Below, one piece after another: positions 1-44,712 of a stretch of DNA of 44,712 nt; within the stretch, counting starts at the first letter, position 1, and each line of letters opens with the position of its first letter. Source of the stretch: Desulfobulbus propionicus (lineage in GTDB: Bacteria > Desulfobacterota > Desulfobulbia > Desulfobulbales > Desulfobulbaceae); assembly GCA_002748755.1 (NCBI GenBank), contig PDTD01000024.1, positions 1 to 44,712 of the forward strand, given 5' to 3'. The position numbers were made by a program, and so were the translations under genes. A model generated the notes under the pieces. It was not told where the DNA came from. It made no database searches and saw nothing but the letters and a program-made list of their open reading frames with translations.

Positions 1-2034
1 TTATATTTTAAAGGAAGTAACAATTTCCTTTAATGCCGATGAAAGTTCCTCTAATTGAGCAGCCTGTTCTGTAACCGCTGAGCTTTTTCCTGAAATTTGC
101 TCGGCAGCTTCGCTTACCTGAATAATATCATGACTGATTTCCTCTGAAATTGATGCTCCCTGATTTAAATTTTCATTTATTTCAGCAACACCTCGGGATG
201 CATGAGCAATATTGGTTGTAATTTCCTGGGTGGTTGTGGACTGTTCTTCCATTGCAGTTGCTATGGTTTTGATAATATCATTAACCTGGTTAATAATGTT
301 TACAATTTTATCAATGGAAGAAATGGAAACCCTGGAACTGTTCTGAATCCCACCAATCTGATTTTTGATATTCTCGGTAGCCTGTATAGTCTGTGCTGCC
401 AGCTCCTTGATTTCCGTTGCCACCACGGCAAATCCCTTTCCTGCTTCTCCTGCTCGTGCTGCTTCAATGGTGGCATTCAGGGCAAGCAGATTGGTTTTAT
501 CAGAAATATCGGTAATGGCATCTGTAACCTTAGAAATGGCCTGAGCCGCTTCTTCCAGTTCTCCCATTCTTTGGGCGGTTTCCTGGGCCTGGGTCACCGC
601 TGAACCGGATATTATCGAGGCTTCTTCGACATTTGCTGCAATTTCTGAAAAGGTTGCGGACATCTCTTCAGATGAGCTTGCCACCATTGAAGTGTTCGTT
701 GTTGACTCTTCCATGGCCGCAGCAACAGTTGTCACGTTTGAACTCAGTTCCTCGCTTGCTGCTGCGACATTATTCGCCCGAAAGGATGTTCTTTCAGCCT
801 GGGAGGCTAATTCTGTGGCAATCCCGGACAATTCTCTCGATGCGTTATCCACCTGGTTGGTATTAGTGCTGAACTGAGTAATGATGAATTGCATTTTTTC
901 CATAAAAACATTGAACCAGGAAGCAAGCTCTCCCAGCTCATCCTTTGCTGTAATATGCAGGCGCTTGGTAAGATCGCCCTCACCCTGGGCGATGTCCTTG
1001 AGCCCTGCCACGGTCTGACTAATGGGTCTCGTGATAGAAAGAGCGACGAGAAAAATAATCCCTCCTGCAACAAAAACAGCAACCAATCCTGTCACAAGAC
1101 AGATCCATAAAATCTTTTTTCCGTTCGCCAGTACCTTCTGTATGGGAACTTCCACGGAAAAAGCCCAAGGATTATCACTGTCTCCAATTTGTATTGGAAC
1201 AAATATCCGATAGGTTTCTTCTCCTAACGCATCTGAAATATGTGTCATGCTAAAATTTTCCCCCTTTTTTATCGCCTTGGCCGCCTCCTTGAGAAGGGGA
1301 GTATTCTCTTCAAATGGTTTGTTGACCATGTCCTCTTCAGGATGTGCGATGTATACTCCTGCATTAGAGATCAAATTTGCCATTCCGGTTCCGTAGGGTT
1401 TTATTTCCGACACCATTTGTGAAAGGACATTCAGGGTAAGGTCAACACCAGCAACCCCCACAACACGGCTTTTTACGATGATGGGCACAACGGTGCTGGT
1501 CATCATAATCTTGATACCAGTTTCCGCATACGGCTCCAGCAATTCCTCCTTCCGACTTTGTTTTGGAATGGCAAAAAAGGACTGCTCTGTTTCGCTCTGG
1601 TACTCTTCAATGGTTTCATAAGGCTCAAACTTGAACTCAACCTGTTCCTTGTCTCTATGAAGCCAGGGGTAATAATGCCCTTCGAACAATTCTCCCGGAT
1701 TAATCATGATCCAGAGACCGGAAAACTCAGGGTGTTGCTTCATTATTTGCTTAAGGATGGTATCCAGCTCTGCTTTATTTGGGAGTTCCTGATTTATGAT
1801 AATCCCTTCGAAAGTTTCTGACAAAACCCGTGCTGTTTGCATGGCTTTCTCAATTCTGTTTTTTATCATATTGCTATATTGAAGGGCCATGTTGTTGGTT
1901 TTTTCAAATGCTTCTTCTTTTATGATGGCATTAGTGTTGTACATGACCAGGAAAATAGTAATTCCGTACATCAACAAAATAACGCTGCAAAGAGCCAGCA
2001 TCATTTTGGTTTTAATCCTGAATTTTGAAAACAT
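1..2034 (-). CDS. Methyl-accepting chemotaxis protein (dCache-HAMP-MCP signal)
   Basis: A complete 677-aa transmembrane chemoreceptor. The start at 2034 is chosen because GGAGGG lies about 6 bases upstream; an in-frame start nine codons earlier has no better site. Residues about 8-30 form TM1. Residues about 35-315 form a periplasmic double-Cache sensor. TM2 is at about 318-345 and is followed by a HAMP domain beginning ITRPIS. The long cytoplasmic coiled coil carries the conserved hairpin tip ([19 protein letters not shown]), the contact for CheA and CheW. The ligand cannot be read from sequence. No che genes lie nearby, so it probably feeds a distant pathway. A TATAAT-like -10 box lies upstream at 2077-2082 on the minus strand. 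Confidence 0.95.
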
Positions 2035-2109
2035 ATTATTACCCTCCGGTGTATTGTACAATTCAACAGTTATGAAATTATATCATACATTTTTCGAATA
2101 GTACAGGGT

Positions 2110-2180
2110 CAAGGTAGAACGGCCAGTTACCCGACCGTCCACTCACAGATCCCTGCGTGCGGTTTTCTCGCACAGGGCTC
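2110..2180 (-). ncRNA. Group II intron remnant: domains V and VI (3' end)
   Basis: Read on the minus strand, 2180 to 2147 is exactly 34 nt, the usual domain V length. It begins GAGCCC with the catalytic AGC triad, has a GAAA tetraloop region, and closes with CAGGGATCT. It is followed by a domain VI-like stem (GACGGTC/GGCCGT) with an unpaired A in TTCTACC, and ends near CTTGAC at about 2110. A reverse-transcriptase C-terminus lies just upstream on the same strand, which is the normal order. The 5' ribozyme domains and most of the ORF are absent, so this is a dead 3' fragment. Confidence 0.75.
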
Positions 2181-2212
2181 CTCAGTATTATTCGCTTCGT
2201 ACAAAAGCATCT

Positions 2213-2345
2213 TTAGCTCCAGTAGCCCGTTATCTGGGGAAGAGGAATTGAATAGTTAGAATACAATCCCTCAAAACCTCGCCAATTTAAACTTTTTCGC
2301 TGGTTCCTCCTGTTCAACCACTTAAAAAATCTCCACCTTCTGCTT
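2213..2345 (-). pseudogene. Group II intron reverse transcriptase/maturase, C-terminal fragment
   Basis: The last about 43 codons match the extreme C-terminus of group II intron-encoded proteins (KWLNRRNQRKSLNWRGF, then a PLPQI-type tail). The catalytic reverse transcriptase (YADD) region and the maturase domain core are missing, so the fragment is non-functional. It sits directly upstream of domain V on the same strand. The 5' boundary at about 2345 is approximate, because beyond it the translation no longer resembles the family. The adjoining sequence passes into an IS630-type relic on the opposite strand. Confidence 0.7.
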
Positions 2346-2429
2346 GGGGATTCCATTGATAATACAATGAAGAATCGTCTCCATTGAAGGGGCAATATAA
2401 CAATTGAAAATGCTCAAAAAATGCTGTTT

Positions 2430-2936
2430 GATTTCAGATACTATAACCGGACACCAGTGAGTGAAAGGAGACATTTTTTATGCGACCATTCCACACTATA
2501 CCTGTTTGCGGCATGAGAAGTTGCAACAGACCATGTTCACCTAAAAACGACCAACAGGAACAAACGAGAGGATTTCCAGGCTTTTCTAAGAAATGTTGTT
2601 AACGATCTCCCTGATGACAAGACGATCCAAGTGATACTTGACAACTATTGCACCCATGAAAAGAACGATGAGTGGCTGGAAAAGAATTATCAAAATCGAG
2701 TAATGTTTCATTTTACTCCAACTTCTACAAGCTGGCTTAACCAAAGAGAAATCTGGTTTGAAATATTGTCTCGTAAGGCTCTTGAGGGGGCAAGTTTTAC
2801 CAGCAAGGAAAGCCTATCCGAAGCTATCAAAGTATGTACTGGCCGCCATAACGAAAATCCAAGCCCATTCAAGTGGCGTAAGCGAAAGGTGCGAGGTAGC
2901 CAGCCTCGGAATACAATAATAAATTTTCGCAATTAA
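2430..2936 (+). pseudogene. IS630-family transposase, C-terminal half, broken
   Basis: One frame shows the RRHFLCDHSTLYLFA segment, an in-frame TGA at 2514-2516, then EVATDHVHLKTTNR, ILDNYCTH (second catalytic Asp) and FTPTSTSWLNQREIWF (catalytic Glu in NQRE). This order matches the DDE domain of IS630-family transposases. The N-terminal helix-turn-helix and first Asp are missing. Its 3' end lies where the adjacent pseudouridine synthase gene loses its remaining catalytic domain, so this element is the likely cause of that truncation. Confidence 0.85.
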
Positions 2937-3818
2937 AAACGAGAAGCCCGCCAGGCTTACACACGACAACAAAAGAGGGGGTCTCAAATACAATAGCAAG
3001 TACGAGCTGTTTCATCTGTCTTCCTTTGACAGCCCACAAAGAAGAAACCCAAGTATGGACCTGCATTTTTTCCGGCAGGGGGGGTAAAAACGACCATGTA
3101 AACGAGTTGCGGACGCATTTGCCCTCCCCCAATAGAATTCCACCAGTCCCTCGGGCTGAATACGATGAAGAACGGCATGATTCAACAGCTTGGGGGCACA
3201 ACAATCACCTGTTCCCGCAGGGGGTGCGGCCCCATGATCAAAAACATCTGCCAGGGATCGGGTTTCACCACGAAAATTACGCAGCACATACAAGGCATGA
3301 ATATCCGTCATCAGGGACTGGGACAGGCGCTTCCTTGTTCGCCTGAGTGCCTGATATTGCTTCTCCGCCGGACAGACAAAAGCCAGTCTGCGGGTGTACT
3401 CCAGGATCTTTGATTCCCTTGCCCGTGTCAGCTGCGTAAAAGCATCCGAGTCAACAATCGGGTCCACCCAACCAGAAACCCTCCACAGGCCCTGATACTG
3501 GCCGGAAAAGGCATAACAGACACACTCCTCTCCGCGAAGGTTGCGGCCCAGCAGGACCCCAAACATCTTCCCTCTGGCGGTACCAAAAAGATAATCTGTT
3601 GCGAGCCGTTTCGCATCAACCCCGCAATCCTGTCGCAGCATTATGCTCTGTGATTGAGTCAGTTTCTCCATGAGTTTCCAGGCATAGGGAAGAACGTTGC
3701 CCCTGCCCAGGCTGTGATACCTGGCGCAGGAGGTGCAGAATCCCTGCGCATACTGATCCGCTCCAGCTCGCTCCAGGCTTTCCTCTGGAGTTGGGGTCTG
3801 TGCATAGCCTGCGCTCAT
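2937..3818 (-). pseudogene. RluA-family pseudouridine synthase with N-terminal accessory domain, truncated
   Basis: The start at 3818 overlaps the EamA stop as ATGA, indicating translational coupling. About 268 codons are open. They encode the accessory domain of the long RluA-type synthases: a CxxC-type segment near the start (FCTSCARYHSLGRG), a probable coiled-coil middle, and a TGDCCAPKLLNHA ... HGRFYPPCRKKC block. The frame then stops at 3012-3014. The beginning of the catalytic domain (LAIVFETPSFVVVCKPGGLL) is visible in another frame just downstream, so there is a frameshift near 3012. The rest of the catalytic domain, including its Asp, is replaced by the IS630 relic. It would have isomerised uridines in rRNA or tRNA and is almost certainly inactive. 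Confidence 0.8.
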
Positions 3819-4732
3819 CTGGTCTGCCTTGCACGGTAATCCTGACTGATCAGCACTCCCAAAAAAACCACAACGCAAGCCAGTGTTTGCTGAAAAGTCA
3901 ACCTCTCTCCCAACACACAAAAGCCAAGACCAACACCAAAAACAGGAATAAGATTGATAAAGGCGGACGCCTGACTGGCTGGTACACGGCTGACACCATA
4001 ATTATACATACCATAGGCACCCGCGCTGACAAAACAGCCCAGATATACAATAATCCACAGGCCAGTGGCTGAAAACTCATGGGGCACATGTAATCGAGGG
4101 AAAAAGAGCAGCGGCAAAAAAAACAAGGCTCCTACAATGGACTGTACGCCCGTCACAAAAACCGGTGACAACTCGCGAGTCAGTACCTTGGCCAGAATAA
4201 TGTATCCTGTGGCACAGAGCATGGCCATAAACTCAAAAAAATTTCCCAGTACAGGCCGGGGTGCCTGCTCTGTTGAATAACCTGCCAAAGTCAGCCAGAG
4301 AGCGCCTACGGCCGCAAGGAGAAACCCAACAACCGTTTTTCCGGTCAACCTTTCTTTCAGAATAAGAGCTGCTGTACAGGCGACCATGAGAGGAAGCATA
4401 GTCGTAATCATGGACGCCTGGGAGGCACTGGTGTTGACCAATGCAGATACTTCAAAAAGAAAATACAGGCAAGGCTCAAAAAGAGCCATACAGGTCAGTG
4501 GGAGCAGATGCCGTCTCTGAAGAGAGCTTCCATAGCGACGCAGAAAGGGCAAAAAACACAAAGAAGCAATGGTCAAGCGGCCAAAGATAACAAAAAAGGG
4601 ATGCAAGTCGGAAAATGCCATTTTCATGACCACAAAGGAGCTGCCCCAAAGCGCCATGGCAAGCAAAATGGCAACTGTGGGCACAAAGCGTTCATGCCTC
4701 ATCCAGCCAGCCTTATGAAAGATAACATGCAT
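3815..4732 (-). CDS. EamA/DMT-family inner-membrane transporter
   Basis: A 305-aa protein with about ten hydrophobic helices arranged as two EamA repeats (roughly residues 12-145 and 160-300). The first repeat contains the typical ALWGSSFVVMK motif. The family exports or imports small metabolites such as amino acids or nucleosides; the substrate cannot be predicted. The start at 4732 has AAGGAG upstream at about 11 bases; ATG at 4702 is an alternative. Its TGA overlaps the ATG of the broken pseudouridine synthase gene, so the two form an operon. Confidence 0.9.
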   Translation of the reverse strand: MHVIFHKAGWMRHERFVPTVAILLAMALWGSSFVVMKMAFSDLHPFFVIFGRLTIASLCFLPFLRRYGSSLQRRHLLPLTCMALFEPCLYFLFEVSALVNTSASQASMITTMLPLMVACTAALILKERLTGKTVVGFLLAAVGALWLTLAGYSTEQAPRPVLGNFFEFMAMLCATGYIILAKVLTRELSPVFVTGVQSIVGALFFLPLLFFPRLHVPHEFSATGLWIIVYLGCFVSAGAYGMYNYGVSRVPASQASAFINLIPVFGVGLGFCVLGERLTFQQTLACVVVFLGVLISQDYRARQTR

Positions 4733-5294
4733 AACTCTGCTTTCTCCTTCTTTATCCCCCTGCAAGAAACTTTAGGCCTCACATCATGGTGAGCCGCTCT
4801 CTCCACTGCTCTCACCCGGCTTGCTCATCAACAATGCTTTTCACAGCTCAAGGCCCAGTTCCTTGAGCCCAAACCGCTCATGAACAGCTTGAAGAAGACC
4901 AAAACATACCATAAAAACTGATAGTTACTGACCAACTCCTTCTAAATCTGTACCAAAGCTCAGCCCAGCCGGTCCCAGCTTCGACAGTGGTTTGACGGCA
5001 AAGAGAGGATATTATAATCCACTGCCAAAAAATTTGCATCTGGCACCGCCTGAACTGATGAGAAATCCAGGCTTTCCAGCCGCAATGGTATCTCGCGGCT
5101 GAGCGATGACAAGGCTTTACTATTTCAGACCTGCCGGATTGTCTGAGGGTCCGTTGCCTGCACACACAGCAGGACGGAGAAAACGGAAGGAAAGGGCAAT
5201 CACATTGCCCAATGCTCAACGATCTGTTAGGGTAGCCTTGAGGAAGGCCTTGCCGACGCTCGTACCGCAAACCCGAGGCAGACAAATCACACGC
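4733..5294. other. Intergenic region between eamA and holA
   Basis: No convincing gene. It holds a candidate sigma70 promoter facing holA (4992-5018) and two partial copies, in opposite orientation, of the dispersed repeat described elsewhere (4877-4890 with CTCATGAACAGCTT, and 5058-5073 with ATGAGAAATCCAGGCT). Confidence 0.5.
4992..5018 (+). promoter_or_regulatory. Candidate sigma70 promoter for holA
   Basis: TTGACG at 4992-4997 and a perfect TATAAT at 5013-5018, spaced 15 bases (16 if TTTGAC is used). The spacing is short and the site lies about 275 bases from the holA start, so it is only a candidate. Confidence 0.35.
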
Positions 5295-6671
5295 ATGGCT
5301 GTATACACCAGGGAGGAGCTCCCTACCCTTTTCAGGGAACTCGAAGCAAAGCCCGAACAGATATTTCTTCTCTTCGGCGAACGCTATCTTTGTCAACAGA
5401 CCGCCTCCAGACTGGAGAAAATTCTTCTTGCGTCTACAGGGACCGTGCATCCCATAGATGGTGAGCAGGAGAGCATGGAAAACACCTTGAACAGACTCAA
5501 GAATTTCAGCCTCCTACCCGGTCGCCAGTTGTTCAAAGTGACCGATACCAGAGTGTTTCACTCTAAGAATCTCAGTCAAAGTATCTGGGCCAGAGCCGCC
5601 AGAGCCCATGCGGCAAACAAGACTGACCAGGCCGGACGTGCCCTTCTTTCCCTGCTCAATGCAGGCGGTTTAGCTGCTGGTGATGAGGAAGCTGATCTGG
5701 CGAGACTGAGCGAAGAGGAGTGGAACCACTACTTTGGCTTCAGTAAACCAAAAGAAAACCTGGCCTGGGCTTCAGAGATACTTGCACGGATCACGGCCGA
5801 CGGTGCCGTCGATTCGACCCACGATACGGGCAGCCCGGAGCAGCAGTTGTTGCAGGTTCTGCAGAGCGGAATTCCAAAAGGCAATATTCTTGTTCTGATC
5901 AGCGAAGAGGTGGATAAGCGTAAAAAACTGTATCAATATCTCAAAAAACAACACACGATTATCGATCTTGCCGTGGAAACAGGGGCCTCGTCACGGGCCC
6001 AAAAAAGTCAGAAAGCGGTGCTTACTGAACTACTTGAAACAACACTTGCTGCAAACGGGAAAAAAATGGAACCCAGGGCCATAAAGGTTCTCTATGATCG
6101 CGTTGGGTTTCACCCCGTTGCCCTGGTCAACGAACTCCAGAAGCTGATCGACTATACGGGTACACAAAGTCGCATCACCCTTCAGGATGTGGACGCCATG
6201 ATTGGCAGAACCAGGCAGGAAGCCATCTTTGAGCTAACCACCGCCCTGACAGGCGGCCAGGCCCGGAAGGCGCTGACCATGGCCGAACGACTGCAGGAAA
6301 ACGGTCTGCATCCCTTGGCTATCATAGCCTCTTTGCGAAAACTCGTCCGTGCCCTGCTCCTGTGCAGGGCTTTGAGCATGCTGCCAACCATCGACTTCTC
6401 CCCTGGCATGTCTGCCCAGGTGTTTCAAAAAACCTGTCTCCCCGCCCTGAAGGAGATAGAGACATGGAAAAAAGAACTGGGTGGCCATCCCTATGCCCTG
6501 TATATGCAATTTAAAACAGCATCGACGTACCCCCTGGCTACCCTGGAAGCGTGGCTGAAGAAAATTTTAGAGGCGGAAATGCGTCTAAAAGGATCTGCCC
6601 TGACCCCGGAAATTATCCTGCAGCATCTTCTTATTGAACTGATGCGTATGTCTAACCCGGATTTCTCATGA
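5295..6671 (+). CDS. holA: DNA polymerase III delta subunit
   Basis: A 458-aa clamp-loader delta subunit, which opens the beta sliding clamp as part of the DnaX complex. The N-terminus has the expected QIFLLFGERYLCQQ segment. The C-terminal half contains the strongly conserved delta signature (VDAMIGRTRQEAIFELTTAL, then GLHPLAIIASLRKLVRALL). It is longer than the usual roughly 340 aa because of an extra segment at about residues 100-180, rich in Ala, Glu and Asp. ATG 5295 begins the recognisable domain; its ribosome-binding site is weak. The frame is open upstream to 5106 without homology. The stop lies inside a dispersed inverted repeat. Confidence 0.9.
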   Translation: MAVYTREELPTLFRELEAKPEQIFLLFGERYLCQQTASRLEKILLASTGTVHPIDGEQESMENTLNRLKNFSLLPGRQLFKVTDTRVFHSKNLSQSIWARAARAHAANKTDQAGRALLSLLNAGGLAAGDEEADLARLSEEEWNHYFGFSKPKENLAWASEILARITADGAVDSTHDTGSPEQQLLQVLQSGIPKGNILVLISEEVDKRKKLYQYLKKQHTIIDLAVETGASSRAQKSQKAVLTELLETTLAANGKKMEPRAIKVLYDRVGFHPVALVNELQKLIDYTGTQSRITLQDVDAMIGRTRQEAIFELTTALTGGQARKALTMAERLQENGLHPLAIIASLRKLVRALLLCRALSMLPTIDFSPGMSAQVFQKTCLPALKEIETWKKELGGHPYALYMQFKTASTYPLATLEAWLKKILEAEMRLKGSALTPEIILQHLLIELMRMSNPDFS

Positions 6672-6726
6672 ACAGCTTATCTCATTTAAGAAAACGAAAC
6701 AAAATGCTCATGAGTAATCCGGACTA
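6653..6726. repeat. REP-like inverted repeat at the 3' end of holA
   Basis: The left arm (6653-6675, TAACCCGGATTTCTCATGAA and on) and right arm (6705-6726, read in reverse as TAGTCCGGATTACTCATGAG) match at about 18 of 22 positions around a roughly 30-base AT-rich centre. The left half plus centre matches the copies at 30640-30683 (minus) and 31122-31155 (plus). It overlaps the holA stop codon. It may act as a transcript 3' structure or be a mobile repeat; there is no clean T-run for a classic terminator. Confidence 0.7.
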
Positions 6727-7090
6727 CACAACTGGCAGGTACAACGAACGATTGACAGCAGGAAACTGTCTGCTGCCCCTCCAGCCCAATATCTTATGCC
6801 TGCATGCTCCCTTCATTTCCAAGCAGTTATCAGCCATCACCTTCAGCGGGGCAGGATTGCTGTCTTGAAAAATCGAAACTGGGCATTACTGTAATCACAG
6901 TAGGAAGACGTTTAAATAGTCTGAGGAGGTTTCCATTTCCTTTCAATCCACTTTGATTCCGTCTTCAATCCATCTTGAATCCAGAAACACCCAGAACAAA
7001 CAAGATGGTGACTATTACCGCCAAAAGAGTATATTGAACTGCTACCCTAGAAACTGAAGAAGAAAAAACCATAAAAGCACCTGTTCAACA
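6727..7090. other. Intergenic region upstream of clpS
   Basis: No gene is seen. The sequence becomes A-rich before clpS. No strong sigma70 pair or RNA structure could be picked out by eye. Confidence 0.4.
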
Positions 7091-7408
7091 ATGAGCAAAG
7101 AACACGCAAACATCCAGGATGACATCCTCATAAAGGACAAGGAAGAGTTGAAGGAACCGCCCATGTACAGAGTGATTCTTCACAATGATGACTATACATC
7201 CATGGATTTTGTGGTCATGATCCTTGAAACTATTTTCAACAAAGATACAAATGACGCTACCAAAATTATGCTGGATGTGCATAATCAAGGTAAAGGGATA
7301 GCAGGAGTATACACCCGCGAAATCGGGGAAACCAAGGTCGCCCAGGTACGCCGGTTGGCTCAGATGAATCAATTCCCCCTTAAATGCTCTTTGGAAAAAG
7401 ATGATTAG
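7091..7408 (+). CDS. clpS: ATP-dependent Clp protease adaptor ClpS
   Basis: A 105-aa adaptor that delivers N-degron substrates to ClpAP in the cytoplasm. It has the family core: YRVILHNDDYTSMDFVV near residues 26-42, then the MLDVHNQGKGIAGVYTREIGE segment ending with conserved VAQV. Asn-Asp-Asp-Tyr-Thr and the downstream Met and His positions match the N-end residue pocket. It precedes clpA by 70 bases on the same strand, the usual operon. The ATG has no strong Shine-Dalgarno sequence, though the N-terminal extension (MSKEHANIQDD) is of normal length. Confidence 0.97.
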   Translation: MSKEHANIQDDILIKDKEELKEPPMYRVILHNDDYTSMDFVVMILETIFNKDTNDATKIMLDVHNQGKGIAGVYTREIGETKVAQVRRLAQMNQFPLKCSLEKDD

Positions 7409-7478
7409 TTCGTGTCTGCCCTGAATAACGAGAGACCCTCACACTGCTGCAAGCAGACACTCCTTATACGAGGTCATT

Positions 7479-9752
7479 ATGCTGAGTAAAGAATTAGAAC
7501 TGGCATTGATCAAGGCCATAAAAGAAGCTAAGAATCATCGACATGAGTATGTCACTGTCGAGCATATGCTGTACGGTCTGCTCCATGACGATCTTGCCCG
7601 GCATATCATAGACAAATGCGGCGGCAATAACGCAAATATTCTCCAGCGTCTGGAACGTTTTTTCGCAAATGGTATGCCCATTGTCAAAAGCAACCAGGTT
7701 GAACCAGCCCAAACAGTTGCTTTTAATCGTGTTCTCCAGCGGGCGGTCAGCCATGTACAAAGCTGTGGTAAAAAACAGGTGGATACAGGCGATGTTCTGG
7801 TCTCCATCCTGACCGAACCCGATTCCCATGCCGTCTATTTTCTCGGCTCAGAAGGCATCGCCCGCCTGGAAGTGGTGGAGTACATCTCCCACGGCCTGCC
7901 GGAATACCTGAAAAGTGAACCGGAAAAACCGTCCTCCGGATCCCCCGCCCACCAAAAACGCCAATCTTCAGGTAAATCAGGAGATCCCCTGACAGCCTAC
8001 ACGGTCAACTTTTCCAAGCGAGCAGCGGAAGGTTCCATAGATCCGCTGATTGGCCGGGATACTGAACTGTTGCGCATGATGCAGGTACTCTGCCGCAGGA
8101 AGAAAAACAATCCTCTCCTAGTGGGAGAACCAGGCGTCGGTAAAACAGCCATGGCTGAAGGGCTCGCACTGCGCATCCATGAGGATGCCATTGCCAGGGC
8201 AGACAAGGCTCCCGAGGACGACAAGCTGGTTCCAGACCTGCTCAGAGATACAGAAATATACATGCTGGACCTGGGGACCCTGGTGGCCGGGACCAAATAC
8301 CGGGGAGACTTTGAAAAACGTCTTAAGGAGGTCGTCTTAGCGATCGAGAGCAAAGAGAATGCCATCCTATTCATCGACGAGATGCATACCCTCATCGGCG
8401 CCGGTGCAACCAGCGGCGGCTCCATGGATGCCTCCAACCTTCTCAAGCCTGCCCTGCAGGCAGGTACCATTCGCTGTATAGGTTCAACAACCTACGAAGA
8501 ATACAAAAACCAAATAGAAAAAGACCGGGCACTCTCCCGAAGATTCCAGAAAATAGATATCGAAGAACCCTCTGTCGAGGATACCACTGCGATCCTCAAG
8601 GGCCTCCAGTCGCGCTATGAAGACCACCATCAAATCACCTATACAGGTGAGGCCGTTTATGCCACGGCAGAACTCGCCAACCGCTATATCAACGACCGTT
8701 TTTTACCAGACAAGGCCATAGACGTGATGGATGAGGTGGGCGCCGCGTTCAGGCTGCTGGGAAAAACCGGGAAAACGGTCGAGGTCGCTGACGTGGAACA
8801 GATTGTTTCCAAAATAGCCAGGGTTCCTGTGAACAGTAGGACCAGTGATGATACCAAAGACCTTGCACGCCTGGCAGGAAAACTGAAAAAGTTCATCTAT
8901 GGTCAGGATGCAGCTCTTGATGCTGTGGTGCAAGCTGTGAAAAGATCACGTGCCGGCCTCTCCAATCCCCAGTCCCCCACCGGTTCTTTCCTGTTTGCCG
9001 GGCCGACAGGGGTGGGTAAGACAGAAGTTGCCAGACAACTTGCCTCAGCCCTCTCCGTGCATTTCGAGCGATTTGACATGAGCGAATACATGGAAAAACA
9101 TGCCGTCGCAAGGTTGATAGGCGCCCCGCCAGGATATGTTGGTTTTGATCAGGGCGGACTGCTGACCGACTCCATTCGTCAGCACCCCTACTCTGTCCTC
9201 TTACTTGATGAGATAGAAAAAGCCCACCCGGCTATCTTTTCCATTCTGCTTCAGGTCATGGACCACTCCACCCTGACGGATAACAGCGGACGACGGGCTG
9301 ATTTTCGCAATGTGATCATTATCATGACCACCAATGCAGGAGCAAGAGAGGTCAGTGAAAGGCCCATCGGTTTTATAGGGGATTCCAAGGGGAAAGAGCA
9401 GAAAGCCATCAACAACCTTTTTTCTCCCGAGTTCAGAAACCGCCTGGATGCGACCATTAGTTTCTCAGCTCTGGATCGTAAAACCATGGAGCGAATCGCA
9501 GGTAAAATGGTTGCCGAGCTCCAGGAGCAATTGCAGGACAAAGAGGTAACAATTTCTCTCACCCCGGCAGCGAAAGCCTGGCTGGCTCAAGAGGGATATC
9601 AACCTGCCTACGGAGCCCGACCCCTACGCAGACTGATCATGAAAGAAATAGGAGATGTTCTCACCGAAGAAATACTCTTCGGCGCCTTGAAAGGTGGCGG
9701 CTCTGTCCGTGTGGGCCGCAGAAATAACAAGATGACCTTTCGATACAGCTGA
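7479..9752 (+). CDS. clpA: ATP-dependent Clp protease ATP-binding subunit ClpA
   Basis: A 757-aa Hsp100 unfoldase that feeds ClpP. In order it has a Clp N-domain (residues 1-145, LALIKAIKEAKNHRHEYVTVEHMLYGLL), a linker, a D1 AAA+ domain with Walker A GEPGVGKTA and Walker B ILFIDEMHT, and a D2 AAA+ domain with Walker A GPTGVGKTE and Walker B VLLLDEIEKAHP. A C-terminal D2-small domain ends YGARPLRRLI. No M-domain is present, which separates it from ClpB. The start ATG at 7479 has GAGGT upstream. It follows clpS, so it is regulated together with its adaptor. No clpP is seen in this window. Confidence 0.98.
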   Translation: MLSKELELALIKAIKEAKNHRHEYVTVEHMLYGLLHDDLARHIIDKCGGNNANILQRLERFFANGMPIVKSNQVEPAQTVAFNRVLQRAVSHVQSCGKKQVDTGDVLVSILTEPDSHAVYFLGSEGIARLEVVEYISHGLPEYLKSEPEKPSSGSPAHQKRQSSGKSGDPLTAYTVNFSKRAAEGSIDPLIGRDTELLRMMQVLCRRKKNNPLLVGEPGVGKTAMAEGLALRIHEDAIARADKAPEDDKLVPDLLRDTEIYMLDLGTLVAGTKYRGDFEKRLKEVVLAIESKENAILFIDEMHTLIGAGATSGGSMDASNLLKPALQAGTIRCIGSTTYEEYKNQIEKDRALSRRFQKIDIEEPSVEDTTAILKGLQSRYEDHHQITYTGEAVYATAELANRYINDRFLPDKAIDVMDEVGAAFRLLGKTGKTVEVADVEQIVSKIARVPVNSRTSDDTKDLARLAGKLKKFIYGQDAALDAVVQAVKRSRAGLSNPQSPTGSFLFAGPTGVGKTEVARQLASALSVHFERFDMSEYMEKHAVARLIGAPPGYVGFDQGGLLTDSIRQHPYSVLLLDEIEKAHPAIFSILLQVMDHSTLTDNSGRRADFRNVIIIMTTNAGAREVSERPIGFIGDSKGKEQKAINNLFSPEFRNRLDATISFSALDRKTMERIAGKMVAELQEQLQDKEVTISLTPAAKAWLAQEGYQPAYGARPLRRLIMKEIGDVLTEEILFGALKGGGSVRVGRRNNKMTFRYS

Positions 9753-9943
9753 TCATGTTCACTCCGCATGTCTACCTGGGCCCGTGAGCGTTCTGACCTG
9801 CAAGCTCCTGATTGCAGTCAGCTTGCTGGAGCCTGTTACAGGTACACCTCCCGGGTCTTGATCCACCAACGACTCTCTTGAGGGACAAGGAGGGGGCATC
9901 AGCTCGCCCATCCCAGGGAGATGTCGTTTTCAACAACAGTACC

Positions 9944-10720
9944 ATGATCTACTCAACCAGAGGCCTCCACTACCTGCGCAGCTCCCTGCTCCCTGTACCC
10001 CATGGCATGTTTGCCAGAACAGGTGGGCATAGTACTGGTGCTCACGCCTCCCTTAATTTTAGTTTGCATGTCCATGACAACCAACAAAAAGTCCTCCTCA
10101 ACAGGCAGCTGGCACGGGAGGAACTCGGTCTTACCCATCTGGCGTCAGCCCATCAGGTGCATGGCAATGCCATTCAAGTGGTAACCGAAAACACAAACCA
10201 GGAGTATACCGGCTATGATGCCTTGATCACCAACCGCAAAGGCGTAGGGCTACTGATTCAGCAGGCTGACTGCCAGGCAGTATTGCTCTACGATCCAATC
10301 AAACAGGTTATCGGTGCGGTACACTGCGGTTGGCGTGGCAGCGTGTGCCAGGTACTCGCCCATACCATAGAACGGATGCAGGTTGAATATAGGGTGCACC
10401 CTCGCAACCTGCGGGCTGTTATCAGTCCCTCACTCGGTCCCTGTTGTGCCCAGTTTATTCATTACCAGAAAGAGTTGCCGCGATGGATGCATGCGTATCA
10501 GGTACGCAGAGGATTTTTTGATTTTTGGGCAATCAGCAGAGTACAGTTGGTTCATACTGGTGTACCCCGCAATCAGATCGAGACCGCAGGTCTATGCACC
10601 AAATGTTCCCAGGAATTCTTTTCCTATAGACAGGACCTTGCCTTGGGACGACCATATGGGGGAAGAGGGGGCAGTATCATCGGGCTGCCGGAAAGGGCGT
10701 CAGGTGAGGAGCTTAAGTAA
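9944..10720 (+). CDS. pgeF: Multicopper-oxidoreductase-fold protein of the YfiH/PgeF (LACC1) family
   Basis: A 258-aa protein. Family members act as a peptidoglycan-editing factor or purine-nucleoside phosphorylase; the exact activity here is not shown. The metal-site residues are all present: HQVHGN (His), QADCQAVLL (Cys), GAVHCGWRGS (His-Cys) and GPCCAQF, followed by GLCTKCSQEFFSYR near the C-terminus. ATG 9944 starts just before the conserved domain; the frame is open upstream to 9812 but without homology. Its 3' end overlaps the end of the convergent EEP-family gene by 8 bases. Confidence 0.9.
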   Translation: MIYSTRGLHYLRSSLLPVPHGMFARTGGHSTGAHASLNFSLHVHDNQQKVLLNRQLAREELGLTHLASAHQVHGNAIQVVTENTNQEYTGYDALITNRKGVGLLIQQADCQAVLLYDPIKQVIGAVHCGWRGSVCQVLAHTIERMQVEYRVHPRNLRAVISPSLGPCCAQFIHYQKELPRWMHAYQVRRGFFDFWAISRVQLVHTGVPRNQIETAGLCTKCSQEFFSYRQDLALGRPYGGRGGSIIGLPERASGEELK

Positions 10721-11447
10721 AGTCAAAGTCAAACAGTAAGGGTGCGTGATCTGAGTAGGTCACCCCGGGGATGGTAAAGGCTCTTGCCCGAATCTGCGTA
10801 CTGTGCAGGATGAAATCCAACTCTCGTCTGGGGCATCTGGAGGGAAAAGTCGGCTGCCTTTCCATATTGGCACTGACAAGCCCGGTTGCCCCGAGAAACA
10901 GCTCCAGCTCTCTTTTTCCCCCCAGGATATTAAAGTCTCCAGCCAGGATTAGAGGGCGATCCACTTCGCGCACCAATCGATAGAGTCTCTCCAGCTGGTT
11001 CTGTCGCTTCCGGTAGGTCAGGGAGAGGTGCACCAAAAAAACCGTGACCCGTTCTGTACAGGCCTGAATAACAAGCCGCTTCACGCCTTCTTCAAAATAG
11101 TGAAACCGATGGCTGATTATGGGCATTCTGGAGAGGATGGCATTCCCCTGTGCTTTTAAAAGGGGCATGTGGTGCACCACTGATTCAAGGCCGTATTTGG
11201 TCCTGATCACATGGTCAAGATGAAGATGATTAGCGATATATTGAGCCTGGCAGCACCTGTCTGTCCGGAAGGAGCCACCATCCACCTCGACCAGGCCAAT
11301 AATATCAGGTCCCAGGTCCTCAATAAAATGGGCGATTTTTTTTAACTGGCTACCTGAACGTTTCAGATAGCCAGCATAAGGGAAGGGTAAATGAAAGGTT
11401 GTGCCCTGGCCGGTGGCATATCGAATGTTATACAGTAGAAACCTCAC
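10713..11447 (-). CDS. Endonuclease/exonuclease/phosphatase-family hydrolase
   Basis: A 244-aa EEP-fold protein. It starts with GTG at 11447, with AAGGAG about 7 bases upstream. Metal-binding and catalytic motifs are visible: LLYNIRYA at the N-terminus, DIIGLVEVDGG (Glu), FLVHLSLTYRKR (His), LAGDFNILGG (Asp-Asn) and YSDHAPLLF (Asp-His). The family includes nucleases, sphingomyelinase-like lipases and phosphatases; the substrate is not predictable. There is no signal peptide, so it is probably cytoplasmic. It lies downstream of pcnB on the same strand with a 93-base gap. Confidence 0.88.
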   Translation of the reverse strand: MRFLLYNIRYATGQGTTFHLPFPYAGYLKRSGSQLKKIAHFIEDLGPDIIGLVEVDGGSFRTDRCCQAQYIANHLHLDHVIRTKYGLESVVHHMPLLKAQGNAILSRMPIISHRFHYFEEGVKRLVIQACTERVTVFLVHLSLTYRKRQNQLERLYRLVREVDRPLILAGDFNILGGKRELELFLGATGLVSANMERQPTFPSRCPRRELDFILHSTQIRARAFTIPGVTYSDHAPLLFDFDFT

Positions 11448-11540
11448 CCCTTCTCCTTACGGCTCGAAAACGTTCAATCAGGATCAATGACAAGGATGCA
11501 CCGACTGACTCTTCATAAGAACATGAACCGGTACACTATT

Positions 11541-12920
11541 CTAGTGTCGGCGCAGTCCAAAAACACCTGTTTTCGTACTACTGAAGGCTGGATTCCAGCG
11601 CCGCCTGCCATTGGAGGATTTGCTGCTTCCAGTATTTTCGATCATATTCAGGGGAGAGCTGCTGTTGGGTTCTTTGAGAGCAAACCATTCAAAGGGGATA
11701 TCCGTCCCTTCCATGGCATGCCTGTACAAAGAAAAAAAACGAGTGCCTTCACGAAAATAGCTTTTTCGCTGTAACCATTTGGGCATTGCATGATCCTGGT
11801 GCGCACGGTAAAAAACCGGAAAATTAATAAGCAGTGAAGCAATACCCTCTTTTATGCCCCGTTTCATATTGAACTGTTCACAGAAATACTGATTGAGATC
11901 AGTACGTATCGCGCCGACAAAGCGCTGATAGGCTCGACCGCGGGGCTGCGCTTCTGTCAGACAAAAATGTCTGAGCGCCCATGCCAGAAGCAGAGTGGCA
12001 AAAAGCATGTGCACAGGAACAACCACATTGTTGCCTGCTGCCCTATGGTGATGGACGCGGTCCAGGGCCTCCATGCATGCAAGCAACTGCTCCCTGCATC
12101 CAGAATGATTATCTTCTTGCAGCCAGCTGCGGTACATGGGAAAGAGGTGGGTCCACACAGGGGTTTGCAGACAGAGTTCAACCCACGCTCGGCTTGATCC
12201 TGACTGCAGATCCTTGAGAAGTTCGTCACGCAGGCGGGCCGACGGACAGAGGTTGAGTTTGCTATGGTGCCTGTCAATGGCACTCAAGGTCTCCGCCTCA
12301 AGGGCAAAGCCTGTCCTTGCTGAATGGCGGATCGCCCTGAGCATACGAACCGGATCCCTGGTAAAACGACGATCCGGGTCGCCGACCACCCGGACGATTC
12401 TATCCTCCAGATCAGCCACCCCACCGGTATAATCAATGATGGTATGATGCTCTATTTCATAAAACAGAGAGTTTATGGTCAAATCCCTGCGAAAGGCATC
12501 CTCTGCCAAAGTACCGTAGGTATTATTCTGGGGCAGTATTTCTTCTGGCCCGTCTAAATCATGCTCACTCTGGGAACGGAGGGTGGAGACTTCAATGACT
12601 TTGTTCCCTCGGAAAAACACCTGCACCAGCCTGAATCTTCTGCCAATAGTCCGACTGTTACGAAACAATTTACGCAGCTGACCAGGGCGGGCATCGGTGG
12701 AAATATCGAAATCCTTAGGTCTCTTCCCCAGGTACAGATCGCGCACACCACCGCCGACAAGATATCCCTTGTACCCGGCACCCCGTAAACGGTACAGAAC
12801 CTTTAACGCTTCTCGATCAAGGTGCTTTTCTTCGATGGGATGTGCACCAGGCGGAATAATAACGGCCTCTGCATGCCGATTGTCCACTCCCACCCCTTCT
12901 CCAGAAACTTCTGCATCCAT
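11541..12920 (-). CDS. pcnB: Poly(A) polymerase I-type nucleotidyltransferase
   Basis: A 459-aa class II nucleotidyltransferase. The N-terminal catalytic head shows YLVGGGVRDLYLGKRPKDFDISTDARP with the DxD metal site, followed by GRRFRLVQVFF and the EEILPQNNTYGTLAEDAFRRDLT block. The FTRDPVRMLRAIR signature of poly(A) polymerase and CCA-adding enzymes follows. The arrangement and the NSRTIGRRFRLVQV segment favour PcnB over the CCA enzyme, but a CCA role cannot be excluded. It would add 3' tails that promote RNA decay. The start at 12920 lacks a clear ribosome-binding site; nearby GTG codons are possible alternatives. It follows the nitronate monooxygenase-like gene by 15 bases. Confidence 0.88.
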   Translation of the reverse strand: MDAEVSGEGVGVDNRHAEAVIIPPGAHPIEEKHLDREALKVLYRLRGAGYKGYLVGGGVRDLYLGKRPKDFDISTDARPGQLRKLFRNSRTIGRRFRLVQVFFRGNKVIEVSTLRSQSEHDLDGPEEILPQNNTYGTLAEDAFRRDLTINSLFYEIEHHTIIDYTGGVADLEDRIVRVVGDPDRRFTRDPVRMLRAIRHSARTGFALEAETLSAIDRHHSKLNLCPSARLRDELLKDLQSGSSRAWVELCLQTPVWTHLFPMYRSWLQEDNHSGCREQLLACMEALDRVHHHRAAGNNVVVPVHMLFATLLLAWALRHFCLTEAQPRGRAYQRFVGAIRTDLNQYFCEQFNMKRGIKEGIASLLINFPVFYRAHQDHAMPKWLQRKSYFREGTRFFSLYRHAMEGTDIPFEWFALKEPNSSSPLNMIENTGSSKSSNGRRRWNPAFSSTKTGVFGLRRH

Positions 12921-12935
12921 TATGATATCGTCTAC

Positions 12936-13922
12936 TCAACCAACCGACTGTTTTTGATCGGTTTCCCTGTACACGGATTCCGCTGCTTTGACAAAACGGT
13001 CAAAAATTTCGCGTACAGAAAAAATCTCATTCATTTTATAGGTATTTGACCCGGCAAAAAAAAGGCCGTTATCCACGTCGCCGTTCAGTGCTTTCATGAG
13101 GCGATCATTAATACAATACTTATAACTGCACTTTTTCAAACACTTGAACCGGCACTTGCCCATCAGGTCTTCTGCCCCTCGCTCCAGCTTTTCAATAAAC
13201 GGAGTTTTTACGGCACGGCCAGGCAGTCCCACCGGAGACTCAACAAGTACAACATCCTCCTTGCCAGCGGTAAGGAAGGCCTCTTTGAACTTCTGGGCCG
13301 CCGAACATTCCTTGCTTAACACGAAGCGGGAGGCTATCTGCACCCCATCGGCGCCATACTTGTCCATCATTTCTGCCATTTCGTACCCATCCGTAATACC
13401 GCCAGCCGCGATGAGCGGCACCTTGGAAACCACCTTCCTGATGGACGGGAAAAGGTCGCGCAGTTTTTTATCCGTTCCCAGATGTCCCCCAGCCTCCGTC
13501 GCCTCACAGATGATGGCAGCGGCACCCAGTTTTTCGGCCAGTTTGGCAAAACTCGGGGAAGAAACAATGGAGATAATGGGGATGTTGTATTTTTTCCCTA
13601 CCTTAAAAATATCCCGGGAAAAGCCGGCACCAGTGACAATCATATCCGCACCGGCTTCGATGGAGCCCATCACCAGTTCGCAAAAATCCCTCATGGCATA
13701 CATGATATTGACGGCAATGATTCCATCGGTTTCTCTTTTAGCCTTGCGGATATCCGCCTGTAATTCGTCCACCGGAATTCCTGAACCGCCAATGGTTCCT
13801 ATGCCTCCACATTCTGCGACAGGTATGGCCAAAGCCGAGGTGGATACACGCACGGACATTCCGCCCTGGACAAGCGGTATTCTTGCTCTCAACGAACCTA
13901 TCTTTAATTCTGGTAACTTCAT
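12936..13922 (-). CDS. Nitronate monooxygenase / FabK-like FMN enzyme
   Basis: A 328-aa TIM-barrel flavoprotein of the 2-nitropropane dioxygenase family, whose members oxidise nitronates or act as enoyl-ACP reductases (FabK). Visible motifs are PLVQGGMSVRVS at the N-terminus, the GGIGTIGG loop, ATEAGGHLG (a His typical of the nitronate monooxygenase active site) and PLIAAGGITDGYEMAEMM with the phosphate-binding GADGVQIASRF. A C-terminal Cys cluster (CRFKCLKKCSYKYC, about residues 256-269) is common in anaerobe homologues. ATG 13922 begins the domain directly; it is the first gene of a unit with pcnB. Confidence 0.85.
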   Translation of the reverse strand: MKLPELKIGSLRARIPLVQGGMSVRVSTSALAIPVAECGGIGTIGGSGIPVDELQADIRKAKRETDGIIAVNIMYAMRDFCELVMGSIEAGADMIVTGAGFSRDIFKVGKKYNIPIISIVSSPSFAKLAEKLGAAAIICEATEAGGHLGTDKKLRDLFPSIRKVVSKVPLIAAGGITDGYEMAEMMDKYGADGVQIASRFVLSKECSAAQKFKEAFLTAGKEDVVLVESPVGLPGRAVKTPFIEKLERGAEDLMGKCRFKCLKKCSYKYCINDRLMKALNGDVDNGLFFAGSNTYKMNEIFSVREIFDRFVKAAESVYRETDQKQSVG

Positions 13923-14488
13923 CCTTGTCTCTTTGTATGGTATTTGCTCGACGCACTGTTCCCTGAATCCGTGACCATGACGCGCCTGTTTTTCATAGCG
14001 CATCTCATACGAATGAAAACAGAAAGCGACCGACAGCTATCCGCCTCGCCTCACTTGACTTTTTCCTGAACACCTTGTCGAAAGGTAACAATGAGAAAAA
14101 TACAATATGCTACCAAGAAATGATTGACAGGCGATTTCTTCAGAATATCCCTAGACATCCGGGCTAACTGTTCTGCGGAGCGCTAAAAAAAAGTACTGCG
14201 AAACCATCGGCGTATCCGCTTCTCTTCTTCGCTGGCAGGATATTGATCTCTGAGTTGCCTACTCGCCCAGCGTATTTCCTTGCCTGCACTGTTTGGAGGC
14301 GTTCACGGTCTCAGGTGTTTTCTCAGTCATCTTGGACCAGCTGTACCTATACACAATCTACCAGGATTCCGCCACATCAGCTTGACTTTTCCCCTTGTTT
14401 ACGATTAGATTTTGTTCTTTTTCATCAGCAAGATTGGACTTGTTCACGACGATTGAACGAGGTAAAGAATCATAGACGGAGTAGTTGT
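13923..14488. other. Divergent intergenic region between the nitronate monooxygenase gene and hisS
   Basis: No gene supported. The hisS frame stays open upstream to 14243, but that translation has no histidyl-tRNA synthetase similarity. A candidate promoter for hisS lies at 14382-14411. Confidence 0.4.
14382..14411 (+). promoter_or_regulatory. hisS: Candidate sigma70 promoter for hisS
   Basis: TTGACT at 14382-14387, an 18-base spacer, and TAGATT at 14406-14411, about 75 bases before the hisS start. Judged by eye only. A similar CTTGACTTTTCC motif occurs near 14055 and 19380, so the -35 match may be incidental. Confidence 0.35.
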
Positions 14489-15751
14489 TTGAAAATACAA
14501 GCAATAAACGGGTTCAAGGACATTCTGCCCGAGAACGTCCTCCTATGGCAATACATCGAGCAAAAAGCCAGGGATGTCTTTCAGCGTTTCGGCCTGCGTG
14601 AAATCCGGGTACCCATTCTGGAAAAAACCGAGCTTTTTGTCCGTTCCATTGGTGAGGCTACGGATGTGGTGGAAAAAGAAATGTATACTTTTGCCGATAC
14701 CGGTATCACCATGCGGCCAGAGGCCACTGCGTCCATAATGCGGGCCTTTATCGAGCATGGGATGCATGTGCAGCAGCCCGTCCAACGCCTGTACACCATT
14801 GGCCCCATGTTTCGCCACGAACGACCCCAGAAGGGCCGCCAGAGACAATTTCACCAGCTCGATACAGAGATAATCGGGTCCGTCGACCCGCGCATTGATG
14901 CCGAGCTGATCGCCATGGGCCAGATGCTCCTCAACGAACTGGGCATCAACACCAGCCTGGAAATCAATTCCCTGGGCTGCCCGGTGTGTCGGCCTGGATT
15001 TCGAGATAAACTTGTCGCCTTTCTGGCAGACAGACAGGATGTCCTATGTGCGGATTGCAGACGAAGAACCCAAACCAACCCCCTGCGGGTGCTGGACTGC
15101 AAAAAACCAGGCTGCCGGACCGTTGTCCAGGATGCGCCTTCACTGCTTGATGAACTCTGCACATCCTGCGAAATTCACTTCGCCCGGGTTCGGGACGCCC
15201 TGGAGCAAATACGTATCCCCTATACGCTCAACCACTGCATGGTCAGAGGCCTGGACTACTACACCCAGACCACCTTTGAGTTTCTCACCAGCGATCTCGG
15301 AGCCCAGGCAGCCGTTGGTGCCGGTGGACGCTATGACGGTCTCATCGAGCAGTTGGGAGGTCCGGCCCTCCCTGGAATCGGCTTTGCCATGGGCATTGAG
15401 CGTCTCGTCCTCCTCCTCCAACAACAGGAAAAACCGCCCCAGACAAACTGGGAAACAGACCTGTTCCTGGCAGCTCTTGGCCCGGAAGCGATTGATTTCT
15501 GTGGTCGACTTGTTCACGAACTCCGTTCTATTGGGCTGCGGACTGCTATGGATTACAGCGGCAGGAGTCTGAAAGCGCAGATGAAGCAGGCCAACCGCTT
15601 GCAGGCGGGATACACGCTGATCATCGGCGAGAAGGAGCTGGAAGAAGGTTTGGGGATCATGCGCAATATGCGCACCCAAGAACAGCGCCCCCTTGAGATG
15701 GACAGCGACATTGCCCAACTGAGCCAGACCCTGGCGCAACGAGTACGATAA
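14489..15751 (+). CDS. hisS: Histidine-tRNA ligase
   Basis: A 420-aa class II aminoacyl-tRNA synthetase that charges tRNA-His. The chosen start is TTG at 14489: it gives the canonical N-terminus (KIQAINGFKDILPE) and has GGAG 8 bases upstream, and no ATG or GTG fits. Motif 1 (PILEKTELFVRSIGEATDVVEKEMYTF), motif 2 (GPMFRHERPQKGRQRQFHQ) and motif 3 (GIGFAMGIERL) are intact, as are the histidine-specific RGLDYYTQTTFE and GAGGRYDGL loops. The C-terminal anticodon-binding domain starts at about residue 325. A Cys-rich insertion (CPVC ... CADC ... CTSC) suggests a zinc site, as in many bacterial HisRS. Confidence 0.96.
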   Translation: MKIQAINGFKDILPENVLLWQYIEQKARDVFQRFGLREIRVPILEKTELFVRSIGEATDVVEKEMYTFADTGITMRPEATASIMRAFIEHGMHVQQPVQRLYTIGPMFRHERPQKGRQRQFHQLDTEIIGSVDPRIDAELIAMGQMLLNELGINTSLEINSLGCPVCRPGFRDKLVAFLADRQDVLCADCRRRTQTNPLRVLDCKKPGCRTVVQDAPSLLDELCTSCEIHFARVRDALEQIRIPYTLNHCMVRGLDYYTQTTFEFLTSDLGAQAAVGAGGRYDGLIEQLGGPALPGIGFAMGIERLVLLLQQQEKPPQTNWETDLFLAALGPEAIDFCGRLVHELRSIGLRTAMDYSGRSLKAQMKQANRLQAGYTLIIGEKELEEGLGIMRNMRTQEQRPLEMDSDIAQLSQTLAQRVR

Positions 15752-16128
15752 CCCGGAGATCACATCTTGCAACGTCCAACTTGCATCGGTCACAAGGAAC
15801 CACACAGGGCTAGTGAACAACTGTTCCTGTGCAAATCTGAAGAGAGGTGCATAGTCCCCCCAAGGAGGGGGGAGAGAAAGAATCTCAGGGACGGTTAAAA
15901 AATGACAGCGTCACTCCTGCATACAGCTTCGGACCGGCAAGTGTTGTGACGATCAAAGGAAAGACAGGCGCAGCCTGAGACGGGTCGGGGATTGGCTGAC
16001 TTAATCCAGCACAAGCTGGCCTGCAGATGTGCCGTAAGCCGGTCAATATTTTGTACGGCATGTTCTACCTATAGAGAGTTCCAGTTGAACCGGACACACC
16101 CGGCCGACTGATCTACGCGGAGGCAATT
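15752..16128. other. Intergenic region between hisS and aspS
   Basis: No gene is seen. A short C6/G6 hairpin (15856-15861 with 15867-15872) has no following T-run. GGAGG precedes the aspS start. No T-box-like structure was recognised. Confidence 0.4.
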
Positions 16129-17916
16129 ATGGAATCAATGGGAGCGCTTCGGCGCACGCATCACTGTAACGAATTGAATGAACAGGCTCTCGGGCAGGAA
16201 GTCATTCTCATGGGGTGGGTTCTACGCCGCCGAGACCATGGCGGGGTAATTTTCATCGATCTACGTGATCGACAGGGTATTACCCAGGTCGTTTTCAACC
16301 CCGAAATCAGCCCTGAAGTACATGCCAAGGCCCATCAGTTGCGTAGCGAGTGGGTTCTGGCCGTACGAGGCAAGGTGGAACGACGACCGGGAGAGATGGA
16401 AAATCCCAAATTGAACACTGGGGGCATCGAGGTCATGGTAGAGGAATTGCGCATCCTCAACACCAGCCAGACACCTCCGTTTCCCATTGACGAAGATGTT
16501 GAGGTGTCAGATTGGCTGCGGCTGCAGTACCGCTATCTGGACCTGCGCAGACCCGAAACAGCAAATAATCTCATTATGCGCCACAGGGCTCTGCACGCCG
16601 TACGATCGTTCCTTAACAACAAGGCTTTTCTGGAAATTGAAACCCCGATGCTGACCAGGTCCACTCCTGAAGGAGCCCGTGACTACCTGGTCCCAAGCCG
16701 GGTGAACGCCGGGAAATTCTTTGCCCTGCCCCAGTCACCCCAGCTCTTCAAACAGCTCCTAATGATCTCAGGTATGGATCGCTATTACCAAATTGTCAAA
16801 TGCTTTCGCGACGAAGACCTGCGGGCGGATCGACAACCTGAGTTCACCCAGATTGATATGGAGCTGAGCTTTGTGGGTGAAGACGACATCATCCAAATCG
16901 TTGAAGAAATGATAACGGCATTGTTCAAGGAAACCATCGGAATCCAACTGTCTTGCCCCTTCACCCGCATGACCTATGACGAGGCCATGCGCCGATTCGG
17001 TACGGACCGACCGGACACCCGCTTTGGGCTGGAATTGATCGAACTGAGTGATATCCTGCAAGGCTGCGGTTTCAAGGTCTTCCAAACCGTACTGGAAAAC
17101 GGCGGGGTTGTGAAAGCCATCAATGCCAAAGGCTGTGCCGACTTTTCCAGAAAAGAGCTGGACAGCCTCACGGACTATGCCGGTTGCTTCGGAGCCAGAG
17201 GCATGGCCTGGATCAAGATCAAGGAAAACGAATGGCAGTCGCCCATCACCAAATTTTTCAGCACCCAGGAAATCACTGCCATGCAGCAAGCCCTGGACGC
17301 CCAACCCGGCGACCTCATTCTCTTTGGGGCTGACAAGGCGAACACAGCCCACCAGGTACTGGCAGAGCTGCGTCTTGAACTGGCCCGCAGGCTCAACCTA
17401 ATTAAGGAAGGTGTCTTCGACTTCCTCTGGATAACGGACTTCCCTATGTTTGAGTATGATGAAGAAGCCAAACGCTACACTGCGGTGCATCATCCCTTTA
17501 CAGCACCGCATGAAAACCAGCTCGACATCCTGGAGACAGAGCCGGGAACCGTCACGAGCCGAGCCTACGATCTGGTCCTGAACGGTAACGAGATCGGCGG
17601 CGGTTCCATCCGTATCCATACTCCTGAGGTACAGGAAAAAGTCTTTAAGGCCCTGGGAATAGGACAAGAGGAGGCAGAGGAAAAATTCGGCTTTCTCCTC
17701 CAAGCGCTCAAATATGGCGCCCCGCCTCATGGCGGCATCGCCTTTGGCGTTGATCGTCTGATCATGCTCCTAACAGGATCAAGCTCTATCCGAGACGTCA
17801 TCGCCTTTCCCAAAACCCAGAAAGCGACCTGCCCCCTGACCGAGGCCCCGGCATCGGTAGCCAGGAAACAACTGACCGAGCTGCACCTGCGACCAGACTG
17901 GAAAGAACAGTCCTGA
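16129..17916 (+). CDS. aspS: Aspartate-tRNA ligase
   Basis: A 595-aa bacterial-type class IIb synthetase that charges tRNA-Asp. The N-terminal OB-fold (GWVLRRRDHGGVIFIDLRDRQ) binds the anticodon. The catalytic core has motif 1 (FLEIETPMLTRSTPEGARDYLV), motif 2 (CFRDEDLRADRQPEFTQID) and motif 3 (GIAFGVDRLIMLL). The bacterial GAD insertion lies at about residues 290-410. The length is normal for the bacterial type. The ATG has GGAGG 6 bases upstream. No gatCAB genes are visible here, so whether it is discriminating cannot be told. Confidence 0.97.
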   Translation: MESMGALRRTHHCNELNEQALGQEVILMGWVLRRRDHGGVIFIDLRDRQGITQVVFNPEISPEVHAKAHQLRSEWVLAVRGKVERRPGEMENPKLNTGGIEVMVEELRILNTSQTPPFPIDEDVEVSDWLRLQYRYLDLRRPETANNLIMRHRALHAVRSFLNNKAFLEIETPMLTRSTPEGARDYLVPSRVNAGKFFALPQSPQLFKQLLMISGMDRYYQIVKCFRDEDLRADRQPEFTQIDMELSFVGEDDIIQIVEEMITALFKETIGIQLSCPFTRMTYDEAMRRFGTDRPDTRFGLELIELSDILQGCGFKVFQTVLENGGVVKAINAKGCADFSRKELDSLTDYAGCFGARGMAWIKIKENEWQSPITKFFSTQEITAMQQALDAQPGDLILFGADKANTAHQVLAELRLELARRLNLIKEGVFDFLWITDFPMFEYDEEAKRYTAVHHPFTAPHENQLDILETEPGTVTSRAYDLVLNGNEIGGGSIRIHTPEVQEKVFKALGIGQEEAEEKFGFLLQALKYGAPPHGGIAFGVDRLIMLLTGSSSIRDVIAFPKTQKATCPLTEAPASVARKQLTELHLRPDWKEQS

Positions 17917-17929
17917 GTCAATGACAGAG

Positions 17930-17971
17930 AATCCGGATTACTCATCCGCTCAGGAGACACTATCTGAGCGG
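17930..17971 (+). repeat. Repeat copy and hairpin after aspS
   Basis: Just after the aspS stop, 17932-17946 (ATCCGGATTACTCAT) matches the right arm of the holA-end repeat. It runs into a perfect 8-bp hairpin, CCGCTCAG (17946-17953) with CTGAGCGG (17964-17971), with a 10-base loop. There is no T-run, so a role in transcript end formation is only a guess. Confidence 0.5.
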
Positions 17972-18082
17972 ACCTTAGATGAACCTAGTGGCTGCTTACA
18001 GCCTTACCTGCATTTATTTGTCTGTCTGTTGTTGCCGATGAACTGCAGTGGTCATGAGCATTCAGGGGGGGTGGCCCACTGG

Positions 18083-19189
18083 TCACAAAGTGATACCATG
18101 ACGGGAGTACACAGACAGTATATTACGCACCATGGATCGTAATCCGTATTGGGCAGCCACCGCCTGACGCTGCTGTGCAATGGCCGCCTCATCCCTTTGT
18201 ATAAAGGCACTGAGATACAAAAGCGCCTCCCTGGCGCCGACCACATCATCATACGCCACAGTTGCATGATGGCTGACCAGATCCAGTGGTTCAAGAATGG
18301 ACGGCGTTCGCACAGCCAGGACAGGCAGGCCATACAAAAGGCCCTGGATAAAGGACTGCGAGATCCCTTCACTCTCATTGGAAGAAAAAAAGACCATGTC
18401 AAAGGCGGAAAAGTATCGCTCAGGCTCTTCCTGGTGACCAGCAAGGATAAAACGATTCTCCAGGCCTGCCTCACGGATCATTCGCTCAAGATGAGGACGC
18501 TCTCCCCCTTCACCAACCAGCATAAACTTATACTGTTCAGGCATGACGGCCGCTGTCTTGATAATAAAGGGATGTCCCTTGTAATGCCGTAGGAAAGCTA
18601 CGTTGCCGACCAGAATATCATCCTCTGCCAGACCGTATTGCCGACGGATCGTCGCACAGTCCTCCTGGTTGAATTGAAACCGCTGTTCATCAATACCCGT
18701 GTTCTGGACCACAATACGATGCTGGTTCACCCCCTGCGCGACCAGTTGCTCTCGAATAGAGGCGCTACAGGCAAAAATAACATGCGGAAAGAGATTATAA
18801 CTGACCGCCGATGATATGGGCGCCAGAACATGACGGGTGCGCGCAATAAGAGGGACGTGGCACAGCCTTGCTGCACATCCCCCCATCCAGGAATCTTCGG
18901 AGGAATGGGTATTGAGCACGTCCGGGCGAATGGTGCGTAATACTCGAAACAATGCTCGCCAGGAGCGCAGGCAGAATTTTGAGGTAAACGGAACCGGATA
19001 CACAGGAATATCCATCCACCTGGCCCTTCTTGCGAGTTCACTGTCCTGGGGGACAATCAGCCCAGTTGAAAAACCAAGCTTTTTCATTTCCTCTAACTCG
19101 CTAAGAGTACGCATTTCCTGTCCACCCCAGTCACGGGTCCAGTCGGAGTGTACAATTAAAGGTGTCTTTCTTGCTCGTTTTCTTTTCAC
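18083..19189 (-). CDS. GT-B fold glycosyltransferase (family 4-like)
   Basis: A cytoplasmic or membrane-associated glycosyltransferase, about 368 aa from the GTG at 19189. Residues around LIVHSDWTRDWGGQEM match the N-terminal domain entry of family 4 transferases that act on lipopolysaccharide or capsule. The C-terminal domain has GNVAFLRHYKGH, FMLVGEGGERPHLER and the nucleotide-sugar EX7E-like region FSSNESEGISQSFIQGLLYGLPVLA. The start is uncertain: the frame is open to a TTG at 19246, and neither start has a good ribosome-binding site. It stands alone between aspS (convergent) and a relic-rich gap. The sugar and acceptor are unknown. Confidence 0.88.
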   Translation of the reverse strand: MKRKRARKTPLIVHSDWTRDWGGQEMRTLSELEEMKKLGFSTGLIVPQDSELARRARWMDIPVYPVPFTSKFCLRSWRALFRVLRTIRPDVLNTHSSEDSWMGGCAARLCHVPLIARTRHVLAPISSAVSYNLFPHVIFACSASIREQLVAQGVNQHRIVVQNTGIDEQRFQFNQEDCATIRRQYGLAEDDILVGNVAFLRHYKGHPFIIKTAAVMPEQYKFMLVGEGGERPHLERMIREAGLENRFILAGHQEEPERYFSAFDMVFFSSNESEGISQSFIQGLLYGLPVLAVRTPSILEPLDLVSHHATVAYDDVVGAREALLYLSAFIQRDEAAIAQQRQAVAAQYGLRSMVRNILSVYSRHGITL

Positions 19190-20242
19190 TGTCTTATACG
19201 CCCGGCATTGTGCTCTGGTGTTCTCTGAAAGGTGATAACCAACCAAGATTTTCGACTGCTCCTATACCACAAGTGCTGCAATATGTCACAGGTATCGACC
19301 ACTCCCCCCCTCACGAAACACTCCCCCCAAAAAACTCCCGACACTGTCTCTCTCGCTCCACACCCTCTTCTTCATTTCACTTGACTTTTCCTTCAATTGT
19401 AGTGCTCATTCCCCCATTCCCAACCACCAATACATATCGCTTCCAATCCGGTTCCCGACTGAAAAGAATACCGGGCGTATGCCTGAATCGAAAAGATGGC
19501 AGGAAACATTTCTTTGTAGGCAGATCTGGAATTGCGCCTAGGTCGGCGGCAATGAATTCTCTGTACAATGTGTAGGAAACAGATATGGCTTTCTGACGAC
19601 AACCCTTGGACGGTAGTGGCCCCAAAAAACTGGACAATGTGTTAACCTCTACCTCAGACTCAAAAAGCAAGAGGATCTGACAATGGGTAAAAAAACAGGG
19701 CCCAATTCACGGCCAAAGTGGCTCTTGCGGTAATTCAAAACGAGGCAATGATCTCTCAGGTAGCCAGTCGGCTTTGATGTACCTCGCTCGGTCGCTGAGG
19801 CTACCTGATGCTTATTTCTCTTTTTTAACTTCAGGACGTGTAGCTTATCGCATACCCCAGGCTGTCCAATCAATTGGGTCCACCATCATAATCGACCAAC
19901 GATAACACACTGTCCTCAATGCTTTCTGATTTCTATAATCCGCCAAGCAGGCTTCGAATCTTGTTGCTATGAAAGTTCGTTTTTCAATTTTTCGTCTACC
20001 AAACGTTTGATAACCTTCTTTAAATTGTGTACATTCTATTTTTATTGTTATTTTTTTCTCATATAAACTATTATGCTGTACCCATTTTATGGCCCTTTTG
20101 TATGCACAAACAAAAAGAATATAGGTTAAACACTCACCATAATTCTCTCCAGGAGTACACCTCCTTAAAGCATACAAAAAATCGGCTGAAGCTGTACAAG
20201 GTACAGCTTTAACATTCTTCAAAAACAGAATTATATCGTATC
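19190..20242. other. Gene-poor gap with relics
   Basis: Apart from the miniature IS relic at 19612-19884 no intact gene is seen. A minus-strand reading frame at 19377-19590 (SYTLYREFIAADLG ... REPDWKRYVLVVG) has protein-like composition and ends next to the IS relic, so it may be a truncated gene, but no family was recognised. The AT-rich stretch 19900-20222 also carries an open minus-strand frame with no homology. Confidence 0.4.
19612..19884 (+). mobile_element. Miniature, internally deleted IS3-type element (copy A)
   Basis: The left end (TGGCCCCAAAAAACTGGACA) and right end (TGTCCAATCAATTGGGTCCA) match the ends of the larger relic at 32432-33002. The start of its first ORF (MGKK, then IQNEAMISQVASRL in pieces) joins directly to the 3' tail (GAGGCTACCTGATGC), so nearly all of both transposase genes is deleted. 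At about 270 bases it resembles a MITE derived from the same parent. Confidence 0.75.
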
Positions 20243-20452
20243 ATGCTGAAACAGGAACTACTCGACATCCTGGCCTGCCCCAAATGCAAAGGCCCTGTGG
20301 AACTTGACACACAACATACAGGCCTACTCTGTCGTCCCTGCAAGCTCCTCTATGCAATCAAAGACGGCATCCCTATCATGCTCGTTGACGAGGCCAAGTC
20401 TTTGGGAGAAAGAGAGGAACGCGCACAGGAAAGGCAGGCTAACGATAATTGA
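20243..20452 (+). CDS. Trm112-family zinc-ribbon protein
   Basis: A 69-aa protein like E. coli YcaR. The N-terminal LKQELLDILACPKCKGPVEL and the second pair LLCRPCKLLYAIKDGIPIML form the expected CxxC...CxxC zinc ribbon followed by the conserved Pro-Ile-Met segment. Family members activate or stabilise methyltransferases or lipopolysaccharide enzymes; the partner here is unknown. It ends by overlapping the convergent cobC-like gene by 14 bases. The ribosome-binding site is weak. Confidence 0.9.
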   Translation: MLKQELLDILACPKCKGPVELDTQHTGLLCRPCKLLYAIKDGIPIMLVDEAKSLGEREERAQERQANDN

Positions 20453-21038
20453 AACGGTTAAGTATAGGCAAGTCACCGAAAAATTCGATCTCAGTCAGGG
20501 CGGCATTATCCACCTTAAACTTCCAGTATCCGGTTCCCACATCCCCACAGAACAGATGGGCCAGGAGCGTACGGAGACATCCGCCATGGGAGACTACTGC
20601 CAAATTTCTGCCGGAATTGGCAGCCACAAGTTCGGTAACAAAAGTGATGACCCGGTGCTTGAACGCGCCAAAGGCCTCCCCTCCAGGGATGCGGGTCTCC
20701 TCCCAGTTGACCAACCAACTCTGCCACTGTTGGGGAAATTGCTGTTCGATCTCTTTGTAATGTAACCCCTCCCACTCTCCAAAATGAAATTCCTGGATGC
20801 TGGAGTCCGTTATAATCGGTTGCCCAGCACCGAAAAGAATGGCTGCCGTTTCCATGGTCCTCTGCAGTGGGCTGCTGAAGACAGTATCCACACGTAAGGC
20901 ATTAATACGGTCTCGCAATCTTGCAGCCTGCTCACGACCATGTTCATTGAGGGGGACATCGGTACTGCCCATGAGTACGCCGGCTCTGTTGGATTCGGTC
21001 TCCCCGTGCCGTATCAAATACAGTCGAGTTGCTGTCAT
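20439..21038 (-). CDS. cobC: Histidine-phosphatase-superfamily alpha-ribazole phosphatase
   Basis: A 199-aa phosphoglycerate-mutase-type phosphatase. The phosphohistidine motif LIRHGETESNRAG is at residues 8-20, the second catalytic His is in VVSHGGCL and the Glu is in FHFGEWEG. The family is broad, but the start overlaps the cobS stop as ATGA and cobU lies next, which supports alpha-ribazole-5'-phosphate phosphatase in the lower ligand branch of cobalamin synthesis. Confidence 0.85.
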   Translation of the reverse strand: MTATRLYLIRHGETESNRAGVLMGSTDVPLNEHGREQAARLRDRINALRVDTVFSSPLQRTMETAAILFGAGQPIITDSSIQEFHFGEWEGLHYKEIEQQFPQQWQSWLVNWEETRIPGGEAFGAFKHRVITFVTELVAANSGRNLAVVSHGGCLRTLLAHLFCGDVGTGYWKFKVDNAALTEIEFFGDLPILNRFNYR

Positions 21039-21811
21039 AAGTCCATACTCCAGATCAATAAGAAGAAGAACAGGGAAAAAACCTCTGTCAGTTCAATGGT
21101 TGCACCAATGGTATCCCCTGTGATGCCACCGATACGCCCTATCATGTACCGCGCCAGGAAAACGGCTATGCAGACACAAAGGGCGTGCAGGCAAAAAAGC
21201 AGGAGCAACAGAGACCAAAGGCTGAGCCCGGCAACAGCGAAAACCACACCAAGGAGCACAAACGAGCAGAGGAGAGCGGCCCACCCCTGGCGAAGGGTTG
21301 TCTGGTTGACAAAGCGCCCCATGCCTTCCCCTTCTCGGGCATAACCGGCACTGGCAGCGTGCCAGACCGCCGCTGTTCTGCCGAGGATCGGTACCGCCAC
21401 CAGAACTATGAAACCGCAGGTCTGAGGCATGCTCTGAAGGAGGACGTATTTACTGAGAATGGTAAGACACAGGGCTACGACACCGTTGGTCCCCAGGGTG
21501 GAGTCCCGCATAATCTCCAGCACCCGTTCTCTGGGACGATAACTAAACAGACCGTCCGCACTATCTGCCAGACCGTCGAGATGCAGCCCACCTGTCACAC
21601 CTATCTGAAAAATCAATCCGATCAACACCGCGACCTCATATCCGACCAAAGGAGAGAGGGATACAGCAAGCAGGCTGGCAGGCAGGCCAATGAATAACCC
21701 AACAACCGGCATCCATTTCATGCCGCGCACCAAGCGGCTCGCGGTCAACTCCATACACACCGGTATGGGATATCTGGTCATAAACTGGACCATCAGCAGC
21801 AGGGTACGCAC
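21035..21811 (-). CDS. cobS: Adenosylcobinamide-GDP ribazoletransferase
   Basis: A 258-aa integral membrane enzyme that joins alpha-ribazole to adenosylcobinamide-GDP to form cobalamin. The N-terminal FMTRYPIP, the GGLHLDGLADSADGL metal-binding motif and several hydrophobic helices are characteristic. It starts with GTG at 21811, with AGGGAG upstream, three bases after the cobU stop, and is followed by cobC with an ATGA overlap. Nothing resembling a cobalamin riboswitch was noticed upstream of cobU. Confidence 0.95.
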   Translation of the reverse strand: MRTLLLMVQFMTRYPIPVCMELTASRLVRGMKWMPVVGLFIGLPASLLAVSLSPLVGYEVAVLIGLIFQIGVTGGLHLDGLADSADGLFSYRPRERVLEIMRDSTLGTNGVVALCLTILSKYVLLQSMPQTCGFIVLVAVPILGRTAAVWHAASAGYAREGEGMGRFVNQTTLRQGWAALLCSFVLLGVVFAVAGLSLWSLLLLLFCLHALCVCIAVFLARYMIGRIGGITGDTIGATIELTEVFSLFFFLLIWSMDL

Positions 21812-21814
21812 CTG

Positions 21815-22381
21815 TCAGTCTCCCTTGATCTTCACTGGTATGCCGGCAACCACCAGGTATACTGTGTCTGACAGCGAGGCCGCCCGTTGGTTGACACGAC
21901 CGCTGCAGTCCCTGAAAAACCGTCCCAAGGGTGTATCAGGTACGATACCCTGCCCAACCTCGTTGGTGACCATGAAGACAGAACCGGTAAAAGTACAACA
22001 GGCAATAAACAACTCTTCCATTGCAAGCGCCACCACCTCTTCCAGGGTATTGAGAGCGCTCTGCTCCGGCGCATCCCAATCAATGCTCTGCTCCCTGAGA
22101 ATAAGGTTACTAATCAGTATGGTGAGACAATCTACCAAAACAGCTTCACACTCGTCCCCCAATCGGGGAAAAACCGAGGCTGGTGACCAGGGCTCCTCAT
22201 AGGTTGTCCAGGTAAGCGGTCGCTGCAGCCGATGCCGCTGGACCCTGTCCTCCATTTCCTGATCAAACACCTGGGCTGTTGCTATATAGGCGACCTTGGT
22301 GCACAGGGAAGAGATCTGCTGCTCGGCAAAACTGCTCTTACCGCTTCGTGCACCACCTGTTACCAAGGTGAGGGTTCCCAT
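21815..22381 (-). CDS. cobU: Bifunctional adenosylcobinamide kinase / adenosylcobinamide-phosphate guanylyltransferase
   Basis: A 188-aa enzyme that phosphorylates adenosylcobinamide and adds GMP. The P-loop TGGARSGKSSFAEQQ is at residues 8-22. VAYIATAQVFDQEM and VDCLTILISNLI match the family, and TNEVGQGIVPDTPLGRFFRD is the conserved C-terminal motif with the guanylylation region. ATG 22381 has AGGAG at about 12 bases. It lies 116 bases after the fusion gene and leads cobS and cobC, so the three form a salvage and late-assembly cobalamin operon. Confidence 0.96.
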   Translation of the reverse strand: MGTLTLVTGGARSGKSSFAEQQISSLCTKVAYIATAQVFDQEMEDRVQRHRLQRPLTWTTYEEPWSPASVFPRLGDECEAVLVDCLTILISNLILREQSIDWDAPEQSALNTLEEVVALAMEELFIACCTFTGSVFMVTNEVGQGIVPDTPLGRFFRDCSGRVNQRAASLSDTVYLVVAGIPVKIKGD

Positions 22382-22497
22382 GGGCAGCCGCCACTCCTAT
22401 CTAAAAGTTTCTGTTGGTCACCACCCCCTACCCTGCGGAGAGCCAGAATGGGAACGGGTGGTCTCTGTGTAGGTCGCTGTATCGATACAGAAAAGGA

Positions 22498-23772
22498 TCA
22501 GGAAAGCCCCTGGCCAACTATCTTGGCTATAATACTGGAGGTCGACTGCTGATACGTAAAGGCAATTCGTTCCACCCTGCCTCCGGCCTGTTGTACCTCC
22601 CTGGCCCCGACAATCTTATCTTCGGGCCAGTCCGCCCCTTTGACGAGCACATCCGGCATCAGGGCCTTGATCAGCTTAAGGGGGGTATCTTCAGAAAAAA
22701 GAATAACGAAGTCCACACACCCCAGCGAGGCCAAAACCCGTGCCCTCTCCAACTCCGTCTGCACCGGACGATTGCTTCCTTTCAGGCGCTGAATGGACTC
22801 GTCACTGTTCAAACCGACCACCAGGCAGTCCGCACACCGCCTGGCCCGTTCCAGGTAGCTCACATGGCCTGCATGAAGCAGATCAAAACAGCCGTTGGTA
22901 AAGGCTATGGATGCGCCCTGTCTTCTGATTGCCGCAAGCTGCGGCTGCAATGCTGCGAGACTGGTAGTAATTTTATCGCGGTCGGATCTCCTCCAGCCCC
23001 TTTCACCTGGTGGACAGAAGGGGCTCCGCTCTGCCTCCAGAGCAAAGAGATCAACAACATGCAGACAACACACTGCGTCCTCTCCTGCCTGGGCTAGGAT
23101 TTCTCCATGGGGAGAGACGATCATGGAATGCCCGGCCAAAACCAGAGGACCACTGGCACCGCACCCATTAGCTGCCACCACATAGACCTGGTTCTCTATG
23201 GCCCGCGCACGCACAAGGGCCTGCCAGTGATCCAATCTGCTTTTGGGCCATTGGGCGGACACCATGATAACCTGCGCTCCATGGTACGCCATTGCCCGTG
23301 CGATTTCCGGAAAACGCAGATCATAGCAGACAAAACCGCCAAGAGTTCCCAGGGGAAGCTTCAAAGGAGGACTAGCCGGTCCAGGCTGGTAATGAGCCTC
23401 TTCGTGCCATCGACGAAAAAGATATTGTTTCGGCCACTTACCAACCACCCCTTCCCCATCTATACACATCAGGGTATTCAATGGAGGACCACCCTGTTCG
23501 GGCAGCTCTGCCAAAGATCCGGCTAAAAATAGAGCATGCTTGCCGGCAATCTCCTGCATCCTGTCGATAATTTCAGGGGTACGCTCGGCCAGGGTACGGG
23601 TCCGCTGGTAGTCAAATCCAGTTGCCCACAATTCCGGAAGAACCACAAGCGTGCCCGACATCAGCGCCTTGCGCTCCAGTAATCGGCGTACCTGCCGGAT
23701 ATTTTCTTCAGGGTCTCCGAGAACAACGGGTATCTGAACAAAGCCGACAGCCGGAAAAAAAGAATCTCCCAT
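22498..23772 (-). CDS. Fusion: nitrilase-superfamily omega-amidase-like domain + heptose-1-phosphate adenylyltransferase-like domain
   Basis: A 424-aa two-domain protein. Residues 1-265 are a carbon-nitrogen hydrolase resembling YafV/omega-amidase, with the catalytic Glu47 (VLPELWATGF), Lys115 (KWPKQYLF) and Cys149 (FVCYDLRFPE) intact. Residues 285-424 match the RfaE/HldE C-terminal cytidylyltransferase-fold domain: FTNGCFDLLHAGHVSYL with HxGH at 300-303, then VVGLNSDESIQRLKG and DVLVKGADW. The two are joined in one frame without a stop. The nitrilase part may deaminate 2-oxo-acid amides and the other may activate D-glycero-D-manno-heptose-1-phosphate with ATP; why they are fused is unknown. 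It follows the DVU0298-family gene by 4 bases. Confidence 0.9.
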   Translation of the reverse strand: MGDSFFPAVGFVQIPVVLGDPEENIRQVRRLLERKALMSGTLVVLPELWATGFDYQRTRTLAERTPEIIDRMQEIAGKHALFLAGSLAELPEQGGPPLNTLMCIDGEGVVGKWPKQYLFRRWHEEAHYQPGPASPPLKLPLGTLGGFVCYDLRFPEIARAMAYHGAQVIMVSAQWPKSRLDHWQALVRARAIENQVYVVAANGCGASGPLVLAGHSMIVSPHGEILAQAGEDAVCCLHVVDLFALEAERSPFCPPGERGWRRSDRDKITTSLAALQPQLAAIRRQGASIAFTNGCFDLLHAGHVSYLERARRCADCLVVGLNSDESIQRLKGSNRPVQTELERARVLASLGCVDFVILFSEDTPLKLIKALMPDVLVKGADWPEDKIVGAREVQQAGGRVERIAFTYQQSTSSIIAKIVGQGLS

Positions 23773-23776
23773 ATTT

Positions 23777-24505
23777 TCAACCTATTGCACGCAATGCTTC
23801 CCCAGCAAGACGGCCTACCGTCTGAGGGGACCAGATGCCGTCCAGATACAGGGACAGGCCTGCATCTTCGTTAATCAGAGCTGACAGCTCCGGTATAAGC
23901 GTACGCAGTCCGAGGTTGCCGACTGCCCAGGCAGCAAGCCCCTGCACCTGCTTGTCTTCTTTCTGGGTGAGATAGTAGCGAAAATCCTGGTCGCGGATTT
24001 TTTGGCGGAGCAGATTGCCCCGCTTGAGGGCCAGTCTTCCGATCCCCCACATAACGCCCCGCTGCAGAAAGGTATGCTCCAGAAAATTCCCGTCCTGACA
24101 TATTTCCTCGCCATCCTCCTGAGCATAGGAGAGCAACATGTGATGATACTCCTTTGCCAGCCGATCATTATGATACATGATCTCAGCCAGAGATTCCGGT
24201 GCTCCCCATCCTATCCCTCCCGACTCATCGTTGAGACTCCACAGGAATCGACGCATAACCACCCTGGCTTCCTCAAAACTCTCTTCTGCCAGGCGGTCAA
24301 CTGTCATTCCCATGCAGCTCACGGCAAACCACTTCATATGGGGTTCTTCCCGGCAGATAGCTGTAAAAAGGGCGTGGACGAGATTTTTTGCAGGCAAATC
24401 CTGTAAGCGAACCAGGACATCTTCCAGGTTCTTTTCCCGTAACAGTTTTTCGACCGTGCTTTTCAGTCTCCGGCTGCTCAAAAGCAAACTCCTTTGTTCT
24501 GTCAT
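23777..24505 (-). CDS. DVU0298-family HEAT-like protein
   Basis: A 242-aa helical protein resembling the DVU0298 family of sulfate reducers. The middle contains the diagnostic NDESGGIGWGAPESLAEIMYHN, followed by a helical HEAT-like C-terminal half (VQGLAAWAVGNLG, LIPELSALIN). The function is unknown; the family often occurs near metabolic genes. ATG 24505 was chosen, although an upstream TTG at 24544 keeps the frame and neither has a good ribosome-binding site. The TGA is 4 bases before the nitrilase fusion gene, so they are probably cotranscribed. Confidence 0.8.
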   Translation of the reverse strand: MTEQRSLLLSSRRLKSTVEKLLREKNLEDVLVRLQDLPAKNLVHALFTAICREEPHMKWFAVSCMGMTVDRLAEESFEEARVVMRRFLWSLNDESGGIGWGAPESLAEIMYHNDRLAKEYHHMLLSYAQEDGEEICQDGNFLEHTFLQRGVMWGIGRLALKRGNLLRQKIRDQDFRYYLTQKEDKQVQGLAAWAVGNLGLRTLIPELSALINEDAGLSLYLDGIWSPQTVGRLAGEALRAIG

Positions 24506-24962
24506 GATAAAGACGGGCAGAAGTACAGCAGTACGCCTGTCCAAATCTACAACCCTGTAAACTGGGGCAATAAAGAGTGATCACACATCAAAATGGCAGC
24601 TCGCCCTTCCCTCTCATGCAGATACTGGCAAAATTGAAGACTGATTTCTGACATGACATGCATTGGTGTTAATGCCTGCCTATTCCAAAAGATAAACACG
24701 ATCATGAAACATGACAAACGACAGTACTCAAGTATACCGGTTCAAACCTGTAACCCTGTAAGCAGAGGCCGTAAAAAGCAAGAACAAATCAGCACATCCC
24801 AATTCATCCCTCCCCTGCCTGCTCAGCAGAGACAATGTATCAGGATGTCTACCTGCAATTTATCCATAGACTCTTCGTTGCAGGGCGGCTGGGGGGGAAC
24901 GTACTCCAGCTCCCCCGCCAACGCCTTGAGCTGCGAAAAACCTTCTTGATCAGAGAGGCGGG
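24506..24962. other. Intergenic region between the omptin gene and the DVU0298-family gene
   Basis: No gene is seen. A GC hairpin, GGGGGA (24893-24898) with TCCCCC (24911-24916), lies just past the omptin stop and could end its transcript; no T-run follows. Confidence 0.4.
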
Positions 24963-25955
24963 CTAGAACCTGCAGTCCAGTCGAAGAGAAACAGTGGTCG
25001 CCACGTTATCCGCGCCAGCGGAATCACCCGGATAATACCATTGTTCCCCTGTTATCAGATCGGTAATAGTTGTCTCACCCTTGGCTTCATCATAATATTG
25101 ATAGCTGAACAGGCCTGTCAGCCCCCAGTGTGGAGAGAGCTTATAGGTAAGGGCCAGGTCGGCAGCCCACATCCAGCTGGTATCAAAATCCTCCTCAAAC
25201 AGGAGATCGCGCATATGATGTATGTCTTTATCCTCCCCTTTAACCAAGGGAGAGCCAATCACACGACCAGAAATATCCCAGTTGGTCACTACCGAATAAA
25301 AGGAGAAGCCGACGTAGGGAACGTTCCAGGTCTGTTCATACGTTATGCCGATCTCATTGGCATCAAAGGTACCCTGGGTGTCGTGGAGATCATAGATGGA
25401 GTAAACATAACGACCGCCATAGGATTTCCATTCCCAGTTATCGCGTTTAAACCCTATCAGGGCAGTAAAGGTGGTCGCTTGATGCCTGTACACCGGCACC
25501 TCCACATTGATGTCAAACATCCCCCCATGCTCCAGCCGGACGTCTTCATGGTGGGACCAATGCGTCCAATCCCAGCCACTCACCGCCCAGTCATAGTCGT
25601 CCATGGTATTGTCGCCTTCATTAAGGGCAAACCAAATATCGGCGTTCAACTTGATCCAGGGCCTCGGTCTGACTGAGACGCCAGCGTTAAGCATAAAGAC
25701 GTTATCCAGTTTCCAGATCAACTGACTCAGTTTAGCGCCATCCCCTTCAGAGTAGACAAGTTCGTTGGATTCACCATTGAGATACCCCACCCCCAGTCTC
25801 CCTTCAATCTCAATCACCTTGGAGTGCACATTGATGGACGTACCGCTCTTGGTCTGTTTCTGAAGCTGCGCGGCTGTTCCAGCTGCTGAGACCGGCTGAC
25901 AAATCAATACGCCAAGCAGCGAGCAGCCAAAAACAGTCAATATTTTCTTTTTCAT
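24963..25955 (-). CDS. Omptin-family outer-membrane aspartyl protease
   Basis: A 330-aa exported beta-barrel. ATG 25955 has GGGAGGG upstream and opens a signal peptide (KKKILTVFGCSLLGVLICQPVSA). Alignment by eye to OmpT is clear: NTMDDYDWAVS places the first catalytic pair at Asp120 and Asp122, and KGEDKDIHHM places the second pair at Asp244 and His246. The GGRYVYSIYD and GITYEQTWNVPYVG strands and the final aromatic DCRF match the family. Omptins cleave between basic residues of peptides and need lipopolysaccharide; here the substrate is unknown. It is an isolated gene. Confidence 0.88.
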   Translation of the reverse strand: MKKKILTVFGCSLLGVLICQPVSAAGTAAQLQKQTKSGTSINVHSKVIEIEGRLGVGYLNGESNELVYSEGDGAKLSQLIWKLDNVFMLNAGVSVRPRPWIKLNADIWFALNEGDNTMDDYDWAVSGWDWTHWSHHEDVRLEHGGMFDINVEVPVYRHQATTFTALIGFKRDNWEWKSYGGRYVYSIYDLHDTQGTFDANEIGITYEQTWNVPYVGFSFYSVVTNWDISGRVIGSPLVKGEDKDIHHMRDLLFEEDFDTSWMWAADLALTYKLSPHWGLTGLFSYQYYDEAKGETTITDLITGEQWYYPGDSAGADNVATTVSLRLDCRF

Positions 25956-26260
25956 CTTCCCTCCCGAAGTCATATAGTTATAAGACTATTGCATACTGCA
26001 GACTACAACTCATGCGTCTTTTGAAGTAAAAAATGTACCCAAGATGCTCATCATTTCCTGTCATAAAAAAATACAAATCATGCAGCAATGTTCATATGCT
26101 TTTAGTGAATGCGCCTAGTAGTAGGCTCAAAAAAGGGCTCGCTGCTCGTACCCCCTTGCGTGTCCATTGATAACAATGATGTTGAGGCCGTCCCCTTCCC
26201 AGACTGGGTTCTCTAAACAACTGTACATGGCGACTGATTCTTGCTACACTTGACTTTAGA
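25956..26260. other. Intergenic region upstream of the omptin gene
   Basis: About 300 bases with no gene recognised, lying between the omptin start and the chemoreceptor fragment. Confidence 0.35.
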
Positions 26261-26620
26261 TTACATTTGCCTAACAAGCTGCAATTTGAGAATTTTTCGC
26301 ACAACAATGTCTTCGTCAAACCGGGAACTGGATATGCGGAATATCTTCTGCGATATTTCGCCTAGAAGTTCTTTTGAAGATTCTGCTAATCTTGCCGAAT
26401 TTCCGGCAAGATTGAATATTGTACCCTGCAGTTTTTCAACAAAAGAATTAAACCACTGGGCTAAGGTTCCGACCTCGTCCTTTGTTTTTATGTCTAATCG
26501 CTTGCTCAGATCCCCCTCTCCCCGGGCAGCATCTTTAAGCCCCTTTTCCACCTGACCGATGGGTCTGACCACTGAGGCAGTAACAAGCCAGAGAATCAGG
26601 ATCGCTGCCCCCCAGCACCT
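26261..26620 (-). pseudogene. Chemoreceptor fragment (TM2 + HAMP + start of the signalling helix)
   Basis: A minus-strand frame reads WGAAILILWLVTASVV (TM2), VRPIGQVEKGLKDAARGEGDL (HAMP) and EVGTLAQWFNSFVEKLQ, very similar to the HAMP of the receptor at the start of the window. It stops after NSARLAESSKELLGEISQK, well short of the signalling tip, and the sensor domain is absent upstream. It is a relic, not a functional receptor. Confidence 0.8.
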
Positions 26621-27401
26621 CGCAAAACTGCTCCCTTATTTTTTGTTTCTTTGCAAAACATCCCTCTCAGCTACCGCCTTACAAGAGAAGAAAAAGCTGT
26701 CCGCATTGCAAGGTTACTGAGAAGACAAACATAACCACCTGGAATTCTACACAAATTATTCAAAAAAGAGTTTATTACAAAACGGCAACATTTCATTCAG
26801 ATAGAGAGATTGGTCGTTTCAACATCCTATTTTCGTGTCTTTTGCAAATGGTTATGATTTTTCCTTATGCACCACAATAAAGGGTTCATTTTACAGGACG
26901 TGTTCGGCTGCGGATTTCGGCCCACCATCCTAATCATCACATGCCCTCTTCCAGTAAATACCAACAGATCAATAAACTCAAGGGTAATCTTAAGCAAGTG
27001 GTCCAAGGGAGCATTGACCAAAGTAACGGGACAGTAGCAACAAACCAATTTTTCTGCTATGTTTCCTAGTTGAGACTTAAATCCGTTACCGTTTAAAAAA
27101 TTGTGCAGACGCGAAGCGGTAAGATAATTGACTATACAGTTAGTAAATCAATATGTTACGTACCAGCTTGTAGGCCCCCAATCTTAGGGGAGGGGGTACA
27201 ATGAGTCGCAGGGAAGGACTCAAGCTCTCCACCGCTTACCCTGAAGAAAAACTCGGGCTCACTGGTCAAAAGTCGGGTTAGATTTTTAGAGGAATGAGTT
27301 GGCTGCACGCCACCCCCACATAACCATCCGCTCTGTCGAGCACAAACCGTCCACAACCATGGGTGGCCTCGACTGAATACTGAACCTACATATCTCTCTT
27401 C
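26621..27401. other. Gene-free gap before fabB
   Basis: No convincing gene. Open minus-strand frames at 26827-27048 and 27156-27653 have no recognisable similarity, and the second covers the fabB start. The region is AT-rich at 26750-27150. The fabB ATG has no clear ribosome-binding site. Confidence 0.35.
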
Positions 27402-28613
27402 ATGCGACGTGCTGTTATAACCGGAATGGGTATTGTTTCCCCCTTGGGGAATAGTGTACAGGAAGTACAGGCCTCCCTTGAACAGGCCAAAAGTGGCATT
27501 GCTTTTTATCCTCAATACGAGGAAATAGGTCTGAGGTCCCAGATAGGAGGCTTTACCACTATAGATGTGAAAAAGCATCTTGAAAAAAAACAGCTCCGTT
27601 TCATGGGCAATGCCGCAGCATACGCAGCCATCGCCATGAAACAGGCAGTACACGACGCAGGCCTGGTGCCGGAGGACGTCAGTAATCCGAGGACAGGCCT
27701 GATCATCGGGTCAGGGGGAACCTCTGCGGAAAACGTCGTTAGTACGGCCGACGTCATGCGCAAAAAAGGATTGAAACGACTGAGCCCTTTCATGGTGCCC
27801 AGAACAATGAGTTCAACGGTCTCTGCCTGCCTGACCAATACTTTCCACATCAAAGGGCTCTGCTATTCAATCTCTTCTGCATGCGCCACCGGCTCACACT
27901 GCATTGGGGCTGCGCTCGAACAAATCCAGCTCGGCAAACAAGACATCCTTTTTGCCGGAGGCTCAGACGAAGAGCATTGGACCCAGACAGCGATGTTCGA
28001 TTCCATGGGCGCCCTTTCAACCAAATTCAACCATACACCGCAATCGGCCTCACGCCCTTATGATATCAAGAGGGATGGCTTTGTGGTAGCCAATGGCGCC
28101 GGTATCCTGGTGGTTGAGGAAATGAAACACGCCCAAAAAAGAGGGGCGAACATCTACGGCGAGATTATCGGCTACGGAGCCACCGCTGACGGCTATGAAA
28201 TGGTTACTCCTTCAGGAGAAGGGGCTGTTCGATGTATCCGCATGGCGCTGGCCACCGCCAAAAAGGAAATCGACTACATCAATGCCCATGGTACCTCAAC
28301 CCCCATAGGGGATATGGTGGAATTACAGGCGATTGCTGAGGCATTCGGCCCCCAGGCCCCGCCTGTCAGTTCGACGAAAGCCCTGTCAGGGCATAGCCTG
28401 GGGGCAGCCGGTGTCCATGAGGCCATCTATTCACTGATCATGCTCGAACATGGATTCGTCTGCGGGTCCGCCAATATTGAGGAGCTGGATCCTGCCGCCA
28501 AGGGGGCAAATATACTCCGTGAAAACCAGAATAGACAACTGCGCACGGTCATGAGCAACAGCTATGGTTTTGGAGGGACCAATGCCTGCCTGATTTTCAC
28601 AAAAATGGCATGA
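27402..28613 (+). CDS. fabB: 3-oxoacyl-ACP synthase I
   Basis: A 403-aa condensing enzyme of type II fatty-acid synthesis, very close to E. coli FabB along its length. Cys161 ([12 protein letters not shown]), His296 (NAHGTSTP) and His331 (SGHSLGAAG) are intact, and Lys326 sits in the SSTKAL loop. It extends cis-unsaturated or saturated acyl-ACP with malonyl-ACP. The partner fabA is not in this window. It ends convergently with the DUF4388 gene. Confidence 0.97.
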
Positions 28614-28671
28614 ACCGAACGTCCTGCAGTTCATCACGGCTCTTGTTATGTGAGCACTGAAGCTTTCCTTC

Positions 28672-29769
28672 TCAAGGATCGGCCTCTTCATCAATCCGGC
28701 GCATGCCTTCCATGATCAGCCCCATAAAACCCCTGATAATAGGCAGTTTCTTTTCCTCCTCTGATATCCCTGAGGTATAAGTAAAACTGCCTTCTGTTTT
28801 TCCCAGGATCTTAAAAAAGGCTTCCTTGCCCTCAAGTGCACCATAATTAACCCGAAGCAACTCCCCGCCGTAGAAAATGACAGCAGCATTCCCATTTTCC
28901 AAAACCATATCAACCCGCCCTGTTTTGGTACTGGAATTGATCAACTGAAAAAGCTCCACCGGATGGATATCTGATAACCTGCCGCTCATTCCGGAGCTGA
29001 TGCTGCCGGCTTTCATGGTGTTTGCCTGGGCACGCTCGACCAGTAACCTGTAAAAAAAGACCTGCAACACCGGAAACTTATTGAGAAGATGCTTAAAATC
29101 TTTGCTAGTCAGGCTGGCGAGTCGGGTTGCCTCTTTGGAATAGACACTGGTGGTGACGGGTTCGCCTGAAAGAAGACTCATCTCCCCGAAGATCCCGCCC
29201 ACACCAATCTCAGACAAGAGCACGTTGTCCTCACTCATTATCGCGACCTTCCCTTCAACAATGATATAGAGACTGGTTCCGGGATCCCCTTTTTTGAGGA
29301 TGACCTTGTTGGGACGGTACTTTTTCAACTCAAGCAGAGAAGATAAGTCTCGCAGACTATCCTCATCAAGAGGCTCAAAGACGTCCAATCCCCTGATGAC
29401 ATTAAAAAACTTATCAACATGGCGCATCCGCTCTTTGAGTTCAGCAGCAGCCAGCAACTTCATCTGAACAGTAGAAAACTCACGCTCTTTCTTAAACTCA
29501 AAACGAATAAGCCCCTCGCAACCGCCGCATTCAAACTTGTTGCTTTGTACCCCCTGCGCAGAAAATCGTGCCAGCGCCTTGCGGGTTGAGGCGATCTTGG
29601 CCAATTTGCTTACCAGCTTGAGACAGACAGGTTTAGCCTCGGGCACGGTGAGCCCCATCCCCTCAATCTTTAACTCTTCACCCGCATTATAGATGGGACA
29701 GGAGCGCTCTTCAGTTATGACAAATATGGCGTCACGATATTCCTGATTCGTCCTTACGCTCCTTGCCAT
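28672..29769 (-). CDS. TIGR04076-like / cyclic-nucleotide-binding / DUF4388 signalling protein
   Basis: A 365-aa protein from the ATG at 29769, which has GGAG 9 bases upstream (earlier in-frame starts exist to 29817). Residues about 15-105 resemble TIGR04076 (CPIYNAGEELKIEG, and Cys pairs ECGGCEG). Residues about 125-250 form a cyclic-nucleotide-type beta-roll (KKGDPGTSLYIIVEGKV, FGEMSLLSGEPVTTSV). The Arg that normally grips the phosphate is a Thr, so cNMP binding is doubtful. Residues about 265-365 are DUF4388, ending in a helix. No helix-turn-helix is seen. It is probably a cytoplasmic signal-integration protein. Confidence 0.85.
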   Translation of the reverse strand: MARSVRTNQEYRDAIFVITEERSCPIYNAGEELKIEGMGLTVPEAKPVCLKLVSKLAKIASTRKALARFSAQGVQSNKFECGGCEGLIRFEFKKEREFSTVQMKLLAAAELKERMRHVDKFFNVIRGLDVFEPLDEDSLRDLSSLLELKKYRPNKVILKKGDPGTSLYIIVEGKVAIMSEDNVLLSEIGVGGIFGEMSLLSGEPVTTSVYSKEATRLASLTSKDFKHLLNKFPVLQVFFYRLLVERAQANTMKAGSISSGMSGRLSDIHPVELFQLINSSTKTGRVDMVLENGNAAVIFYGGELLRVNYGALEGKEAFFKILGKTEGSFTYTSGISEEEKKLPIIRGFMGLIMEGMRRIDEEADP

Positions 29770-29881
29770 TTGATCATGCTCCATTGAAGAAAACGCTGCA
29801 CCCTCTCCGATCCGCACCGGTCACCAACAGACCGTACCCCCCTGAACACCAAGAGAACAGTTAGGTTCCTACGCATACCGA

Positions 29882-30250
29882 TCAATTGCTTCTCCCAAAG
29901 AGAAGATAAATGATAAAGCCTAAAACAGCGGCACCTCCAAAAAGTACCGGCAATATACGCCCTATTTGCAGTTCCTCCCCAACCACAAGCGTCTGCATAT
30001 ACTCGGTCCCAGAAATATACCACGCGCCCATAAGAAGGGTGAGGATGATAAGGTCTCTCCAGGCCACCTTGTACAACATATACCCCACAAGGCCTATAAA
30101 AGGCACCAAAAACCATGGATTGGTAAACAGGCCAGCAGCGTCGACCTCGCGAATCTGTTCCACCAGATGGGTCTTTTCCAGCAACGGAGCCAACGTATTG
30201 CCAATAGACGTAAATATTCCTGTGATAAAATCAAGTATCTGAGCAAACAT
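29882..30250 (-). CDS. Hypothetical three-helix membrane protein
   Basis: A 122-aa protein from the ATG at 30250, with AAGG 7 bases upstream. It begins with an amphipathic helix (MFAQILDFITGIFTSIG) and has three hydrophobic segments: about 47-63 (FLVPFIGLVGYMLY), 67-82 (LIILTLLMGAWYIS) and 100-118 (VLFGGAAVLGFIIYLLFG). No family was recognised. It lies 113 bases upstream of the DUF4388 gene on the same strand and may be cotranscribed. Confidence 0.7.
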   Translation of the reverse strand: MFAQILDFITGIFTSIGNTLAPLLEKTHLVEQIREVDAAGLFTNPWFLVPFIGLVGYMLYKVAWRDLIILTLLMGAWYISGTEYMQTLVVGEELQIGRILPVLFGGAAVLGFIIYLLFGRSN

Positions 30251-30734
30251 AGATCAACCTTTTTCATTATGATTATTTCAGCAGCCTTTGACCGTAGATA
30301 GTACGGCAGCCTTTTTCCTTGTGGTATTATATAAGCTTGAAGAAGCTGTGGCAAACCACTCAAAGCAGAAATTGGTACGTATTGGCAATACCAATACCAC
30401 ACAGGCTCGGTAACGGCTTCCAGGCCGCTTATCTTAGGAAAGCCCCGATTGGCTGTCTAACCAGGGTTGCTCATCAGCTCGGGCGATGCCAGGTTCGGGA
30501 GTTTTTGGTAACGCATTTTCCCTGGATATATGTTGCCAAAAGACTGCCGAAAATGATACTGCATGGGCGGAACTTGGGTAAACAGGTTGTCAAAATTGGC
30601 GTATGATCACCGACATCTTATCCATCTTTTTTTAGCCTCTCTTTGCTCAAATAAGACAAAATGTTCATGAGAAATCCGGGCTACGCCATGACCCATAAAC
30701 ACTATTCTTGAGGAGAATATGGATTTTCTCCCTT
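30251..30734. other. Gap between the membrane protein and the small gene
   Basis: No gene supported. A plus-strand frame at 30319-30606 has no homology. The dispersed repeat copy 30640-30683 lies at its right end. Confidence 0.35.
30640..30683 (-). repeat. Dispersed repeat, inverted copy
   Basis: Minus-strand copy of the element with core TTCTCATGAACATTTTGT. It is preceded by TAGCCCGGAT, as at the end of holA. It shares 27 of 28 bases with the copy at 31122-31149, which is in the opposite orientation. Confidence 0.75.
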
Positions 30735-30920
30735 TTATTTCCCCAGATCCTTCCGTGCATCAATCCGACCACGAAGATGATCACAAATATACTCCGCACG
30801 TTGCAGCTCACGACGAAGACGATCCGCTTCCAATCCGGAAACCAGGGCAAGGCGATCACGTAATCGATGCACTTCTTTTTGTGCTTTATACAATTCGAGG
30901 GCAAGTAAACGAATAGACAC
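30735..30920 (-). CDS. Small coiled-coil protein (61 aa)
   Basis: Starts with GTG at 30920 behind a strong AAAGGAG, 7 bases away. The protein is helical and charged: ALELYKAQKEVHRLRDRL, then LRRELQRAEYICDHLRGRI. It resembles short unnamed proteins of sulfate reducers that begin with this Leu-Glu-Leu-Tyr pattern, but no function is known. It lies alone between inverted repeat copies (30640-30683 and 31122-31155). Confidence 0.65.
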   Translation of the reverse strand: MSIRLLALELYKAQKEVHRLRDRLALVSGLEADRLRRELQRAEYICDHLRGRIDARKDLGK

Positions 30921-31121
30921 TGTTTTCTCCTTTATTGATCAAGCTTATCAAGCGAACCACCACATTGTTCATGAGAAGTCCTCACTGACAATGGCTTGCT
31001 GACAAAGACCATCTTGCACAGTATGCTCTCACTATACGGGCCATAGAAGCCATCACCATGACCAAAAGCAATGGCCAGCGCATCAGCATCAGGACAGGCA
31101 GGCACCTCACTCACCCTCTGT

Positions 31122-31155
31122 TTCTCATGAACATTTTGTCTCATTTGAGGAAAAC
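31122..31155 (+). repeat. Dispersed repeat, direct copy
   Basis: Starts TTCTCATGAACATTTTGT, then CTCATTTGAGG and AAAACAG. It matches 6663-6697 and, inverted, 30640-30683. Together with the latter it brackets the 61-aa gene. Confidence 0.75.
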
Positions 31156-31249
31156 AGAAGAACAATTGCATGTACTACCAATAAACAACCTCCGATTTCA
31201 ATACATTGGCAACCAAAGGGTAGTTCAGGCAGCAGTTCCTTCGGCACTC

Positions 31250-31278
31250 TTGTGGCAAAACCAATACCCAGGTATAAT
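31250..31278 (+). promoter_or_regulatory. pyrC: Candidate sigma70 promoter for pyrC
   Basis: TTGTGG at 31250-31255, a 17-base spacer and a perfect TATAAT at 31273-31278. This would start transcription near 31285, about 115 bases before the pyrC ATG. The -35 box is weak. Confidence 0.45.
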
Positions 31279-31401
31279 ATACTGACAAAACTACCAAATC
31301 TGGCGCAACTTGAAAAGATGACCGCTCCAGACTCGTGGTGAATAGGCACAAATTCGGACTGCACCCGCCTGCTGAGTGTATGCCTCCCCGAGGAGAAATA
31401 T

Positions 31402-32403
31402 ATGAAAAAAATTACCCTCCAGAGCCCTCTAGATATGCATCTACACCTGCGAGAAGGTGATATGCTTACCCATGTAGCCCCCTTCAGCGCCTCCTGTTTC
31501 AGTGGAGCCGTTATCATGCCCAACCTGATTCAGCCGGTGAACTCTCTGCAAAAAGTACTGGATTATCGTACGGCTGTGGACCAAGCCTGCAAAACGTATG
31601 ACTTCACCCCCTATATGACACTGTTCTTCAGACAATACAACAGACAGGAGCTTGTAGAGGCACGCCGCCATATCATTGGACTCAAACTCTATCCCGCAGG
31701 AATCACCACCCAAAGCGAAGCAGGAGTAAGAAACCTGGACTCCTGCATGCCGACCCTGGCTCTCATGGAGGAGTTGGACATCCCCCTCCTGGTCCACGGC
31801 GAAAGCAATGGGTTCACTCTGGACCGGGAGGAGGAGTTTCTGCCTGTCTTCGAAAACATTGCCGCTCATTTCCCAGGACTGCGGATAGTTATGGAGCACA
31901 TCACCACAGCGGCAGCCCTGCGGCTTCTGGATACGTACCCCAACATAGGCGCCACAGTCACCCTACATCACCTGCTGCTCACCTTAGACGACCTCATTGG
32001 CGACATGCTGCAGCCGCACCTGTTCTGTAAACCCATTGCTAAAAGGGCAACAGACAGGCAAGCTTTGTGTGAGGCTGTGTTCCAGGGTGACTCGCGTCTC
32101 TTCTTTGGTTCTGACTCTGCTCCGCACCCAAGACACTCAAAGGAATGCAGCGGCTGTGCGGCTGGTATTTTTTCCGCTCCTGTTGCCCTGGCTAAGTTGA
32201 CGGCCCTCTTTGCAGAACACAGCGACTTCAACCGACTGCAGGATTTCGTCAGCAACAATGCCCGTACCTTTTATAGAATCACACCTGTAAAAAAATTCAT
32301 TACCCTGCACCGCAAAAGGTGGACTGTACCTGAGAGGTATGGGAACGTGGTCCCTTTTCTCGCTGGTCAGACACTGGAATGGTCCATCGAAGAGCCCCGC
32401 TGA
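31402..32403 (+). CDS. pyrC: Dihydroorotase (E. coli PyrC type)
   Basis: A 333-aa zinc amidohydrolase that cyclises carbamoyl-aspartate in pyrimidine synthesis. The start ATG has GAGGAG 8 bases upstream. The metal ligands are visible: DMHLHLREGD (His13, His15), the carboxylated Lys95 in GLKLYPAG, His132 in VHGES, a His in MEHITT, and Asp in GSDSAPHP. The short length and motif spacing are those of the class II enzyme. It is followed at once by an IS3-type relic, so it is probably the last intact gene before the accessory region. Confidence 0.97.
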   Translation: MKKITLQSPLDMHLHLREGDMLTHVAPFSASCFSGAVIMPNLIQPVNSLQKVLDYRTAVDQACKTYDFTPYMTLFFRQYNRQELVEARRHIIGLKLYPAGITTQSEAGVRNLDSCMPTLALMEELDIPLLVHGESNGFTLDREEEFLPVFENIAAHFPGLRIVMEHITTAAALRLLDTYPNIGATVTLHHLLLTLDDLIGDMLQPHLFCKPIAKRATDRQALCEAVFQGDSRLFFGSDSAPHPRHSKECSGCAAGIFSAPVALAKLTALFAEHSDFNRLQDFVSNNARTFYRITPVKKFITLHRKRWTVPERYGNVVPFLAGQTLEWSIEEPR

Positions 32404-32431
32404 CAATCGAAGTGGGGCTATAACATTGAAC

Positions 32432-33002
32432 GGCGGTGGCCCCAAAAACTGGACAATCTGCTACGTTATAAGTCAGACCACATTCAGGAGGATCTGACAA
32501 TGGGTAAAAAACGCAAAACACACAGTCCACAGTTCAAGGCAAAGGTCGCTTGAGCAGCCATTCAAAACAACGAAACAATGTCTCAGATCGCCAGCAGATT
32601 CGGTGTCCATCCCACCATGATTTCCAACTGGAAACGACAAATGCTCAAAGGTGCCGTCGACATCTTTGCCAAGAACAACAAATCCAGGAAACAGGCGGAA
32701 GCCCAGACCAATGAACCTTTTCGCCAAATCGGCCAGCTGAAGGTGGAAAACGATTTTTTAGCACGAATTATCTACATTCATTTGAAAACGGCAGGTTGCT
32801 CCGTGTCGGACTTGCCAAGTGGATCCAGTACTACAATTTGGCAAGAGGTCATTCTTTTCTTGACGACAAAACCCCGGATGAGGTTTACTTTGGTTTGGCT
32901 TGCCCGTTCGCCGAGGCTGCCTGATGCCTATTTTAGTTTTTTAATCTCAAGGCTTGCAGCGTATCTCACCCATCAGGCTGTCCAATCAATTGGGTCCACC
33001 GC
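32432..33002 (+). mobile_element. IS3-type element, internally deleted (copy B)
   Basis: Bounded by imperfect inverted ends (GGCGGTGGCCCCAAAAACTG at the left; the right end in reverse reads GGCGGTGGACCCAATTGATT). The first ORF begins at 32500 (MGKKRKTHSPQFKAKVA), has a TGA at 32551-32553, then continues as a typical IS3 helix-turn-helix segment (MSQIASRFGVHPTMISNWKR). Near 32770 it jumps to the 3' end of the second ORF (FENGR-like, then KTPDEVYFG), so the integrase core is deleted. It is dead, but it could be mobilised in trans if a parent exists. Confidence 0.85.
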
Positions 33003-33199
33003 CTCTGCAAACTGTCGCAGATGTCACGGAGACTGACTCTACAAGTAAGTTGCGCGAACATCACAATAGTGAACTGACCCCATCGGTTCAGCGTGTGGTT
33101 CTTTCGGCGAGGTCGATAAGGTCCCTTGAGAAGAGCATCAAAATCATGTCTATCCATAAGTTTGAGCAATTGAGCAAATACCGTGTTACCATGAGCCAT
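33003..33199 (-). pseudogene. IS4-family transposase, N-terminal fragment
   Basis: An ATG at 33199 opens MAHGNTVFAQLLKLMDRHDF, then LNRWGQFTIVMFAQLTCRVSLRDI, the DUF4372 N-terminus of IS4-type transposases. The frame runs into the right end of IS3-type copy B after about 65 codons, so that end marks its truncation. Confidence 0.8.
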
Positions 33200-33369
33200 G
33201 GCCTGAATCTCTTTTTATGTTAATGTGTTAGGCGTAACAACATTTTACAAGAAAAAAGCTCTTCAGGCCTTATCTATTGAATGACCTTCGACCTGACCAT
33301 ACTCCTCACCGGCACAAAAGCAAACGAAGACCCTCTTCCTCTTTGCCGGGTAAGATACCGGAAACAGGA

Positions 33370-33702
33370 AAAGACGAGGCGTTTATCTCCAACAATTTTG
33401 ACTTGGCAGCGAAAACCAAAGCTGATATCTCTACAAATCACTGGGAGGTGAAGCTGTTATACACAGTGACTCAAGCAAAACCTGAAAATCAAGACGTTTC
33501 GCAGGAACAGCCTTACTGCCGTCATGGACCAACTCAGGTTTGCCCGTATTACCATGCTGGTATTATCCTCCATGATGTTTCTTGCCAGGCTTGGTCAATC
33601 TCTGCCACGGATCCAGCGATTACAGAAGTTCAACCTATATAACAGACCGGTTTTATGGACATTTTTTCAATTTTCTTTCTACAAAACAGGAAGTCCCAAA
33701 TG
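33370..33702 (+). pseudogene. IS4-family transposase, C-terminal remnant
   Basis: Two frames together give the C-terminus of an IS4-type transposase: SNNFDLAAKTKADISTNHWE (the conserved Asn-Asn-Phe region and YxxRW-like block), then, after a shift near 33500, KTFRRNSLTAVMDQLRFARI and the RIQRLQKFNLYNRPVLW tail. The catalytic core is missing. It is oriented opposite to the N-terminal fragment nearby. Confidence 0.65.
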
Positions 33703-33909
33703 ACAAAAAATGTTGTTTGCTTGTAGCTCATCAAACTAATTGGACAAACATCACCACAATAACACCGAGGATCTAACCCATGCTTTGTCAAGATCAAAGT
33801 CAGCTTGTTAAGAAATAGACGCATTACCGTATAATTCATTTCAATTGAGATAAGGTTCCCATAATAAATCCGGTCAAATCACCTTTAATTCATCACTGCG
33901 GAGAAAAAA

Positions 33910-34986
33910 GTGGAAGAAAAAGTAACATTTGGAATATCGCACAAATTGTCAGGAATGCTCCTTACCGTTTCCCTTGTGCCGCTTATGACGGTGTGGTTTC
34001 TCAATTATAAAAACATTACCAGCCTGACCAATGAGAAAGTCGATCAGGGTCTTTATGCCATTAACGAAAACCTTGTGACCTATATCGATGCATGGATCGA
34101 TACAAATGAAAGGATGCTGACCCAAAACAGTACACTTGATGCCATGCGGTCCATGGACCCTTACCTTCAGGAGCCCATTCTTAAATCAATCACAAAATAC
34201 TACGACTGGTCATACCTGACCTTCACTGTTGACACCAAAGGAGATAATATTAGCCGTAGCGATAGTAAACCGCTCAAGTATTATGGTGATCGTTCTTATT
34301 TTAAGCAGGTTACCGGTGGAAAGCAAATTGGCAGACAGTTGCTCATCGGCAAGACTTCAGGTAAACCTGCAATGGTTTTAGCTGCCGGTATATACAACGA
34401 AGACAACATTCTGAAGGGTGTTCTTGCTCAAGCTATGACCCTGGAAAAAGTTTCCGCAAAAATAGTAAACAAGAGCATTGGGGTAACCGGTTATACCTTT
34501 TTGCTGGATGAAAATGGGCTTATTATTGCACATCCTGATGTAGAAATGACCAACTCCAGAATGGATCTCAGCAACCATAATGCTTTTGTCGCCCTCCAAA
34601 ATGGACAGACAAGAACTATTTTTGACGATTTAAATGGAAACAAAATTATTGCTGTTGCCCAAAAAACAGCCCATGGTTTCACAATGATAAGTCAGCAAAA
34701 CTATGAAGAGGCCTACAAAGCAATCAAAGAAGAAAACCAGAAAAATTTTATTCTGTTGGGAGGTACCCTGGTCATGATTATGATCAGTACCATTTTGGTA
34801 TCAAAATGGTTGACCGGACCAATCCGCAATTTGACAAAGGTTGCTAAAAAATACAGCCAAGGGCAACTTGATCTTGAAATAAGCGGCCTCAAACGCAAGG
34901 ATGAGATCGGCCAACTGAGCCGAACTGTTGAACGAATGGGGACAAGTATTCGCCTGGCTATGAAAAAATTACAGAGAAAGAAGTGA
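33910..34986 (+). CDS. Cache-HAMP membrane receptor without an output domain
   Basis: A 358-aa protein from a GTG at 33910 with GGAG 6 bases upstream. TM1 lies at about 14-32 (GMLLTVSLVPLMTVWFL), a double-Cache sensor at about 35-275 (DRSYFKQVTGGKQIGRQLLI, VLDENGLIIAHP-type GYTFLLDENG) and TM2 at about 278-298. A HAMP domain with QLSRTVERMGTSIRLAMKK follows, and the protein then stops. No kinase, cyclase or methyl-accepting region follows in any frame down to 35200, so it is a sensor with no built-in output. It may pair with a separate protein or be a worn-down chemoreceptor. IS relics lie on both sides. Confidence 0.85.
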   Translation: MEEKVTFGISHKLSGMLLTVSLVPLMTVWFLNYKNITSLTNEKVDQGLYAINENLVTYIDAWIDTNERMLTQNSTLDAMRSMDPYLQEPILKSITKYYDWSYLTFTVDTKGDNISRSDSKPLKYYGDRSYFKQVTGGKQIGRQLLIGKTSGKPAMVLAAGIYNEDNILKGVLAQAMTLEKVSAKIVNKSIGVTGYTFLLDENGLIIAHPDVEMTNSRMDLSNHNAFVALQNGQTRTIFDDLNGNKIIAVAQKTAHGFTMISQQNYEEAYKAIKEENQKNFILLGGTLVMIMISTILVSKWLTGPIRNLTKVAKKYSQGQLDLEISGLKRKDEIGQLSRTVERMGTSIRLAMKKLQRKK

Positions 34987-35458
34987 AAAACATAAGGTAA
35001 CAACTCACAAATCTGAGTGACCTAAAAGCAGTCACAGACTGGAAACAATTGAAATTAGAGCGGATTGCTGATGATCATTTTGTCTCTGATCAGCGACAAT
35101 TATCATTCCGGTCTGACGGCATTTTTTCCTCCGGATAATGGCAAAATGATTATTCCGATTCCTCTAAGGAGAAAATGAAATGATCACAGATTATCAGTTA
35201 AGAAAATAGAAGATTTTTTTATCAGAGGGCAAACCCCTTGAAGTCGAGGCCGCAAGATCCGATATGGATGATGCTGTTTCAGTCTTTGCAACGTCAAGCT
35301 CCGTACATTTCAAAGACGAGTCAAAGAGTGGCGTGCACTTCAGGGGTCAGCCCAGGAGGTATATTTCCCCCAGATTTCCCCCCCCCGATAAGTTTTGCCA
35401 GTCGGATTTCACACATATGTCTGATCTAAGAGTGACCCTGAACGGTGCATTGTTTGAA
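34987..35458. other. Gap after the Cache-HAMP gene
   Basis: Contains an imperfect inverted repeat (GATCATTTTG near 35071 and CAAAATGATTA near 35144). There is also an AAGGAG-ATG start near 35178 that gives only nine codons before TAG; the reading continues as SEGKPLEVEAARSDMDDAVSV in another frame, so this may be a broken small gene. No family was recognised. Confidence 0.35.
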
Positions 35459-35536
35459 CATCAGACCTCCTGATCTCTGAAGATTTTGTTAGGACACCAG
35501 TTTGTAAACCAGGCGCAAGTTGGTTCCTGGGAAAAA
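35459..35536 (-). pseudogene. Transposase C-terminal stub and left direct-repeat copy
   Basis: On the minus strand the frame reads FFPGTNLRLVYKLVS and stops at 35491-35489, followed by about 30 bases of IS end. The same block, about 90% identical, occurs in the same orientation at 44542-44617. Only about 15 codons remain here. The IS family is not certain. Confidence 0.7.
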
Positions 35537-35559
35537 CTTGGACTTGATGCGAAAAATAG

Positions 35560-36325
35560 ATGCGTTGTACCTTAAAAATTTATCCTCCGGTAGCCGGACA
35601 ATCCGCTGCCAATGAAAGCGGTCAGCCACAAACGGATTTAGCGGTTAATGCGATTGATGGGTGTTGAGGCAGTATATCCCAAACCCAGAACCAGTCGTCC
35701 CCATCCCCAGCACAAAGTATATCCCTCTCTGCTGAAGGCATGAACCATCAATCGACCGAATCAGCTGGGGCAACCGATATCACATACATCCCCATGGATG
35801 GCGGATACATGTATCTTGTGGCGATTATGGACTGGCCCAGCCGAAAAATTTTGTCTTGGCGGGTTTCCAACACAGCCGATTCGAGATTTTGCATAAATGC
35901 CCTGGAAGAAGCCATAGACCGTTTTGGCCCTCCTGATATGTTCAATACTGACCAAGGGTCCCAGTTCACCAGCAATGCTGTTGCCCAGGTTCTCCAGGAC
36001 AACCAAGTGGCCATCAGCATGGATGGTCGAGGCCGTTGCCAAGATAATATTTTTGTAGAGCGGTTATGGTGGACCCTTAAGCATCAGTACATTTATCTAC
36101 ACTAATTTGAAAACGGCGGGTCGCTCCGTGTCCGACTTGCCAAGTGGATCGAATACTCCAATTTGGCAAGAGGCCATTCTTCTCTTGAGGACAAAACCCC
36201 GGATGAGGTTTACTTTGCCTTGCCCGTTCGCCGAGGCTGCCTGATGCCTATTTTTACTTTTCTCATCTCAGGGATTGTAGCTTATCCCACCCATCAGGCT
36301 GTCCAATCAATTGGGTCCACCGCCC
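35560..36325 (+). pseudogene. IS3-family transposase second ORF (copy C), broken
   Basis: Covers the integrase core in pieces: GVEAVYPKPRTSRPHPQHK and a TGA near 35740, a shift near 35768, then TDITYIPMDGGYMYLVAIMD (first Asp), NTDQGSQFTS (second Asp) and FVERLWWTLKHQ (Glu). A stop and a shift follow, with SSLEDKTPDEVY at the end. The right end TCCAATCAATTGGGTCCACC matches copies A and B. All DDE residues are present but the frame is broken, so it is inactive. Confidence 0.85.
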
Positions 36326-36326
36326 T

Positions 36327-36560
36327 CCTTTGAAGGCTTCAAACGCCGGGCAGTGTCAACCCAAACGTAAACGCAATCGGTTCCCACTACGTACAAGCCT
36401 CGCAGCGAGACAGATAAACTCCTGAGTCACAGTTTTCAAACGCCTTCTTTTTGCCTGATGACGGACCGGAGACATATCAACGAGTAACCCAAGTTGCCCT
36501 ATGCACCCTAAAATATTATAGGCAAAGGCTCCCATTGCCATAACCACAGCATTGGTTGCA
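36327..36560 (-). pseudogene. IS1380-family transposase, C-terminal fragment
   Basis: The minus-strand frame ATNAVVMAMGAFAYNILG, VRHQAKRRRLKTVTQEF and CLAARLVRSGNRLRLRLG is the typical C-terminus of IS1380-type transposases. The HCPAFEAFK block follows after a stop. IS3-type copy C's right end sits directly at that point. The upstream side is cut 11 bases from the stop of the giant VWA gene. Confidence 0.75.
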
Positions 36561-36570
36561 AATTAATCCT

Positions 36571-39500
36571 TTATCTTAATTTATTATCATAGACAAGAGT
36601 TCTTTTTTCACCGGGCTGCAATTGAAATTCCATCAACTCTTTCTCTCCTGTACTGTTCATTACTGAGATCATACCAGCAGGTATTGTGATGGACTCATCA
36701 TTTCTCAAGATAAAAATTTCTTCACTCTCACCGGCAATCTGACTTTTTCGTTTAATTATAAACGAAGGCTTTGCTCCCCGTCTGAGTGCCTGAGTAAAAT
36801 CAGATAGACTGCTAACATCGAAATAACTACCGTTACCAAGTAATGCCCATGAACGCATTTCACTTTTTAACTGGGTGTCATCGATTGCAAAACCGATAAT
36901 ATTTACATTGATACCAGCATTTACCAATTTTCGTATTTCTGCAGGAACATCTCCACCACATGTCTCTTCACCGTCGGTTACTAATATAACATTCTTTAAC
37001 ATATCATCATATGTGAAATCATCTGATACTGCTGACAAAGCAGTACCAATAGCAGTTTTTGCATAATTTTCAATATGTATATCATCTATAGTATTTTTTA
37101 ATAGATTTTTATTAAGAGGTTGCTGGTTAATAAGCTTAATAGTTTGACAAGAATCTTTTTTAATTCCAAAAACACGCAACGATAATTTTGTACTATCCTT
37201 AATACCGTAACGGGTTACATTCAAAAGAGCCGATTTTGCAATCGTTATTCTTCTTTTACCGTTTGCCATACGCTTTAGCATTGAGCCAGAACCATCCAAA
37301 ATAACAGCAACAGAACTACGAAGATCGGCATTTTCAATAACCTTCAACTCTATGCTTGCCAAAAGTTTTTTCCGCTCAACAGGTGTGAGTGTAACAGAAA
37401 ACTTATATGGCTTTGAAGCACGGAATATCGCAGAGGCAAGCTCAAAGCCATCATCCAAATGCCATCTTCCTTCTACGATACGCATTACTCCATTGTTAAT
37501 TTTTCCCCAGCTTCTCATCGCATTTGTAAAAAGTTTTTTGTAATTTATGATCGAGAGAGCTACAATTCTAGGCTTCACCTTCTCTGCCAACTCCCAAAAA
37601 CCAGGATCATACTTTGATTCATTATCTGTAATTACTACAATACCAGCCACGCCCGGACGATTCTGTAACATCTTCACAGCTGTAAACATGGTTTTTTCTG
37701 CTTCACTTGAAGAAGTAGGCTCAATTGTATCAATATAGGGCAGAACATCATCCAAAGAACCTGCCCAATTCGACAATATGGGGCTGGCGGCACCAAAAGG
37801 AAGAAGCTGGAGCATATCACGCCCGGGCTGAAGGGATTTTGCCCACTTACGAACAGCATTTATAGTGTACGGAATAAACTCTCTCACACTGTTTGAGGTA
37901 TCCCATGTTATTACTATTGAACGTGGCGGTTCATACACCTTTAAGAAATAGTTTCCAGGAGGGACTGTGGCTCCGTATTGAGCCTGCTGATTTTTTCGCT
38001 TTTTTTGATGTAATTCAATTAGTTTTCCCGTTGAATCCTCAAGATTAAATGATTGTTCAGGTCGTATTGTCTCATGAAAGCTAAGGGTTACATCCATTGC
38101 CTTATCACCTGGGACAGTAAAACTGTACCAGTCTGCATTTCTTTCCAGCTTAACGGAAGATTCAATTTTCTCGTTTAAGGGTATTACGACACTCTCCTCC
38201 TTACTTGCACCACCGGCAATAGTAATTACCTCCATGGTGGAAATATCTGAAATGTCTTCGTAAACAGCTCTGCTGTTTGACTCTTCCCAGGATCCTAGAA
38301 TTGAATGAAATTCTTTTGCTTCAAAAATTTCAAGGGATGCAGGGGGATAGAAAATTTGAGGAGTCTTTTGGACAGGAGTTACAAACTTGATATACTTTGT
38401 CCAAACGGATTTATCCAGTTTAAGAACTCTTGTATTTGTATTTTCTGATTGTAATTTACCAATTTTTTCCCATGGTCCAAACGGTGTTTCTTTTGAAACA
38501 TAAACGTATGTTTCCAGTTGTCGTTGTTCATGCTTATTGTTTTTCCATCTAATTTCATCAATTAGAGCAGTACGGTCACGGTTAAAGGAAAGAACTGTTA
38601 TATTTTCATTTCCTTCATCAAGTTGATGTCCTGAACACGCTCGCGGATTATTCTTACAATTGAGAAATACGTCATTCCAATTCGTGCTAAAAGAAGGTTT
38701 TGAAAAGACGACGTGAGCACCAAAATCGGGATCTGCAAGATTAAATCTTTCTTTAGGTCGCCAATCCCTGTCAGCCAGTAGCTGAAATTCTTCGATAGAT
38801 GGCCCCCATGTGCATTTCGGGTTCAAATGGCAGTCATGAATAATCAATTTTGCCTGGCAGGCAGTAACAACTCGATCAAATATAATATATTGCGGTTGAC
38901 TACTGGCATCCAGTGATCCTGTTGCCACCTTATGCCATCTTCCTACCTCATCTTTTAATTCTATAGAGTAATTATCCGGCCATGTCGCTCTTTCCCGCGA
39001 AGATAAAAGATGAAACATAGCTCCTGCAACTGGAGCTGGTAAGCCAATATTGAAAACCAATTCCTTGCCAGGAGCAGCGGCCTGATCAAAATGATGAAGA
39101 GCAATACCATCGTGAAGGAACCTGCTGCGTTCAACCTTTCGTTCATCGGCTGGCTTTCCGTCAATCTCAATAAGTCTTGAACCTAAACTATCCCATAAAA
39201 CATTTATGCTTCCACGCAGCTCTTCGGGAATAGACCAATAATTTATAAATTCAACATCTTTTACCTGCTGGTTTATCTTTAAGGGCACTATCTTTTTCAT
39301 TTGCTTCCATCCCTGCTGAAAGGCAAATTCCAGGGCTGGATGATTGTTTTCTGCCACAAATGGTGGAATTATAATTTCAAAGGAAATTTCCTTTTTTTCA
39401 CCGGGATCAAGTGTAACTGCTGGCGGGATATCCAGAAGCTTCCAACCATCGGCCAGGAGTCTGCTGTCTATTTTAGTTATTGATCGTTCCACTCCCCTAT

Positions 39501-42084
39501 TTCCGATGGTAAGATTTCCTTTTATCCTCTGTCCAGCTTTTGCGTATGCGCGAATTTGATTCTGCTGTAATTCTACAGAAACATCCAATAGAAGCCTGGC
39601 AGGTATTGGCTGAAAAATCTGCGAATGCATTGAATCATCAATTATAAATCCCGAATATCTTTTTACCTCTTCCTTCATCTTATCTGCAAGAGAACTGGAA
39701 ACACTCGGTAAACTGTTAAAATCAACCAGGCCACAAGTAATAATACCTTTATCTCCTTGCGTTATCTTTATATTTTCTTTGTTATTATTATTTATAATAG
39801 CAAACTTGTATGATTTAGATAAATTAGAGATGGAATTATCGTGATTATAAAGTTTCAATGATTCGTTCGACTCACTATTACATAGTAAAACTCCTTTTTT
39901 ATAATCAGGAATATCAAGTTTTATAAAAATTTTTCCTTTCTTATTTGTTGTAAATTTTTCACCGAGCTTTAAAACAAAGTCTTTTTCTTCTGAGACAGAA
40001 GACACGGGAGTAACATTCAAATCTGGTAAAACCCGTGATTGGCATAAATAATTATTGTTACTATACGACTTATTTTTGAGAAGCAGATATTCTATTTTTT
40101 TTGTGAGGTTTTCATAGATAAAAAGACCAGAACTATTTTTTAAAATATTATCTTTATCACCACCCATCTTCTCCAGTGACCAATTCATCTTTTTTCGAGA
40201 GTCACATGCAGTTAATATAGTTGTGCCAGGCGAAACAGGAATTATGTAATGATTGGAAAAGTTAAAGCTATCAACTACTCCTCGAGCCGCCGAATCCGGT
40301 GGAAATAAACGCCATAGCCCTCTAGAATCATCGGGTTCTTGTACAATTGTTTTATAGTTGAGTGTTGTCTCTATACTGTAGTCGCCCAGTGAATTGTTAT
40401 CGGGAGACTCTATGTGCAAGGTATAATCTCCAGCCGGTAAATTTGAACTGAAGGAAAACGGCTCTTCATCCTCTGGCCCAACAGTAACAGTTCCACCAAC
40501 GACTTGCCCCTGCCCGCTCCCCATGTGTGCATAATTAAGTTGTGCTGTGAGGTTACCGTCATCAGGTGGAGTGATGGTAAAACGGACTGGCTGGCTGCTT
40601 GCAAGGCTCAGGTAATATACGTCTTTATCTGCTTTTGTGCGTAGAACCCCTTTCTTGGTAGTACCAAGATGTAGTCGCTCGGCATTTTCTATGGAATTGT
40701 TTGACTCTTTTTCAAAACCTGGAGTAGGAGCACCAAGTGCTATTGCCCTGAGAGTGTACTGCCCGCTTCCTCTCAGGATAATGGTCTTTGCTCCCCGCAA
40801 AAGGGTAAGATATTCGGATATTACGTTGGTATGTCCTGGTTCTACCGAAAAAAGACGGCGTTTAGATCTGTCATATACTTCGAATTTATCAATATCTCCG
40901 ATAGCTACATACCGCCACAACTCTCCATTTGTTGGTACAATATGGGTAAACACATCTTTATCGCTATGATTCAAATTGCCTTTGACTACAAAATCATTTT
41001 CAAATTGCTTCTTTGCTATAAAATCATTAGGTTCCTGATCGAAGATTTCCCCATCATCAATGTATGGAGACATTGCTATGGAATATCTAATTCCTTCATC
41101 CCCTTGTCCTTCACGGGTAATAGACATTTCATACGTACCAGGTTCCAAGAGAAGATTAGGTATTTCAATCAATCCTTTTTGACTTTTTCTATACAATAAT
41201 CTCTCTATTTTGGGCTCAACTTTAGTAATTTTAACTGAAAAAGAACCACTTTTTGTGTCAGATTCAATTTTCAGGTTTTGTGGTATTGTTTTAACAACAT
41301 CCCAGTTAATTTTATCTACATCCGTTGAAAGAAGAGAACCTCTAATGGTATGATTTAGTTCAACTTTTATACCATGATCAAAACTATTTGGTTCCAGAAG
41401 CTCATCTTCATTGAATTTGGACATATGTATAAGGACATAAGGAAATCGAGCAGTCTTGTTGTAACCAGGTATGACATAGATATAATTATCTTTGTCATAC
41501 ACTTTATCTTTAAATCCAAACACATAAGGATATAAACCAGACTTAGGGATTCTTCCGTTTTTAACCTTAACCTCAACATCTTCTCCTGGTTCCTGATAAA
41601 CAACTATTTTCACTGGCTGTTGTTGAGCAACTGAGGCTTTTATCTTTTTTTTTGTATCTGCCTGAACAACAAGCCATTGATCCAACGAAAGAGTATCTCC
41701 ACCTGTTTTGACAACACTTTTTTCTTTTGACACCGTCAAAGTTGAATCCTGGTTTGCCACTATTCCAAGGACATAGCTGTTTTTGGGTGTAAGAAAGACC
41801 TTTTCTAAGGAGATATTTTGAAGAGCACTGCCTTTTTTCAAAAGTGGAGTAACTCTTTTCTTTTCGCGGTTGGAAACATCTTCTTTGGCAAATAATTGAA
41901 TAGAGCCGGGACTGTTTATATGAAATGAGTAGACCCCCATTTCGGGGGCCTTATACTCAATAAAGATGGGCGTTTGCTTTTTTAGTGTTATCCCCTTTAT
42001 ATCATTTAGCTTTTGTAAGCCCCCCCCGAAGCTATTGGAGACTGATAGAAACAGGAGAAAAATGAAAAACAGGAGAGCCTTCAT
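36571..42084 (-). CDS. Giant exported protein with PPC-like, discoidin-like and tandem VWA domains
   Basis: 1837 aa, from the ATG at 42084 (AGGGGG upstream), one base after the upstream gene's stop. A signal peptide spans residues 1-20 (KALLFFIFLLFLSVSNSFG). Residues about 345-450 and 455-590 are PPC-like beta domains (FDQEPNDFIAKKQF, DKDVFTH, FEKESNNSIENAERL, ADKDVYYLSL), with a third at about 1310-1385. Residues about 985-1105 and 1115-1255 look like discoidin/F5-8C beta-sandwiches, with paired Cys. Two VWA domains close the protein: 1388-1560 with TWDTSNS (1394-1400), and 1590-1770 with ILDGSGSM, TAIGTA and VTDGEETCGGD, so the metal-dependent adhesion site is intact. No LPXTG, TM anchor or secretion tail is seen, so it is probably periplasmic or surface-released. 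It is AT-richer than the core genes. Function unknown. Confidence 0.9.
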   Translation of the reverse strand: MKALLFFIFLLFLSVSNSFGGGLQKLNDIKGITLKKQTPIFIEYKAPEMGVYSFHINSPGSIQLFAKEDVSNREKKRVTPLLKKGSALQNISLEKVFLTPKNSYVLGIVANQDSTLTVSKEKSVVKTGGDTLSLDQWLVVQADTKKKIKASVAQQQPVKIVVYQEPGEDVEVKVKNGRIPKSGLYPYVFGFKDKVYDKDNYIYVIPGYNKTARFPYVLIHMSKFNEDELLEPNSFDHGIKVELNHTIRGSLLSTDVDKINWDVVKTIPQNLKIESDTKSGSFSVKITKVEPKIERLLYRKSQKGLIEIPNLLLEPGTYEMSITREGQGDEGIRYSIAMSPYIDDGEIFDQEPNDFIAKKQFENDFVVKGNLNHSDKDVFTHIVPTNGELWRYVAIGDIDKFEVYDRSKRRLFSVEPGHTNVISEYLTLLRGAKTIILRGSGQYTLRAIALGAPTPGFEKESNNSIENAERLHLGTTKKGVLRTKADKDVYYLSLASSQPVRFTITPPDDGNLTAQLNYAHMGSGQGQVVGGTVTVGPEDEEPFSFSSNLPAGDYTLHIESPDNNSLGDYSIETTLNYKTIVQEPDDSRGLWRLFPPDSAARGVVDSFNFSNHYIIPVSPGTTILTACDSRKKMNWSLEKMGGDKDNILKNSSGLFIYENLTKKIEYLLLKNKSYSNNNYLCQSRVLPDLNVTPVSSVSEEKDFVLKLGEKFTTNKKGKIFIKLDIPDYKKGVLLCNSESNESLKLYNHDNSISNLSKSYKFAIINNNNKENIKITQGDKGIITCGLVDFNSLPSVSSSLADKMKEEVKRYSGFIIDDSMHSQIFQPIPARLLLDVSVELQQNQIRAYAKAGQRIKGNLTIGNRGVERSITKIDSRLLADGWKLLDIPPAVTLDPGEKKEISFEIIIPPFVAENNHPALEFAFQQGWKQMKKIVPLKINQQVKDVEFINYWSIPEELRGSINVLWDSLGSRLIEIDGKPADERKVERSRFLHDGIALHHFDQAAAPGKELVFNIGLPAPVAGAMFHLLSSRERATWPDNYSIELKDEVGRWHKVATGSLDASSQPQYIIFDRVVTACQAKLIIHDCHLNPKCTWGPSIEEFQLLADRDWRPKERFNLADPDFGAHVVFSKPSFSTNWNDVFLNCKNNPRACSGHQLDEGNENITVLSFNRDRTALIDEIRWKNNKHEQRQLETYVYVSKETPFGPWEKIGKLQSENTNTRVLKLDKSVWTKYIKFVTPVQKTPQIFYPPASLEIFEAKEFHSILGSWEESNSRAVYEDISDISTMEVITIAGGASKEESVVIPLNEKIESSVKLERNADWYSFTVPGDKAMDVTLSFHETIRPEQSFNLEDSTGKLIELHQKKRKNQQAQYGATVPPGNYFLKVYEPPRSIVITWDTSNSVREFIPYTINAVRKWAKSLQPGRDMLQLLPFGAASPILSNWAGSLDDVLPYIDTIEPTSSSEAEKTMFTAVKMLQNRPGVAGIVVITDNESKYDPGFWELAEKVKPRIVALSIINYKKLFTNAMRSWGKINNGVMRIVEGRWHLDDGFELASAIFRASKPYKFSVTLTPVERKKLLASIELKVIENADLRSSVAVILDGSGSMLKRMANGKRRITIAKSALLNVTRYGIKDSTKLSLRVFGIKKDSCQTIKLINQQPLNKNLLKNTIDDIHIENYAKTAIGTALSAVSDDFTYDDMLKNVILVTDGEETCGGDVPAEIRKLVNAGINVNIIGFAIDDTQLKSEMRSWALLGNGSYFDVSSLSDFTQALRRGAKPSFIIKRKSQIAGESEEIFILRNDESITIPAGMISVMNSTGEKELMEFQLQPGEKRTLVYDNKLR

Positions 42085-42085
42085 G

Positions 42086-44272
42086 TTAACATCCCCCTTG
42101 AGCTCGATAAGCATCTTCAATAAGACTGTTTCCCTGATCCACCATTAATGAACGAATAAATTTATCGGTAGCACCACCATACATTCCCATCATATCGCCA
42201 AGAATCTGTCCAAACAGAGCAAAGCCTGTAGTGGTTTTTACACAACACTCAGTTGTACAATTCATAATATTCCCTAAAAAACCACTTACAGTCTTTGCCA
42301 TCATTGCAACTCTTGCAACTTCAAGAGTTATAAGGTATTCAAGTGATTCGCCACCTCTGCCATATCCGTCGACCGAGATAGTGTTCCCTGTTGTAGTATT
42401 AATTCTCCACCATCCCTCCCCTGTCTGTGGTAAAAGGAGAAGATGACCAGAGGTGATATCATTTACTGCCCGAGAGCGTATTGCCTTTTTTTCACCTATT
42501 GATGCGGGCAGCTTTCTTTCAGATGTAACCAAACTATAGTTTTTAACCTTTGATAATGTTTTTATCGTACTGACCCTGTTGGCAAAAACCCTTATATATC
42601 GCAGTCTGTCAAGCATTTGCCCCTCTCTAATCGATTGATAGATTCCTAAAGCCATAGTCTGTTTCGGGTCAATACAAAGCCCCTTCTTTTTTCTCGAAAG
42701 AGCCACTGTCCCGCTCTGCATTATATCAAAGCCAGCATGAACCATATCTCCAGGCCCATATAGAAGAGATGAAAGTCCAATAAATGGTTCATGTTGGTAA
42801 GCAAGGAAATGCTTCTCCTCATACGCTCCTGACAGTCCGAGGAAATGCTTAGAAGTAGTCGCACTCTCAATAGGATTGCGAAGCGGCACCTGTTTTCCAT
42901 TACTGTTGTCAGCTACCGTAGTAAGAAGAGTGGTCAAAAAATCTGCTGAATTTCTTGTGCTATTAAAACTAAAAAGCGTCCATGAGCCAAGAAAAGGCAC
43001 TGCTCGATCCTGCTCACTTTTTATAAGCGTTGCAGCATCGACAAGGAGTCTGGTCGTCCGCTTTGTTTTTGCAGCAAAGGGCGGTTTATAATTAACCTCC
43101 AGCCATATCCCATTAAAAATGGTCTTGCTTTCCTCCTTGGTTGCCAACTGTTTTGACATCTCACCAAGAACTCCTGAAATTGTTTCAGAAAAACGGAGTT
43201 GAGGGTTAGCCAGCAAAAGATTTGAGGCAGCTATGGTTTTTCCGTCAGACTTTATAGCGTAACTATATTGAGGGCTTCGGCCATTTATAGCCGGCAGATA
43301 ATAAAAAGAAGATATAAAATCTTTCCTCTTTTCTGGTTTTGTGAGATAAGAATCGCCAATTAAAGTAATAACAGTTGGATATTTTTGGTTGAAAAAAAGA
43401 TCTATATCATGTTTTGGTGTGAGTGTTTTTCGTTCTTCCCTCTCTCCTTTCATGTATGATGCAAATAGACGAATGCTTAAACTATGCCTAACCTTATTGT
43501 CTACCTTCAAGTCAAAAAAAGACTCAGGAGTAAGTTCATCGGCAGGGAGAAAAATGGTGTGTAGGTTTTGCCACTTTGCCCCAGGTTTTTTTCTAAGTTG
43601 CACCCAAACATAATCCTCTGCCCATTTTCTAATCAGTTTTTTGCGTTCCGAATCTCCGGCAATCGATTTTTCTACCTCTCGAGATAATGTATCGCGTAAT
43701 GACGGTATGAGATTACCGCTATTACCATTGTAGCGAGAAGATTTTATAGTAAAATTTATCAGATCATTTGTAAGGTCTGTATTACCTAAGGTAGAGTTGA
43801 GGTGCCCTATTGCCTTTTTAATCTTTTGGCGATTTTTCACCGGGTTTCGCCAGGAACTTGCTCGAGTTGCCTCAAGCAAAGCTTGCAGGTTTTTCCCTTT
43901 TATTTTTGTTCTGGCAAGGCGTACATCATATCCATGTAATTTAAGTATGTTGCCAAGAAGAATAGCCTGATCCCAGGCATTACCTGCACCGGCGGTAAGG
44001 GTACCATTTGCTCCCCTCAACACACCACTATAGAGATGTGGTGATAAGATTTCACCCAGCTTTTTGGTAATAGTATCCGGTGAATCGTTCAGCCATTGTT
44101 CTGCAAGAAGCTGATAATTAAACTGAGTGCTGTCCAGTCCCTTTGCGTATTCACCTAAATATACCTCCCATTTTTCATCGCTACTTTGACCATACACCCT
44201 TGGCACACAGACACCGATCATGCAACAAAGAATACAGTAAAAAAGCAAACTGAACTTACACGTATTATACAT
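42086..44272 (-). CDS. Exported protein with degenerate transglutaminase-like domain
   Basis: 728 aa, from the ATG at 44272 with GGAGG 5 bases upstream. A signal peptide spans residues 1-28 (FSLLFYCILCCMIGVCVPRVYG). Residues about 80-245 follow the transglutaminase fold: GAGNAWDQAILLGNILKLHG aligns with the nucleophile helix, and YVWVQLRKKPGAKWQNLHTI with the His/Asp strands. The catalytic Cys is Ala99, the His is Tyr221 and the Asp is His238, so it is probably non-catalytic. A C-terminal region (about 643-700) has a hydrophobic helix, NCTTECC (672-677) and a final Cys728. It is the first gene of the operon with the VWA protein; their tight spacing suggests a joint complex. No named family was recognised. 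Confidence 0.85.
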   Translation of the reverse strand: MYNTCKFSLLFYCILCCMIGVCVPRVYGQSSDEKWEVYLGEYAKGLDSTQFNYQLLAEQWLNDSPDTITKKLGEILSPHLYSGVLRGANGTLTAGAGNAWDQAILLGNILKLHGYDVRLARTKIKGKNLQALLEATRASSWRNPVKNRQKIKKAIGHLNSTLGNTDLTNDLINFTIKSSRYNGNSGNLIPSLRDTLSREVEKSIAGDSERKKLIRKWAEDYVWVQLRKKPGAKWQNLHTIFLPADELTPESFFDLKVDNKVRHSLSIRLFASYMKGEREERKTLTPKHDIDLFFNQKYPTVITLIGDSYLTKPEKRKDFISSFYYLPAINGRSPQYSYAIKSDGKTIAASNLLLANPQLRFSETISGVLGEMSKQLATKEESKTIFNGIWLEVNYKPPFAAKTKRTTRLLVDAATLIKSEQDRAVPFLGSWTLFSFNSTRNSADFLTTLLTTVADNSNGKQVPLRNPIESATTSKHFLGLSGAYEEKHFLAYQHEPFIGLSSLLYGPGDMVHAGFDIMQSGTVALSRKKKGLCIDPKQTMALGIYQSIREGQMLDRLRYIRVFANRVSTIKTLSKVKNYSLVTSERKLPASIGEKKAIRSRAVNDITSGHLLLLPQTGEGWWRINTTTGNTISVDGYGRGGESLEYLITLEVARVAMMAKTVSGFLGNIMNCTTECCVKTTTGFALFGQILGDMMGMYGGATDKFIRSLMVDQGNSLIEDAYRAQGGC

Positions 44273-44342
44273 GTGAACCTCCGGCATATCGATAAATCAA
44301 TACATAAAATGTATTGGAAAATAAAATCTTCCTGTAGCTATG

Positions 44343-44371
44343 GGTATAGAAAAAATACTTATTATTATCAA
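44343..44371 (-). promoter_or_regulatory. Candidate sigma70 promoter of the VWA operon
   Basis: On the minus strand, TTGATA (44371-44366), a 17-base spacer and TATACC (44348-44343). The start would be near 44336, giving a leader of about 65 bases. It overlaps the first TACTTATTATT repeat, so repression or activation there is conceivable. Confidence 0.45.
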
Positions 44372-44385
44372 TGATACTTATTATT
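44356..44385. repeat. Direct repeat pair TACTTATTATT in the promoter
   Basis: TACTTATTATT occurs at 44356-44366 and 44375-44385, a 19-base period, flanking the -35 box. A two-turn-type spacing is compatible with a dimeric regulator, but AT-rich sequence makes chance repeats likely. Confidence 0.4.
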
Positions 44386-44541
44386 TAATAATATCTCAAG
44401 TTCAGAACTCCAAAACTCAGATATCTCGTTCTATCGGTTTATAGCTGTTAAAGGCCTACGATTCTGTTACCGAATTCTAAAAATACCATAAGTTAAGCAG
44501 GGTTCCTGGCTCTTTGGGGTGGATATAGCTACGATACCAAG

Positions 44542-44712
44542 ATCAGACCTCCTGACCGCTGAAGATTTTGTTAGGACACCAGTTTGTAAACCAGACGCAG
44601 GTTGGTTCCTGGAAAAATCGTCTTTGTAGCGTTGAGTTCGTGGAATATATTGAGCATTGTCTCAGCGCTGGCACGGTTTGCCGGTTGATGCAGCTGGACA
44701 ATCAGCTTTTTC
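44542..44712 (-). pseudogene. Transposase C-terminus, partial at window edge, and right direct-repeat copy
   Basis: The minus-strand frame from the window edge reads LHQPANRASAETMLNIFHEL, then TIFPGTNLRLVYKLVS, and stops at 44573-44571. It is open throughout, so the gene may be intact beyond the window; it is called partial. The last about 75 bases match 35459-35536. The family is not firmly assigned (IS4-superfamily-like C-terminus). Confidence 0.65.

What the first reader, a model, noticed from the sequence alone, without database searches (positions are those of the whole stretch)
36571..44272. Two-gene exported operon: dead transglutaminase-like protein plus giant PPC/discoidin/tandem-VWA protein
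Both products carry signal peptides, the genes are one base apart, and the composition is AT-richer than the flanking core genes. Transglutaminase-fold and VWA proteins co-occur in MoxR/VWA/TgpA-type loci, but here there is no MoxR, both proteins are exported, and the transglutaminase domain has lost its catalytic residues. I infer a surface or periplasmic complex for adhesion, matrix binding or assembly, acquired as accessory DNA.
Basis: partly seen in the sequence, partly recalled or inferred. Interest (0 to 1): 0.8.

Follow-up and report, generated by a model that had tools for sequence, protein, structure and literature searches.

The report
Paired exported pseudo-transglutaminase and VWA scaffold
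Two neighbouring bacterial genes make exported proteins, one built on an enzyme fold that has lost its catalytic residues and one a very large multi-domain binding protein; distantly related bacteria keep the two genes side by side, which suggests that the proteins work together in the cell envelope.

Summary
P1 (42086-44272, minus, 728 aa) has a signal-like N-terminus and a transglutaminase-like domain whose Cys, His and Asp positions read Ala99, Tyr221 and His238. P2 (36571-42084, minus, 1837 aa) starts one base after P1's stop and carries PPC-like, Ig-like, discoidin-like and tandem VWA domains, both DxSxS motifs kept.

Seven full-length P1 genes were found: the window, G338 and G296 (one genus), a Haliea MAG, a second genome of its family, a Rhodospirillales MAG and Indioceanicola profundi. 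In 7 of 7 a P2-type gene lies beside P1 or two genes away, in three arrangements. In 140 genomes of the Haliea family both occur in the same two. Three more genomes carry tandem VWA domains and P1's C-terminal domain in one chain. Against: two P2-type genes lack a P1 neighbour.

An OmpA domain in one P2 suggests the periplasm. IS remnants flank the window pair. Inactive transglutaminase domains are known from polymorphic toxins; this partnership was not found in five paper searches. Complex and function are inferred.

The parts
42086..44272 (-). P1: exported 728-aa inactive transglutaminase-like protein
43550..44095 (-). P1 transglutaminase-like domain (about residues 60-241); triad positions A99, Y221, H238
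   Evidence: alignments; Pfam Transglut_core in homologues
42335..42790 (-). P1 conserved C-terminal domain (about residues 495-646, GWWRIN motif), also found in some giant transglutaminase proteins and in VWA fusions
   Evidence: HMM search
42089..42334 (-). P1 cysteine-bearing C-terminal tail (C672, C676, C677, C728)
36571..42084 (-). P2: exported 1837-aa PPC/Ig/discoidin/tandem-VWA protein
40210..41181 (-). P2 PPC-like repeat region (about residues 302-625)
   Evidence: aligns with repeat regions of Haliea, Rhodospirillales and Indioceanicola P2; sub-cut-off PPC match in Indioceanicola at 702-769
39271..39594 (-). P2 Ig-like domain (about 831-938)
   Evidence: model; sub-cut-off FixG_C Ig-like match in Indioceanicola P2
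38770..39102 (-). P2 discoidin-like domain A (about 995-1105)
   Evidence: F5_F8_type_C in homologues, below cut-off; model and fold search
38260..38607 (-). P2 discoidin-like domain B (about 1160-1275), low confidence
   Evidence: model
37924..38172 (-). P2 PPC domain joined directly to VWA1 (about 1305-1387)
   Evidence: PPC match above cut-off in Rhodospirillales P2; alignment
37381..37923 (-). P2 VWA1 (about 1388-1568), DTSNS motif at 1395
36760..37317 (-). P2 VWA2 (about 1590-1775), DGSGS motif at 1597, Cys pair 1646 and 1709
44539..44617 (.). IS-end repeat copy 1 (73 of 79 nt identical to copy 2), overlapping the end of a Transposase_29-like gene (44574-44711, minus; 24.2 bits, below the cut-off of 27)
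35457..35535 (.). IS-end repeat copy 2, same orientation
35740..36105 (+). rve integrase-core transposase fragment

Best explanation
P1 and P2 are the two parts of one exported, probably periplasmic, envelope complex carried on accessory DNA. P1 is a pseudo-enzyme: its transglutaminase-like fold has lost its nucleophile and most likely binds a peptide instead of cutting or cross-linking it. Its conserved C-terminal domain and cysteine-bearing tail complete an anchor or assembly unit. P2 is a long multi-domain arm: PPC, Ig and discoidin modules that bind glycans or wall/matrix material, ending in two VWA domains with intact metal motifs that hold an acidic ligand, most simply P1 itself or a shared target. 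Shown here: the domains, the lost triad, the kept metal motifs, the conserved neighbourhood, and fusion of VWA pairs to the P1 C-terminal domain. Inferred: the physical complex, the peptide-binding role, and the adhesion/scaffold function.
For: P2 beside P1 or two genes away in 7 of 7 full-length P1 loci with changing gene order. Partners were not in the query: Haliea and Rhodospirillales were found through P1, G577 through P1, Indioceanicola through P2. In 140 genomes of the Haliea family, full-length P1 occurs in 2 and P2 in the same 2 (a third genome matched in 185 residues of the repeat region only). Single-chain tandem VWA (Pfam, 3 of 3) plus the P1 C-terminal domain: HMM-supported in G431 and G334, alignment only in G445. 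OmpA domain (E 1.9e-19) in place of VWA2 in the Rhodospirillales P2. Both DxSxS motifs intact in the window P2; a Cys pair in VWA2 of 5 of 5 P2 proteins listed that have one.
Against: No direct evidence of contact. The AlphaFold model of P1 failed (mean pLDDT 35) and no complex prediction was possible. Of the P2-type loci found through P2, G049 and G261 (shorter proteins without the N-terminal array) have no P1 beside them. P1 and P2 identities correlate weakly over 5 taxa (r 0.40; 17 of 120 permutations as good), and the two trees place Indioceanicola differently. In the fusions the transglutaminase HMM gave no hit and the C-terminal HMM did not hit G445; their VWA domains were matched by the G049 P2 in 2 of 3 and by the window P2 in none. 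The partner in G577 is known only from its first 275 residues, before the contig ends. One P2 (Rhodospirillales) lacks VWA2.
Confidence: 0.5

Rival explanations
1. A polymorphic-toxin derivative: P1 is the trunk of an inactive-transglutaminase toxin whose changing C-terminal tail is the effector, and P2 is its presenting adhesin.
For: P1's two domains recur, in the same order, in giant proteins of G128, G132, G164 and G297. The part after the C-terminal domain differs between P1 groups. Inactive transglutaminase domains are described in polymorphic toxins (PMC3482391, passages).
Against: No toxin family matched P1 or P2 at the limits used in Pfam, NCBIfam, PHROGs or PADLOC; no RHS match in P1; by eye no immunity-like gene recurs beside the pair, though neighbours were not clustered.
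Confidence: 0.2
2. A MoxR/VWA/TgpA-like protein-maturation system, moved wholly outside the membrane.
Against: No MoxR recognised among the neighbours scanned; both proteins are exported; TgpA is a membrane protein with an active triad (recalled).
Confidence: 0.05
3. Two independent surface proteins that merely share a mobile element.
For: IS remnants on both sides in the window; two P2-type genes without P1; no congruent trees.
Against: The neighbourhood persists in delta-, alpha- and gammaproteobacterial records with three arrangements, plus fusions.
Confidence: 0.15

Closest known systems
Inactive transglutaminase domains of polymorphic toxins (Iyer et al. 2012, PMC3482391)
   Same: Exported, N-terminal, one or more of the C/H/D triad lost; a peptide-binding anchor role was proposed there (passages read).
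   Different: P1 has no RHS array and no recognised toxin domain; it is a stand-alone protein with a VWA partner gene.
RloB, inactive transglutaminase with 7 TM helices (PMC12239564)
   Same: A catalytically dead transglutaminase domain facing the periplasm (passages read).
   Different: RloB is an inner-membrane protein in an operon with an ATP-grasp protein and a retropepsin-like protease; P1 has no such membrane part and a VWA partner. Homology was not tested.
MoxR/VWA/transglutaminase (TgpA-type) loci
   Same: Transglutaminase-fold plus VWA proteins (recalled).
   Different: No MoxR recognised, no membrane transglutaminase, no active triad.
Tandem-VWA matrix protein PTMP1 of mussel byssus and inter-alpha-inhibitor heavy chain 1
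   Same: Among the best fold matches of the P2 C-half model (4cn9_A, E 4.7e-15; 6fpy_B, E 4.0e-9).
   Different: Animal extracellular proteins; TM-scores over the whole model are low (0.16-0.18), so the likeness is of single domains and their order.

Membership tests
Transglutaminase-like superfamily (PF01841) | Matches the family profile above its curated cut-off (23 bits) | tested here: inconclusive
   Window P1 no match; above cut-off in G338 28.6, G296 30.1, Haliea 25.4 and G577 24.3; below in Indioceanicola 21.8 and Rhodospirillales 18.3
Active transglutaminase/peptidase | Cys-His-Asp triad | tested here: not met
   Cys is Ala or Ser in 7 of 7 P1; His to Tyr and Asp to His in 3 of 7 (window, Haliea, G577); which columns hold the triad is recalled
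Polymorphic toxin with inactive transglutaminase | RHS array followed by a C-terminal toxin domain | tested here: not met
   No RHS or toxin match in P1 or its homologues at the E-value limits used
MoxR-VWA-TgpA system | MoxR AAA+ ATPase gene in the locus | tested here: not met
   only part of the neighbouring ORFs was scanned
VWA (MIDAS) protein | VWA match above cut-off with DxSxS motif | tested here: met
   VWA_2 41.7 bits in two stretches and VWA_3 29.9 bits (cut-offs 27); DTSNS and DGSGS
Discoidin/F5_F8 type C | Profile match above cut-off (28.2 bits) | tested here: inconclusive
   Homologues score 20.4-28.1 bits; supported by fold matches to sialidases with a carbohydrate-binding module
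PPC domain | Profile match above cut-off (25.9 bits) | tested here: inconclusive
   Met by Rhodospirillales P2 (34.5), not by Indioceanicola (22.9); window P2 no match

The most novel reading that the evidence does not exclude
A previously undescribed, mobile two-component envelope system: the trunk of inactive-transglutaminase toxins, stripped of its toxin, has been turned into a pseudo-enzyme receptor that works only with a metal-site VWA scaffold. The split and fused forms are alternative builds of one machine.
Probability: 0.25. Interest if true: 0.7.

Novelty: new variant of a known kind. Interest (0 to 1): 0.5.

Why it matters
It gives dead transglutaminase domains, described in 2012 in polymorphic toxins with a guessed anchoring role, a conserved partner gene and a named, deposited bacterial strain (Indioceanicola profundi) in which their role can be tested directly.

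Tried and rejected
P1 against genome contigs as a single protein found nothing. A viral-contig scan found no relative. Haliea P1 had no plasmid match; Indioceanicola P1 matched only its own record, and Indioceanicola P2 covered 80% or more of itself only in its own record among 102 plasmid records (20 rows seen, all but its own limited to about a tenth of the query). The AlphaFold model of P1 was too poor to search. hhalign did not align the window P1 or the G338/G296 P1 profile with the fusions. A transglutaminase-like stretch that I read by eye in the fusions is not supported (no TG-HMM hit). Gene X of the G338 operon as part of Indioceanicola P2 is only suggestive (no phmmer hit; hhalign E 0.0026, probability 11.5%). 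Co-evolution of P1 and P2 could not be shown with so few taxa. PHROGs and PADLOC gave nothing. A PDB profile search with P1 gave one weak match, E 0.21. Five paper searches for the combination returned none; one search returned two papers, of which passages of one were read. The weak T9SS sorting-tail match lies in the PPC domain and was set aside.
Full report
OBSERVATION. The window is contig C43 of a 2.0-Mb, 44-contig assembly, 90.66% complete. Two minus-strand ORFs fill 36571-44287. P1 most likely starts at 44272 (GGAGG upstream) and P2 follows after TAA-C-ATG. P1 is 728 aa and P2 1837 aa; both begin with a hydrophobic segment, as do 8 of the 13 P1/P2 proteins tested by the same threshold. 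GC is 0.41 and 0.38 against 0.50 for bases 1-33000, but two chemoreceptor-type ORFs are also AT-rich.

DOMAINS. Pfam finds only the VWA domains above cut-off in the window P2 and nothing usable in P1. Relatives supply the rest: Transglut_core reaches its cut-off in 4 of 6 other full-length P1 proteins, and relatives of P2 match F5_F8_type_C (below cut-off), PPC (above it in 1) and an Ig-like family (below it). A model of the P2 C-half (1007 residues, 4 sequences, mean pLDDT 60) matches tandem-VWA PTMP1, sialidases with a carbohydrate-binding module, and inter-alpha-inhibitor heavy chain 1, with low whole-model TM-scores. The P1 model failed (pLDDT 35).

DEAD ENZYME. In an alignment of seven P1 proteins the Cys position is Ala or Ser in 7 of 7. 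His and Asp are kept in G338, G296, Rhodospirillales and Indioceanicola, and become Tyr and His in the window, Haliea and G577. The window P1 has no Cys between the signal segment and residue 533. Loss of the nucleophile is therefore general in this set, and loss of all three residues marks a subgroup. Both VWA metal motifs of the window P2 are intact.

CONSERVED PAIR. P1 alone matched 2 of 96 close relatives (itself and a transglutaminase-only hit) and 9 of 395 genomes of the phylum. One of the nine, G338, has a 758-aa P1 ORF followed by two genes and then an 1130-aa tandem-VWA protein; G296 of the same genus has the same operon. The P1 profile matched 7 of 85 genomes of G338's class, full-length only in G338 and G296. 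P2 matched 11 of 96 close relatives, mostly in VWA2 alone. A scan of genome contigs with the P1 alignment gave three loci: G338's own contig, an uncultured Haliea MAG and a Rhodospirillales MAG. Both new loci have P2 directly before P1 (in the small set of their own ORFs, P2 E 7.5e-129 and 4e-74 to the window, P1 E 9.7e-28 and 2.6e-14). Of 5 plasmid records matched by P2, one, Indioceanicola profundi, matched over 61% of it; there the P1 and P2 ORFs, as called, overlap by 4 bases. In the family of the Haliea genome the P1 profile matched 13 of 140 genomes, full-length only in G544 (Haliea) and G577. G577 has a divergent P2, seen for 275 residues before the contig ends, with a 104-aa ORF between. 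Haliea P2 without its second VWA matched 3 of the same 140: those two, and one in part of the repeat region. In a sample of 385 genomes of the class of the Rhodospirillales MAG only the starting genome matched. So the pair is rare, but 7 of 7 full-length P1 genes have P2 beside them or two genes away.

FUSIONS AND EXCEPTIONS. Proteins of 2025-2030 aa in G431, G334 and G445 have tandem VWA domains (3 of 3). An HMM of the P1 C-terminal domain, run on 414 ORFs, matched them in G431 (E 5.6e-6) and G334 (E 2.3e-4) but not G445, which aligns by eye. The transglutaminase HMM gave no hit there. Both P1 domains also occur in giant proteins of G128, G132, G164 and G297; the 2648-aa G132 protein has Transglut_core, Ig-like, LVIVD and PKD domains and no VWA match. 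Other giants, such as those of G665, G673 and G067, matched only the transglutaminase HMM. G049 and G261 have a shorter P2-type protein with no P1 next to it; elsewhere in them the P1 profile found a 2209-aa frame in G049 and a transglutaminase-only hit in G261.

LOCATION AND MOBILITY. The Rhodospirillales P2 has an OmpA domain (E 1.9e-19) where VWA2 would be, which favours the periplasm; peptidoglycan binding by such domains is recalled knowledge. Two of seven P1 proteins (G577, Rhodospirillales) have further hydrophobic segments in the C-terminal tail, so a membrane contact there is open. In the window the pair is flanked by two same-direction copies of a 79-nt IS end (73 of 79 identical), one overlapping a Transposase_29-like gene end (below cut-off) at the contig end, plus an integrase-core fragment. 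The six other genomes of the genus searched lack P1, three of them incomplete.

MECHANISM. The best-supported reading is a two-part envelope complex: a pseudo-transglutaminase anchor and a metal-site VWA scaffold with glycan-binding modules. Contact, ligand and biological role are inferred.

LITERATURE. Iyer et al. 2012 (PMC3482391; [quoted passage not shown] the term vWA does not occur in the first 300,000 of its 357,715 characters. PMC12239564 (passages) describes RloB, a different periplasm-facing inactive transglutaminase. PMC7159879 (passages) treats MoxR-vWA systems. Five searches for the combination returned no paper, one for inactive transglutaminase in bacteria returned six and one with MoxR two; the library holds open-licence PMC papers only.

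Noticed in passing
window 33910-34986: A Cache-HAMP protein ends after the HAMP domain, before the IS remnants; it may be a chemoreceptor cut by insertion.
   Followed up: no
L104 3344-3895 and 13091-13642: Two 183-aa ORFs that begin identically flank the 2648-aa P1-headed giant of G132, like a duplication or a mobile unit.
   Followed up: no
L111 and L114 (G049:C171): A genome with an unpaired P2-type protein carries a 2209-aa frame that matches both P1 domains, on another contig.
   Followed up: partly
L025 5202-6930: Two extra genes (DUF4412 and an unknown) lie between P1 and P2 in G338 and G296; the unknown one may resemble the N-terminus of Indioceanicola P2.
   Followed up: partly
L080 4015-9720: The Rhodospirillales P2 has an OmpA domain in place of VWA2 and a long extra C-terminal tail.
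   Followed up: partly
L081 5045-13203: The Indioceanicola pair lies on a 1.18-Mb plasmid record whose gene table lists no feature in the stretch.
   Followed up: no
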